Position numbers and translations under genes: made by a program
The notes under the pieces: generated by a model
Told to the model about the DNA's origin: nothing
Database searches by the model: none
What the model saw: only the letters and a program-made list of their open reading frames with translations
Assembly: GCA_022425485.1 (NCBI GenBank)
Contig: JAKMFL010000050.1
Span: 23,629 to 87,628, forward strand
Direction of reading: 5' to 3'
Source of the DNA: Alphaproteobacteria bacterium
GTDB taxonomy: Bacteria; Pseudomonadota; Alphaproteobacteria; Puniceispirillales; Puniceispirillaceae
DNA length: 64,000 nucleotides
Part shown: positions 1-64,000 of the stretch, piece after piece
How positions within the stretch are numbered: the first letter of the stretch is position 1
How the letters are laid out: each line of letters opens with the position of its first letter

Positions 1-208
1 GGCACAGTTGGAAATCGGGCTTGATGGTAGTGAAATGGTCATTATTCGCAAAGGCGATATGCTCTGGCGCATTGCCTATCGCACCTATGGCAGTGGTATC
101 CGCTATCTGGATATTGTAAAGCGTAATGCCCGCCAGATTAACAATCCGGACTTAATTTACCCAGCGCAGGTTTTTGCTCTTCCTGAGACACAAGACAAAG
201 AGCAATAA
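1..208 (+). CDS. LysM domain protein, C-terminal fragment (open at 5' edge)
   Basis: Frame is open to the window start. KGDMLWRIAYRTYGSGIRYLDIVKRNARQINNPDLIYPAQVFALP matches the LysM pattern. Confidence 0.85.
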   Translation, partial: AQLEIGLDGSEMVIIRKGDMLWRIAYRTYGSGIRYLDIVKRNARQINNPDLIYPAQVFALPETQDKEQ

Positions 209-253
209 TTTACCGATTAAACTGGACTAGAATTAGAATAGGTAAAACAGGAT

Positions 254-919
254 ATGGTTAAAGACCTGTTTACAAATTATTTTCATATTCCCAAACAACA
301 GCCCGGCTGGCCGTTGCTGGCTATTGCTGGCGGGCTTGCCGTAATTTTATGCGCGCTTTATCTGCCAGCCGGGCTGATAGGCTTCTCTGGATTTATATAT
401 CTGCATATTATTTTGCATAGCCCCCGCCGCACTATATCTAAGCTGCCCTCTGGGCACATAGCCGCCCCCATTGATGGACAGATTTTGTGGGTGCACCGTG
501 ATAAAGTATCTGCACGCATCACGGTTCGCGTTCGCGCAGACTGGCTCAACAGCCATATCACCTATGCGCCGATGGCAGGCCAGATTGACCAGATAATCTG
601 GTATGATGGCCAATTTACGGGCTTTGCGGATGATGCCTTGCCACCACCCGAAAATGCCCGTCAGGAAATAGCGCTCACTCCCTTGCATAGCGCCTCTTCT
701 GAAGACAAAATTACGGTTTGTCATCATGGCGCACCGCTAAGCCGTGTGCTGCAAAGCTGTGTTCAAGAAGGCCGGAAAGTCAGCCTTGAAATGCCGATAG
801 CCCTTGGGCTCTTGCGTCCAAAAATAGATATCAGTTTCCCCGCCTCTTATGGGCTCGATATTTATGCCGGTCAGCGCTGTCTAGCGGGAGATACCATCAT
901 TGCTAAAAAAGAAGTGTAG
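254..919 (+). CDS. Phosphatidylserine decarboxylase-family protein, catalytic motif degenerate
   Basis: Alpha-type PSD layout (N-terminal GWP plus TM region, APIDG for SPADG, REGxxVxxxxxxGLIR-like segment, C-terminal AGQRCLAGDTIIA), but the FGS cleavage motif is missing. Confidence 0.75.
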   Translation: MVKDLFTNYFHIPKQQPGWPLLAIAGGLAVILCALYLPAGLIGFSGFIYLHIILHSPRRTISKLPSGHIAAPIDGQILWVHRDKVSARITVRVRADWLNSHITYAPMAGQIDQIIWYDGQFTGFADDALPPPENARQEIALTPLHSASSEDKITVCHHGAPLSRVLQSCVQEGRKVSLEMPIALGLLRPKIDISFPASYGLDIYAGQRCLAGDTIIAKKEV

Positions 920-967
920 AATAGGTGAATGGCCCGAAAAACATAGCCTATCTTACGGAGCTCCTTT

Positions 968-1591
968 ATGTTTGATGCGTCTCTTCGTCCTATAATTGAC
1001 CCGCCCCTTAACTGGCTGGCAGGCGGCTGTGTCGCTGTTGGACTTACTGCGAATGGGCTCACAATTTTAGGGTTTGTATTTGGTGTATTTTGTGCTGTTT
1101 TTGTCTCGATGGGCTTTTTTCTGGCGGCGCTTATCTGCCTGTTATTAAACCGACTTTGTGATGGGTTAGACGGGGCCGTTGCTAGGCGGCAAGGCAGCAG
1201 TGATTTCGGCGGCTATCTCGACATTGTGTGTGATTTTATTTTCTATGCATTGGTGCCTTTTTCATTTGTTATCTTTTCTTCTGAACATGCCATAGCAGCG
1301 GGATTTTTGATGCTAAGCTTTGTTGGTACCGGCAGTAGTTTCCTTGCCTATGCCATTTTAGAAGCTAAAAACCCTGATGTGGTGGGCGTCAAGGCAGCCA
1401 AGAGATCATCAAGTAAGAAGAGTTTTTTCTATCTCGGCGGGCTGACCGAAGGAACAGAAACCATCGCTGTCTTTATATTGATGCTTTTATTTCCCGCATG
1501 GTTTGGGATCTTTGCGTGGGTATTTGGCAGTTTGTGTATTATCACGACAGGCTGGCGCATACATGCTGCGTTTTCAGATTTTGCAGAGTGA
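968..1591 (+). CDS. CDP-alcohol phosphatidyltransferase family, YnjF-like
   Basis: CDP-OH-P signature D-G-L-D-G-A-V-A-R-x8-G-x3-D-x3-D in CDGLDGAVARRQGSSDFGGYLDIVCD; FYLGGLTEGTET resembles YnjF. Confidence 0.9.
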   Translation: MFDASLRPIIDPPLNWLAGGCVAVGLTANGLTILGFVFGVFCAVFVSMGFFLAALICLLLNRLCDGLDGAVARRQGSSDFGGYLDIVCDFIFYALVPFSFVIFSSEHAIAAGFLMLSFVGTGSSFLAYAILEAKNPDVVGVKAAKRSSSKKSFFYLGGLTEGTETIAVFILMLLFPAWFGIFAWVFGSLCIITTGWRIHAAFSDFAE

Positions 1592-1722
1592 GAAATTTTA
1601 CCAAGAATAACGTGATACAGAGTTGAAACAAACCCTGAACCATGTAACTAAATAATGTGGGGCAGAATAGCTAACCCCGTCATTAACCTGAATTCACTGC
1701 GAGCAAATAGGCGGAGTAAAAA

Positions 1723-4035
1723 ATGAAATTTGGAATTGGTCAGACCGTTAAACGCTTGGAAGATCAAAATCTGCTTACAGGTAAAGGTGCATTTACAGAT
1801 GATCAAATGCCGGGCGAGGGGCGTGCGGTAGCGTTCCTGCGGGCGCCATTTGCGCATGCAATTATCACCCATCTAGACATTAGCGCGGCGCGTGCTGCCG
1901 ACGGGGTGGTTCTGGCGGCAAGTCAGGCAGATATGGATGCAGATAATGTTGGTGAAATCAATTGTAATTTCTATCCTGAAAACCGTGATGGTAGTCAGGT
2001 TCCGCGCACGACCAAGCCGCCAATGGCCCGTAGCAAGGTACGCCATGCTGGCGATTTGGTTGCTATGGTTGTTGCGGAAACGCGCCAGCAAGCTATGGAT
2101 GCGCTTGACCTTATTGAGGTGGATTATGACCCGCTGGATGCGGTTACAGATGTGTATGATGCCATGCGCCCCGAAGCCCCGCAACTTCATGATGAATATG
2201 TGAATAATATCGTTTTTGACTGGGAAGCTGGGGATATTAATAATGCCCGTGCCAAGCTAGATGCCGCCCTATCAGAGGGCGCAACGCTGGTTGAAATAGA
2301 CGTGATTAATAGCCGGGTGATGCCAAATGCAATGGAAACACGCCCGGTCGTTGCGATGCCTTCTGAGGAAATAGGGGGCTTGCGAGTATGGCTGCCTAGT
2401 CAAGGGCCAGTTGGGCTAGCGGGCCAGATTGCCACTGCGCTGGGCTATGAAGATGAGCAGTTGCAGGTCTTAACAGGGGATGTTGGCGGCGGGTTTGGCT
2501 ATAAAATTTTTCTGCATCCTGAACAGCTTTGTATTGCATGGGCAGCGAAGGTCACGCAAAGCCTTGTGCGGTGGCAACAGGACAGGTCTGATGCGTTTTT
2601 ATCTGATTTGCATGGCCGCGATAACCGTTCGGTTGCGCGTGCGGCTGTTGATGATAGGGGGCGGGTATTAGCGCTCGATGTTCGTGTGCATGCCAATATG
2701 GGCTCATGGCTATCTAACTTCTCATGCTATATTCCGACCCTGTCTGCTTGCCGTACGTTAACAGGGCCTTATGACATCCAAGATGTTGGTATGCAGGTGC
2801 TCGGTATTGTTACAAACACCCCAGCGGTAGATGCCTTTCGCGGCGCTGGCCGGCCAGAGGCCAATTATCTGCTGGAACGACTCATGGATCATATTGCGGC
2901 TGAACTGGCGTTAGACCGGGTTGCGGTGCGTAATGAAAACCTTATCAAGGCAGAGCAAATCCCGTATGCCATGGTCGAAGGGGGTGTGGTCGATTCAGGG
3001 GATATGCCGGGTCTGCTTGCGGATGCAATGGAAAAGGCAGATTGGCAGGGGTTTGAAGCCCGGCGTCGCGCTGCGCGTGCAAAAGGCAAATATCGCGGCA
3101 TTGGGCTTGCCATGTATCTAGAGCAATGCGGCGGCGGCGGCGGTGCGGGTGTTGATATTGAGTTTGAAGCAGATGGCACAGCGGTAATTTATGCAGCCCA
3201 GCAGGATAATGGCCAAGCACATCGCACAACACTAACCCAGATTTTTTCCCACCAGCTAGGTTATGATGTCGAAAAGATTAAAATTGTGCAGGGCAATAGC
3301 TTGCGTACGCCCAGCGGTACCACTGGCGGTGCGCGTATGTCTGCTGTGCTAGGCTCGACCCTATCGCAGGCAGCAGATCTGATAGCAGAAAAGGCTATGC
3401 CCCTCGCAGCAGAACAGCTAGAGGTGGCGCCAAGCGACATTCAATTTGCTGACGGGTTGTTTAGCGCCGCTGGCACTAACCGTTCTATCGAAATCGAAGA
3501 ATTGGTGGGGCTATTGGCGCGTGATACGCCAGCAGAGCATCCGCTAAACCAGAAGCATCTTTATACGACCAAAGGGGCAAGTTACCCCTATGGCTGTCAT
3601 ATCGTCGAAATAGAGGTGGATATGGCAACCTTGAAGCCGCAAATTCTGGACTATACAGTAGTGGATGATATCGGAAATGTCATTAATCCGATGACTTTTG
3701 CTGGCCAAATTCATGGCGGCATTGCCCAAGGGGTTGGACAAGCTTTATACGAGCATGTGGCCTTTGACCCCGATGGTCAGCTTTTAGCTGGCTCGTTAAT
3801 GGATTATACATTACCGCGTGCAGACCATCTGCCGTCTTTTTCTATTTCCACCCGCAGCACAGTTTGCCAAAATAATGTGCTAGGTGTTAAGGGCGTTGGC
3901 GAAGCAGGTGCCATAGGCGCCCCGCCTGCGGTAATATCGGCGCTTTGTGATGCATTAGGCGTTGTGCATATTGATATGCCCGCCACATTGCAAAAAATTT
4001 GGGAGACCATGAAACCTAAAAAGGAAGCGATATGA
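1723..4035 (+). CDS. Xanthine dehydrogenase/CoxL-like molybdopterin-binding large subunit (form II-like, AFRGAGR)
   Basis: 770 aa; GGGFGYK, AFRGAGRPEANYLLER, and C-terminal GVKGVGEAGAIGAPPAV with the active-site Glu. Confidence 0.92.
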   Translation: MKFGIGQTVKRLEDQNLLTGKGAFTDDQMPGEGRAVAFLRAPFAHAIITHLDISAARAADGVVLAASQADMDADNVGEINCNFYPENRDGSQVPRTTKPPMARSKVRHAGDLVAMVVAETRQQAMDALDLIEVDYDPLDAVTDVYDAMRPEAPQLHDEYVNNIVFDWEAGDINNARAKLDAALSEGATLVEIDVINSRVMPNAMETRPVVAMPSEEIGGLRVWLPSQGPVGLAGQIATALGYEDEQLQVLTGDVGGGFGYKIFLHPEQLCIAWAAKVTQSLVRWQQDRSDAFLSDLHGRDNRSVARAAVDDRGRVLALDVRVHANMGSWLSNFSCYIPTLSACRTLTGPYDIQDVGMQVLGIVTNTPAVDAFRGAGRPEANYLLERLMDHIAAELALDRVAVRNENLIKAEQIPYAMVEGGVVDSGDMPGLLADAMEKADWQGFEARRRAARAKGKYRGIGLAMYLEQCGGGGGAGVDIEFEADGTAVIYAAQQDNGQAHRTTLTQIFSHQLGYDVEKIKIVQGNSLRTPSGTTGGARMSAVLGSTLSQAADLIAEKAMPLAAEQLEVAPSDIQFADGLFSAAGTNRSIEIEELVGLLARDTPAEHPLNQKHLYTTKGASYPYGCHIVEIEVDMATLKPQILDYTVVDDIGNVINPMTFAGQIHGGIAQGVGQALYEHVAFDPDGQLLAGSLMDYTLPRADHLPSFSISTRSTVCQNNVLGVKGVGEAGAIGAPPAVISALCDALGVVHIDMPATLQKIWETMKPKKEAI

Positions 4036-4433
4036 GCTCAAAAATTGTTAAATCAGATGAAGAATGGCGTGCCCAGCTAAGTGATGAGCAATTTCAGGTT
4101 ACGCGAAAACATGCAACCGAACGTGCCTTTACGGGGAAATACCACGATAATCATCAGGCCGGCGCCTATGCCTGTATTTGTTGTGGGGCAGAGCTATTTC
4201 ATAGCGATACTAAATTCGATTCTGGCACAGGATGGCCTTCCTTTACATCGCCATCTTTGGAAGAAAATGTTGGGCAAAAGTCAGACCGCAGCTTTTTTAT
4301 GGTGCGCACCGAAGTGCATTGCGCGCAATGTGAGGCGCATTTGGGGCATGTGTTTAATGATGGGCCAGTAGATGCAGGTGGCTTGCGCTATTGTATCAAT
4401 TCTGCCTCGCTAGACTTCCAAAAAGACGACTAG
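4032..4433 (+). CDS. msrB: Peptide-methionine (R)-S-oxide reductase
   Basis: CxxC pairs (CICC, CAQC), GTGWPSF, GHVFNDGP, RYCINSASL. ATGA overlap with the preceding gene. Confidence 0.95.
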   Translation: MSSKIVKSDEEWRAQLSDEQFQVTRKHATERAFTGKYHDNHQAGAYACICCGAELFHSDTKFDSGTGWPSFTSPSLEENVGQKSDRSFFMVRTEVHCAQCEAHLGHVFNDGPVDAGGLRYCINSASLDFQKDD

Positions 4434-4490
4434 TCCCCAAAAGACGACTAGTATTTATCAATAAATCTCAATATCTGCGAGAGCTGAGGG

Positions 4491-4598
4491 GTTCTGGCAA
4501 TGGCTGCGCTCACACAAGTGCGAGGGGGGGAGGGAGAACCACCGCAAGGTAGGGCGCTAAAAAGCCAGTTGCCAGAATTCTTGCCTGTTGCCAGAATT
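4491..4598. repeat. Foldable imperfect palindrome of unknown family
   Basis: ttctggcaa+tggct+gcgc (4492-4509) is complementary to gcgc..agcca.ttgccagaa (4554-4577). The interior has CCACC-GCAA-GGTaGG with a GNRA loop. gttgccagaatt is repeated at 4568 and 4587. Confidence 0.5.
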
Positions 4599-4634
4599 AT
4601 TAAGGGTGTTAGCCGCAATTGGGAAAATAGTGGA

Positions 4635-5048
4635 TTAAGATCGGTGTTTTTCGCGGCGATGCTGTTTCATCTCATCGCGCGTGATAAGACCATTACTGTC
4701 CTTATCTACAGCGCTAAACATGCTGAGATGACGATTGGAAAATTCGTCTAAACTGATTTGTCCATTTCCATCTGCATCCAGACCAGAAAAGCGGGATTTC
4801 AGCATTTCATTCACTTCTGCTAGCGAAATCTGCCTGTCTTGATTGCTGTCAATAGCATGGAACAGAGCCTTAAATCCATGACGATATTTATGGCCTGTTT
4901 GTTTCTGTTTCTGTTCTATCAAGGGCTGGTTAGATTGGATGTTGCTAGCTGTTTTTTCTTTGTTTTGATTTACATGCGCAAATCCGCTAACAGTTATCAC
5001 GCTCAAGGCGCTTGTTAGGGCGATTAACCAGTAATATTTTGACTTCAT
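4635..5048 (-). CDS. Secreted EF-hand protein (three EF loops)
   Basis: Signal-like N-terminus; loops DSNQDRQISLAE, DADGNGQISLDE, DKDSNGLITRDE. Confidence 0.85.
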   Translation of the reverse strand: MKSKYYWLIALTSALSVITVSGFAHVNQNKEKTASNIQSNQPLIEQKQKQTGHKYRHGFKALFHAIDSNQDRQISLAEVNEMLKSRFSGLDADGNGQISLDEFSNRHLSMFSAVDKDSNGLITRDEMKQHRREKHRS

Positions 5049-5322
5049 TTCAACTCTCCTTTAAGGCTCACTTTTCTTTTTAAATGTTGGCGAAATAGAT
5101 TTTCTAAATAAGGATGCTAAATAAATTTCCCAGATTGGTTTTGCGGCGAGGCACAGACCTGAAAATTTTTTTAACTTCACAATTCGCAGTACAACAGGCA
5201 AATTGGGCAGGTTTCTGACTACATCATGGCAAGAAAAGGGCTTCGCTAAAAAAAATCGGGTATAAAAGCCGCTAAAAAAAAACTGCTAGGGTAGATAAGA
5301 TTTAGGGTATAAGGCATAAAAA

Positions 5323-6171
5323 ATGACGGATTCAACGCATTCAAAAATTACTGGTACAACAACCCTTTTCGGCTGTATGGCTTATCCAGCTGGCCATGTG
5401 CGTGCACCGATGATTTTCAATTCCATTTTTCAAGAGCAAAATCTTGATAAGGTGATGGTCGCCATGAGTGTCCCTGCTGAAGGGTTGGCTGCCTATGTGG
5501 AAGGCTTGCGCGCGCTTACCAATTTCAAGGGGGCTGCCGTTACTATTCCTCATAAAATGCCGCTAGCTGCGCTCTGTGATGAGCTGGGAGCTGGCGCACA
5601 AGCAGCAGAGGCGGTAAATGCGGTGGCTTTTACGGCTGATAGACGTCTAATCGGCGATAATTTTGACGGGGAGGGGTTTGTTGCTGGTTTGCGCGGGGAA
5701 AACCCCTTCAATGCGCCTAGAGATAAAATTTTTACAGGTAAAAGAGCCTTATTGGTGGGGGCCGGTGGGGCCGCACGCGCAATAGCATTGGCGCTGTCTC
5801 GCTGTGATTTAGCGCAAATTGATATTACCAACCGCACACCTGCGAATGCGGAAAAGGCTGTGCGCCTTGCCAAGAAAATTGTGCCAGATGCGCCGGCTCA
5901 AAACATAGCGGCCGCAGATGTAGATTTCGCCAGCTATGATATGGTTATTAATGCTACACCGCTTGGTTTACATAAAGAAGATGCTATGCCTTTTGATGTA
6001 CATAGCCTGTCTGCGGATTGCTTGGTATGTGATATCATAATGGTGCCTGAACGGACGGCGCTGATTGATGCTGCGGAGGCGCGTGGGCTGAATGTGCATT
6101 TGGGGCGGCATATGCTAGATTATCAAATGCAGCTGATAGGGGAATTTATTGGCGCTTTAGAGGCAAGCTAG
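5323..6171 (+). CDS. aroE: Shikimate dehydrogenase
   Basis: GAAVTIPHKMPL (catalytic Lys), GDNFDGEGF, GAGGAARAIALAL. Confidence 0.95.
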   Translation: MTDSTHSKITGTTTLFGCMAYPAGHVRAPMIFNSIFQEQNLDKVMVAMSVPAEGLAAYVEGLRALTNFKGAAVTIPHKMPLAALCDELGAGAQAAEAVNAVAFTADRRLIGDNFDGEGFVAGLRGENPFNAPRDKIFTGKRALLVGAGGAARAIALALSRCDLAQIDITNRTPANAEKAVRLAKKIVPDAPAQNIAAADVDFASYDMVINATPLGLHKEDAMPFDVHSLSADCLVCDIIMVPERTALIDAAEARGLNVHLGRHMLDYQMQLIGEFIGALEAS

Positions 6172-6259
6172 CAGGTTTTCTTGGTGTTCAGTTATTGAAA
6201 GTTAGCGCAGACCAGATTAAGTAAGATGAGATTGCATTTTTGCGGATTGGATAAAGGTA

Positions 6260-6646
6260 ATGGCTGAGGAAACAAGCTGGACAGAAGAGCGCCTTGAGAT
6301 GTTGCGCGGCTATTGGGATGAAGGTCTGTCTATTTCACAGATAGGAGAGCGTTTGGGGGTTACCCGTAATGCGGTTGCTGGAAAGGCACATCGCTTGAAC
6401 TTGCGCAAACGTCAATCCCCTATTGCACGAAAGCCTAAAGAAGTTGTTGAACCTGCAAAGCCGAGAGATTTGCCTTTGCGTCTTGCGCTTCGGGGTATTC
6501 AGTGGTCGCGTTCGAAATGCGTTTGGCCAACTGGCGATCCAAAGACAATAGAGTTTAGCTTCTGCGGCAAATCGATTGTGCCGGGCAAGCCCTATTGCTC
6601 TAAACATTGTGACCTTGCTTATACCACCTCGCGCGATGGAAGCTAG
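6260..6646 (+). CDS. gcrA: GcrA family cell cycle regulator
   Basis: N-terminal WTEERLEMLRGYWDEGLSISQIGERLGVTRNAVAGKAHRL is the GcrA signature; C-terminal CxxW..C..K.YC..H. Confidence 0.95.
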   Translation: MAEETSWTEERLEMLRGYWDEGLSISQIGERLGVTRNAVAGKAHRLNLRKRQSPIARKPKEVVEPAKPRDLPLRLALRGIQWSRSKCVWPTGDPKTIEFSFCGKSIVPGKPYCSKHCDLAYTTSRDGS

Positions 6647-9251
6647 GCAAACCCCTGCGGTCATTCACCGCGAAGATTACACGCCTTTTAGCTGGGTTCT
6701 GCACACCACAGACCTAGACGTGCACCTGTTTGATGAAAGAGCCGTTATTTGCGTAACGCTCGATATCAGCCCTAACCCAGACGCTGCGATGGCAGATAAT
6801 CTGGTTTTAAACGGGGAATCCCAAGAGCTGATATCTGTATCGGTTGATGGCGCAGAATTGCCGGCTAGCCGCTATCAGCTAGCCGATGGCAAGCTAACGA
6901 TTACGGGCCTTACAGGACAGCATAAAATCGCGGTTACCTCTGCGCATAACCCGTATGAGAATACCGCGCTTGAAGGTCTGTATGCTTCTGGCGGTATGCT
7001 ATGTACCCAATGCGAGCCAGAAGGGTTTCGCCGGATTTGTTTCTATCCAGACCGCCCAGATGTAATGAGCATTTTCACGGTTCGTATCGAGGCAGATAAC
7101 GCGTTCGTGAATCTGTTAAGCAATGGAAATCTAATTGAAGAAGGCCAGCTTGAGGCAGGCCGTCATTTTGCCCTGTGGCATGACCCGCATAAAAAGCCTG
7201 CTTATCTGTTTGCGCTGGTAGCTGGCGATCTGGATTGTGCCAAAGACCAGTTTACCACTGCGTCTGGCCGTGTTGTTGACCTACATATCTACGTAGAAAA
7301 GGGCAATACAGGCTTAACTGCGCATGCAATGGATAGCTTGAAACGCTCTATGGCTTGGGATGAGGAAGTTTATGGGCTGGAATATGATTTAGACCTGTTC
7401 CAGATTGTTGCGGTTAGCCATTTCAATATGGGCGCGATGGAAAATAAAGGTCTGAACATCTTTAATAGTAAATTCGTGCTGGCAGATGCCCGCACCGCAA
7501 CAGATGATGATCTCGACCGTGTTGAAGCTATTATTGCGCATGAATATTTTCATAACTGGACAGGAAACCGGGTAACCTGCCGCGACTGGTTTCAGTTAAC
7601 GCTGAAAGAGGGGCTTACCGTCTTTCGTGACCAGTGCTTTAGCGCAGATATGCATGATGAGGCGGTCAAGCGTGCAGAAGATGTGGCCACCTTGCGTGCT
7701 ATTCAATTTACCGAAGATGCTAGCCCAACCGCCCATCCTATTCGCCCCGAAAGTTATAGCGAAATTAATAATTTCTACACCCCTACAGTCTATGAAAAAG
7801 GGGCAGAGGTTATTCGTATGATGCATGCCAAGCTGGGCGCCAAAGGGTTTCACGCGGGTATGGATTTATATTTTTCTCGCCATGACGGTCAGGCCGTGAC
7901 TTGTGATGATTTTATCGCCGCGATGGCAGGTGCTAATAATGCGGATCTCTCTAGCTTTACATTATGGTATCGCCAAGCTGGCACGCCGCAATTACAGGCA
8001 AAGCGTGTGGAGGCAAAGGCCTCAAAAATACAGCTTGAGCTATCCCAACAGCTCATGCCGACTCCTGCGAATACTGGCACTGCGCCGATGCCGATACCTA
8101 TCAGGCTAGGGTTTGTTGGTTATGACGGGGATGCATTGCGCTTTAGCATTAATGGCGAGGCGGCGGCGGCTGAGCAAGTGGTGGTTTTATCGGGCGCTAG
8201 CCAGACGCTAGAGATAGACCTTGAAGCTGGTGCAAATGCAGAACGCGCTGTGCCCTCACTTCTTCGCGGATTTTCTGCCCCTGTTCGCCTGTCTGATGAT
8301 GTTAGTGCTGAAGAGCTTGGCATTTTAGCTGCCTTTGATAGCGATAGCTTTAACCGCTATGAGGCTTGCCAAAGACTAGCACATAATATTCTAGCAGCTG
8401 AAATGTCAGGTGCTGCTGATAGCCAGAGTGAGGATGCGCTAATTAACGCGCTTCGCCTAGGGCTAGCGGATAATTCCTTGCGTGATGACTTCAAAGCCCT
8501 TTGTTTTTCAGTGCCAGGTCAGGCCGATACAGAACAGCGGGCAACCCCAGCAGACCCCCCAAAAATATTTGCCAAGCGGTTAGCCTTGCAAGCTCGGCTG
8601 GGCGCTGCGCTAGCCAGCGAGATTAAGCCTATTATCAGCGCTACAAGCCATCTTGAGCAGGCAGCAGGTAGAAGCTTGCAAAACAAGCTTTTGGGGCTTG
8701 CATGTGCAAGCGGTGATGAAACCGCATTGGATATTGCGCTGGCGCAGTCTGAAAACCTGAATATGAGCCTCTCCATGGGGGGGCTACAGGCGTTAAATCA
8801 TACTGATCATGCCAATAGGGGCCGCGCGCTAGGCAGCTTTTATGAACGCTGGAATGGCTCGGCATTGGTGATGGAAAAATGGTTGATGTTATCTGCAAGC
8901 TCTGCTGTGCATGGGTATATCGCTAATATAAAAGCCCTTATGCAGGACCCGGTTTTTGATGCGAGTAACCCAAACAAGCTGCGTTCGGTCTTAGGTGTAT
9001 TTGCCGCCGCTAATCCAACATATTTTCATAAATCTGATGGTTCTGGCTATCGATTTATTGCCGAAGAGTTGGTTAATCTTGATAAGCGTAATCCGCAAAT
9101 TGCTGCGCGGATGGGGCTGGCTTTGACACGTTTTTCAAATTATGGCGCAGAGCGCCAGCAGCAGATGCGTGACGCGGTAAAGTTTGTTGCTGGCCATGCG
9201 CTATCACGCGATTTAAATGAAGTCATCTCAAAAGCCCTGAAAAGCGCTTAA
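6636..9251 (+). CDS. pepN: Aminopeptidase N (M1)
   Basis: GAMENKGLNIFN and HEYFHNWTGNRVTCRDWFQLTLKEGLTVFRD. Likely start ATGGAAGCTAG overlaps the gcrA stop. Confidence 0.93.
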   Translation: MEARQTPAVIHREDYTPFSWVLHTTDLDVHLFDERAVICVTLDISPNPDAAMADNLVLNGESQELISVSVDGAELPASRYQLADGKLTITGLTGQHKIAVTSAHNPYENTALEGLYASGGMLCTQCEPEGFRRICFYPDRPDVMSIFTVRIEADNAFVNLLSNGNLIEEGQLEAGRHFALWHDPHKKPAYLFALVAGDLDCAKDQFTTASGRVVDLHIYVEKGNTGLTAHAMDSLKRSMAWDEEVYGLEYDLDLFQIVAVSHFNMGAMENKGLNIFNSKFVLADARTATDDDLDRVEAIIAHEYFHNWTGNRVTCRDWFQLTLKEGLTVFRDQCFSADMHDEAVKRAEDVATLRAIQFTEDASPTAHPIRPESYSEINNFYTPTVYEKGAEVIRMMHAKLGAKGFHAGMDLYFSRHDGQAVTCDDFIAAMAGANNADLSSFTLWYRQAGTPQLQAKRVEAKASKIQLELSQQLMPTPANTGTAPMPIPIRLGFVGYDGDALRFSINGEAAAAEQVVVLSGASQTLEIDLEAGANAERAVPSLLRGFSAPVRLSDDVSAEELGILAAFDSDSFNRYEACQRLAHNILAAEMSGAADSQSEDALINALRLGLADNSLRDDFKALCFSVPGQADTEQRATPADPPKIFAKRLALQARLGAALASEIKPIISATSHLEQAAGRSLQNKLLGLACASGDETALDIALAQSENLNMSLSMGGLQALNHTDHANRGRALGSFYERWNGSALVMEKWLMLSASSAVHGYIANIKALMQDPVFDASNPNKLRSVLGVFAAANPTYFHKSDGSGYRFIAEELVNLDKRNPQIAARMGLALTRFSNYGAERQQQMRDAVKFVAGHALSRDLNEVISKALKSA

Positions 9252-9346
9252 GAGATAGGTATCATTATAATAAAGCAGAAACCAATAACCCAGCCTAAGA
9301 AGGCGGTGCTTCAGCCTAGCCTAGCCTAAGAAGGCTGGAATCTAGC

Positions 9347-10702
9347 TTATCGTAAGAAGGCTGGAATATGGTCGCTATCTTGGAAGCTATTGCCCTTCCA
9401 TTCCGGCGGGCGTTTCTCGTTGGGGTATTTTGAATTTCTCTGCGTCTTAGCCTCATCGCTAGGGGCATCAGAATTTTCATTTACGGCTTTCTTACGGCTT
9501 TGTGAACGGGGCTTTTTTTCTGCCGCCTTCTGTGGCACGGCTGTATCATCAGATTTAGCCACTTTTTCCGTGCTGCCGCTATTTGCGCCATCTAGCTCAA
9601 TAGATTTGCCTATCAGCGTTTCGATAGCATGCAGATATTTTTTATCATCTTCGCTAGCGGCAAGCGTAAAGGCAGAACCAGAGCGCCCCGCACGTCCGGT
9701 GCGGCCGATACGGTGGACATAATCTTCGGCATTGGATGGCACATCAAAATTAAAGACATGGCTAACCGACGGTATATCTAGCCCACGTGCGGCAACGTCT
9801 GATGCGATAAGAAGGGTAACGCGCCCCTCCTTGAAATCAGACAGAGCCGCAAGGCGTGCAGATTGTGTCATATCCCCATGCAAGGCTGCGGCGTTAAATT
9901 CATGCCGCTTCAACGAGGAAAGCAATGTTGCAATGTCCCGCTTACGATTACAGAAAATAACGGCATTTTGCAGTGTTTCGCGCCGCAATAAGCCACGTAA
10001 TACTTCACGTTTCTCGCGCGGTTTTGTCCATATCAAGCGCTGGGAAACGGTATCCGCTGTGCTGGCAGGTTTGGCAACCTCAATAATCTTTGGGTTCATC
10101 ACAAACTTTTTGCCGATTTTATGGATTTCTTCTGAGAGTGTCGCAGAAAAGAACAAGGTCTGGCGCATCACTGGCAAATAGCTGACAATGCGCTCCACAT
10201 CCGGAATAAAGCCCATATCTAGCATCCGGTCAGCTTCGTCAATCACCAGAATTTTAACATCCTGAAGCAGAACTTTCCCGCGCTCAAAATGGTCTAGCAA
10301 CCGGCCCGGTGTTGCAATCAGTACATCAACCCCCTTATCCAAGGCAGCTTCCTGATCTGAAAAGCTGACGCCGCCGATAAGCAACGCCATGCTAAGGCCG
10401 TGATTAACAGAGAATTTTTCAAAAGATTCCGCTACCTGTGCAGCAAGCTCGCGCGTAGGCGCTAGAATCAGTGAGCGTGGCATACGCGCTTTGGCACGCC
10501 CTGCATCCAGAATATCGATCATCGGCAGCGTAAAAGAGGCCGTCTTTCCGGTACCTGTTTGTGCTGAGCCTAAAATATCGCGCCCCATCAAAACAGATGG
10601 AATGGCATTTTCTTGGATGGGTGTTGGCTTTTCATATCCCAACGCATCAACAGCTTGTGCTAAGCCGTCACTCAGGCCTAAGTCTAAAAATGGAGAAGTA
10701 AT
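9347..10702 (-). CDS. DEAD-box RNA helicase, RhlE-like; probable AUU start
   Basis: Q motif, AQTGTGKT, DEAD, SAT, HRIGRTGRAGR. Reading frame extended upstream to ATT at 10702-10700 with SD AAGGGG at 10714-10709. Confidence 0.85.
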   Translation of the reverse strand: MTSPFLDLGLSDGLAQAVDALGYEKPTPIQENAIPSVLMGRDILGSAQTGTGKTASFTLPMIDILDAGRAKARMPRSLILAPTRELAAQVAESFEKFSVNHGLSMALLIGGVSFSDQEAALDKGVDVLIATPGRLLDHFERGKVLLQDVKILVIDEADRMLDMGFIPDVERIVSYLPVMRQTLFFSATLSEEIHKIGKKFVMNPKIIEVAKPASTADTVSQRLIWTKPREKREVLRGLLRRETLQNAVIFCNRKRDIATLLSSLKRHEFNAAALHGDMTQSARLAALSDFKEGRVTLLIASDVAARGLDIPSVSHVFNFDVPSNAEDYVHRIGRTGRAGRSGSAFTLAASEDDKKYLHAIETLIGKSIELDGANSGSTEKVAKSDDTAVPQKAAEKKPRSQSRKKAVNENSDAPSDEAKTQRNSKYPNEKRPPEWKGNSFQDSDHIPAFLR

Positions 10703-10961
10703 GTCAGACCCCTTAATTCACGCCCTATCAAAAACGTACCATCACGATTTGATATCATTCACGCTAACCAGAATAAATTCTGTGGTTCGGATGCTTCTTC
10801 ATACCTTAATAAAAGTTATTGGTCAAACTTCCGTGAAGGCTGGACGGGCAGGGGGCATATTAGCTAGTCTCTAAAGGTAAAAATTTGTGCAATTTTGCCT
10901 ATGCTAAGGAAAAGCTTGGTATAATAAAAAGCTTTGTATAACGAAAAGATTATTTAAGCCG

Positions 10962-11666
10962 ATGACCACGAAACTTGTTTTAATACCCGGCCTTTTATGC
11001 AGTGAGGTATTGTTTGCCCCGCAGATAGAAGCGTTAAAAGATACAGCAGAGATTGTCGTTGCTGAAACCAAAGGCATGGACAGTATTACCGCTATGGCAA
11101 CGCGCCTGCTAGATGAAAATAGCGGCGAGATGGTGATAGCTGGTCTGTCTATGGGCGGTTACGTTGCTTTGGAAGTCATAAGGCTAGCACCTGAAAGAAT
11201 AAAGGGAATGGGGCTATTATCGACAGCAGCTGATCAGGATACCGATAAAAAGAAAAGGCTGCGCAAAGAGTTAATCAGGCTCTCTTCTATTGGCCGGTTT
11301 AAGGGGGTGACGCCGCGCTTATTGCCGCAATTTCTGTCTCCTGCCGCACTAGAAGATGAAAGGCTGACCTCGCGGGTAATGGATATGGCAGCAGAGGTAG
11401 GTCAGGAAAATTTCGCCCTGCAGCAAAAGGCAATAATGGGACGCCGCGACCAGCGGGGCCATTTGCCAGATTTTCGCCGTCCAGCACTGGTATTATGTGG
11501 CGAGTTAGACGTTTTAACGCCGCCTGAAAAATCTACAGAAATGGCAAGCTTGCTGCCTCATGCAGAGCTTGTATTATTGCCAGAAATTGGACATTTATCT
11601 ACCCTAGAAGCCCCAGAGGCTTGCAGTGCCGCATTGCAGCAGCTCATCACTTCTTCATCTCATTAA
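10962..11666 (+). CDS. Alpha/beta hydrolase
   Basis: GLSMGG nucleophile elbow, GELDVLTPP, EIGHLSTLEAPE. Confidence 0.88.
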   Translation: MTTKLVLIPGLLCSEVLFAPQIEALKDTAEIVVAETKGMDSITAMATRLLDENSGEMVIAGLSMGGYVALEVIRLAPERIKGMGLLSTAADQDTDKKKRLRKELIRLSSIGRFKGVTPRLLPQFLSPAALEDERLTSRVMDMAAEVGQENFALQQKAIMGRRDQRGHLPDFRRPALVLCGELDVLTPPEKSTEMASLLPHAELVLLPEIGHLSTLEAPEACSAALQQLITSSSH

Positions 11667-11712
11667 TGGGGCTTCTCATTAATTGGGCATCTCATTGATG
11701 GGGCAGCTCATC
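11658..11712. repeat. Three 16-bp tandem repeats across the stop codon of the hydrolase gene
   Basis: tctcattaatggggct / tctcattaattgggca / tctcattgatggggca, then gctcatc. Confidence 0.85.
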
Positions 11713-11732
11713 ATACGCGCTGACAAAGCGGT

Positions 11733-13739
<2,007 letters not shown>

Positions 13740-13926
13740 TCATGCATATAGCTAATATAAAAAACCTGACCTAACCTACAATATCTGGGGGGTAATTCAA
13801 AGAGAATATACGAAATAGGGGATAGTGCAGGCGTTAACTTATTATTTAGAAATAACTGTTATAGTAAAGGTAGACGCGGCTAATAAGCTGGTCAGATGAG
13901 ATAAGGGGAGGAGAGGAGCAACCTGT

Positions 13927-14166
13927 ATGAAAGGGTGTTGCTTTTTTATGTCCTATCCAATTTCCACCTTCCAACAATTATTAAAAACCTGCTTGAAACT
14001 TCTTTATGGTTTGATCTTCGCGGTACTGCTGTTCGCCTTTATGATTTTACCACAAACGCTCATATCGGAAACGCTCATATCAGAAACAACAACCTCTGCG
14101 GCATTAGTATATCATCCTGTTAGCGCGCATCTGGAGGTATCTGAGATAGCCCGCGCCTATATATGA
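13927..14166 (+). CDS. Small putative membrane protein, unknown
   Basis: 79 aa with one hydrophobic segment; purine-rich SD-like tract upstream; contains a 15-bp in-frame tandem repeat. Confidence 0.35.
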   Translation: MKGCCFFMSYPISTFQQLLKTCLKLLYGLIFAVLLFAFMILPQTLISETLISETTTSAALVYHPVSAHLEVSEIARAYI

Positions 14167-14212
14167 TGCTGCGAAATTAGCTAATGAGGCGTTTTATACC
14201 TGCAACCTTGCC

Positions 14213-14249
14213 ATAAAAAACCCTTCCAAAGCGTGTGCCTTGGAAGGGG
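14213..14249 (-). terminator. Intrinsic terminator of glnA
   Basis: Minus strand: CCTTCCAA-GGCACACGCT-TTGGAAGG followed by GTTTTTTATGG. Confidence 0.85.
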
Positions 14250-14279
14250 GTGTGTGTTTATCCGTATAACGCAGATGGA

Positions 14280-15692
14280 TTAGTAAGAATAATACATCTG
14301 GAATTCGATAGGATGCGGTGCATGCTCAAGAGCGATCACTTCTTCCATCTTCAGCTCAATGAAGGCATCAATCTGGTCATCTGTGAACACATTACCTTCG
14401 GTTAGGAAGGCGCGATCTGCATCAAGGCTATCCAACGCTTCACGAAGGGAGGCACAAACAGTTGGAATCTTCGCCAATTCTTCAGCTGGCAGATCATACA
14501 AATCTTTGTCCATCGCATCGCCCGGGTGGATCTTGTTGCGGATACCGTCCAGACCAGCCATCAGCATTGCAGAGAAGGCAAGATAGGGGTTGGCAGTCGC
14601 ATCAGGGAAACGTACCTCTACCCGCTTACCCTTTGGATTAGATACAAACGGGATACGGCAAGATGCAGAACGGTTACGTGCTGAGTAAGCAAGAAGCACC
14701 GGCGCTTCATAGCCAGGAACCAAACGCTTATAGCTGTTGGTTGATGGGTTGGTGAAGGCGTTCAACGCTTTCGCATGCTTGATAATACCGCCAATGTAAT
14801 AGAGCGCATTTTCAGACAAATCAGCATATCCGTTGCCTGCAAATAACGGCTTTCCATCAGTCCAAAGAGACTGGTGAACATGCATGCCAGAACCATTATC
14901 GCCAGCGATAGGCTTTGGCAAGAAGGTTGCGGATACCCCATAGGCATTTGCTACCTGATGAACAGCATATTTATAAAGCTGCATATTATCAGCAGTTTCC
15001 AGCAATGTGCCGAATTTCATGCCAAGCTCATGCTGAGATGGCGCTACTTCGTGGTGATGCTTTTCAACTGGCACACCCATATCGGCCATAACAGCCAGCA
15101 TTTCAGAGCGGATATCTTGTCCTGAATCGACTGGGGGTACAGGGAAATAGCCGCCCTTAACACCCGGACGGTGGCCAAGATTGCCTTCTTCGTAATCACG
15201 CGCAGAGTTATATGGGCCTTCTACAGAATCAACCTTAAACATTGCGCCGTTCATTGATACATCAAACTTAACATCTTCAAAAATGAAGAATTCAGCTTCT
15301 GGGCCAAAGAACGCCGTGTCGGCGATGCCGGCAGATTGCATATAGTTTAATGCAGCTTTAGCCGTACCACGTGGGTCACGGTCATAAGCTTCATTTGTGA
15401 TAGGGTCTAGCACGTCACAGAACAGAGCGAGGGTTGGCTGCGCAAAGAACGGGTCAATATAAGCCCGGTCTAGGTCAGGCATCAACGTCATGTCCGACTC
15501 GTTAATAGCCTTCCAGCCAGCAATTGAAGAGCCATCAAACATGAAACCTTCATTTAGCGCATCTTCATCGATAGTTTCGATATGCTGTGTTACATGTTGC
15601 ATTTTACCACGTGGGTCGGTAAAGCGCAGGTCAACGAAGGAAATATCATTTTCCTTTATCATATCCATGATTTGTTTTGCACCAGACATCAT
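14280..15692 (-). CDS. glnA: Glutamine synthetase type I
   Basis: FDGSSIAGW, [13 protein letters not shown], NRSASCRIP, adenylylation-type KDLYDLP. Confidence 0.97.
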
Positions 15693-15796
15693 TTATTCCT
15701 TTCTGTATGTCTTTGAACTTCGTATTTAGCCGACACCTTCGACCAAAAATCGTGCAGTAAGAGGGCTTTGAGGCATCTCTCCCTGCAAAATTTGCG

Positions 15797-16207
<411 letters not shown>

Positions 16208-16328
16208 TTAAGAGCAGTCACACCTCATTTCGATTTTCTGTCCTAGTAGATTTAACCATTAATAGGCAAGCTATCCATTTGGTAGAGGCTTTAAAGGCAA
16301 AATTTGCCCAATTTTTAGGCACTCCTGA

Positions 16329-17495
16329 TCAGGCGCGCGCACTAACCATTTTCTTCAATCTTTCAATTGCTTCGCTTATCGCCTCATCTGAATTAGCACA
16401 GGATAGTCGCACATATCCTTCGCCAAAGCCGCCAAAGGAGGTGCCAGAAATGCACGCCACGCCATATTCTTCTAACGCCGTGTCCTGAAACTGGTGCGAA
16501 GTAAACGCTGTGTCGCTGATATTGGCGAAGACATAGAAAGCCCCGCCCGGCGCTTGGCACCTGATACCATCAATATCGTTCAACAGCCCAGTGATAAGGC
16601 TGCCACGCCGACGAAAAGCGGTCAGCATATCATCAACACATGACTGGTCGCCCTTTAGCGCGGCTTCTGCGGCATGTTGGGTCGGTGCATTCACACAAGA
16701 ATGGAAATTCACTGCCAGACGATCCGCAAAATCAATAAGCCGTTCTGGCCAAATACCATAGCCAATGCGCCACCCCGTCATGGCATAGGTCTTTGACCAC
16801 CCATTTAGAACAATAAGGCGGTCTTGTATTTCAGGATAGCTCAACAAAGATAGCGGCTGTGTATCGAATACCAGACGGTCATAAATTTCATCTGACATTA
16901 TAGTGACATGCGGAAAGTCAGCTAATCCTTTGACAAATTTATCCATCTCAGCACGCGGAGTAATGCCGCCAGTGGGATTCGCGGGTGAATTCACGATGAC
17001 AAGGCTGGTCTTATCTGTAATTTTTGACAACACATCGTCAGCATCAAAGGCAAATCCCTTTTCTTCGACAAGGCCGTAGGAAACAGATGTCGCGCCGCTA
17101 TAATTAATCGCAGATTGATAGATAGGAAAGCCGGGGTCAGGGGTAAGAATCTCATGGCCCGGCCCGCCAAGAAGCATCATAGCGGTAAACATCACAGGCT
17201 TGCCGCCCGGCACAATCTGAATACGGCTTACATCGGGGCGTACACCATAGCGCTGAAAGGCGTCATTCGCCACTGTTTCGCGCAAGCTCATCAATCCCAT
17301 AGAGGGGGTATAGCCATGTGCACCATCTTGCAAAGCCTTGATACCAGCTTCGACAATATGTTCTGGCGTTCTGAAATCAGGCTGGCCAATGCCAAGATTA
17401 ATGATATCTTTGCCAGCTGCGCTCAAGGCGCCAGCGCGGGCTAACACACCAAAGGCTGATTCTGTTCCCAGATTTTGTGCAGATGCATTCAACAT
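16329..17495 (-). CDS. PLP-dependent aminotransferase class I/II
   Basis: NSPANPTGG, SDEIYD, NGWSKTYAMTGWRIGY. The ORF-track N-terminal extension into tRNA-His is spurious. Confidence 0.93.
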   Translation of the reverse strand: MLNASAQNLGTESAFGVLARAGALSAAGKDIINLGIGQPDFRTPEHIVEAGIKALQDGAHGYTPSMGLMSLRETVANDAFQRYGVRPDVSRIQIVPGGKPVMFTAMMLLGGPGHEILTPDPGFPIYQSAINYSGATSVSYGLVEEKGFAFDADDVLSKITDKTSLVIVNSPANPTGGITPRAEMDKFVKGLADFPHVTIMSDEIYDRLVFDTQPLSLLSYPEIQDRLIVLNGWSKTYAMTGWRIGYGIWPERLIDFADRLAVNFHSCVNAPTQHAAEAALKGDQSCVDDMLTAFRRRGSLITGLLNDIDGIRCQAPGGAFYVFANISDTAFTSHQFQDTALEEYGVACISGTSFGGFGEGYVRLSCANSDEAISEAIERLKKMVSARA

Positions 17496-17643
17496 AATGT
17501 AAACTTTCCTATTTGATTCCAACGGTGCTACCCAAGCCTTGCAAACGACCCCTATCATCAAAGCAAACCGCTTGAACGCTTCTTTTAAACAAAAAAAACG
17601 GCATTTTCTAGCAGAGTAGAGGTAAAAAATCTGCTGCAAGGCA

Positions 17644-17672
17644 TTGACCCATTTTTCAGTTTTGCATATTAA
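17644..17672 (+). promoter_or_regulatory. Sigma70-type promoter for tRNA-His
   Basis: TTGACC - 17 bp - TATTAA, about 33 bp before the tRNA. Confidence 0.6.
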
Positions 17673-17704
17673 AACCTTGAAGTTCGGTTTGACGAGCTTT
17701 TTTT

Positions 17705-17782
17705 GGCGGGTGTAGCTCAGTAGGTTAGAGCGCCAGTTTGTGGTACTGGATGTCGCCGGTTCAAATCCGGTCACTCGCCCCA
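17705..17782 (+). tRNA. tRNA-His(GUG)
   Basis: Cloverleaf, anticodon GTG in ccagt-ttGTGgt-actgg; encoded G-1 opposite C73; encoded CCA. Confidence 0.95.
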
Positions 17783-17927
17783 TACCTTTCTGTCATATCG
17801 CCGCAAAAACAGAGGCGATAGCAAAATCAGGCTAAAATGAGGCTAAATTCTGCGGTTGGGTGTGTTTATGGTTGACGCTGGGGCGTATTTTCGAGTACCG
17901 ATGCGCTTCATATTGTCAAATCCTGTT

Positions 17928-18012
17928 GCGGGCGTGGCGAAATTGGTAGACGCGCCAGATTTAGGTTCTGGTATCTAACGATGTGGGGGTTCAAGTCCCT
18001 CCGCCCGCACCA
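17928..18012 (+). tRNA. tRNA-Leu(UAG)
   Basis: Class II tRNA with variable arm; anticodon TAG in ccaga-ttTAGgt-tctgg; ends ACCA. Confidence 0.95.
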
Positions 18013-18129
18013 TTTGGCATAAAAGATGAATAAGCTATCAACTGACGCCTGAAATGCTGGGTTAAAAAGCAATGAGGGCTTAAAACAACATCTAGCAGGC
18101 ATATCTGCACTCAGGACATCTAAAAAATC

Positions 18130-19683
18130 ATGGATATCAACGAAACAAGCAAGGACGGTCTGGCGCTCGAATATGAATTGAAACTGACCGCGCAGGATCT
18201 GGACAGCAAAATCTCTACACGTCTCGAAGAAGTGGCGAAGACAGCAAACATGCCGGGCTTCCGTCCCGGAAAAGTGCCGATGACTGTCGTAAAAGCCCGC
18301 TTTGGCGACCAAGTTAAGGGAGAAGTTATCCGCACTGAGCTGGATAATGGTGCCCGCGACGCTGTCGAAAAAAATGAACTGAAATTGGCCAGCCAACCTC
18401 GTTTGGATATTGTCTCTTATGAAGACGGCCAAGATTTGATCGCCAAGCTTATGGTTGAGGTGATGCCGGATATTTCTATTCCTGACTTAGCCGGCATTTC
18501 TGTTGACCGTCCAACCTTGCCAGCGAATGATGACGAAATTAACGAAACAATGTCTCGTCTCGCTGACGAAAATCGGCCAACCCAAAAAGTTGAGAAAGCA
18601 CGCAAAGCCAAGATGGGTGATGTGGTGCTTATCGACTTCACTGGCCGTATCGACGGTGTGGCTTTCGAAGGGGGTACCGCCTCTGATCACATGCTTGAGC
18701 TAGGCTCAAACTCATTTATTCCCGGGTTTGAAGAAGGTCTGGTTGGTGCAAGTGTTGGGGAAACGGTTGATGTAAAAGTATCCTTCCCAAGTGATTATCA
18801 GGCAGAGCATCTGGCTGGCAAAGAGGCCGTTTTTGAATGTCCGGTCAAAGAAATTCATGAAAAGGGCGATGCGAGCATTGATGATGCTCTCGCAACGAAG
18901 CTTGGATTTGAAGATTTGGAAAAGCTCCGTGAAGCGGTGGCTGGGCAGTTATCCTCACAGCATGCAATGGCATTGCGTCAGGCCGTAAAGACAAATGTTT
19001 TTGATCAGTTGGCGCAAAATATTGACTTTGATGTGCCGCCAAGTCTGCTAAAGGCTGAATATGATGGCATCGCAAAATCAATGTCTGGTGATGATGGCCA
19101 TGACCATAATCATGACCATGATCACGACCATGACCACGATCACGCGCATAGCCATGCAGCCGATGAAAATCTGGATGATGCAGAAAAAGCTGAAGCACAT
19201 GAAATGGCGCTTCGCCGTGTTCGGCTTGGCTTACTGCTGACAGAAATAGGCAATCAGAACAACATTACCGTGACGGATGAAGACACCAAGCAAGCGGTTA
19301 TGCAGCAAGCTTATCGCTTTCCGGGTCAGGAACAGCAGGTTATTGAATATTATAACAGCAACCCGGACGCGTTAAGAGAGCTAGCCGGGCCGATGTTTGA
19401 AGAGCGGGTAATGGATTATATCCTTGAAATGGCGAAAGTCACAGACAAGGAAACAACGGTTGAAGCATTGTATGCTGAAGCTGAGGAGAGAGCCAAACCA
19501 GCGAAGGCAGCGAAAGAAAAGAAGGCAGCCAAGAAGAAAGCTGCCGAGAAAAAGACTGCTGAGAAAAAAACTGCTGCTAAAAAGTCTGATACGAAAGCAG
19601 CCTCTGCTAAAAAGGCACCTGCTAAAAAGGCAGCCGCCAAAAAGCCCGCTAAAAAAGCGGCTTCAAAAGCGAAAAAAAGTTAG
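18130..19683 (+). CDS. tig: Trigger factor with His/Asp-rich insert and Lys/Ala-rich tail
   Basis: NMPGFRPGKVPMTVVKARFG ribosome-binding motif, PPIase region, C-terminal domain; 517 aa. Confidence 0.95.
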   Translation: MDINETSKDGLALEYELKLTAQDLDSKISTRLEEVAKTANMPGFRPGKVPMTVVKARFGDQVKGEVIRTELDNGARDAVEKNELKLASQPRLDIVSYEDGQDLIAKLMVEVMPDISIPDLAGISVDRPTLPANDDEINETMSRLADENRPTQKVEKARKAKMGDVVLIDFTGRIDGVAFEGGTASDHMLELGSNSFIPGFEEGLVGASVGETVDVKVSFPSDYQAEHLAGKEAVFECPVKEIHEKGDASIDDALATKLGFEDLEKLREAVAGQLSSQHAMALRQAVKTNVFDQLAQNIDFDVPPSLLKAEYDGIAKSMSGDDGHDHNHDHDHDHDHDHAHSHAADENLDDAEKAEAHEMALRRVRLGLLLTEIGNQNNITVTDEDTKQAVMQQAYRFPGQEQQVIEYYNSNPDALRELAGPMFEERVMDYILEMAKVTDKETTVEALYAEAEERAKPAKAAKEKKAAKKKAAEKKTAEKKTAAKKSDTKAASAKKAPAKKAAAKKPAKKAASKAKKS

Positions 19684-19714
19684 CAGAACATAGCTAAAAA
19701 CTCATATTCATGAA

Positions 19715-19746
19715 AACTGCCAGCCTTTCGGGGTTGGCAGTTTTTA
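19715..19746 (+). terminator. Intrinsic terminator downstream of tig
   Basis: aactgccagcc-tttcgggg-ttggcagtttttatt. Confidence 0.85.
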
Positions 19747-19887
19747 TTTAAGTTCCTACATTAATAATTATAGCTGTGAAGTTACGCGGCTAAAGCGGTG
19801 GGGAATATAGCTTATATTCGCTATCGCTACCCTTAAATTCTGCTTTGCCAGTTCTATTTTTCTGGTTGGCCTCAAACGGAGAAGATA

Positions 19888-20532
19888 ATGACCCAAACAA
19901 TGAATGTAGCACCGCCTATGGATATGAACCTTGTGCCGATGGTGATCGAGCAAACAGGGCGGGGTGAGCGGTCTTTTGATATCTTCTCGCGCTTATTAAA
20001 GGAACGTATTATCTTCCTTAACGGGCCGGTCGAAGATGTGATGGCTTCTCTTGTATGTGCCCAGCTTTTATTCTTGGAATCAGAAAATCCGAACAAAGAT
20101 ATCTTTATGTATATTAATTCGCCGGGCGGAATCGTTACCTCTGGTTTGGCGATTTATGACACGATGCAATATATTCGCCCAGACGTGGCAACTGTTTGCA
20201 TTGGACAAGCGGCATCTATGGGCTCGCTGCTATTGACAGCCGGGGCAGCTGGCAAACGTTACTCCCTTCCGCATTCGCGTATTATGACGCATCAGCCTTC
20301 TGGTGGTTTTCAAGGCCAAGCGACCGATATTGAAATCCATGCCAAGGAAATCCTGTCTTTGCGAACTCGTCTGAACAAGATTTATGAGCAGCATTCAGGT
20401 AAGACCCTCAAGCAGATCGAAAAGATTATGGAGCGCGACACCTTTATGTCGCCAGAGGAAGCAAAAGAAATGGGCTTGATTGATGAGGTGGTCTCGAAAC
20501 GCCCTAATGAGGCTGAAGAGGCCAAGAAATAG
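19888..20532 (+). CDS. clpP: ATP-dependent Clp protease proteolytic subunit
   Basis: [11 protein letters not shown] (Ser), [14 protein letters not shown] (His). Confidence 0.97.
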
Positions 20533-20690
20533 CGCCATATCAGCTTTTTTGTCAGGTGTGCTTCTAACTGCCGCACATCTGGGGTAAGATTTTTGTTGAG
20601 ATAAAAGTTAACACCCGTCTACTATAAAAGACGAAATAACCATTCTAAGGGAGCCGCCCCGTTAATTTGCGGTCAGGAGCGAAGAAAAAG

Positions 20691-21962
20691 ATGGCAAAGT
20701 CAGAAGATGAGTCCAAATCCACCCTTTTTTGTTCCTTTTGTGGCAAAAGCCAGCATGAGGTACGCAAACTGATAGCAGGCCCAACGGTTTTTATCTGTGA
20801 TGAATGTGTCGAGCTATGCATGGATATTATCCGTGAGGAGCATAAAAGCGCAGTCACAAAATCGAGCGATGGCATTCCAACCCCGCAAGAAATCAATAAG
20901 GTTTTGGATGATTATGTCATCGGCCAAGCTAAAGCAAAGCGTGTTCTGGCAGTGGCGGTGCATAACCATTACAAACGGCTGGCTAACGAAGGTAAGACAG
21001 GCGAGCTGGAAATCCAAAAGTCTAATATCATGCTCGTTGGGCCAACCGGCTGTGGTAAAACATTGCTGGCTCAATCACTTGCGCGGATGCTAGATGTGCC
21101 CTTTACAATGGCAGATGCCACCACCCTAACCGAAGCTGGCTATGTGGGGGAAGATGTTGAAAATATCATCTTAAAACTTCTGCAAGCTTCTGATTATAAT
21201 GTGGAAAAAGCCCAGCGTGGTATCGTCTATATTGATGAAGTTGATAAGATTTCACGGAAATCTGATAACCCGTCTATCACCCGTGATGTGTCAGGGGAAG
21301 GGGTTCAGCAAGCGCTGTTAAAGATTATGGAAGGCACCGTTGCTTCTGTGCCGCCGCAAGGGGGGCGCAAGCACCCGCAGCAGGAATTTTTGCAGGTTGA
21401 TACCACCAATATCCTATTTATCTGTGGGGGCGCATTTGCGGGTTTAGACAAAATTATTTCTGGTCGCAATAGTGGTGCAGGTATCGGGTTTGGCGCGGAT
21501 GTGCGCGACCCTGATGAGCGTAATATTAGCCAGCTGCTAGGTGATTTAGAACCAGAGGATCTGATTAAATTTGGTCTCATCCCAGAATTTATTGGCCGAC
21601 TGCCCGTAATTGCTACCTTAGAGGATTTGGATGAGGAAGCGCTAATACGCATTCTTACTGAGCCTAAAAATGCGCTGACTAAGCAATATAAAGCGTTGTT
21701 TGATATGGATGGGGTCACGCTTGATTTCCGGGAAGATGCGCTGCGCGCTATCGCGAAAAAGGCTATTGAGCGCAAAACAGGTGCTAGAGGCCTGCGTTCA
21801 ATCCTAGAAGCTATTTTGATGGATCCCATGTTTGATATTCCAACCGCTACCGATATCGAAGAAGTGATTATCAATGAGGAGGTTGTCACAGGTACAGCCT
21901 CGCCTTTGGTTGTCCACACGAATATGGGTAAAGAAGCCAAGCCATCCGCAAAATCTTCTTAA
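20691..21962 (+). CDS. clpX: ATP-dependent Clp protease ATP-binding subunit ClpX
   Basis: Zinc motif [37 protein letters not shown]. Confidence 0.97.
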
Positions 21963-21977
21963 ACAAAATTTTTGATG

Positions 21978-22028
21978 TTGCCCTGCCTTGTGAAAAATAA
22001 AGCAGGGCAATAGCTTAAGCCTTTTTTT
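21978..22028 (+). terminator. Hairpin/T-tract downstream of clpX
   Basis: ttgccctgc...gcagggcaa followed about 10 nt later by a T7 run. Confidence 0.5.
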
Positions 22029-22211
22029 GTGCGGTTAAGAGCCTTCAAAGTTGTGGGGGCAATACGTACAGGCATGGATATTGCACTTAAGTTTGTACCT
22101 GCGGCCTCTTGAATTTTCGTGTTTCATATACACATTGATTAGAGTGCTGACACTTTTGTTTTGCACCGCTTTGTATCTGCCCTTTCGCAGAGAAAAAACA
22201 GGAATTATATT

Positions 22212-24614
22212 ATGACTGACCTCTCCACCACACCTCATATGCCAGTACTGCCTTTGCGGGACATTGTTGTATTTCCGCACATGATTGTGCCGCTTTTTGT
22301 TGGCCGAGAGAAGTCAGTGCGCGCTCTTGAAACGGTGATGTCTGAGAATAAGCAAATCCTGCTCCTCACCCAAACGGATGCAGCTATCGAAGATCCGTCA
22401 GCTGAAGATATGTTCACCATGGGTACTATCGGCAATATCTTGCAGATGCTTAAACTGCCTGACGGGACTGTAAAAGTTTTGGTAGAAGGCGTGGCGCGTG
22501 CACAGGTCACTGAATTGCACGAGGCTGGGCCTTACATGACAGGTGAGGCGGTAGAGTGTGAAGATCCGCTAACCTCTGAAGCAGAGTTGATTGCGCTTGG
22601 TAAGGCGACGGTTCAGCAGTTTGAGCATTATATTAAATTAAATAAGAAAATTGCCTCAGAAGTGATGGTGTCGATAAACCAAATCGAAGAGACAGGCAAA
22701 ATTGCGGACACGATTGCCTCGCACCTTGCGGTGAAGATTGTTGAAAAACAGAAGCTGCTTGAAATAGAGGATGTTAAGGAACGTCTAGAAGCTATCTATG
22801 GCATCATGGAAGGCGAAATCGGTGTCCTGCAAGTTGAAAAGCGGATTCGCAACCGTGTTAAACGCCAAATGGAAAAAACCCAGCGCGAATATTATTTGAA
22901 CGAGCAGATGAAGGCGATCCAGAAAGAGCTAGGCGAGGGGGAAGATGGCCGCAATGAGGTGGACGAAATTGCTGAACAAATTGTGGCTGCCAAAATGCCT
23001 AAAGAAGCCCATGAAAAAGCAGAAACAGAGTTGAAGAAGCTGCGCAATATGGGCGCGATGAGCGCAGAAGCTACCGTTGTGCGCAATTACCTAGACTGGA
23101 TGACCAGTATGCCTTGGAAAAAGGCAAACCGGGTAAATAAGGACATCTCTAAAGCTCGGGAGATTTTAGACGCTGACCATTATGGGTTGGAGAAGGTCAA
23201 AGACAGGATCATCGAATTTCTAGCTGTTCAAAAACGCACCAAAAAGGTGAAAGGGCCTATTTTATGTTTAGTGGGCCCTCCGGGTGTAGGTAAAACCTCG
23301 CTTGGTAAGTCAATCGCCAAAGCATCGGGGCGCGAATATGTCCGCATGGCGCTTGGCGGGGTGCGTGATGAGGCAGAAATTCGTGGACATCGGCGTACAT
23401 ATATTGGCTCCATGCCAGGTAAAATTGTGCAAGGCATGAAAAAAGCAGGCAAGAACAACCCGCTATTTCTGCTAGATGAGATCGATAAGATTGGTGCAGA
23501 TTGGCGCGGCGATCCTAGTTCTGCCTTGCTTGAGGTTTTGGATCCAGCACAAAATGCGACCTTCCAAGATCATTATTTGGAAGTAGATTTTGATTTATCC
23601 AATGTGATGTTTATCACGACGGCTAATTCGCTAAATATGCCGCAGCCATTGCTAGACAGAATGGAGATTATCCGCTTGTCTGGCTACACTGAGGATGAAA
23701 AGCGGGAAATCGCGCGCGCGCATCTTATTCCGCGTCAGATGGATGAACATGGATTAAAAGAACAAGAGCTAACGCTTGAAGATGACGCGCTTATCGCTGT
23801 TATACGAAATTATACACGTGAGGCAGGCGTGCGTAACCTTGAGCGGGAAATAGCCAAAATTGCCCGTAAGGCGCTGACCCGTATTGTCAGCGGTGAGGCA
23901 GAAAGTTTGACCATTAATGCCAGTGACCTTGATGATTATCTAGGGGTGAAACGCTTTAAATTCGGCGAGATCGACACCGAAGATCAGGTGGGCGTGGTGA
24001 CAGGGCTTGCTTGGACAGAAGTAGGCGGTGAGTTACTGCAGGTGGAAGCGGTTAAAGTGCCGGGCAAAGGCAAGATTACAGCTACTGGCAAACTAGGCGA
24101 CGTAATGAAAGAATCCATCCAAGCGTCTGAGTTTTTCATTAAATCAAGAGCCGCTGCATATGGAATCGATCTTGAACAGGCCGAAAAACATGATGTGCAT
24201 GTGCATGTGCCAGAAGGGGCTACCCCGAAAGATGGCCCATCTGCAGGCGTTGCCATGGTTACGTCCATCGTTTCTGCCCATACCAGCAATCCGGTGCGCA
24301 AAGATGTTGCCATGACGGGTGAAATTACGTTGCGTGGACGTGTACTGGCCATTGGCGGGTTAAAGGAAAAGCTGCTTGCTGCGCTGCGTGGGGGCATCAA
24401 AACAGTCCTGATTCCAAAAGAAAATGAGAAAGATTTGGCGGATGTGCCAGATAATGTAAAGGAAGCCTTGGAAATAATCCCCATTAATCTGATTGATGAA
24501 GCGTTAAACGTGGCGCTTGTAAGGGGATTGAGCCCAATGGAAGAGAAGTCAGAGGCGGCTGTAGCCCCAATTGCGGCCAAGCCAGCCACCGCAGAAGATA
24601 TTACAGCTCACTAA
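22212..24614 (+). CDS. lon: Lon protease
   Basis: LPLRDIVVFPHMIVPLFVGREKS, GPPGVGKTSLGKSIA, catalytic KDGPSAG. Confidence 0.97.
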   Translation: MTDLSTTPHMPVLPLRDIVVFPHMIVPLFVGREKSVRALETVMSENKQILLLTQTDAAIEDPSAEDMFTMGTIGNILQMLKLPDGTVKVLVEGVARAQVTELHEAGPYMTGEAVECEDPLTSEAELIALGKATVQQFEHYIKLNKKIASEVMVSINQIEETGKIADTIASHLAVKIVEKQKLLEIEDVKERLEAIYGIMEGEIGVLQVEKRIRNRVKRQMEKTQREYYLNEQMKAIQKELGEGEDGRNEVDEIAEQIVAAKMPKEAHEKAETELKKLRNMGAMSAEATVVRNYLDWMTSMPWKKANRVNKDISKAREILDADHYGLEKVKDRIIEFLAVQKRTKKVKGPILCLVGPPGVGKTSLGKSIAKASGREYVRMALGGVRDEAEIRGHRRTYIGSMPGKIVQGMKKAGKNNPLFLLDEIDKIGADWRGDPSSALLEVLDPAQNATFQDHYLEVDFDLSNVMFITTANSLNMPQPLLDRMEIIRLSGYTEDEKREIARAHLIPRQMDEHGLKEQELTLEDDALIAVIRNYTREAGVRNLEREIAKIARKALTRIVSGEAESLTINASDLDDYLGVKRFKFGEIDTEDQVGVVTGLAWTEVGGELLQVEAVKVPGKGKITATGKLGDVMKESIQASEFFIKSRAAAYGIDLEQAEKHDVHVHVPEGATPKDGPSAGVAMVTSIVSAHTSNPVRKDVAMTGEITLRGRVLAIGGLKEKLLAALRGGIKTVLIPKENEKDLADVPDNVKEALEIIPINLIDEALNVALVRGLSPMEEKSEAAVAPIAAKPATAEDITAH

Positions 24615-24757
24615 AAGTGATTTGTTAGACCTAATTTGTGTTTTTTCGCAGTTTTGCTTAGCTTTTTTGTTGACCATATTCGTTATGAGTGAGTAAGGTA
24701 GGCACATTCGCGTTTCGCGTTTCACTTAACACTCTATCTAAATAAGGGGATCAACCC

Positions 24758-25033
24758 ATGAACAAAAACGATTTGGTTTCAGCCGTTGCTGAACATTCAG
24801 GCCTTTCTAAAACTGATGCAGGCCGCGCCGTAGATGCGGTTTTCGGCTCAATTGAAGGTGCACTGAAAGCTGGTGATGAAGTAAGAATTGTAGGTTTTGG
24901 GTCTTTTTCTGTAGCACATCGTGCGGCAAGCACTGGTCGTAACCCACGTACCGGTGAGGCCATCCAAATTGCGGCGTCAAAGCAGCCTAAATTTAAGGCT
25001 GGTGCGCCTCTGAAAGCTGCTGTTAACGGTTAA
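24758..25033 (+). CDS. DNA-binding protein HU
   Basis: MNKNDLVSAVAEHSGLSKTDAGRAVDAVF; GRNPRTGE. Confidence 0.96.
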   Translation: MNKNDLVSAVAEHSGLSKTDAGRAVDAVFGSIEGALKAGDEVRIVGFGSFSVAHRAASTGRNPRTGEAIQIAASKQPKFKAGAPLKAAVNG

Positions 25034-25050
25034 TTTCATTTTGACATTAG

Positions 25051-25086
25051 CGTTGACCCATGGCATATGTGGGTCAACGTTTTTTT
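25051..25086 (+). terminator. Intrinsic terminator downstream of hup
   Basis: cgttgaccca-tggcatatg-tgggtcaacg-ttttttt. Confidence 0.85.
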
Positions 25087-25098
25087 ATGGATTAAACA

Positions 25099-25174
25099 GG
25101 GTGGTTAGCTCAGCTGGGAGAGCAACTCGTTTACACCGAGTAGGTCGGGGGTTCGAGCCCCTCACCACCCACCA
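25099..25174 (+). tRNA. tRNA-Val(UAC)
   Basis: Cloverleaf with anticodon TAC; encoded ACCA. Confidence 0.95.
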
Positions 25175-25209
25175 TAAAATAGTCGTTCAAACCTATGGCT
25201 TTTAAATTA

Positions 25210-25234
25210 AACAGGCATTTTGCCTGTTTTTTTT
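25210..25234 (+). terminator. Terminator downstream of tRNA-Val
   Basis: acaggca-ttt-tgcctgttttttttt. Confidence 0.8.
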
Positions 25235-25360
25235 GTGCCCTTTTTTAAAATTTTCCAATGAAAGCTGCTCGTGGTTTATCTTGCCAGTGAAGCTTTACGG
25301 TAGCAGACTGGCAGGGCAAAATTATTTGCCTGATTTAATGGATTAAGGGGATTTTACGTA

Positions 25361-26311
25361 ATGTCTGCTTCACATATATTTGGCCCACATAAATTAATGC
25401 CCTCTGGCCTATGTTTTGGAACGATGCAGTTTGGCGCTGGTGCTTCTGAGAGCGATAGCGCAGCTATGTATGATGCGTGCCGGCAAGCTGGTATTAATTT
25501 TTTTGACACAGCCTATGTTTATACTGAAGGCCGTTCAGAAGAAATTTTGGGAAAATTAATTTCAACGGAGCGAGAGGATTTAGTCCTTGTTACCAAAGCA
25601 GGGGCTGTTGGTGGCTCATCTGCGCGGAATATTCGGGAACAGCTCGATATTAGCCTCACGCGTTTAAACCAAGATTACACGGATATCTTTTTTCTGCACC
25701 GTTTTGATGATGATGTGCCGTTAGAGGAAACTTTTGCTGAATTGGCAAAGTTAAAGGAGCAGGGAAAATTCTATCATCTAGGCGTATCTAATTTTGCCGC
25801 GTGGCAGGTGATGAAAGCGCAAGGTGTGGCCAATCTGAAAGGCTATCCTCGCATCGAAATTCTGCAACCTATGTATAATCTGGTTAAACGTCAGGCTGAG
25901 GTGGAAATATTGCCAATGGCGGCGGCTGAAGACATAGCTGTTATCAGCTATAGCCCGCTTGGTGGTGGTTTGCTGACCGGTAAATATCGCGGCGGTATTG
26001 CCGAAGAGGGGCGCTTTAGTTGGGATGAGAAATATGCGGCGCGTTACGGCCAAGATTGGATGCATAAAGCGGCAACCCGCTTGTCGGAAATTGCGGATCA
26101 GGCAGGCGTAGCGCCAGCTGCGCTTGCTGTGGCGTGGGTTGCAAAACATCCAGCGATTACCGCGCCTATCATCAGTGCGCGCAATGTTGACCAGTTAGCC
26201 CCCTCTCTCGGCGCGGCAAAGATCACCATCAATGCAGATATGTATGCACAGCTAAACGCGTTAGTGCCCACCCCGCCGCCAGCTACAGACAGGCTTGAAG
26301 AGCAGGGTTAG
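25361..26311 (+). CDS. Aldo/keto reductase
   Basis: GINFFDTAYVYTEGRSEEILG, VLVTKAG, AVISYSPLGGGLLTGKY. Confidence 0.93.
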   Translation: MSASHIFGPHKLMPSGLCFGTMQFGAGASESDSAAMYDACRQAGINFFDTAYVYTEGRSEEILGKLISTEREDLVLVTKAGAVGGSSARNIREQLDISLTRLNQDYTDIFFLHRFDDDVPLEETFAELAKLKEQGKFYHLGVSNFAAWQVMKAQGVANLKGYPRIEILQPMYNLVKRQAEVEILPMAAAEDIAVISYSPLGGGLLTGKYRGGIAEEGRFSWDEKYAARYGQDWMHKAATRLSEIADQAGVAPAALAVAWVAKHPAITAPIISARNVDQLAPSLGAAKITINADMYAQLNALVPTPPPATDRLEEQG

Positions 26312-26350
26312 TGGGCGCGTTAACGATAAATATCCAAAGGAGGTCGCGGC

Positions 26351-26671
26351 ATGTATGCTATCATTTTTGAAGTGTGGCCCTTTGCAAAGGGCAGAGACAG
26401 ATATTTTGAACTGGCCGCCCAATTAAAACAGATTTTAGTCTCTCAGCCCGGCTTTATATCTGTTGAGCGCTTTCAGAGCCTGATAGATGAAGAAAAGCTG
26501 CTTAGCCTATCCTTTTGGGAATCAGAACTGGCAATCGCTGGATGGCGAGAACAGATTGATCACATTGATGCCCAGAAGGAGGGCAAGGAAAAGCTCTTTA
26601 AATCTTACCGAATACGGGTAGTGAAAATAGAGCGTGATTATAGCTTTGATGCTGAAGATGCAAGCGCGTAA
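26351..26671 (+). CDS. Antibiotic biosynthesis monooxygenase (ABM) domain protein
   Basis: Short alpha+beta protein: QPGFISVERFQSLIDEEKLLSLSFWESELAI. Confidence 0.75.
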   Translation: MYAIIFEVWPFAKGRDRYFELAAQLKQILVSQPGFISVERFQSLIDEEKLLSLSFWESELAIAGWREQIDHIDAQKEGKEKLFKSYRIRVVKIERDYSFDAEDASA

Positions 26672-26687
26672 GGCTGGCGGCACTGCC

Positions 26688-27422
26688 TTATTTCTGCATA
26701 GATACGCGGATATTATGGAAATCGGCTGGCGGTTCTAGCAGGCGAGTTTTATAAACTTTTTCTGAATTACCCGGCACTTCATCGCCTGCGACTGCCATAG
26801 GCCAAGCCATCAGCTGTTTATTTTGCTTATTTATCAGCTCAATTTCAAATAATCTTGGCCGGCCAACCCCGCCGCCTCTGTTTACTACCGTAATAAAAAT
26901 ATCTAGCGCCCGCCCTAATTCTGTATCAACCAGCTGATAATTTGCGCCTTTAAGCGCAAAATCCGCTATTGCAGGCGGGGCAGGGGCTATAGGCGGCGCT
27001 TGCGGCGGAATAGCTGGGTTCAGATTTGTATCAGCAATAATTGGCGCAAGAGGTGTTAGCCTATCTGGGGCAGGCGCGCTTTCGCTGACATTCTTATCAG
27101 CAGCTGTGCTTGGTGGTGTAGCGGCTTGTGTATCTGCCTGTATATCTGCCCTCTGGCTTTTGACCTTTTCGATATAGACGCCAACAAGACTAGCCAGCAT
27201 ATAGCTAAGCCCAGCAAATAAAAGCAACAGCAGCAGATTTTTGAAAATACTGACAAGAGAGAAGCGGTATTTTTTGCGCTTAAGCGCTTTATTCTGATTG
27301 GCTGGTTTTTTCTTAATCGGCGTGCGGGCCAACTCCATTGCGTCCGATACGGTGCGCATTTTCTGGCTTAGCCGCTCAATTGCCTGCTCAATTTCTTGAT
27401 TTTCTTGGGTTTGGGTCGCCAT
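26688..27422 (-). CDS. Membrane protein with DUF3426-like C-terminal domain
   Basis: One TM helix, Pro/Ala-rich linker, C-terminal VNRGGGVGRPRLFEIELINK..PGNSEKVYKTRLLEPPADFHNIRV. Confidence 0.6.
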   Translation of the reverse strand: MATQTQENQEIEQAIERLSQKMRTVSDAMELARTPIKKKPANQNKALKRKKYRFSLVSIFKNLLLLLLFAGLSYMLASLVGVYIEKVKSQRADIQADTQAATPPSTAADKNVSESAPAPDRLTPLAPIIADTNLNPAIPPQAPPIAPAPPAIADFALKGANYQLVDTELGRALDIFITVVNRGGGVGRPRLFEIELINKQNKQLMAWPMAVAGDEVPGNSEKVYKTRLLEPPADFHNIRVSMQK

Positions 27423-27731
27423 AAAACCAAAACAATCCTTAATTTATGTCAAGGTAGCTTTGCAACTTTCAGGCCAAACAGACCTCAAACTACCTAGCTA
27501 TCGCTCAGCGTTACTTCTCTGGCGGCAATCGGGTTGCGCCTATCTTCACATATTCCCCGATCAGAAGCCTAATTGCCGCCCCATTTCCTATAAAACGGGT
27601 GCCGCGTTATTTATATTACTTTTTGCCTTTAACAATAGCAATGCTAGGGGCTTGTAAACGCGCAAAGCTGCTGTAGGAGCGACATCTCTAACAAGGGGGA
27701 AATAACTTATCTATTTTCTGTTCAAATCGGC

Positions 27732-27758
27732 TTGACAGTAAGTGCCCACAACTATAAA
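27732..27758 (+). promoter_or_regulatory. Sigma70-type promoter for tRNA-Asp
   Basis: Consensus TTGACA, 15-bp spacer, TATAAA. Confidence 0.65.
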
Positions 27759-27814
27759 TATCATCCAGTCAAAGAGGTCAGCAGATTGATGTTGGCCGCA
27801 CCCGATAAAGTTCC

Positions 27815-27891
27815 GGGGGTGTAGCTCAGTTGGTTAGAGCGCTGGCCTGTCACGCCAGAGGCCGCGGGTTCGAGTCCCGTCACTCCCGCCA
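27815..27891 (+). tRNA. tRNA-Asp(GUC)
   Basis: Cloverleaf, anticodon GTC, G73, encoded CCA. Confidence 0.95.
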
Positions 27892-27960
27892 CTTTCCTTT
27901 ACATTTTTTTGTTTAAATCGTGATAGGCTAGGCTTACCCGTTTCTGGCGAGAGCTTATCA

Positions 27961-29403
27961 ATGACAAATTTTCTGATTATCACCTCTGATGAGCATCGCG
28001 CAGATGCTATGGGATGTGCTGGCCACAGCCATGTGCGCACACCCCATCTAGATAGGCTGGCTGCCAGCGGTACCCGCTTTTCAAATGCCTATACCGCATC
28101 GCCTATGTGTGTGCCTGCCAGAGCGGCGCTTGCCACTGGCCAGTTTGTTCATCAGACGCGGCATTGGGATAGCGCTTCACCTTATTCTGGCAACCCGCAA
28201 AGCTGGATGCATAAGGTGCGTGGGGCTGGGCATAAATGTGTTTCAATTGGTAAATTGCATTTTCGTTCTACGGAGGATGATAATGGATTTTCCGAAGAAA
28301 TTTTGCCTATGCATGTAGCCGGCGGTATTGGTTGGACGATTGGTTTGCTGCGCAAGGAATTGCCAGACTATGAGGGTGCCGCAGAGTTATCCGCAGATGT
28401 GGGCGAGGGCGCATCAAGCTATACCGATTATGACCATGCGATAACACAAGCAGCGATAAATTGGATTGAAGAAGCTGGCGAGAAACAGAAATCTGGGGCG
28501 CAAGATAAAGGCTGGTCAGCGTTTATATCGCTGGTTAGTCCACATTACCCGCTTACCTGTCCACCAGAATTTAATAAACTGTACCAGCCACAGGATATGG
28601 CGTTGCCCATTGGATATGGAAAAGGTGCGCCCACCCATCCAGAGCTTGCCAGAACAGCCGCGTTCTTTGACTATGACCGCCATTTTGATGCACAGACGAT
28701 GCGTGCCGCCAAATGTGCCTATTTTGGGCTTACCTCCTTTATGGATGATTGTGTGGGGAAAATTCTGGACGCGTTGGAACGAAGCGGTCAGACAGAAGAT
28801 ACGGTTATTTGTTATATCTCCGACCATGGTGAGTTGCTAGGCGATCATGGCTTATGGACTAAGCAGGTAATGTATGAGGGGTCGGTTGCTGTACCAATGA
28901 TTTTAAGCGGTCCGGGCATACCGGCAGGGCATATTTGCCATACGCCTGTTATGCTCACCGATATCGCGCCCACCGTTCTGGATGTTATGAATATACAGGC
29001 ACTAGAAATACCTCCCAGCACTTCTCTTGTCCAAATAGCAAACCAGCCAGACCAGATGGAACGCATTGCCTTTAGCGAATATCACGATGGCGGCTCCACC
29101 ATGGCAAGCTTTATGGTACGCTGGCAGCATTGGAAATATATCCATTATGTTGGCGCACCGCCGCAACTTTTTGATTTGCACGCCGACCCTGATGAGCAAG
29201 TGGATCTATATAGCTGTCAGCCACATACACAAACGATTAAAGATGCGCTGGCCAAAGGGGAGGCTCGTTTACGCAATATTTGTGACCCAGAAGCTGTAAA
29301 TGCGAACGCCTTTGCTGATCAGGCTGAGAAAATAGCCGCGCTAGGGGGCGAAGAGGCCTGCTTAACCCGGTACGCCTTTAATCACACACCTGTCCCTGTC
29401 TGA
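27961..29403 (+). CDS. Sulfatase family hydrolase
   Basis: C-x-P-x-R formylglycine signature MCVPARAALATGQ; SDHGELLGDHGLWTKQ; GKLHF. Confidence 0.93.
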   Translation: MTNFLIITSDEHRADAMGCAGHSHVRTPHLDRLAASGTRFSNAYTASPMCVPARAALATGQFVHQTRHWDSASPYSGNPQSWMHKVRGAGHKCVSIGKLHFRSTEDDNGFSEEILPMHVAGGIGWTIGLLRKELPDYEGAAELSADVGEGASSYTDYDHAITQAAINWIEEAGEKQKSGAQDKGWSAFISLVSPHYPLTCPPEFNKLYQPQDMALPIGYGKGAPTHPELARTAAFFDYDRHFDAQTMRAAKCAYFGLTSFMDDCVGKILDALERSGQTEDTVICYISDHGELLGDHGLWTKQVMYEGSVAVPMILSGPGIPAGHICHTPVMLTDIAPTVLDVMNIQALEIPPSTSLVQIANQPDQMERIAFSEYHDGGSTMASFMVRWQHWKYIHYVGAPPQLFDLHADPDEQVDLYSCQPHTQTIKDALAKGEARLRNICDPEAVNANAFADQAEKIAALGGEEACLTRYAFNHTPVPV

Positions 29404-29446
29404 GGTAGAAAAGGCTAGTCGTTAGCATAAAAAGAAGGAAGAGAAG

Positions 29447-29845
29447 GTGATGATAGAAGGACTGTTTTTTATCTTTTTGTTTCAACTGGCAGGAACGGCG
29501 TTAACAGCTTTGTTTGGCTTGCCAGTGCCGGGCCCTGTTATAGGGATGGCATTATTGCTTATTTGGCTGGCGCTGCGCTTTAAAACACCAACAAGCCTTG
29601 ATAATTTGTGTGATTTTTTCTTGCGCTATTTGCCGCTATTATTTGTGCCAGCGGCCGTTGGTGTCCTCAATTACAAAGATATTATAATTGCTTCAGGCCT
29701 ATCTTTATTTATCATTCTTATTTTTAGCACGCTAGCGGCTTTGCTCGCTGCCTCACTCAGCTTTATCTGGGTTGCAAGGCATTTATGCCCGCCCATTGGA
29801 GAGGGGCAGCGCAAAACAAGGCCTTCTATCGGGGGCGCAGAATAA
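29447..29845 (+). CDS. CidA/LrgA family protein
   Basis: FGLPVPGPVIGMALLLIWL; four hydrophobic segments. Confidence 0.88.
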   Translation: MMIEGLFFIFLFQLAGTALTALFGLPVPGPVIGMALLLIWLALRFKTPTSLDNLCDFFLRYLPLLFVPAAVGVLNYKDIIIASGLSLFIILIFSTLAALLAASLSFIWVARHLCPPIGEGQRKTRPSIGGAE

Positions 29846-30576
29846 TGCAGGATAGCTTAACTGGTTTTGTGGCCGTCTTTGTTTATTTGGGGGAAGCCCC
29901 GCTTTTATGGTTAACCCTGACATTGGGGGCATTTTTGGCGGCGGAGCGCCTATACCAATTCAGCAATCGTTTTGCGTTGCTGAACCCTGTATTAATTTCC
30001 TCGCTGGCTATCTGCCTCGTATTGTATAGTACGGGAACGCCTTATGATGCTTATTTTCGGGGCGCTCAGTTTATTCATTTCTTGCTAGGGCCAGCGATTA
30101 TTATACTTGCTGTGCCTGTATGGCGTCACCGTGCTGCCTTATGGCGGGCGCGTTTTGCTGTTTTGGTTGCGCTGATAATAGGCGGCAGTGTGGCGGGGCT
30201 AAGCGCTATTGGGCTATCTGTCCTTTTTGAGCTTGATTTAGAAATGGCTGCTTCTATCACCCCAAAAAGTGTAACCGCGCCAGTGGCGATGGGCATTGCA
30301 GAAAATTTAGGCGGGGCTGTATCGCTGGCCGCGTTGCTAGCCGTATTAACAGGTATTTCTGGCGCGGTTTTAGCAACGCCGTTATTTAATGCCTTTGGCT
30401 TGGTAGATTGGCGTGGACGCGGCTTTGCGGTGGGGGTTACCTGTCATGGTATCGGCACTGCTCATGCTTTTCAGCTTAGCTCGGTTGCGGGCAGTTTCGC
30501 CACTATTGGCATGGCGCTAAATGCACTGTTTTCTGCGATAATTCTGCCGGTACTTTTCATCTTTATATATGGCTAG
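29845..30576 (+). CDS. LrgB/CidB family protein
   Basis: SITPKSVTAPVAMGIAENLGG; HGIGTAHAF; TAATG coupling with the LrgA-like gene. Confidence 0.9.
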   Translation: MQDSLTGFVAVFVYLGEAPLLWLTLTLGAFLAAERLYQFSNRFALLNPVLISSLAICLVLYSTGTPYDAYFRGAQFIHFLLGPAIIILAVPVWRHRAALWRARFAVLVALIIGGSVAGLSAIGLSVLFELDLEMAASITPKSVTAPVAMGIAENLGGAVSLAALLAVLTGISGAVLATPLFNAFGLVDWRGRGFAVGVTCHGIGTAHAFQLSSVAGSFATIGMALNALFSAIILPVLFIFIYG

Positions 30577-30579
30577 CGG

Positions 30580-31194
30580 CTATTTGTGACGGGGTTGGCT
30601 AGCCAGTGTGGCCTCAATAGTGGGATGGGCGCGAATCGTATCTATGAGATGTGCAAGTTTTGGCCGTCTAGCACGCAATTGGGTTTTATCTACATTCCAG
30701 CGCGAAATCATATAAAGATAGAGATCAGCTGCTGTTAGCTGTGCACCGCATATATAGGGGTTTAACAAGCTTTCAATATAGTCATAAAGGCTGTCATTTA
30801 CGCTTCGTGCCATCGCTTGAATTTCTGGATAGGCGTGTTCAGGCCCATATTGATAGGTGTGATGCTGGCGGTGATACGCAGGATACATAGTGGCTCCCAG
30901 CATCGTTAGAACAGATAAATAAATTTTTTCAGCCTCGCTTCCTGCCTCTGGCACCAAATGCGGACAATGCCTGCCTAGATATTGCACAATCGCTAGACTT
31001 TCATAAAGCTGTCCACCGTCTGGGCAGACCAGCACAGGAATTTTCCCCGTTGGATTTTTCGCACGGAATTCCGCAGTTGCGCGTTCGGCATCATCTGGAA
31101 AAGAGATGGTGTAGGACAGACCTGCCTCACGCATCATAAATTCAACAATGAGAGAGCCAGCGAAAGGGCGGCCATAAATATGATAGGATGTCAT
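30580..31194 (-). CDS. Glutathione S-transferase family protein
   Basis: N-terminal thioredoxin-like fold with NPTGKIPVLV, YESLAIVQYLG. Confidence 0.87.
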   Translation of the reverse strand: MTSYHIYGRPFAGSLIVEFMMREAGLSYTISFPDDAERATAEFRAKNPTGKIPVLVCPDGGQLYESLAIVQYLGRHCPHLVPEAGSEAEKIYLSVLTMLGATMYPAYHRQHHTYQYGPEHAYPEIQAMARSVNDSLYDYIESLLNPYICGAQLTAADLYLYMISRWNVDKTQLRARRPKLAHLIDTIRAHPTIEATLASQPRHK

Positions 31195-31220
31195 GTTTTT
31201 TTACTGCCTTTTTTTATATG

Positions 31221-32018
31221 TCAATCTGGTATTGTTGCGGTTACCCCGCCATCTACAATAATTTCTGTGCCGGTAATATAGCGTGCTTCATCTGAGGCAA
31301 GGAAAAGGGCGGCTTGGGCAACATCTTCTGCCGTGCCCATATGCCCTATAGGCACCTGATTATGGCGCTTTTGAACAAAGCCTTGATAGTCACCATCCGC
31401 ATATTTTTCTGCCATCCGCTCTATCATTGCGGTATGCATCAATCCCGGCAACACACAATTCATTCGGATATTGTTTGGGGCATGGATGACTGCACTTGTT
31501 TTGGTATATTGCTGAAGGGCTGCTTTGGCCGTGCTATAGGCGATTTGCGGTTTGCCCAAATAGCGAATGCCCGCAATAGAAGAGATATTTACAATGGCAC
31601 CCCTGCCTTGTTCTATCATTTGTGGCAGGGCAGCACGACACGCCATCATCGCACTATTTAAATTTAAATCTAGCTGCTTCTGCCAGACAGAACTATCCAC
31701 ATTTTCAGGCAGCATCCGTTCGGACTGGCCAACATTATTCACAAGGATATCTAGGCGTTTATGACGGGTGATAATGCCGGTAATCCATTTTTCTATATCC
31801 GCCTCAAAGGTGACATCACCTTGTGTAAATTGACAATCGCCGCCATTGGCGATTATCGCTTTCTTTGTGCGCATGCCTTCTTCTTCTAGGAGGTCTATGC
31901 CTTCGATAAATCCCCCTTGCGCGGCAAAAAGCTCAGCTATCGCGCGGCCATTTCCCATAGGGGTGTCTGGTGATCCAATTCCGGTTATGGCAATGACTTT
32001 ACCCTTTAATGAATGCAT
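31221..32018 (-). CDS. SDR family oxidoreductase
   Basis: GIGSPDTPMGNGRAIA nucleotide-binding region, NNVG, YSTAKAAL, ITGTEIIVDGG. Confidence 0.92.
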   Translation of the reverse strand: MHSLKGKVIAITGIGSPDTPMGNGRAIAELFAAQGGFIEGIDLLEEEGMRTKKAIIANGGDCQFTQGDVTFEADIEKWITGIITRHKRLDILVNNVGQSERMLPENVDSSVWQKQLDLNLNSAMMACRAALPQMIEQGRGAIVNISSIAGIRYLGKPQIAYSTAKAALQQYTKTSAVIHAPNNIRMNCVLPGLMHTAMIERMAEKYADGDYQGFVQKRHNQVPIGHMGTAEDVAQAALFLASDEARYITGTEIIVDGGVTATIPD

Positions 32019-32218
32019 TTTATTCCGCCTTCTAGTCTCATTTTTTGCTGTTTGCACCCGCCTTTATGGAAGCAAGGCTCTGATAGCACGAAAATTTGTA
32101 AAATTGGCTTTTCTCAGAACGTCAAATGCTTATGATGTTTAGCAAAAGGTTAGAATATTCCTATCACTTGTGGCAATAACCTTGCTACGTCTAAATTTTA
32201 TCTGAGGAGCAACAAGCA

Positions 32219-32716
32219 ATGTCTGTGAATGATGTTATCATGCAGGCCATGCGCGAGAACGGCATCGATTTTGTCACCACTGTGCCCTGTAAACAGCTGG
32301 CTGGTGTTATTGAAAAAATCGAACAGGCTGACGATATGCGCCATGTCCCCGCGAACCGTGAAGATGAAGGGATGGGGCTATGTGCTGGCGCCTATATGGG
32401 CGGGGCTAAACCTGCGATTATTATGCAGAATACGGCTATTGGCGTGACCATTAATGCGCTGGCCACGCTTATTCAATTTTATCGGATGCCGCTGCCCATG
32501 CTGATCAGCTATCGCGGCGAAGTTGGCGAGCCTGTTGCGTGTCAGGTTGAAATGGCCGTTCATACGAAAGCATTGCTAGACCAGCTTTCTATCCCTACCT
32601 ATCATTTTCATAACCCTGAAGATGCGCAGGAGACTTCCGCTATTTTATCGCATTGCTTTATGGCAAGAAAGCCGGTTGCGCTCCTGATGGACGCAACTTT
32701 CTGGAAGGGAGCGTGA
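32219..32716 (+). CDS. comD: Sulfopyruvate decarboxylase alpha-like subunit (TPP enzyme)
   Basis: NGIDFVTTVPCKQLAGV...REDEGMGLCAGAYMGGAKPAIIMQNTAIG...SYRGEVGEP. Confidence 0.75.
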   Translation: MSVNDVIMQAMRENGIDFVTTVPCKQLAGVIEKIEQADDMRHVPANREDEGMGLCAGAYMGGAKPAIIMQNTAIGVTINALATLIQFYRMPLPMLISYRGEVGEPVACQVEMAVHTKALLDQLSIPTYHFHNPEDAQETSAILSHCFMARKPVALLMDATFWKGA

Positions 32717-32721
32717 AGGCT

Positions 32722-33276
32722 ATGATCAGAAGTGATGTTTTGAAAACGTTAATACCGCTTATCTCTGATGAACTTGTCGTGACCAATATCGGTCTGCCTA
32801 GTCAGGAGATGCATTTATTAGATGATCAGCCTAGCAATTTTTATATGCTGGGTACGATGGGGCTAGCCTCTTCTATTGGTTTAGGGCTGGCACTTGCACA
32901 AGATAAAAAGGTGATTGCCGTAGATGGTGACGGGTCTGTTTTAATGAATTTTGGCACTTTGCCAACAATTGCTAATAACCCTGCTCCTAATTTTATTTTG
33001 CTGATTATTGATAATGGCAGCTATGGCTCCACAGGCGATCAGACCACTTATACAGGTATGAAAACCTCGCTAGCTGACGTGGCGCGTGCGTGCGGATGTG
33101 ACAATGTTGTTGAATGCTCTGCTGAAGATACTAAGGATGCGGTGGTTAAAGCATTGGCAGGCGAGCAAATGACCTTAATTATCAGCAAATGCGAATCAGG
33201 CAACATCAAGGTTCCGGTCATTGAAATGGATCCTGTGGTGATTAAAGACCGCTTTATGAAGGCCGTTAACGCTTGA
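32722..33276 (+). CDS. comE: Sulfopyruvate decarboxylase beta-like subunit (TPP-binding)
   Basis: MLGTMGLASSIGLGLAL, GDGSVLMNFG, IDNGSYGSTGDQTT. Confidence 0.75.
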   Translation: MIRSDVLKTLIPLISDELVVTNIGLPSQEMHLLDDQPSNFYMLGTMGLASSIGLGLALAQDKKVIAVDGDGSVLMNFGTLPTIANNPAPNFILLIIDNGSYGSTGDQTTYTGMKTSLADVARACGCDNVVECSAEDTKDAVVKALAGEQMTLIISKCESGNIKVPVIEMDPVVIKDRFMKAVNA

Positions 33277-33356
33277 AGTAGGGGGTTCTGGCACAGTTCT
33301 TGAACGACCCCTGCTTTGATAGATAAAATAAGGCTATATCGAAGGAGGGGGCAAAG

Positions 33357-33602
33357 AGGTCTGAGCCAACAGCAGCTGAGAATGCAGACCAGGAAAAACA
33401 GCTTCTAGCAGCACTTGAAAAGTTGCTAGAAGCCTATAGCAATTATGATGCGCCTTATTTACGTAAAGACGGCGATATTGTTATTCCGCTAGATGCTATT
33501 TTAAAGAAGAATCGTGCCGCCTATAATGGTCTGGCAACAGCTTTTTCTGAGATGATGAGCGGGGATATTGATCGGCGGCGCTCTTCTACTTGGGTGAAGT
33601 AA
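33357..33602 (+). other. Coding-like ORF without a standard start codon (AGG at start position)
   Basis: SD AAGGAGG at 33342-33348, 8-nt spacer, then AGG TCT GAG CCA ACA.. translates to (M)SEPTAAENADQEKQLLAALEKLLEAYSNYDAPYLRKDGDIVIPLDAILKKNRAAYNGLATAFSEMMSGDIDRRRSSTWVK*. Confidence 0.5.
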
Positions 33603-33761
33603 GAAGCGAGGCCGCATTCTAGCACCACCATATTATAAATTAACAGTGCCTGTTTTTTGCACTATGGATAACTTTGCCTTGGAAAGCCTTGCATTTCGCT
33701 ATCGGTTGGACTAATCAAACGGTATTAGGTTTATCCATTGCGACGGGGGTCAGTAAACTCA

Positions 33762-34127
33762 ATGGACGGGTATCTTCAAGAGTATCTTCCTATTGCCGTT
33801 TTTATGGCATTAGCTATTGGTCTTGCTATCGCTTTTGTGGTTGGCGCGGTTGTCGTTGGCTCGCAAAAGCCTGACATTGAAAAACTCACCGCGTATGAGT
33901 GCGGATTTGATGCGTTTGATGATTCCCGCAAACCGTTTGATGTTCGCTTTTATCTTGTCGCAATTTTGTTCATTATTTTCGATCTGGAAATCGCCTTTTT
34001 ATTCCCTTGGGCTGTCGCATTAAGCGATATTGGCGCGTTTGGTTTTTGGTCGATGATGGTGTTTTTGGGTGTGCTAACTATCGGCTTTATTTATGAATGG
34101 AAGAAAGGGGCATTGGAATGGGAGTGA
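33762..34127 (+). CDS. nuoA: NADH-quinone oxidoreductase subunit A
   Basis: [40 protein letters not shown]. Confidence 0.96.
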
Positions 34128-34693
34128 TCGATAATAAAACGGTGCTAACGCCAAGCCAGCTCGATGCGCATGCACCTATTCCGCCTGGTGCTGATCAGGA
34201 TGCAATTTTAAGTGCCGTAACAGATGAGATTACCAATCGCGGCTTTGTCATTGCCAAAGCGGATAAATTATTTAACTGGGCACGTTCAGGTTCGCTCTGG
34301 CCGATGACTTTTGGTTTGGCTTGTTGTGCGGTTGAGATGATGCATTCTGCGGCTAGCCGATATGATATGGATCGCTACGGTATGCTGTTCCGGCCTAGCC
34401 CGCGCCAGTCTGATGTGATGATTGTAGCTGGCACATTGACAAATAAAATGGCACCAGCCTTGCGCCGTGTATATGACCAGATGCCAGAACCGCGCTGGGT
34501 GTTGTCGATGGGCTCATGCGCAAATGGTGGCGGCTATTATCATTATTCTTATGCAGTGGTGCGCGGTTGTGACCGAATTGTTCCGGTAGATGTGTATGTG
34601 CCGGGTTGCCCGCCAACCGCTGAGGCATTGATTTACGGGCTGCTTCAACTGCAAAAGAAAATTCGCAGAACAAGCACTATCGCTAGAGCCTAA
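34118..34693 (+). CDS. nuoB: NADH-quinone oxidoreductase subunit B
   Basis: [37 protein letters not shown]. Confidence 0.97.
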
Positions 34694-34800
34694 ACCTAAC
34701 TTTTACTCAGAAAAGGCTGGTTTGCTGCAAGCTGAGCGTAGGATAAGAAGTTTTTAAGCATGAGCGGTTCCATGCTAATCGGGGGATAAATAGAAAAAAG

Positions 34801-35448
34801 ATGAGTGACGCCACACCAACAGAAGATGCTGTTATTGAAGCTGGCCGGTCAGAAGCGCTGAAAGAGCAAATTGCCGCTTTGTTAGGCGATAGCGCGGATG
34901 TGCAGCTAGACCCGCAAAGCGCGGTAAAAATCAGCTGTACGCCGCAAAACCTTATCTATGTTCTGAAAAGCTTGCGTGATGATGCCTTTTTGCAGTTTCG
35001 TCAGCTTACTGATTTGACAGCCGTTGACTATCCAGAGCGCACAGAACGGTTTGAGCTGGTCTATCTTCTTCTCTCAATTGCCGAGAATTGCCGGGTGCGG
35101 GTATGTGTCCCGATTGACGAAGATGCCGTAGCCCCTTCTGCAACAGAGCTGTTTGCCGCTGCAAACTGGGCAGAGCGTGAGGTTTGGGATATGTTTGGGA
35201 TTTATTTCTCTGGCCATCCAGATTTGCGCCGCCTGCTAACAGATTATGGGTTCGAGGGACACCCGCTACGCAAAGATTTCCCGCTAACTGGTTATGTTGA
35301 AGTGCGCTATAGCGAGACCCAGAGACGGGTTGTCTATGAGCCTGTGCATCTAACCCAAGAATATCGTGATTTTGATTTTATGAGCCCGTGGGAAGGGGTG
35401 CAGGCCGATATCGCGCCACCCCCATCCGAAGATGAGGCAGGAGCTTAA
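34801..35448 (+). CDS. nuoC: NADH-quinone oxidoreductase subunit C
   Basis: [40 protein letters not shown]. Confidence 0.96.
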
Positions 35449-35452
35449 GATT

Positions 35453-36631
35453 ATGGGTGAAATGCAAATCCGTCCACTTACCCTGAATTTTGGCCCCCAG
35501 CATCCCGCTGCACATGGTGTTCTGCGCCTTGTTCTGGAAATGGATGGGGAAGTGATTGACCGGGCAGACCCGCATGTTGGCCTGCTGCATCGTGGTACCG
35601 AAAAACTTATTGAAAATAAGACTTATCTTCAGGCGCTTCCTTATTTTGACAGGCTAGATTATGTCTCGCCAATGAATCAGGAACATGCATGGGCACTGGC
35701 GATTGAAAAGGCACTAAATATAGAGGTGCCGAAGCGTGCCCAACATATCCGCGTTTTATATTGCGAGATAGGCAGGATCCTTAACCATCTTTTGAACTTG
35801 ACCACCTTTGCAATTGATGTTGGGGCGATGACCCCGCTTCTATGGGGTTTTGAAGAACGCGAAACTTTGATGGAGTTTTATGAGCGTGCATCTGGTGCAC
35901 GCTTGCATGCGGCCTATTTCCGTCCCGGCGGGGTGCATCAAGACCTGCCAGATGGGTTAACCGATGATATCCTAGAATGGGCAGAAAAATTCCCATCCTT
36001 TATTGATGACCTTGAAACCCTGCTGACCAATAACCGTATCTTCAAACAGCGAACAGTTGATATCGGCGTGATGAGCATTGATGAAGCGCTGGATTTGGGA
36101 ATGACAGGGCCATGCTTGCGGGCAACAGGTTATGCGTGGGATTTGCGTAAATCACAGCCCTATGACTGTTATGCAGAAATGGATTTCGATATACCTGTAG
36201 GTACTACTGGGGATTGTTATGCGCGTTATCTGGTGCGGGTCGAAGAGATGAAACAATCTCTGCGGATTATTAAACAAGCCATTGATACGATGCCAGAAGG
36301 CCCAGTATTAGCAGAAAATAATAAGGTTACACCGCCGCGGCGCAGCGATATGAAACATTCGATGGAATCGCTTATTCACCACTTTAAGCTGTATACCGAA
36401 GGGTTTCATGTGCCAGCTGGCGATAGCTATACAGCTGTAGAAGCGCCAAAGGGTGAATTTGGCGTCTATCTGGTATCAGACGGGTCAAACAAGCCCTATC
36501 GTGCGCGCCTTCGTGCGCCGGGCTATTATTTCATGGCGGCTGTGGATTATCTGTCCAGAGGGCATATGCTGGCAGATTCAGTCGCCATCATTGGGTCATT
36601 AGATATTGTTTTTGGTGAAATTGACAGATGA
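35453..36631 (+). CDS. nuoD: NADH-quinone oxidoreductase subunit D
   Basis: [33 protein letters not shown]-terminal DIVFGEIDR. Confidence 0.97.
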
Positions 36632-37251
36632 GCATTCAGACACTTATTGCAGAAGAACAGCCGGAACATTTTGCCTTTGATAAGGCGAGTGAAAAGGAAA
36701 TCAAAAAAGCGATTTCTAAATATCCGGAAGGGCGACAGGCCAGCGCGGTAAAGTCGCTGTTATATATCGCCCAGAAACAGAATGATAATTGGATACCGGT
36801 AAAGGCTATCGAAGAGATAGCCAAGCGCTTGGATATGGCAGAAATGCGTGTGCTGGAGGTTGCCAGCTTCTATTCCATGTTCAATCTAAAGCCGGTCGGA
36901 AAATATTACCTGCAAGCTTGTGGTACGACCCCTTGCATGTTGCGCGGCTCTGATGATGTGATGCGCTGTATCAAAGACAAGCTGGATATCAGCTCTGGTG
37001 AGACTTCTGCTTGCGGCAAATTCTCATTATTGGAAGTGGAATGTTTAGGGGCATGTGTAAATGCGCCTATCTTGCAGGTGAATGACGATTTTTATGAAGA
37101 CCTTGATTATCAAGCTACCAAAGATTTGCTTGAGGCATTGGAGGCGGACAGCCCGCCCGATGTTGGGTCAGTAATGGGGCGGCAGGGCTCAGAAGCAGAA
37201 GGCGGGGCCACAACACTGAAAGCTGCAAAACGCAGTGGAAAGAAGAAGTAG
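36628..37251 (+). CDS. nuoE: NADH-quinone oxidoreductase subunit E
   Basis: 2Fe-2S cysteines CGTTPCM and [10 protein letters not shown]. Confidence 0.96.
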
Positions 37252-37253
37252 AG

Positions 37254-38540
37254 ATGCTTGCAGATAAGGACCGTATTTTTACTAATCTTTATGGCTGGGG
37301 CGATGCTGGCCTGAAAGGCGCACAAGCGCGTGGTGACTGGGATAATACCAAAGCCATTTTGGCGCGTGGCCATGATGATATTGTCGAAGAGATAAAGACC
37401 TCCGGCCTTCGGGGGCGTGGCGGCGCAGGCTTTCCAACTGGATTGAAATGGTCATTTATGCCAAAGGAAGTTGGATTGCGCCCTCATTATCTGGTGGTAA
37501 ATGCAGATGAGAGTGAGCCCGGCACATGTAAAGATAGAGATATTATCCGGCATGAGCCGCATAAGCTTGTTGAAGGCTGTTTGGTAGCTGGTTTTGCGAT
37601 GCGTGCGCACGCTGCCTATATTTATATTCGCGGTGAGTTCTTTAATGAGGGCAAGGTTCTGCAGGCGGCCATTGATGATGCTTATGATGCGGGTCTTTTA
37701 GGTAAAAATGCGGCTGGTTCGGGCTGGGACTTTGATGTTTATCTCCAACGCGGGGCAGGGGCATATATCTGCGGCGAAGAAACCGCACTTATTGAATCTT
37801 TAGAAGGTAAGAAGGGGCAACCGCGCCTGAAACCGCCTTTCCCTGCAGGGGTAGGGTTATATGGCTGTCCTACTACGGTAAATAACGTAGAATCAATCGC
37901 TGTAGCCCCCACCATCATGCGGCGCGGCGGTGCTTGGTTTGCAGGACTTGGCAAGGAAAACAATACCGGCACTAAACTATTTTGCATCTCTGGCCATGTA
38001 AACAAGCCATGTAATGTCGAAGAAGAGATGGGTGTGCCGTTAAAGGAGCTTATTGAAAAGCATGCTGGCGGTGTGCGTGGCGGCTGGGATAACTTGCTTG
38101 CGATTATTCCGGGCGGCTCGTCAACACCGTTGATGCCAAAGGATGTGTGCGAGACCATGACAATGGATTTCGACGCCCTGCGCAATGCTGGGACTGGCCT
38201 TGGCACAGCTGGTATTATTGTTATGGATAAAAGCACGGATATTGTTCGAGCTATCGCGCGTCTTTCCTACTTTTATAAGCATGAAAGCTGCGGGCAATGC
38301 ACGCCGTGCCGCGAAGGGACAGGCTGGATGTGGCGGATGATGGATCGGATGGTGCGCGGCGAAGCGGAAATCCATGAAATTGAAACCCTTGAGCAGATCA
38401 CACGCCAAGTCGAAGGGCACACCATCTGTGCGCTAGGCGATGCGGCAGCGTGGCCTATTCAGGGATTAATTAAGCATTTCCGTCCGGAAATCGAACGACG
38501 CATTATGGCGCACCAAGCTGTAACTAACGCTGCTGAGTAA
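37254..38540 (+). CDS. nuoF: NADH-quinone oxidoreductase subunit F
   Basis: [30 protein letters not shown]. Confidence 0.97.
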
Positions 38541-38550
38541 GGAAGAGACG

Positions 38551-40611
38551 ATGCCAAAGCTGACAGTGGACGGAATTGAAGTAGAAGTAGAAGACGGGGC
38601 AACCGTCTTGCAAGCTTGTGAAGAAGCTGGCGCAGAAATTCCCCGTTTTTGTTACCATGAAAGATTGTCTATTGCTGGTAATTGCCGGATGTGTCTGGTG
38701 GATATGGAACGCGCACCAAAGCCTGTCGCTTCTTGTGCGATGCCCGCAGGGGACGGCATGGTTATCAGCACCAAATCTGAACGTGTTAAAAAGGCACGTG
38801 AAGGGGTTATGGAATTTTTATTGGTTAATCACCCGCTAGATTGTCCGATTTGCGATCAGGGCGGTGAATGTGACTTACAAGACCAAGCGATGGGATATGG
38901 CCATGATGCGTCTCGTTATGGCGAAAATAAACGCGCGGTAAGCGAGAAGCATATGGGGCCGTTGATCAAAACGGTGATGACCCGCTGTATTCATTGTACG
39001 CGCTGTGTTCGCTTTTCAACAGAGGTTGCGGGGGTAGCTGATTTAGGGGCTATCGGGCGCGGTGAAGGGGTGGAAATCACCACCTATCTTGAAAAGACAC
39101 TAGCAAGTGAGCTTTCTGCGAATGTTATAGATTTATGCCCTGTTGGGGCGCTTACCTCGCGCCCTTATGCCTTTGTTGCGCGCCCTTGGGAGTTGAACAA
39201 GGTTGAAAGCATTGATGTAAGCGATGCAATGGGCGCAAATATCCGTATTGATGCACGCGGTAATCAGGTGTTGCGGGTGTTGCCGCGCCTGAACGAAGAT
39301 ATCAATGAAGAATGGATTTCAGATAAAGCCCGCTATGCTATTGATGGCCTGCGCCGTCAGCGTCTAGATAAGCCTTATTTACGCGGCGAAGATGGCCGGC
39401 TGCATCCTGTTAGTTGGGACGATGCGTTTGCGGCTATTGCTGGGCGTATGAAAAAGACAAAAGCAGACAAAATGGCCGCTATTGCTGGCGACCAGATTGA
39501 TGCTGAGGCTATGTTTGCGCTAAAATCTCTGTTTGAGAAGGTGGGTAGCCCGCATATTGACTGTCGTCAGGATGGCGCAAAGCTTACCGCTAAAAATCGT
39601 TCTTCCTATATCTTTAACACAACAATTGCCGGTATTGATGAGGCAGATGCCATTGTAATTATCGGCAGTAATCCGCGTATTGAAGCCCCGGTAATGAATG
39701 CACGTATTCGCCGGCGGTATTTGAATGCACAAATCCCCATAGCCCATATTGGCCCAGAACTTGACCTAACCTATCCAGTGGAAAATCTAGGGGATGATAT
39801 GGCGGTTCTAGAAGCGCTCGCTAGTGGCAAACATCCCTTTGCCAAGCAGTTGAAAAAAGCTAAAAAGCCTATGGTTATTGTTGGTATGGGCGCGTTGCGC
39901 CGCGCTGATGGCAGTGCAGTAATGGCGTTATGCCACCAGCTAGCTGAGGGCGTTGGTATGGTAACAGCTGACTGGAACGGCTTTAACGTTCTGCATCATG
40001 CAGCCGCGCGTGTGGCTGGCCTTGATTTAGGGTTTGTGCCGGGCAAGGGCGGCAAGGATGTGCAGGGTATTTTAAGTGCAGCAACAAAGGGCGAGATGGA
40101 TTTTGTCTGGCTTTTAGGCGCAGACGAGCTCGATACAGACATGCTAGCAAAGCCATTTGTTGTCTATCAGGGGCATCATGGGGATAAGGGCGCCCAATGT
40201 GCGGACGTTGTTTTGCCCGGTGCAGCTTGGGCAGAAAAAGATGGCTTATATGTGAATTTCGAAGGCCGTGTTCAGATGGCACGGCGGGCTGCCTTTCCGC
40301 CGGGAGATGCGCGAGAAGATTGGGCCATTTTGCGGGCATTTTCAGAAACTATCAATAAAACACTTAGCTTTGATAGTTTGAACGAATTGCGAAAGCAAAT
40401 GGTTGCAGAGGTTCCTGTATTTGCCAAATTGGACGAAATCCAACCGGCAAAATGGGCGAAATTTGGCCGTACCGCAAAGGTAAAGTCTGAGCCAGTTGAG
40501 GCCGGACTAGATGAATTTTACATGACAAGTGCTATTTCCCGTGCGTCTGAGACGATGGCGGAATGCTATCAAGCTAACCAAGCTGGTAAATCAGCAATTG
40601 CTGCTGAATAG
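38551..40611 (+). CDS. nuoG: NADH-quinone oxidoreductase subunit G
   Basis: RFCYHERLSIAGNCRMC, CPICDQGGECDLQDQAM, RCIHCTRCVRF. Confidence 0.97.
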   Translation: MPKLTVDGIEVEVEDGATVLQACEEAGAEIPRFCYHERLSIAGNCRMCLVDMERAPKPVASCAMPAGDGMVISTKSERVKKAREGVMEFLLVNHPLDCPICDQGGECDLQDQAMGYGHDASRYGENKRAVSEKHMGPLIKTVMTRCIHCTRCVRFSTEVAGVADLGAIGRGEGVEITTYLEKTLASELSANVIDLCPVGALTSRPYAFVARPWELNKVESIDVSDAMGANIRIDARGNQVLRVLPRLNEDINEEWISDKARYAIDGLRRQRLDKPYLRGEDGRLHPVSWDDAFAAIAGRMKKTKADKMAAIAGDQIDAEAMFALKSLFEKVGSPHIDCRQDGAKLTAKNRSSYIFNTTIAGIDEADAIVIIGSNPRIEAPVMNARIRRRYLNAQIPIAHIGPELDLTYPVENLGDDMAVLEALASGKHPFAKQLKKAKKPMVIVGMGALRRADGSAVMALCHQLAEGVGMVTADWNGFNVLHHAAARVAGLDLGFVPGKGGKDVQGILSAATKGEMDFVWLLGADELDTDMLAKPFVVYQGHHGDKGAQCADVVLPGAAWAEKDGLYVNFEGRVQMARRAAFPPGDAREDWAILRAFSETINKTLSFDSLNELRKQMVAEVPVFAKLDEIQPAKWAKFGRTAKVKSEPVEAGLDEFYMTSAISRASETMAECYQANQAGKSAIAAE

Positions 40612-40635
40612 CAAGAGGTAAAGGGGGAGGGGATC

Positions 40636-41646
40636 ATGATAGAACACTGGCTTATCGATCTGGCTTGGATGATTGCCACAATTCTGGCTGTGGTCGTGCC
40701 ACTTTTGATCGCAGTGGCATATCTAACACTTGCTGAACGGCGCGTTATTGGCTTTATGCAACTTCGTAAAGGGCCAAATGTGGTTGGCCCGTTCGGTATG
40801 TTCCAGCCTTTTGCTGATGCGTTAAAGCTCATGGCAAAGGAAACCATTCTACCCGCAGGTGCAGATAAAGTGGTCTTTATCATTGCGCCGATGCTGACCT
40901 TCGTTCTGGCATTGGTTGCATGGGCGGTTATCCCCTTTGATGCGGGGTTAGTGCTAGCAGATATTAATGTTGGTATTTTATATCTTTTTGCTATCAGCTC
41001 TCTTGGGGTTTACGGCGTCATTATGGCGGGCTGGGCTAGTAACTCTAAATATGCATTTTTAGGCGCGTTACGTTCTGCTGCCCAGATGGTTTCGTATGAA
41101 GTATCTATGGGTTTGGTGATTATCAATGTGCTGATTTGCGTTGGCTCGCTTAACCTGTCGGATATTATCGAAGCCCAGCGGGATATGTGGTTTGCGTTAC
41201 CGTTATTGCCGATGTTTATTGTGTTTTTTATCTCTACATTGGCGGAAACAAACCGGGCGCCGTTTGATTTGCCAGAGGGCGAGTCTGAACTGGTAGCGGG
41301 GTATTTTGTTGAATATTCCTCTATGAGCTTTGCGCTGTTCTTTCTTGGTGAATATGCCAATATGATCCTGATGAGCGCGATGACTACGGTGCTGTTCCTA
41401 GGCGGCTGGCTTCCCCCGTTTGATTTTGCGCCTTTCACGTGGATACCCGGGCCGATTTGGTTTGTGCTAAAAATTATGCTGTGTCTGTTTGTGTTTTTGT
41501 GGGTTCGGGCAACTACCCCGCGTTATCGCTATGACCAGCTAATGCGGCTGGGCTGGAAAATCTTTCTGCCCTTTTCATTGATTTATGTTGTTCTGACAGC
41601 AGGCTTTCTGATGGCTTTTGACAAGCTGCCTGTAATTGGCGGGTAA
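40636..41646 (+). CDS. nuoH: NADH-quinone oxidoreductase subunit H
   Basis: [41 protein letters not shown]. Confidence 0.97.
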
Positions 41647-41660
41647 GAGGAGAATTTAGC

Positions 41661-42149
41661 ATGAGTGTATGGATAAATGCAGCTCGGTCCTTTTTGCTGC
41701 TTGAGCTTATCAAGGGGTTGATGCTGACGCTGAAATATTTCTTCAAGCCTAAAGTGACGTTGAATTATCCGTTTGAAAAAGGCTATCTGTCCCCGCGTTT
41801 CAGGGGGGAGCATGCCTTGCGTCGCTATCCAAATGGGGAGGAGCGCTGCATTGCATGTAAGCTGTGCGAGGCGGTTTGCCCCGCGCAGGCTATCACTATC
41901 GAAGCAGAACCGCGTCTAGATGGCTCTCGGCGGACTACCCGCTATGACATTGATATGACGAAATGTATTTATTGCGGCTTTTGTCAGGAAGCGTGCCCGG
42001 TTGATGCAATTGTCGAAGGGCCAAATTTTGAATTTGCAACTGAAACACGCGAAGAGCTGTTTTATGACAAGGACAAGCTGCTAGCTAATGGTGACAGATG
42101 GGAAGATGAAATTGCCCGTAATCTGGCACAGGACGCGAAATGGCGCTAG
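41661..42149 (+). CDS. nuoI: NADH-quinone oxidoreductase subunit I
   Basis: Two 4Fe-4S motifs: [12 protein letters not shown] and [12 protein letters not shown]. Confidence 0.97.
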
Positions 42150-42180
42150 CCATTAGCTGAAGGGGGAATAAAAAAGGGCG

Positions 42181-42783
42181 ATGTTATCATCTGTATTTTT
42201 CTATCTGTTTGCGGGTATCTGCTGTTTGGCAGGGCTTATGGTCGTATCTTCACGCAACCCAGTGCATTCAGTACTATTTCTAATTCTAGCCTTCTTTAAT
42301 GCGGCTGGGCTGTTCATTCTGCTTAATGCAGAATTTCTGGCGATGCTGTTGGTGGTTGTTTATGTTGGCGCGGTCGCGGTTCTATTCCTGTTCGTCGTGA
42401 TGATGCTAGACATCAACTATTCTGAACTGCGCGAAGGGTTTCAAAAATATCGCTCTCTTGGCCTGTTAATCGGGGCTGTTTTGCTGGTGGAGCTATTTGC
42501 GACCTTCTTTGAATATTCGGGCAATGTTAAATCCCTTCCATCACCGGGCGCGGTGCATAATACCAAAGCGTTAGGGCAGGTTATCTACACGGATTATATC
42601 TATCTGTTCCAACTCGCGGGGCTGATTTTGCTGGTGGCAATGATAGGCGCTATTGCGTTGACCCTTCGCAAGCGTTCTGGTGTGCGCAAGCAGGTTATTG
42701 CAGATCAGAATAGCCGCACCAGAGCGGAAACAGTAAAGCTAGCTAAGGTAGAAACCGGTGCTGGTGTAAAGGAGGCGTCATAA
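42181..42783 (+). CDS. nuoJ: NADH-quinone oxidoreductase subunit J
   Basis: [25 protein letters not shown]. Confidence 0.95.
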
Positions 42784-43097
42784 TGTTAGCGGATATTACC
42801 CTTGCACATTATTTGACCGTAGCAGCGATTTTGTTCGTTTTCGGCGTGTTTGGTATTTTTATCAACCGCAAGAACGTCATCACGATCTTAATGTCGATTG
42901 AGCTTATTTTGCTGTCCGTCAGTATCAATCTGGTTGCGTTTTCTGCCTATTCTGGTGATTTATCTGGGCAGATTTTCTCTTTATTCATTCTTACCGTTGC
43001 GGCTGCTGAAGCGGCGATTGGGCTAGCGATTTTGGTGGTGTATTTCCGCAATCGCGGCTCAATATCGGTCGACGATATCAATGTGATGAAAGGCTAA
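42783..43097 (+). CDS. nuoK: NADH-quinone oxidoreductase subunit K
   Basis: [34 protein letters not shown]. Confidence 0.96.
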
Positions 43098-43104
43098 CGC
43101 TCAG

Positions 43105-45039
43105 ATGTTTTATCAAGCTATTGTTTTTCTTCCCTTATTGGGAGCCATTGCGGCAGGGCTATTTTCCTTGCGCCAGCAGAACTCAGCGGCGATTGCGGTA
43201 TCTGTTTCCGGTGTTGTTATCTCTTTTATCCTTTCTTTGTTTGCTTTTGCGCATGTTGCGATGGGCGGTAATACCGAAATTGTTAGCGTAGCAAGATGGA
43301 TTAATTCAGGCACCTTTGAGGCTAACTGGCAGCTGCGTTTTGATACGCTGACAGCTGTCATGCTGATTGTTGTTACAGGGGTATCCTCTTGTGTGCATAT
43401 CTATTCGGTTGGCTATATGCATCATGATAAGGCGATAGCCCGTTTCATGGCCTATCTGAGCCTATTTACCTTTGCTATGCTGATGCTGGTTACCGCAGAT
43501 AATCTTGTCCAGCTATTCTTTGGCTGGGAAGGGGTTGGGGTTGCATCCTACCTGCTTATTGGCTTTTGGTATCACAAGGAAAGTGCGCATACGGCCGCTA
43601 TGAAGGCCTTTGTGGTAAACCGGGTTGGTGATTTTGGTTTTGTTCTTGGCATTTTAGCGATTTTCACCCTGACAGGCTCTGTTAGCTTTGATGCGATTTT
43701 TGCCGATACGGCTTCTTATCAAAATGCTGTCATTACCTTTAGCGGAATTAGCCTGCCAGCCCTAGAAGTCGTCTCAATCTTACTATTTATTGGGGCTATG
43801 GGTAAATCTGCTCAGCTTGGCTTGCATACATGGCTACCAGATGCGATGGAGGGGCCAACCCCTGTATCTGCGCTCATTCATGCGGCGACTATGGTGACCG
43901 CTGGCGTCTTTTTGGTTTGCCGGATGTCGCCAATTATCGAATATGCCCCTATAGCCCTTGATGTTATTACCATTGTTGGGGCGTCTACGGCCATTTTTGC
44001 GGCAACCGTGGGGATGACACAATTTGATATCAAGCGGGTCATTGCCTATTCAACCTGCTCTCAATTAGGCTATATGTTTTTTGCGGCGGGTGTTTCTGCC
44101 TATCCAGCCGCGATGTTCCATCTTACCACGCATGCCTTTTTCAAAGCCTTGCTATTTTTAGGCGCAGGGTCGGTTATCCATGCGCTATCGGATGAGCAAG
44201 ATTTACGCAATATGGGCGGCATTTGGCGCAAGGTGCCGGTGACCTATACGATGATGTGGGTTGGCTCGTTGGCGTTAGCAGGCTTTCCTTTCTTTGCCGG
44301 CTTCTATTCCAAGGATATGATTTTAGAAGCGGCCTATGGTGCGCATACTGGCGTCGGCATGATAGCCTTCTGGCTGGGATGTGCAGCAGCGCTTCTTACC
44401 GCTTTTTACAGTTGGCGTTTGCTTATATTGGCGTTCCATGGCCAGCCCCGCGCAAGCGCAGAGGTGATGTCGCATGTGCATGAATCGCCGAACGTGATGA
44501 CGCTGCCGCTAATACCGCTAGCGCTTGGTGCTATATTTGCGGGTTGGGCAGGCTATGAGCTGTTTGTAGGGCATGATATGGCGGCTTTTTGGGGAGATTC
44601 TATCTTTATCCTGCCTTCGCATACAGCGATGGAAGCAGCCCATCATGTACCGCTTTGGGTGAAACTGCTGCCGATTGTGTTGGCGACGAGTGGGGTTTTG
44701 GGGGCGTATATTGCCTATGTGAAAATGCCGCATCTGCCTGCTAAAATTGCCTCTGCTTGCGGCGGGTTTTACGACTTCCTATTCAATAAATGGTATTTTG
44801 ACGAGCTATATGACCGGATTTTTGTGCGTCCAGCCGTACTATTTGGTGGTTGGTTATGGAGGCGCGGCGACAAAGGCACCATTGATTATTTTGGCCCAGA
44901 TGGGTTGTCTGCACTGGTTGGGCGGTTATCGTCCCGTCTGGTGCATATCCAGACTGGTTATGTGTATCATTATGCGTTTGCGATGATGATCGGTGTTGTG
45001 GTTCTGCTGTCTTGGTATTTCAGCGGATTTGGGAGGTAG
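43105..45039 (+). CDS. nuoL: NADH-quinone oxidoreductase subunit L
   Basis: FFGWEGVGVASYLLIGFW, LHTWLPDAMEGPTPVSALIHAATMVTAGV. Confidence 0.97.
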   Translation: MFYQAIVFLPLLGAIAAGLFSLRQQNSAAIAVSVSGVVISFILSLFAFAHVAMGGNTEIVSVARWINSGTFEANWQLRFDTLTAVMLIVVTGVSSCVHIYSVGYMHHDKAIARFMAYLSLFTFAMLMLVTADNLVQLFFGWEGVGVASYLLIGFWYHKESAHTAAMKAFVVNRVGDFGFVLGILAIFTLTGSVSFDAIFADTASYQNAVITFSGISLPALEVVSILLFIGAMGKSAQLGLHTWLPDAMEGPTPVSALIHAATMVTAGVFLVCRMSPIIEYAPIALDVITIVGASTAIFAATVGMTQFDIKRVIAYSTCSQLGYMFFAAGVSAYPAAMFHLTTHAFFKALLFLGAGSVIHALSDEQDLRNMGGIWRKVPVTYTMMWVGSLALAGFPFFAGFYSKDMILEAAYGAHTGVGMIAFWLGCAAALLTAFYSWRLLILAFHGQPRASAEVMSHVHESPNVMTLPLIPLALGAIFAGWAGYELFVGHDMAAFWGDSIFILPSHTAMEAAHHVPLWVKLLPIVLATSGVLGAYIAYVKMPHLPAKIASACGGFYDFLFNKWYFDELYDRIFVRPAVLFGGWLWRRGDKGTIDYFGPDGLSALVGRLSSRLVHIQTGYVYHYAFAMMIGVVVLLSWYFSGFGR

Positions 45040-45043
45040 GGTG

Positions 45044-46549
45044 ATGATTTCTAGCTGGCCTTTACTAAGCGTTGTTACTTTTCTTCCTTTGACCGGTGTG
45101 CTGTTTTTGATGCTCATCCGCGGCAATGAGGAATCTATAGCGGCAAACTCACGTCTTGTTGCGCTATGGGTTTCTGGTTTTACCTTTTTGTTGTCTTTAT
45201 ATCTTTATATTGGCTTTGATCCAGAGATTGTGGGCTATCAGTTTGAAGAGCGTGCAGACTGGATTACGGGTAGCGGCATTTCTTATCATCTAGGGATAGA
45301 TGGGATATCTATGCCGTTTATTCTGCTGGCAACTTTCCTAACCCCCCTATCAATTTTGGCGAGTTGGAAGAGCATTACGCACCGTGCGCGTGATTATATG
45401 ATAGCCTTTCTGGTGCTAGAAGTGATGATGGTTGGCATGTTCGCATCGCTGGATATGCTGATGTTCTATCTGTTCTTCGAAGGCGTCTTGATCCCAATGT
45501 TTATTATCATTGGCGTCTGGGGCGGCGCAGAACGGGTTTATGCGGCCTTTAAATTCTTTTTATACACGCTTCTAGGTTCTGTTTTGATGCTGGTCTGCAT
45601 GTTGGTGATGTATCAAATGGTCGGCACGACCGATATCCCAGCCCTAGCAGCCTTTGCTTTCAGCCCAGAAGTGCAATTCTGGCTTTTCCTAGGCTTTTTT
45701 GCTTCCTTTGCTGTAAAGGTACCGATGTGGCCAGTACATACATGGCTGCCAGATGCGCATGTGCAAGCCCCAACCGCAGGTTCGATGATTTTGGCTGGCG
45801 TATTGCTGAAAATGGGCGGCTACGGATTTTTGCGTTTTTCCTTGCCTATGTTTCCAGACGCGTCTGAATATTTCGCGCCTTTCATCTTCGTATTATCGAT
45901 TATTGCGGTCATTTACACGTCGCTTGTTGCGCTTGCCCAGAGCGATATGAAAAAGCTAATTGCTTACTCGTCTGTTGCGCATATGGGGTTTGTTACCATT
46001 GGTATATTTACGCTGACGGAACAGGGTATTGCAGGCGCAATGTTTCAGATGATATCGCATGGCTTGGTTTCAGCAGCGCTATTTTTCTGTGTTGGCGTTG
46101 TTTATGACCGCCTTCATACACGCGAAATCAGTGCTTATGGCGGCGTTGTGGACGCAATGCCGCGTTATGCTGCGTTTTTCATGTTTATGATGCTAGCTTC
46201 TGTTGGCTTGCCGGGAACATCAGGCTTTGTTGGCGAAATGCTGGTGCTGGTAGGCGCATGGGAGGCCTCGCATTGGGTGGCTATTTTGGCAGCTACGGGT
46301 TTGATTCTCGGGGCGTGTTACATGCTCTGGCTGTATCGCCGCGTCGTGTTTGGACGTGCAGAAAAGCCAGAGGTTTTGGAAATGGCCGCGTTAGATAGGC
46401 GCGAGGTAATGATTTTTGTTCCCTTGACCATATTAGTGCTGTGGTTTGGGATTTATCCCGCTACCTTGCTAGATGTTATGGCCTATACAGTGTCCGATAT
46501 TATGGCGAATGTCGCATCTGATTTGTCTATTCAGACAGTGATGCGCTAA
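45044..46549 (+). CDS. nuoM: NADH-quinone oxidoreductase subunit M
   Basis: VHTWLPDAHVQAPTAGSMILAGVLLKMGGYG. Confidence 0.97.
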   Translation: MISSWPLLSVVTFLPLTGVLFLMLIRGNEESIAANSRLVALWVSGFTFLLSLYLYIGFDPEIVGYQFEERADWITGSGISYHLGIDGISMPFILLATFLTPLSILASWKSITHRARDYMIAFLVLEVMMVGMFASLDMLMFYLFFEGVLIPMFIIIGVWGGAERVYAAFKFFLYTLLGSVLMLVCMLVMYQMVGTTDIPALAAFAFSPEVQFWLFLGFFASFAVKVPMWPVHTWLPDAHVQAPTAGSMILAGVLLKMGGYGFLRFSLPMFPDASEYFAPFIFVLSIIAVIYTSLVALAQSDMKKLIAYSSVAHMGFVTIGIFTLTEQGIAGAMFQMISHGLVSAALFFCVGVVYDRLHTREISAYGGVVDAMPRYAAFFMFMMLASVGLPGTSGFVGEMLVLVGAWEASHWVAILAATGLILGACYMLWLYRRVVFGRAEKPEVLEMAALDRREVMIFVPLTILVLWFGIYPATLLDVMAYTVSDIMANVASDLSIQTVMR

Positions 46550-46564
46550 GGAGTAGTTTTCGAT

Positions 46565-48016
46565 ATGGAATTTTCACAAATAACTATTTCTGCAGCTTTG
46601 CCTGAATTTATTCTGATTTCACTTGCGCTGGTGATGGTATTAATAGCTGCCTTTGCCAAGCAGACAGAAACGGATGGTGAGGGCAGCATCAAACTGGTGC
46701 GCACGCTATCCCTGCTTGGATATTTTGCGGCTTTCCTCGCGCTATTTTCGGTGCCAGATGGACGTATTGTTCTGTTTAATGAGCTGTTTGCGGTAAATGA
46801 TCTGGTTATCTATATGAAGGGGCTTATTTTGGTTGGCGCCTTTTTCGCTAGCTGGCTGGTTAGCGAGCAATGGGGAGAGGGCGTAGACAGGCCTGAATTT
46901 CATCTGCTGGTGCTGATGGCTGTCATTGGCATGCTGTTGATGGTTTCTGCAAATAATCTGATTTCGTTATATATGGCGCTGGAGCTGCAATCCCTGCCGC
47001 TTTATGTGGTTGCGGCTATGCGTACCAGCTCGTTAAAGTCCTCCGAAGCAGGTTTGAAATATTTCCTTTTAGGTGCGCTATCTTCAGGTCTGCTTCTATA
47101 TGGGGCGTCGCTTGTATATGGCTTTTCTGGAAGCACGAATTTTGAGGCGATTGCCAGCAGCCTATCTGGCGGCGCGTCTGTTGGCATGATCGTTGGCATG
47201 GTGTTTTTGCTCTCTGGGCTTGCCTTTAAAATTTCAGCTGCACCGTTTCATATGTGGACGCCAGATGTATATGAAGGCGCGCCAACACCAGTAACGGCAC
47301 TTTTTGCTATTGTTCCAAAAGTTGCTGGCATGACCTTGCTGATGAATGTCACTTATTCAGCCTTTGGGAATATAACCGACCAATGGATGCAAATCTTGAT
47401 TGCGCTTTCCGTAGCGTCCATGATTGTGGGTGCAACTGGGGCTATCATGCAGCAAAATATCAAGCGGATGCTGGCCTATTCTTCTATTGCGCATATGGGT
47501 TACGCGCTGGCAGGTCTGGCAGCAGGCACGTCTGAAGGGGCATCGGCGGTAGTTATTTATATGACCACTTATGTCTTTATGGGCGCGGCCGCTTTTGGCG
47601 TGATTATGACCATGCGCCGCGAAGGCACACCTGTTGAGAAAATCTCTGACCTTGCCGGACTTTCTGCCTCACACCCGCTGCTAGCTGCGGCGATGATGGT
47701 GGTGATGTTTTCCATGGCCGGGATACCGCCGCTAGCGGGCTTCTTTGGCAAATGGTATGTATTTCTAGCAGCGGTTAATGCAGGGCTTATTCCGCTTGCG
47801 GTTATTGGCGTGCTTACCTCGGTTATTGGCGCGTTTTATTATCTTCGGATTATCAGATTGATGTATTTTGAGGATTCAGATGCGCCGCTAGATGATGGTG
47901 CATCTCATCAAAACCGTATGATTTTAATTATTTCTGTCGGGTTTATTTTATTATTCTTCTTCGGTATTGGCACTCTCTCGCAAGAAGCCGTTTCTATTGT
48001 GTCCGTGTATTTTTAA
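46565..48016 (+). CDS. nuoN: NADH-quinone oxidoreductase subunit N
   Basis: ALELQSLPLYVVAAM, FHMWTPDVYEGAPTPVTALF. Confidence 0.97.
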   Translation: MEFSQITISAALPEFILISLALVMVLIAAFAKQTETDGEGSIKLVRTLSLLGYFAAFLALFSVPDGRIVLFNELFAVNDLVIYMKGLILVGAFFASWLVSEQWGEGVDRPEFHLLVLMAVIGMLLMVSANNLISLYMALELQSLPLYVVAAMRTSSLKSSEAGLKYFLLGALSSGLLLYGASLVYGFSGSTNFEAIASSLSGGASVGMIVGMVFLLSGLAFKISAAPFHMWTPDVYEGAPTPVTALFAIVPKVAGMTLLMNVTYSAFGNITDQWMQILIALSVASMIVGATGAIMQQNIKRMLAYSSIAHMGYALAGLAAGTSEGASAVVIYMTTYVFMGAAAFGVIMTMRREGTPVEKISDLAGLSASHPLLAAAMMVVMFSMAGIPPLAGFFGKWYVFLAAVNAGLIPLAVIGVLTSVIGAFYYLRIIRLMYFEDSDAPLDDGASHQNRMILIISVGFILLFFFGIGTLSQEAVSIVSVYF

Positions 48017-48038
48017 TGCAGACCGCATGGCGGCTTAG

Positions 48039-48848
48039 ATGACGGACTTTCCTGATAGGCTTGATGCGGGGCAAAGCGATAAAACGGGGCACCTTCCTGC
48101 GGGCTGGTCGATAGCGTTTTTTGATACAGCGCCATCATCGAACGATTTGGCTCTTTCTGCACTTGCTGAGCAGAAAAATGCGGCAGCTGGGCAGTGTTTT
48201 GTCGTAGGCGAGCAAACGAGGGGGCGCGGCCGCTTGGGGCGACAATGGACATCAAACCCCGGGGACGGGCTATATATGTCTTGCGTGTTATGCCCAGATA
48301 CACCAGCCCATCTTTTGCCTAGCCTGTCTTTTGCCATATCGCTAGCAGTGCATAATATGCTGGCAGAACAGATTAGGGATGACCGGGCCAAGATTAGCCT
48401 GAAATGGCCAAATGACGTGCTGGTAAATGGCGGCAAGATAGCAGGCATTTTGCTAGAGGCAAGTGCTGGCGGCATTGTTGCTGGCTGCGGCATTAATCTG
48501 AAAAATGCGCCAACAGACCCAAGCCAGAAACATCCAGCTGTATCCCTAGATCAATTTAGCGCACAACACGCGCCTGCTTCTGCACGCGCTCTTGCATTCA
48601 GACTTGTTCATCATCTAGCTGAGTGTTATGAGGTGTGGGAGCAAAAAGGTCACCATAAGATCATCGAAAGCTGGCAGCGCTATTGTGCTATGATAGGCGC
48701 GAATGTGCATATACAAACGCCAAAGGGATTGGTTACAGGGCGCTGTACCGGTATTGGCGGCGAAGGCCAGCTTATCCTGCAAGATGAGGCAGGGCAGGAG
48801 ATATCGATTACCGCTGGTGATGTGGAAATCATGAAGGGGCAAGCATGA
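48039..48848 (+). CDS. birA: Biotin-[acetyl-CoA-carboxylase] ligase
   Basis: SSNDLA, GEQTRGRGRLGRQWTS, KWPNDVLV. Confidence 0.93.
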   Translation: MTDFPDRLDAGQSDKTGHLPAGWSIAFFDTAPSSNDLALSALAEQKNAAAGQCFVVGEQTRGRGRLGRQWTSNPGDGLYMSCVLCPDTPAHLLPSLSFAISLAVHNMLAEQIRDDRAKISLKWPNDVLVNGGKIAGILLEASAGGIVAGCGINLKNAPTDPSQKHPAVSLDQFSAQHAPASARALAFRLVHHLAECYEVWEQKGHHKIIESWQRYCAMIGANVHIQTPKGLVTGRCTGIGGEGQLILQDEAGQEISITAGDVEIMKGQA

Positions 48849-49642
48849 TACTGGCCATTGATTGTGGCAATACCAATGTGAGTTTCGCGCTGTATAATGA
48901 CGCTGGAGAAAAACAGGGGAACTGGCGGCTAGAAACGCGCGCGCAACGTCCGGCAGATGACTATGCGGTTGCGCTGTCCCGCCTTCTAGAAGCAGATGGA
49001 TTTAGCCTTGAGGCGGTGACTTTGTGTGCGCTGGCCTCGGTAGTACCCGAAGCAACCCCGCATTTAACAGATTTCTGCGTGCGGCGTATGGGCGTAACCC
49101 CGGTAATCGCAGACCCGGCAAAAGGCGGTTTAGGCTTGCAGGTTCTGATAGATACCCCAGCGCAATTAGGGGCAGATAGGCTGGTAAATGCCTATAGTGT
49201 TGCCTGTACTGGCCAGCTGCCTGCAATTGTTTTGGATTTTGGCACTGCGACCACTTTTGATATTATCCTGCCTTCTCGTGACGCTGGAAGCCTTGCCTGT
49301 TATGATGGCGGCATTATTGCGCCCGGGGTGCATCGCTCGTTAGAGGCGCTGGTGGCGGCGGCGGCAAGATTGCCAGCGGTTACCATAGAAGCATGGCCAG
49401 CCGACCAGCCCGTTATAGGCAAATCTACAGAAACAGCCATGCAGTCTGGTATATTATGGGGGTATGCTAGCCTGATAGAAGGTATGCTAAGCCGAATTGA
49501 GGCGCATTATCAGATGCAAATGCAAGTGGTTGCCACAGGTGGGCTTGCTTATTTGTTTGCGCCCCATATCTCAAAGATAGAAACTATTCGCCCCGATTTG
49601 ACCACTGACGGGCTTTACCAAATGGCCATACGCGCCAAATAG
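48845..49642 (+). CDS. coaX: Type III pantothenate kinase
   Basis: AIDCGNTNVSFALY, LDFGTATTFD, VVATGGLA. Confidence 0.95.
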   Translation: MILAIDCGNTNVSFALYNDAGEKQGNWRLETRAQRPADDYAVALSRLLEADGFSLEAVTLCALASVVPEATPHLTDFCVRRMGVTPVIADPAKGGLGLQVLIDTPAQLGADRLVNAYSVACTGQLPAIVLDFGTATTFDIILPSRDAGSLACYDGGIIAPGVHRSLEALVAAAARLPAVTIEAWPADQPVIGKSTETAMQSGILWGYASLIEGMLSRIEAHYQMQMQVVATGGLAYLFAPHISKIETIRPDLTTDGLYQMAIRAK

Positions 49643-49650
49643 AAAATAAT

Positions 49651-51330
49651 ATGACAAAAATAAACCATGATGATTTAATTTTTCTACCCCTTGGCGGGTC
49701 TGGCGAGATTGGCATGAACGCTAATCTTTATCATTATAAGGGGCGCTGGCTGATGATTGATCTCGGCATCAGCTTTCCAGATGATACGATGCCCGGCGTT
49801 GATGTGGTGCTTCCAGATTTGCGCTTTATCGAAGAGCGTTCAGAAAATCTAGAAGCGATTATCCTTACCCATGCGCATGAAGATCATTTTGGTGCCATTC
49901 CGTATTTGTGGGAGCGTTTGCAGGTGCCCGTTTACGGCACAGCTTTCACCTTGGCCTTGTTGCGGCGCAAGCTGGCTGAAGCGCGGCTAGATGTGCATAT
50001 CCCTATGCATGAAATAGAGTATAATATTGATTATAATTTTGGGCCTTTTTCTGTTGAATTGGTTTCTATGACCCATTCCATTCCTGACCCAGCTGCGCTT
50101 ATCTTGCGCACGCCTGAGGGGGTGGTTTTGCATACTGGGGATTGGAAGTTTGATGCTACCCCTATGCTAGGCGAGGATGCAGACAAGGCGCGGTTACGCG
50201 CTCTGGGTGATGAAGGGGTGATGGCGCTTATTGGCGATTCAACCAACGCCATGGTGCCCGGGCATACCCCATCTGAAGCGGTTGCCTGCGCAGGGTTAAC
50301 AAAGGTAATAGCAGAAGCTGAGAATATGGTGGCTGTCACCTGTTTCGCCAGTAATGTTGCGCGTATTGAGAGCATTATCACTGCCGCAAGCGCGAATAAT
50401 CGCTCTGTTTGTATAGCTGGGCGGGCGCTAAACCGCACTATTTCTGCGGCAAAGGAGGTAGGGTATCTGCGCGATATCCCTGATTTTGTGCCAGAAAGCG
50501 ATGCCAGCCTTATTCCGCGTGAAAATCTAGTGATTATCTGCACAGGCTCGCAAGGCGAGAGCCGGGCAGCCATGGCACGCATTGCCAATGGCATGCATGA
50601 GCAGATAAGCCTAAATGCGGGAGATACGGTTATTTTCTCTTCTCGGAAGATTCCAGGCAATGAGCAGGCTATCGGGCGCGTGCAGGATGCGCTGTTACGC
50701 GGGCGTGTTCATCTGGTCACAGATGAAGAGGCAGATGTTCATGTCTCTGGCCATCCATCACGGGACGAGTTAACAGAGATGTATAGCCTTATCCGTCCCA
50801 AAATCGCTATTCCTGTGCATGGTACAGCGCGGCACCTATTAGCCCACGCAGAATTGGCTGAGAATTGTCAGGTCGCTCAGACATTGATCCCTGAAAATGG
50901 GGATATGATAAAATTTAAGGCTGGAAAAGCAGAGATTGAAGGACAAGCACCAACTGGCCTTTTAACGCATGAGGGCGGCGAGATTGTTGATTTGCAGTCT
51001 GATTTCTTGCGCGTTCGCAGACGGATGCTGTGGAATGGTACAGTCACAATATCTGTCGTTTTATCTGGGGCAGGGCATCTGCTGATGGCGCCGCAAATTA
51101 GCCAATCGGGGCTGTGTTCTGAGCAACAAGAAGTCGATTTTATTGCGGATGCCTCCTTAGCGGTGGAAGATGCGCTAATGGATCATTTTGAGAAATCAAA
51201 AAGGGACAACCGCACCTATGAGCAAATCGTAACCAGTGCGGTTCGAAGTCTAGCTAAACAGCGTTTTCGTCTGCGTCCGACCGTCCATGCCCATATATTG
51301 CAAGCAAGTGATGAGGAATTACGCGCATGA
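49651..51330 (+). CDS. rnj: Ribonuclease J
   Basis: LPLGGSGEIGMN, HAHEDHFGAIPYL metallo-beta-lactamase motif, PVHGTARHLLAHAELA. Confidence 0.94.
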   Translation: MTKINHDDLIFLPLGGSGEIGMNANLYHYKGRWLMIDLGISFPDDTMPGVDVVLPDLRFIEERSENLEAIILTHAHEDHFGAIPYLWERLQVPVYGTAFTLALLRRKLAEARLDVHIPMHEIEYNIDYNFGPFSVELVSMTHSIPDPAALILRTPEGVVLHTGDWKFDATPMLGEDADKARLRALGDEGVMALIGDSTNAMVPGHTPSEAVACAGLTKVIAEAENMVAVTCFASNVARIESIITAASANNRSVCIAGRALNRTISAAKEVGYLRDIPDFVPESDASLIPRENLVIICTGSQGESRAAMARIANGMHEQISLNAGDTVIFSSRKIPGNEQAIGRVQDALLRGRVHLVTDEEADVHVSGHPSRDELTEMYSLIRPKIAIPVHGTARHLLAHAELAENCQVAQTLIPENGDMIKFKAGKAEIEGQAPTGLLTHEGGEIVDLQSDFLRVRRRMLWNGTVTISVVLSGAGHLLMAPQISQSGLCSEQQEVDFIADASLAVEDALMDHFEKSKRDNRTYEQIVTSAVRSLAKQRFRLRPTVHAHILQASDEELRA

Positions 51331-51731
51331 TAGGCTCAATTAATCATATTGCTATTGCGGTGCCAGATATTCGTGCAGCAATGGCGCAGTGGCAGGAACG
51401 AACTGGGGCTGAAATTTCTGATATTCAAACGCTGCCTGAGCATGGGGTGCATGTTGCCTTTATCAAAGCAGAAAACGGCAAGGTAGAATTGCTGGAGCCG
51501 ATTGATGAGCACTCGCCAATTGCTAAGTTTCTGGAAAAGAATGCGGATGGCGGTATGCATCATATCTGTTTTGATGTGGCAGACCTTATCGCTTCCCGCG
51601 ACAAGCTAATCGCAGCAGGGGGGCGTGTTCTGGGCAGTGATGAGCCACGTATTGGTGCGCATGGCAAGCCGGTTATTTTCATACATCCCAAAGACTTAAG
51701 CGGTACGCTTATCGAATTACAGCAGGCCTGA
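51327..51731 (+). CDS. mce: Methylmalonyl-CoA epimerase
   Basis: NHIAIAVPDI, GMHHICFDVAD, GTLIELQQ. Confidence 0.92.
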   Translation: MIGSINHIAIAVPDIRAAMAQWQERTGAEISDIQTLPEHGVHVAFIKAENGKVELLEPIDEHSPIAKFLEKNADGGMHHICFDVADLIASRDKLIAAGGRVLGSDEPRIGAHGKPVIFIHPKDLSGTLIELQQA

Positions 51732-51732
51732 T

Positions 51733-51975
51733 ATGGATATTGTATCTTCCGTTGTTGTTTATATATTACTTTGGTGGTGGGTATTTTTTATGACCCTTCC
51801 TTTCGGAGCAAAACCGTCTGCAGAACTGATACCGGGGCAAGCGCCATCTGCGCCTGACAAACCGCGTATCGTGCGTAAAATGCTGATAACCTCTGGAATT
51901 GCTGCGGTTTTATTTGTTATTGTGCATGCCATTATCACCTCTGGCGTCTTTAGTTTTAGAGAGATGAGTGGATAA
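51733..51975 (+). CDS. DUF1467 family membrane protein
   Basis: WWVFFMTLPFGAKPSAE..PGQAPSAPDKPRIVRKML; expected context after rnj-mce. Confidence 0.85.
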   Translation: MDIVSSVVVYILLWWWVFFMTLPFGAKPSAELIPGQAPSAPDKPRIVRKMLITSGIAAVLFVIVHAIITSGVFSFREMSG

Positions 51976-52079
51976 GGGCTAGATTGGAATAGCGATTTAC
52001 GATTAGGTTAGATGTTGCCGCGCCTCCACCCTAGAGCCTGCTGATAGCGCGTTAATAAAACGAGAGAGACAAGATAGAA

Positions 52080-52526
52080 ATGACAGCCATTTTTTTAGCT
52101 AGTGACCATGCTGGGTGCCAATTAAAGGCAGAAATTGCCGACTATTTGACGCAAGCAGGTCATCAGGTGACAGATTTAGGCGCTGATGGCAGTAGTTCGG
52201 TTGATTATCCTGACTTTGGATATAAGTTAGCTGCATCGCTAGAGGCGGATGCAACCGCACGTGGGATTGCGATTTGTGGCTCAGGCATTGGTATTTCTAT
52301 CGCTGCAAATCGTTTTAGCTGGATACGTGCTGCGCTTGTGCATGACGTAACCAATGCCCGGTTATGCCGCGAGCATAATGATGCAAATGTACTGGCATTA
52401 GGAGAAAGAGTGACAGGCGCAATACAGGCTATAGACTGTGTTCAGGCGTTTTTAGACACGCCTTTTGCCGGCGGCCGCCACCAACGCCGTATTGATAAAT
52501 TGTCTGCCCCGAAGCTGGAAAGCTAA
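52080..52526 (+). CDS. rpiB: Ribose-5-phosphate isomerase B
   Basis: ASDHAG, GSSSVDYPDFG, ICGSGIGISIAANR, HNDANVLALGER. Confidence 0.95.
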   Translation: MTAIFLASDHAGCQLKAEIADYLTQAGHQVTDLGADGSSSVDYPDFGYKLAASLEADATARGIAICGSGIGISIAANRFSWIRAALVHDVTNARLCREHNDANVLALGERVTGAIQAIDCVQAFLDTPFAGGRHQRRIDKLSAPKLES

Positions 52527-52586
52527 AAACCCATAAGTAACGCACTAAATCAACGAAACAGATAGTAGTTTTAAGGAATAAAACCC

Positions 52587-53861
52587 ATGAACAATATGAC
52601 TGATTTCTTTACCACCAATCTAGAACAAAGTGATCCTGAAATTGCTAAGGCTATCCATGATGAGCTTGTACGTCAGCAAGATCAGATTGAGATGATCGCA
52701 TCGGAAAATATTGTTTCATCAGCTGTTCTTGAAGCGCAAGGCTCGGTGCTTACCAATAAATATGCCGAAGGCTATTCTGGACGCCGCTATTATGGAGGGT
52801 GTGAATATGTTGATGTGGTGGAAACCCTAGCTATAGAGCGTGCCAAAGAGCTGTTTAACTGCAACTATGTGAATGTACAGCCGCATTCTGGGGCGCAGGC
52901 AAATCAGGCAGTGTTTCTAGCGTTGCTAAAGCCTGGTGATACCGTGTTGGGCATGTCTCTTGAGGCAGGCGGGCATCTAACCCATGGTGCAGGCCCTAAC
53001 CTGTCTGGAAAATGGTTTAATGCGGTACAATATGGCGTGTCGCGTGAAACGGGCCAAATCGACTATGATGCGCTAGAGGCCCAAGCTGTTGAATGCCAGC
53101 CGCAATTAATTGTGGCCGGAGCATCTGCCTATCCAAGGCAAATTGATTTTGCTGCTTTCCGCCGTATCGCTGACAAGGTGGGGGCATTATTGATGGTTGA
53201 TATGGCACATATCTCTGGTTTGGTGGCTACAGGTCTGCATCCAAGCCCCGTTCCGCATGCGCATATCGTAACCTCTACCACCCATAAAACGCTGCGGGCA
53301 GCGCGTGGGGGTATTATCCTATCTAATGATGAGCAGTTAGGGCGCAAGATTAACTCTGCTGTGTTCCCCGGCTTGCAAGGGGGCCCGCTAATGCATGCTA
53401 TTGCTGGCAAGGCTGTTGCCTTTGGTGAAGCCTTAAAGCCAGAATTTAAAAACTATATAGAAACCGTTGTAAAGAATGCGCAAACACTTGGTGAGGTTCT
53501 GCTAGACAGGGGTCTTGATCTTGTCTCAGGTGGTACAGACACCCATTTGGTTTTGGTTGATTTACGTCCAAAAGGCTTGACGGGGGATATTACCGAAACA
53601 TCGCTAGAGCGGGCTGGTATCACTTGTAATAAAAATGGTGTGCCGTTTGATCCAGAAAAGCCAATGGTTACTTCTGGGGTGCGTCTTGGCACGCCAGCCG
53701 GCACGACCAGAGGCTTCGGGCCAGAGCAATTTGTGCAGATAGGCCATATGATCGGGGACGTTCTAGATGGTCTCGCCTCTAACCGCAATGACAATTCAGA
53801 TATTGAAAACACCGTGCGGGCGAAAGTTAAGGACTTGTGCAGAGCCTATCCGATCTATTAA
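52587..53861 (+). CDS. glyA: Serine hydroxymethyltransferase
   Basis: [39 protein letters not shown]. Confidence 0.97.
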
Positions 53862-53916
53862 TAGTATGAGGGCAACGCCCATACCACAAGATACTGTTAA
53901 AAGGAGTGCCTGAGCA

Positions 53917-54366
53917 ATGTTATGCCCGATTTGCCGTTCTGAAGATACGCAAGTTAAGGATTCGCGCCCTTCAGAGGATGGCACCTCTATTCGCAGGCGC
54001 AGACAATGTGCAGAGTGTGAAGCGCGTTTTACCACTTTTGAGCGGGTACAGTTGCGCGAAATTTCTGTTCTTAAACGGGATGGCCGAAAAGTGCCGTTCA
54101 GCCGCGAGAAGCTAGAGCGGTCTTTCAATATCGCTTTGCGCAAGCGCTCAGTGCATGAAAATGACATGGTAATGGCGATTAATGATATTGTCCGTAAACT
54201 GGAATCAACAGGCGAGGCAGATGTCACATCAGACTATGTTGGCTCGCTGGTGATGAAAGCCCTTTTGTCTTTGGATAAGGTTGGCTATATCCGTTACGCC
54301 TCAGTCTATAAGAATTTTGAGGATGCCAGCGATTTCGAAGATTTCGTCAATGATCTCAGACCTTAA
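53917..54366 (+). CDS. nrdR: Transcriptional repressor NrdR
   Basis: MLCPICRSEDTQVKDSRPSEDGTSIRRRRQCAECEARFTTFERV. Confidence 0.97.
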   Translation: MLCPICRSEDTQVKDSRPSEDGTSIRRRRQCAECEARFTTFERVQLREISVLKRDGRKVPFSREKLERSFNIALRKRSVHENDMVMAINDIVRKLESTGEADVTSDYVGSLVMKALLSLDKVGYIRYASVYKNFEDASDFEDFVNDLRP

Positions 54367-55528
54367 GCCTCTCAATCCTATTCCCCCCCTTTCAGATGAT
54401 AAACGCTGGATGCGCCTTGCCTTGCTGATGGCAGCGCGCGCACAAGCACGAACAGCTGAAAACCCGCCAGTTGGGTGTGTGCTAGTATCACGCGGCGGCC
54501 AATTGCTAGCAACGGGTATGACCGGCCGAACGGGCCGCCCACATGCAGAGCAGTCTGCGTTAAATAAATGCATAGATTTTCCCGAACGCCTGAAGGGGGC
54601 CAGCGCTTATGTCACGCTAGAGCCATGTGCCCATCATGGGCAAACCCCGCCTTGTGCTGGGGCGTTGCTGTCCGCAGGGATAGGACGGGTGGTATATAGC
54701 GTTGGTGATCCGGATAGCCGTGTTGATGGGTGTGGTCATGCAATGCTGGAACAAGCTGGCGTGCAAGTTGAATCTGGCCTACTTCAAGACAAGGCACGCG
54801 ATATTATGGCTCGCTTCCTTTTCTCTCAAAATTGGAAGAGACCTGCGATTACCAGCAAAATTGCCCTTAGCTCAGATGGTTTTGTGGCTAAACAGCGCGG
54901 CCAGCAAACTTGGCTAACGGGCCTCACAGCAAAGACATTTGTTCATGATTTGCGCTCTCGGCATGATGGTATTTTAACTGGCATCGACACCATCCTAAGC
55001 GACGATGCACAGCTAAATTGCCGCCTAGCAGGGGATGCTGGTGATAGCCCGGTAAGGCTGGTTATGGATAGCCGCCTGCAATTGCCGCTGGAATCTAGGC
55101 TAGTGCAAACGGCAAAACAAGCTGATGTGCTGGTCTTTACCCGCCCAGATTGCGATAGTGCGCAACGGCAAGCGCTAGAGGCTAAAGGCGTGCAGGTGAT
55201 ACTATGCGAGCCTATAAAAGACGGGCGTCCACATCCTGAATTTGTAGCTGATTTTTGCTGGAAAATGGGGCTTTATTCTATTCTGCTAGAAGCAGGCCCG
55301 ACACTGAATAAGGCTTATTTCGATGCTGGATTAGTGGATAAAATTGTAGAGCTTATTGCGCCAAAAAAATTGCAAAGTGGCTATGCCGGCTACAGCCCCT
55401 CACAAATTAGCCAGCCTTCTATGGCTTTTACGGCAGGAGCAGATTATATAAAGAGCAGCGAGCAGGCGCTGGCAGAAGATAGGCTTATCATCTGGCATCG
55501 GACAGAAAAATACGCCTCTGGCGCTTAA
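54350..55528 (+). CDS. ribD: Riboflavin biosynthesis deaminase/reductase RibD
   Basis: PHAEQSAL, TLEPCAHHGQTPPCAGAL; start overlaps the nrdR end. Confidence 0.95.
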   Translation: MISDLKPLNPIPPLSDDKRWMRLALLMAARAQARTAENPPVGCVLVSRGGQLLATGMTGRTGRPHAEQSALNKCIDFPERLKGASAYVTLEPCAHHGQTPPCAGALLSAGIGRVVYSVGDPDSRVDGCGHAMLEQAGVQVESGLLQDKARDIMARFLFSQNWKRPAITSKIALSSDGFVAKQRGQQTWLTGLTAKTFVHDLRSRHDGILTGIDTILSDDAQLNCRLAGDAGDSPVRLVMDSRLQLPLESRLVQTAKQADVLVFTRPDCDSAQRQALEAKGVQVILCEPIKDGRPHPEFVADFCWKMGLYSILLEAGPTLNKAYFDAGLVDKIVELIAPKKLQSGYAGYSPSQISQPSMAFTAGADYIKSSEQALAEDRLIIWHRTEKYASGA

Positions 55529-55549
55529 TTATAAGGATAACAGACAGCT

Positions 55550-56134
55550 ATGTTCACAGGCATCATTTCCGCGATCGGCCGTATTGATGATATTCAAAAG
55601 CCCGGCGATTGGCGGCTGAAAATCACTACGCCATGGGATTGTGCCAAAATTGATCTGGGCGCATCCATTGCCTGTTCGGGTGTGTGTTTAACAGTGATAG
55701 AGCACGATGCGGACTGGTTTGCCGTAGAGGTTTCCGCAGAATCTCTGTCGCGTACCACGATTGGCACATGGCAGGCTGGAACACAGATAAACCTAGAGCG
55801 GGCCTTGCGCCTAGGCGATGAATTGGGTGGCCATATCGTTTCCGGCCATGTGGATGGGCTTGCCATAATAGACCAGATAACCCGTTCTGGAGATTCGCAC
55901 GAGCTCAAGATTAGCGTGCCAGACGCTTTATCCAAATTTATTGCTGAAAAAGGGTCTGTAAGTCTTGATGGTATTTCCCTGACCGTAAATGCCATAGAGG
56001 GCAGTCGCTTTGGGGTTAATATTATAGACCATACATGGGGGCATACGACGCTTGGGCATGCGACAATCGGCCAGCATTTGAATCTTGAAATTGATATGCT
56101 TGCCCGTTATGTATCACGTCTGATCAGCAGCTAG
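55550..56134 (+). CDS. ribE: Riboflavin synthase alpha chain
   Basis: MFTGII..SIACSGVCLTV, GHIVSGHVDG, VSLDGISLTVN. Confidence 0.96.
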   Translation: MFTGIISAIGRIDDIQKPGDWRLKITTPWDCAKIDLGASIACSGVCLTVIEHDADWFAVEVSAESLSRTTIGTWQAGTQINLERALRLGDELGGHIVSGHVDGLAIIDQITRSGDSHELKISVPDALSKFIAEKGSVSLDGISLTVNAIEGSRFGVNIIDHTWGHTTLGHATIGQHLNLEIDMLARYVSRLISS

Positions 56135-56144
56135 GGCAAAATAG

Positions 56145-57290
56145 ATGATGTCACATGATATGGAATTGGGCCTTTCTCCCATCGAAGACGTAATCGCTGA
56201 TGCTAAGGCTGGCAAGCTGTTTATTCTTGTTGATGACCAAAGCCGCGAAAATGAAGGGGATTTATGTATTATTGGCAGCCATGCTGATGCGCATGCTGTT
56301 AATTTTATGGCTAAATATGGTCGCGGCCTTATCTGTCTGGCCATTACAAAGGAACGTACGGAAAAATTGGGTCTATCCATGATGGAAAGGCGCAATGAAT
56401 CCCGCCATCAAACAGCCTTTACGGTCTCTATCGAGGCGCGTGAGGGGGTTACTACAGGGATTTCAGCCCATGACCGCGCAACCACTATTCAGGTTGCCAT
56501 TGACCCGGAAATGAGTGAACGCGACATTACTACACCTGGTCATATCTTTCCGCTTGTGGCGCGTGATGGCGGCACCTTAGTGCGTGCCGGACATACTGAA
56601 GCGGTTATTGATATCGCTAAGGCTGCAAATTGTGCACCAAATGGCGTGATTTGCGAGGTTATGAAAGATGATGGCAGCATGGCACGCCTGCCAGATCTTG
56701 TAGAATTTGCGCAAGAACATGGTTTAAAAATAGGCGCTATCGCAGATTTAATTGCTTGGCGGCGGATGAATGAAACCTTGGTTACACGGGTAACCGAAAC
56801 CGCGATTGAAACCGAATTTGGCGGGGAATGGCGGTTAATAATCTATCGCAATGATGTAACAGGCGTCGAGCATCTCGTGCTGCAAAAGGGCGAGGTGATG
56901 CCAAACAGCCCAGTGATGGTTCGGATGCATGCGTTAGACCTGATGGTGGATTTGTTTGGCGGCTCGAATAGTTTGCGCAAACATGGAGAGTTGCAACGCG
57001 CGATGACGAAGATTGCTGCGCAAGGTAGGGGCGTAATCGTCCTATTGCGCGAAGCAAGCTCGTCTAGCTTATCTGAGTTGGTTAACCAACAAGCCCGCAA
57101 AAGCACTGATAGCCAAAGTGCTGAGCTTCGTGACTATGGGGTAGGGGCGCAGATACTGACAGACCTGAATATCACCAATATGATCCTGTTAACCAATTCC
57201 AAGCCGAATGTTATTGGGCTTGAGGGGTATGGTTTGCATATTGATGGCTGGGAGCCTGTCACTCATACCAAAGCGAAAAACAAAGGATAA
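56145..57290 (+). CDS. ribB: DHBP synthase fused to a degenerate GTP cyclohydrolase II domain (RibBX-like)
   Basis: RibB: DDQSRENEGDL, ERRNESRHQTAFTVSIEA, GHTEA. C-terminal domain retains RDYGVGAQIL but not the Zn cysteines. Confidence 0.92.
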   Translation: MMSHDMELGLSPIEDVIADAKAGKLFILVDDQSRENEGDLCIIGSHADAHAVNFMAKYGRGLICLAITKERTEKLGLSMMERRNESRHQTAFTVSIEAREGVTTGISAHDRATTIQVAIDPEMSERDITTPGHIFPLVARDGGTLVRAGHTEAVIDIAKAANCAPNGVICEVMKDDGSMARLPDLVEFAQEHGLKIGAIADLIAWRRMNETLVTRVTETAIETEFGGEWRLIIYRNDVTGVEHLVLQKGEVMPNSPVMVRMHALDLMVDLFGGSNSLRKHGELQRAMTKIAAQGRGVIVLLREASSSSLSELVNQQARKSTDSQSAELRDYGVGAQILTDLNITNMILLTNSKPNVIGLEGYGLHIDGWEPVTHTKAKNKG

Positions 57291-57296
57291 ATTTCT

Positions 57297-57746
57297 ATGG
57301 CTGGCCATTTTTTGATTGTTGAAGCCGATTTTTATAAGGATATCGCTGAAGCGCAACGCAAAGGCGCCATCGCTGCGTTGGAGGCCGCTGGTGCAAGCTA
57401 TACGGTTATTGCTGTGCCTGGCGCGTTAGAAATTCCAGCTGCTATTGCTTTTGCATCTGCTGGCAACACAGCTTTTGCTGGCTATGTGGCGTTAGGCTGT
57501 GTTATTCGCGGTGAAACAACCCACTATGAAACAGTTTGTAATGAAAGCGCACGCGCTATAATGGAGCTTACTATCAATCAGCATTTGGCAATTGGAAATG
57601 GTATCCTGACCGTTGAAAATAGTGCGCAAGCTTGGGTGCGCGCAGATATGGAAAAAAAGGATAAGGGCGGAGATGCCGCGCGTGCAGCGCTGGTGATGGC
57701 TGGCTTGCGGGAAAAGATGCTTGCTGGCAAAGGCGCACACGCATGA
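57297..57746 (+). CDS. ribH: 6,7-dimethyl-8-ribityllumazine synthase
   Basis: [32 protein letters not shown]. Confidence 0.95.
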
Positions 57747-58270
57747 GCGAAGATTTCATTGCGCCAAACTTGCAAGAGCTAGAGACCCGTATTGCTGATA
57801 AAAAAGGCATGCGGCCTGTTGTTTTGCGAATGCGAACCGGCGCCCGTATTGCCGCTGTTCAACTTAACTATAGCGTAGATATAACACAAAGCTCTCTCGC
57901 TGAGGCACTTCCGGAATTCATCTCTCATTATGGTGAGGTGATCGCAAGCCAGCTAAAGGTAAAAAAGATAGATGATGCGCATTTTCAGCATCTAGCGAGT
58001 GGTGTAGCAACAGAAAAAGAAAAGCTGGATAAAGATATTGCCGCCACGCTTTCACAAGGCTGGACTATGGAACGGCTGGCTTTGCACGAGCTATCTGTTC
58101 TGCGTGCAGGTATTTTTGAGCTAAAGGTTATGCCGCATATTCCAGCGCGTGCTGTTTTGTCTGAATATTCTGGTTTAGCGGATATATTCCAATGCGATGT
58201 TGGTTTTATAAATGCCATTTTAGACAAGCTAGCCCGCCAATATCGCAAAATAGAATTGGCGGAAAACTAG
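57743..58270 (+). CDS. nusB: Transcription antitermination protein NusB
   Basis: [38 protein letters not shown]; conserved ribH-nusB order. Confidence 0.88.
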
Positions 58271-58279
58271 CCGCAATTA

Positions 58280-58729
58280 TTAGCGGCGTCTTAGGTTTGA
58301 GAATAGCTGGTCAACAACACTTAACGTATCGCCCGGGGTAGGGGTTTTATATTCTAGTTTCACAATCTCTTTATCAGTGGTTTTGTCTCTGATTTCAATA
58401 GATTCTAGGGTGTTGTTATTATCAAAACTTAAAACAATCAATTCCCGTTCAATGGTTTGCGTGCGTCCAGCAATCGCGGCTTCCATCTTTTGATTGTTAT
58501 AATAAAGACGGCTGCTATCAAACGCGCCTTCAAAACTTGGTGGGCCGAGCAGAAACAGAGCGTCATTGCGACTGGTTTTGCCTATTTCAACTTTGTTCAA
58601 TTCCCCAATTTCGATAAGGTTTCCATGGGTGGTAACCTGAGACTCGCAAGCCTGCAAGCCCGTCAGCAACAACAAGCTAGTAAGCAATAACGTAAAGATG
58701 GAAGGCGCATTTTTCATTAAGTTCATCAC
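58280..58729 (-). CDS. bamE: BamE/SmpA-OmlA family outer membrane lipoprotein
   Basis: Lipobox LQAC; IEIGKTSRNDALFLLGPPSFEGAFDSSRLYY. Confidence 0.85.
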   Translation of the reverse strand: MMNLMKNAPSIFTLLLTSLLLLTGLQACESQVTTHGNLIEIGELNKVEIGKTSRNDALFLLGPPSFEGAFDSSRLYYNNQKMEAAIAGRTQTIERELIVLSFDNNNTLESIEIRDKTTDKEIVKLEYKTPTPGDTLSVVDQLFSNLRRR

Positions 58730-58921
58730 CGTTTATCTTAAAAATAGGGATGTCAGCATAGGGCATAGACCAAACTACCTAACCCTTGATAGTCGAAACA
58801 ATACATCCTGTAAAGCGCAGTCAGCCATAGACGGAACCGCCCAATATAACGTATAAAGGGCTGTGTAATTATTCTACCGCATGACTTATTATTTTATGTT
58901 TGGAGGCTTAAGAAATCGCCT

Positions 58922-59494
58922 ATGTTTAAGCGTTTAAAATCAGCTTTAGGTAAATCTTCCAAAAGTTTAGAAAATCAGCCAGAAGAACGTCTTTACCGAA
59001 AGGTGCTAGAAGCAAGCCGTAACCCGGAGCTTTATACACGTTTTGAGGTAGCTGACACATTAGATGGCCGTTTTGATATGCTGTGTTTGCATGTCGCGTT
59101 GGTCATGCGCAGACTTAAAGCTGCCTCTGATACACGAAGCCCTAATTTTTCCCAAAATTTATTTGATATTTTGTTCGCTGATATGGATTTAACATTGCGT
59201 GAAATGGGGGTTGGTGATTTGGGTGTTGCCAAGCGGGTACGTAAAATGTCGGAAGCTTATATGGGCAGGCTGACCGCCTATAGCCTGTATTTGGATAAAG
59301 GCGATAAACAAGGATTAGCGGAAGCTCTAGCGCGTAATCTAGGCCGTCAAGAACAGGGGGTGCGCGATTGTGATAGGCAATGTGCCGATTTTGTGATGGC
59401 AGTGGCAGCCAAGTTGGAAACGGCAGAAATCGAAGCGCTATTGAGTGCTGAAATCGATCTTGCGCCTATTTTTGCGCCAGAAGTAGGGAAATAA
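58922..59494 (+). CDS. Ubiquinol-cytochrome c chaperone family protein
   Basis: FDMLCLHVALVMRRLK..LFDILFADMDLTLREMGVGDLGVAKRVRKMSEAYMGRLTAY. Confidence 0.88.
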   Translation: MFKRLKSALGKSSKSLENQPEERLYRKVLEASRNPELYTRFEVADTLDGRFDMLCLHVALVMRRLKAASDTRSPNFSQNLFDILFADMDLTLREMGVGDLGVAKRVRKMSEAYMGRLTAYSLYLDKGDKQGLAEALARNLGRQEQGVRDCDRQCADFVMAVAAKLETAEIEALLSAEIDLAPIFAPEVGK

Positions 59495-59496
59495 GA

Positions 59497-60009
59497 ATGT
59501 CTTTTAGCTTAGATCTTAAACTCACCGCTTCGATGATAGCGAAAGGCACGCCCGAAAGGATGAAAATCACTGCATCAGAGGCTGTTTGTAGCGAGCTAGC
59601 AGAACGATTTGGCTATCTTGGCGTCAGCTCCTTAAAAGGTCAGATAGAGGTTCGCCTGCTATCTGCTGCTTGCTGGCAGCTAAAGGGTGTTTTTATGGCT
59701 GAAATTACGCAAGCCTGTGTGGTTTCAGGTGAAGCTGTGGCAGAAGATTTTCAGTTTGAGTTGTTAGAGCGTTATCTTGCGGCACCTGAAAATAGCAACG
59801 CGGAAATTACCGAAGAGATTGATCCGATGGGCGTTGATGTGGAAATGCTGGAAAACGGAATGATCCCTGTTGGCGAGGCGGTTGCACAAGCATTAGCTGT
59901 ACACGCCGCGCCGTGGCCGCGCCATCCTGATGCGCCTATATTAGCACCGCCAGAGGAAGCAAAAGAAGAAAATCGCCCTTTTGCCAAACTTTCTGAATTG
60001 AAAAAATAA
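59497..60009 (+). CDS. DUF177 (YceD) family protein
   Basis: ITQACVVSGEAV..YLAAPE..NGMIPVGEAVAQALAVHAAPWPRHPDA; located before plsX. Confidence 0.87.
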   Translation: MSFSLDLKLTASMIAKGTPERMKITASEAVCSELAERFGYLGVSSLKGQIEVRLLSAACWQLKGVFMAEITQACVVSGEAVAEDFQFELLERYLAAPENSNAEITEEIDPMGVDVEMLENGMIPVGEAVAQALAVHAAPWPRHPDAPILAPPEEAKEENRPFAKLSELKK

Positions 60010-60049
60010 AATTAGTCTTTATGGTTAGCGCGTCATGGAGGGTTTGGTA

Positions 60050-61099
60050 ATGACAAAACAGCCAAAACTGGCTCTGGATGCTATGGGCGGGGATAAAGCG
60101 CCTCGGATAGTTATCGAAGGTGCTGATATAGCCGTCGCCAAAAACCCAGACTTAACGCTGGTTTTTGTTGGGGATGAGCAGCAAATCAGGCCGCTTTTGA
60201 AAACAACGAAACATCTTCGCTCATCTGAAATTGTGCATACTACTGAGCAGATCGCGCCTGAGGCAAGAGTTTCGCAGGCCATACGCGCTGGCAAACAAAC
60301 TTCCATGTGGAAAGCTATCGAGCTTGTAGCCGAAGGCAAAGCTGAAGCGGTTGTTTCTGCTGGTAATACAGGTGCGCTAATGGCGATGTCAAAACTCCAG
60401 CTGCGGATGATAGAAGGGGTAAGTCGCCCAGCCATAGCAGGTTTTTTCCCAAGCAGTACCGGGCAATCTTGTGTGCTGGATTTAGGTGCTAATATCGAAT
60501 GTGATGCGGAAAATTTGATACAATTTGCAATAATGGGTACAGCCTTTTACCGTGACATTTATGGGGTAGAAACACCGTCAGTTGGATTGCTGAATGTTGG
60601 CGAGGAAGATCAGAAGGGTTTTGATTATCTGCGCGAGGCTGCCAAGGTGTTAAATCTTGAGAAGTTGGATGTAAATTATTACGGCTTTGTAGAAGGCTCA
60701 GATATTACAGCCGGCAGTGTTGATGTCATTGTAACAGATGGATTTACCGGCAATGCGGCACTTAAAACTGCTGAAGGGGTCGCCAATCTGTTTCAGTCTT
60801 CTTTGCGGCAAGCCTTTTCGTCAAATATTATGGGAAAGCTAGGGTATCTGTTAGCAAAAGGGGGGCTGGCCTCTTTGCGGGCAAAACTGGATCCCCGCAA
60901 TCATAATGGCGCGGTATTTTTAGGGCTGAACGGCATTTCAGTAAAATCACATGGCGGCACAGATGCTATTGGCTATGCGAATGCGATTAATGTAGCCGTA
61001 AATATGGTTAAACAAGGCTTTATCCCTGAGGTAACGGCAGCTATTGCGACTGCTAATGAGATTTTCGCACAAGAAAAGACAATGAGCGATGATGAATAA
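60050..61099 (+). CDS. plsX: Phosphate acyltransferase PlsX
   Basis: LALDAMGGDKAP, VSAGNTGALMAMS, GNAALKTAEG. Confidence 0.97.
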   Translation: MTKQPKLALDAMGGDKAPRIVIEGADIAVAKNPDLTLVFVGDEQQIRPLLKTTKHLRSSEIVHTTEQIAPEARVSQAIRAGKQTSMWKAIELVAEGKAEAVVSAGNTGALMAMSKLQLRMIEGVSRPAIAGFFPSSTGQSCVLDLGANIECDAENLIQFAIMGTAFYRDIYGVETPSVGLLNVGEEDQKGFDYLREAAKVLNLEKLDVNYYGFVEGSDITAGSVDVIVTDGFTGNAALKTAEGVANLFQSSLRQAFSSNIMGKLGYLLAKGGLASLRAKLDPRNHNGAVFLGLNGISVKSHGGTDAIGYANAINVAVNMVKQGFIPEVTAAIATANEIFAQEKTMSDDE

Positions 61100-62069
61100 T
61101 ACGATTCTTATGGTCGGAGCCGGCAGCTATTTGCCTGAAAAAGTGCTGACAAATGATGATTTAGCGGCCTTTGTGGATACTGATGATGCTTGGATTAAAC
61201 AGCGCACGGGTATTCATCAACGCCATATGGTTGCCGATGGGGAGCTTACCTCTGATATGGCGGTAGCCGCGGCTAATGATGCGCTAACGGCGGCTGGACT
61301 TACCTCAGATGATATCGATATTATTATCGTAGCGACCACGACACCTGATGATACCTTTCCTTCTACAGCTTCTACTGTTCAGCATAAATTAGGAAGTTAT
61401 CAAGCGTTTGCCTTTGATATACAGGCGGTTTGTGCTGGTTTCATATATGCGCTGGGGGTGGGCGAGTCCTTGCTTCGTTCTGGCAAGGGTAGGCGGGCCC
61501 TGATCATTGGGGCAGAAAGCTTTACCAAAATTCTAGATTGGTCAGATAGAACCACCTGTGTGCTGTTTGGGGATGGCGCCGGCGCAGTTATACTCGAAGT
61601 AGCAGACATACCAGCTGAAGATTGGGGTGTTTTATCGACCGTTTTACATACAGATGGTCGTTACCGCGATATTTTATATGTGGATGGCGGGCCTTCTTCC
61701 AGTAAAACGGTAGGGCATGTGCGTATGCGGGGGCAGGATGTATTTAAACATGCAGTGGAAAAGCTTTCTAGCTCGATGAATGAAGTCATAGCCGAAACTG
61801 GCCATGCGCCAACAGATATTGACTGGCTAATCCCGCATCAGGCGAACATCAGAATAATTGACGGCATGCAGAAAAAACTTGGCCTACCGCCTGAAAAAGT
61901 GGTTAAAACGGTCGCCCAGCATGCAAATACCTCTGCTGCGTCCATTCCTCTGGCTTTGAGTGCGGCTACCAGAGACGGACGGGTTAAATCAGGGCATTTA
62001 CTGGCGTTTGAAGCGATTGGCGGCGGGTTGTCATGGGGCGCCTCACTGGTGCGTTACGGTCGTCCCTAG
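61089..62069 (+). CDS. fabH: 3-oxoacyl-ACP synthase III
   Basis: DIQAVCAGFIYAL (Cys), WLIPHQANIRI (His), NTSAASIPLAL (Asn). Confidence 0.97.
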   Translation: MMNNTILMVGAGSYLPEKVLTNDDLAAFVDTDDAWIKQRTGIHQRHMVADGELTSDMAVAAANDALTAAGLTSDDIDIIIVATTTPDDTFPSTASTVQHKLGSYQAFAFDIQAVCAGFIYALGVGESLLRSGKGRRALIIGAESFTKILDWSDRTTCVLFGDGAGAVILEVADIPAEDWGVLSTVLHTDGRYRDILYVDGGPSSSKTVGHVRMRGQDVFKHAVEKLSSSMNEVIAETGHAPTDIDWLIPHQANIRIIDGMQKKLGLPPEKVVKTVAQHANTSAASIPLALSAATRDGRVKSGHLLAFEAIGGGLSWGASLVRYGRP

Positions 62070-62165
62070 GTTGTCCCTGATCTGGGACAGTAGGGATAAG
62101 CCTGAACGCCGCATAGCTTAACTGGCCGAAAAATGTGCATAAAACCATTTGTTGTAACTCATTAA

Positions 62166-62194
62166 TTGACCTTTTATTTTGCCAATGTTAACTT
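62166..62194 (+). promoter_or_regulatory. Candidate promoter abutting the ihfA start codon
   Basis: TTGACC - 17 bp - TAACTT; the -10 box ends 5 nt before the ATG at 62200. Confidence 0.4.
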
Positions 62195-62199
62195 TTCAT

Positions 62200-62490
62200 A
62201 TGAACAAGACTTTAACAAGAAGCGATTTAGCGAACGCAGTACATGAGCAAATTGGCCTTTCTTATAATGAAAGCGCGCAATTGGTTAGCTCTGTTCTAGA
62301 AGAAATCTCGCTTTGTCTTGAGACAGGGGATCAGGTGAAGCTGTCCTCTTTTGGCACTTTTTCGGTTTCTAGCAAGAACGCTAGGGTAGGGCGCAACCCA
62401 AAAACTGGGGTTGAGGCAACGATCACCCCGCGCCGGGTTTTAAGCTTCCGTCCCTCCAATCTGATGAAAAAACGTGTGAATGGCGGCTAA
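62200..62490 (+). CDS. ihfA: Integration host factor subunit alpha
   Basis: [51 protein letters not shown]. Confidence 0.94.
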
Positions 62491-62936
62491 TGGTACAAAA
62501 AGCTGCCTCAGCCTATAAAACTATTTCCGAAGTATCTGCTGCCCTTGATGTGCCCGCGCATGTGTTGCGCTTTTGGGAAACAAAGTTCAGTCAGCTTAAG
62601 CCTATGAAACGCAGCGGTGGGCGGCGATATTACCGCCAAGAAGATATTGCCTTGCTGCAAACGATTAAAGCGCTTCTCTATGATGAGGGATATACAATAA
62701 AGGGGGCGCAAGCGAGCCTGTCTAAGCGCCGCAAATCAGAGGCTAATGCCAGTGGTAATGTCAGTGCTAATGTCAATGCTGGCGTAAATATAGGCCAAAA
62801 CGCTGGCCAAAATATTGGCGGAAGAGACGCGGTGGAGGCACAGGCTGCGCGATCTACCCCTGCGAACCTCTCAGAAGCAGCGCGCCTGCTTAGCCAAGCA
62901 CAAGGGCGCATAGATACGCTGTTAGCCCAGCTTTAA
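62490..62936 (+). CDS. MerR family transcriptional regulator
   Basis: FKTISEVS-type start, [36 protein letters not shown]. Confidence 0.93.
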
Positions 62937-63022
62937 TCCAGCTTTAGCCTAACTTTCAATTAGGCTTTCAATTAGGCTTTCTCTTGCTTCTAAATTTACA
63001 ACTAGCTATAAATGGCAAAGTC

Positions 63023-63098
63023 GGAGTGTAGCGCAGCCTGGTAGCGCACTATACTGGGGGTGTAGGGGGCGTGGGTTCAAATCCCGCCACTCCGACCA
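63023..63098 (+). tRNA. tRNA-Pro(GGG)
   Basis: Cloverleaf CGGAGTG...CACTCCG ACCA; anticodon loop CTGGGGG. Confidence 0.93.
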
Positions 63099-63213
63099 AT
63101 TCATTACTTAGTGTTTTTCAATAGGTTAATGCTTTATTTTCATATGTGGCGTGGGCTTGAATCTAGTTAAAATTAGCTGGATGAGGCCATAAATGTGGCC
63201 AAACGAGGTCAAA

Positions 63214-64000
63214 ATGCCATCAATTGATAAGTGCAGGGGACGCTGGTCCTGCCGAGTAAGAAAGAAAAATGGTTCTTCGATTCGTAAGACCTTTAATACG
63301 CAAAAAGAAGCTTTAGCCTGGGGTGCTCAAAAAGAATTATAAATAGAACAAGGGAAGCTTTCAAAAATAGAGACTGTTAGTTTTGCTGGCGTTTGCAGAT
63401 TGTATTTAAAACTTTTCACTCCCCATAAAGCCTCATCTACACAAAATTACGAAAATATCACCTTAGGTAAAATATGCAGAGAGGCATGGGCAAATAAGCC
63501 TCTGCACGATTTATCTGCAAGCGATTTGTTACTTTGGAGGGAACAAAGAGGCAAAAAGGCTAGTCAAAATACCATCAGGCGTGAGGTGTCTGCAATTCGT
63601 GTCGTTGCGTATGCTGCAGAGAAAATGGGCATCAATTTAGATTTGAAAATCTTTATGCTCATTAATAAGCCAAAGGTAGTGCCACGTATTCCCAGAAGAA
63701 TTACCGAAGATGATATGCTCAAGCTATTTGCAGCTGCTGATGACGGGGCTAGTCGTAATGACTACCTCAAGCATTTAATTCGGCTTGCCGTTGAGACAGG
63801 CATGAGAAGAGGGGAGCTACTGGACATTGAATGGAGAGATGTCGATTTAAGCAGGGGGTTCATAATTATTCCTGCAATAAAAACTAAAACTAGGCGACAA
63901 AGAGACATACCACTTACCTCAAAAGCACAAAGGGTTGCAGAAGCTTTGTGGAACAAACGAGCAGATGAGCCCCGGTTGTTTAATGTTACTGGTAATGCGG
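63214..64000 (+). pseudogene. Phage-type tyrosine recombinase/integrase interrupted by in-frame TAA (63340-63342); runs off window
   Basis: Frame from ATG 63214: MPSIDKCRGRWSCRVRKKNGSSIRKTFNTQKEALAWGAQKEL*IEQGKLSKIET...ETGMRRGELLDIEWRDVDLSRGFIIIPAIKTKTRRQRDIPLT. It lies directly after a tRNA gene. Confidence 0.75.

Follow-up and report, generated by a model that had tools for sequence, protein, structure and literature searches.

The closest described relatives of the protein analysed here are the short alphaproteobacterial phosphatidylserine decarboxylases (PSDs; PF02666; PRK05305), pyruvoyl-dependent enzymes with a Gly-Ser autocleavage site. Maturation of the E. coli PSD uses D90/D142-H144-S254 (PMC7952604). 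Two further systems offer a comparison. The AdoMetDC prozyme of trypanosomatids is a dead paralogue of the pyruvoyl-dependent S-adenosylmethionine decarboxylase and activates the live enzyme (PMC5201418), and PsiD, an L-tryptophan decarboxylase (8x4q, 8zia), is a PSD-family fold that has been diverted from phosphatidylserine.

Here we describe psd*, the label that we use for a PSD paralogue devoid of the Gly-Ser site, comprising the copy in the window (the whole stretch of 64,000 nucleotides that was analysed) and its relatives. It resembles the short alphaproteobacterial PSDs in its fold, its N-terminal hydrophobic hairpin, the PxDG motif, Arg164 of the VARR motif and the C-terminal GQ..(A)GET motif. 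It differs from them in lacking the Gly-Ser site, in having mostly lost the H144 equivalent and in carrying a Glu138 and a Gly159 of its own. The partner genes differ as well, psd* being paired with a YnjF-like gene and the canonical PSD with pssA. Like the AdoMetDC prozyme (PMC5201418), psd* appears to be a dead pyruvoyl-decarboxylase paralogue maintained by selection; unlike the prozyme, it belongs to another decarboxylase family and outlives the active paralogue in seven genomes, and is not simply its activator. PsiD is the top structural match, but it is an active decarboxylase, whereas psd* has no cleavage Ser. Judged from its sequence, psd* would represent a branch of pseudoenzymes within an enzyme family that is already known. 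No earlier description of it was found in the open-access papers searched, which contained no report of a PSD pseudoenzyme, a psd*-ynjF pair, YnjF or a SAR116 PSD.

The cleavage site of psd*

The features of the locus are listed in Table 1. An earlier note, written from the letters of the window alone, had recognised a PSD-family reading frame here, and the frame was indeed recovered, with an ATG start codon, the quoted C-terminus and 48 nt between its stop codon and the ynjF-like ORF. In a Pfam profile search the window protein scored 17.4 bits against PF02666, under the cut-off of 22, while the NCBIfam PRK05305 models matched it with ~50 bits. PF02666 was matched by all 32 aligned psd* relatives (best E 1.7e-24), and on these profile matches the homology to the PSD family is remote but real. 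A search against PHROGs gave no match. Several psd* proteins clearly exceed the Pfam cut-off (up to 91 bits) without a catalytic serine, which calls for caution in annotation: such proteins would be called PSDs, and a phosphatidylethanolamine (PE) pathway would be wrongly assigned to genomes possibly devoid of one.

Table 1 Features of the psd* locus in the window.
Feature	Position	Strand	Remarks
LysM-domain protein gene, 3' end	2..207	+	PF01476 30.7 bits; upstream member of the cassette
psd*	254..919	+	PSD-fold protein of 221 aa that lacks the pyruvoyl-forming Gly-Ser; profiles, alignment, AlphaFold2, Foldseek
psd* Asp74, PxDG motif	473..475	+	Aligned with E. coli D90; retained in 44/47 psd*
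psd* His101	554..556	+	Aligned with E. coli H144; present in the window, 9/47 psd* overall
psd* Arg188-Pro189	815..820	+	Occupies the alignment columns of the Gly-Ser cleavage site (E. coli S254)
YnjF-like CDP-alcohol phosphatidyltransferase, 207 aa	968..1591	+	PF01066 40.9 bits; catalytic motif complete

The same note had stated that the Gly-Ser was missing and that no alternative occurred near the C-terminus. Both statements stand, as there is no GS dipeptide anywhere in the window protein. The further claim that two residues had been lost at this site does not. Alignment with many relatives is gapless: canonical GLIRFGSRVDVWLP aligns without gaps over ALGLLRPKIDISFP of the window (which starts at nt 800, not at nt 806), so that F-G-S-R corresponds to L-R-P-K and the Gly-Ser is replaced by Arg-Pro. 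The two-residue loss had been proposed because the earlier alignment was anchored on the Gly of 'LGLL'. A sequencing error, named at the time as a possible refutation, is excluded, since RPK is also found in two congeneric species (G004, 81% identity; G005, 60%) and is therefore not an error of the window assembly. The suggested search of the same genome for a second PSD yielded an intact canonical PSD with FGSR, located beside pssA (L001).

We then compared the catalytic positions across the family. The alignment of 47 distinct psd* copies contained no Gly-Ser at the cleavage site, the S254 column being occupied by Gly (38 copies), Pro (4), Ser (3) or Ala (2). His was found in the H144 column in 9 copies and Gln in 27, with Lys and Arg also occurring; the D90 equivalent was present in 44 of the 47 and the D142 equivalent in 28. 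All 42 canonical PSDs compared retain D90, H144, Gly and Ser. The window copy keeps the equivalents of D90 and H144, and has Asn at D142 and Pro at S254. The D-H-S triad of pyruvoyl-dependent PSDs is thus not kept intact in psd*. At the level of sequence, this family-wide comparison strongly supports what the earlier note had proposed, namely that the protein cannot self-process and that a pseudoenzyme is kept beside an intact headgroup transferase; the two-residue deletion has to be given up.

The AlphaFold2 model of psd*, obtained with 32 family sequences, was confident (pLDDT 91.7, pTM 0.85). It comprises an N-terminal helix, a helical hairpin (residues 19-35 and 37-53) and a β-rich barrel core. 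The top Foldseek matches were PsiD and E. coli PSD, with probabilities of up to 1.00 but modest TM-scores of ~0.44 and E values of 0.002-0.04. The confident model and the PSD-family top matches indicate that psd* has the PSD tertiary fold. In a quick tree, psd* formed a single branch apart from the canonical PSDs (SH-aLRT 93), with long branches inside psd*.

The reading frames of psd* are intact across many genera, and psd* is under purifying selection. Between related species its dN/dS (NG86) was 0.10-0.27, including 0.10 in a pair from genus g7; in the pairs tested by the same method, ynjF gave 0.09-0.14 and canonical psd 0.13. We also considered psd* as a pseudogene, which was rejected on the basis of the relatives and the dN/dS values.

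Gene order and distribution

The gene downstream of psd* had been described as an intact CDP-alcohol phosphatidyltransferase, and the profile match and complete motif bear this out. The window transferase carries the motif DGLDGAVARRQGSSDFGGYLDIVCD intact, and the pattern D..DG..AR(x7-9)G...D...D is shared by all complete family members except L015, where the Arg is replaced by Cys. The partner of psd* is an ordinary, intact YnjF-like member of PF01066, of a kind widespread in alpha- and gammaproteobacteria. In each of the complete psd* loci inspected, psd* is followed by the ynjF-like transferase gene, at a distance of -8 to 110 nt, and the stop and start codons overlap in several genera. A LysM gene lies directly upstream of psd* in 42 of the 42 loci tested. 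Canonical psd is followed by pssA, and psd* is never found beside either of these.

SAR116 is one of the abundant groups of the surface ocean. All 32 Puniceispirillaceae (SAR116) genomes of at least 85% completeness carry psd* (the window genome, G000, being 99.9% complete), as do nearly all of the 61 family genomes searched. In the sister families of the order, psd* was not found and the ynjF-like gene occurs without it, as it also does in most alphaproteobacteria, in Vibrio and in E. coli relatives. Class- and order-level searches outside the Puniceispirillaceae returned canonical PSD only and no psd*, and a PSD pseudoenzyme directly upstream of a YnjF-like gene was found in the Puniceispirillaceae only.

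A pairing of psd* and ynjF spread broadly through the alphaproteobacteria was considered and rejected: among 80 named ynjF-like loci, psd* was present in only four (L136, L137, L150 and L152), all of SAR116/Puniceispirillum; from these records the family was taken to be the corresponding one, Puniceispirillaceae. At four loci (L146, L149, L153 and L164), the ynjF-like gene has a canonical PSD with FGSR ~0.85-1.1 kb upstream, with space for one gene, perhaps pssA, between the two, which links PSD and ynjF outside SAR116.

The LysM gene is also followed by the ynjF-like gene in the order's other families, where psd* is absent. Because this arrangement exists without psd*, the most likely course is that psd* was inserted into a LysM-ynjF pair already present when the family originated; its loss in the other families is the less simple alternative. 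The gene order and the tree would fit a single origin, in which a PSD copy diverged between the existing LysM and ynjF-like genes. The gene order could be partly conserved through shared descent within one family, though many genera are involved.

Further downstream in the window, between ynjF and an MsrB-like gene, positions 1723-4035 encode a molybdenum hydroxylase large subunit, whose nearest NCBIfam models are glyceraldehyde dehydrogenase alpha and CO dehydrogenase large, both under their cut-offs. No obvious medium or small subunit was seen among the ORFs of at least 80 aa listed for positions 1-8000. On the minus strand, positions 4635-5048 encode a small protein that starts like a signal peptide and is EF-hand-like (DADGNGQISLDE, DKDSNGLITRDE).

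Genomes without canonical PSD and PssA

Among the 32 family genomes that are at least 85% complete, a strong canonical PSD and pssA are both present in 25. In the other seven, which are 90-95% complete, neither canonical PSD nor PssA was detected; six of them belong to genus g7 (G034-G036, G038, G040 and G041) and one to g10 (G059). Draft assemblies can miss genes, but chance is an unlikely reason for six congeneric genomes to lack both. The only PF01066 proteins in the seven genomes are PgsA-like and ynjF-like. Searches of g7 and g10 for other zwitterionic-lipid routes found neither an ornithine-lipid type acetyltransferase (PF13444) nor a BtaA-like protein (PF11899), and the seven genomes are predicted to be without PE by the usual route. 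The psd*-ynjF pair is retained in all 32 genomes, including these seven. Its retention in genomes without PSD and pssA suggests that psd* is independent of PSD, of phosphatidylserine and of the canonical PE route, and that it does more than assist PSD.

Genus g7 also encodes a second, different dead PSD relative with open frames (L053, L055, L057, L058, L059 and L062; L130-L132, L134 and L135). In this protein FGS is replaced by FGG, the Asp of PxDG by Ser or Asn and the His by Ala. Its dN/dS was 0.10-0.22 in two pairs and 0.79 in one shallow pair, and at L131 its neighbours are a glutamate-synthase-like gene and a ketopantoate hydroxymethyltransferase gene. It is possibly a diverged former canonical PSD. 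In other families of the order, a PSD-like profile detected no PSD in G511-G517 (g283) or in G444 and G448 (g276); the ynjF-like gene is present in all of these genomes. These absences suggest repeated loss of PSD within the order.

Possible roles of psd*

The reading to which we give about even credence is that psd* is a pseudoenzyme serving the YnjF-like transferase as an accessory or lipid-binding partner, and that it had a single origin, at the base of the Puniceispirillaceae. The protein would keep the PSD fold, the membrane-anchoring N-terminal hairpin and probably a lipid-facing cavity. It is predicted to be unable to form the pyruvoyl cofactor, and would not decarboxylate by the known route. 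With the hairpin seating it on the inner membrane, it would most likely be an accessory subunit of the downstream-encoded YnjF-like enzyme or a partner that binds lipid for it, for example positioning or holding the lipid substrate or product of that enzyme at the membrane surface, or controlling its activity. A scaffold, a regulator or a protein with a new lipid role, as put forward in the earlier note, may all be envisaged.

The residues particular to psd* point to a constrained new role: Glu138 (96%) and Gly159 (94%) have been gained, while Asp74, Arg136 and Arg164 have been retained. Pro72, Gly75, Gly119, Arg164 and Gly173 are near-invariant or invariant. As a counter-point, the YnjF-like transferase does not need psd* in general, because many lineages have a ynjF-like gene without it. 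As a pseudoenzyme that is fixed across a family and has outlived the active pathway, psd* would show that bacteria, too, can reuse a pyruvoyl enzyme after its activity has been lost, and it would offer a handle on the product of the widespread YnjF-like transferases. We consider quite unlikely the more specific proposal that psd* and the transferase make or handle an undescribed SAR116 phospholipid, which would partly replace PE where PSD and PssA have been lost, with psd* as a PSD-derived, non-pyruvoyl subunit.

The main rival to the accessory-subunit reading holds that the pocket was converted to a chemistry of its own. Here psd* would itself be an enzyme or lipid-binding protein, whose phospholipid pocket serves a pyruvoyl-independent reaction, or carries or modifies the YnjF-like product, through the kept Asp and Arg and the new Glu. 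The retention of Asp74, Arg136 and Arg164 and the gain of Glu138 in ~95% of the members are consistent with such a pocket, as are the confident PSD-like model and the strong selection. However, no obvious catalytic residue set is apparent and the H144 position varies between His, Gln, Lys and Arg, and we regard this explanation as possible but somewhat unlikely.

It is very unlikely that psd* is a prozyme that activates or stabilises the canonical PSD in a hetero-oligomer. Dead paralogues that activate a live pyruvoyl enzyme are known (PMC5201418), and psd* and the canonical PSD coexist in 25 of the 32 family genomes; in the remaining seven, however, psd* is under selection without canonical PSD and PssA, and does not occur only together with an active paralogue. 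Moreover, psd* always adjoins ynjF and never psd or pssA, and g7 holds only its second dead PSD relative.

Self-processing of some psd* proteins through another residue, which would make them active decarboxylases with a changed site, is highly improbable. The S254 column is occupied by Ser in three members, all of genus g8, where the residue before it is Arg, Cys or Gln, and this reading gains some favour because a Gly before the Ser is not strictly required in other pyruvoyl enzymes. Against it, 44 of the 47 psd* copies have no Ser in this column, the window copy having Pro and the g8 relative L016 having Ala, and the three g8 members lack the H144 equivalent. Finally, although psd* evolves faster than the canonical PSD, as seen from its longer branches, that it is a decaying relic carried in the operon is hardly credible given its low dN/dS, intact frames and invariant residues and its presence in every sufficiently complete family genome.
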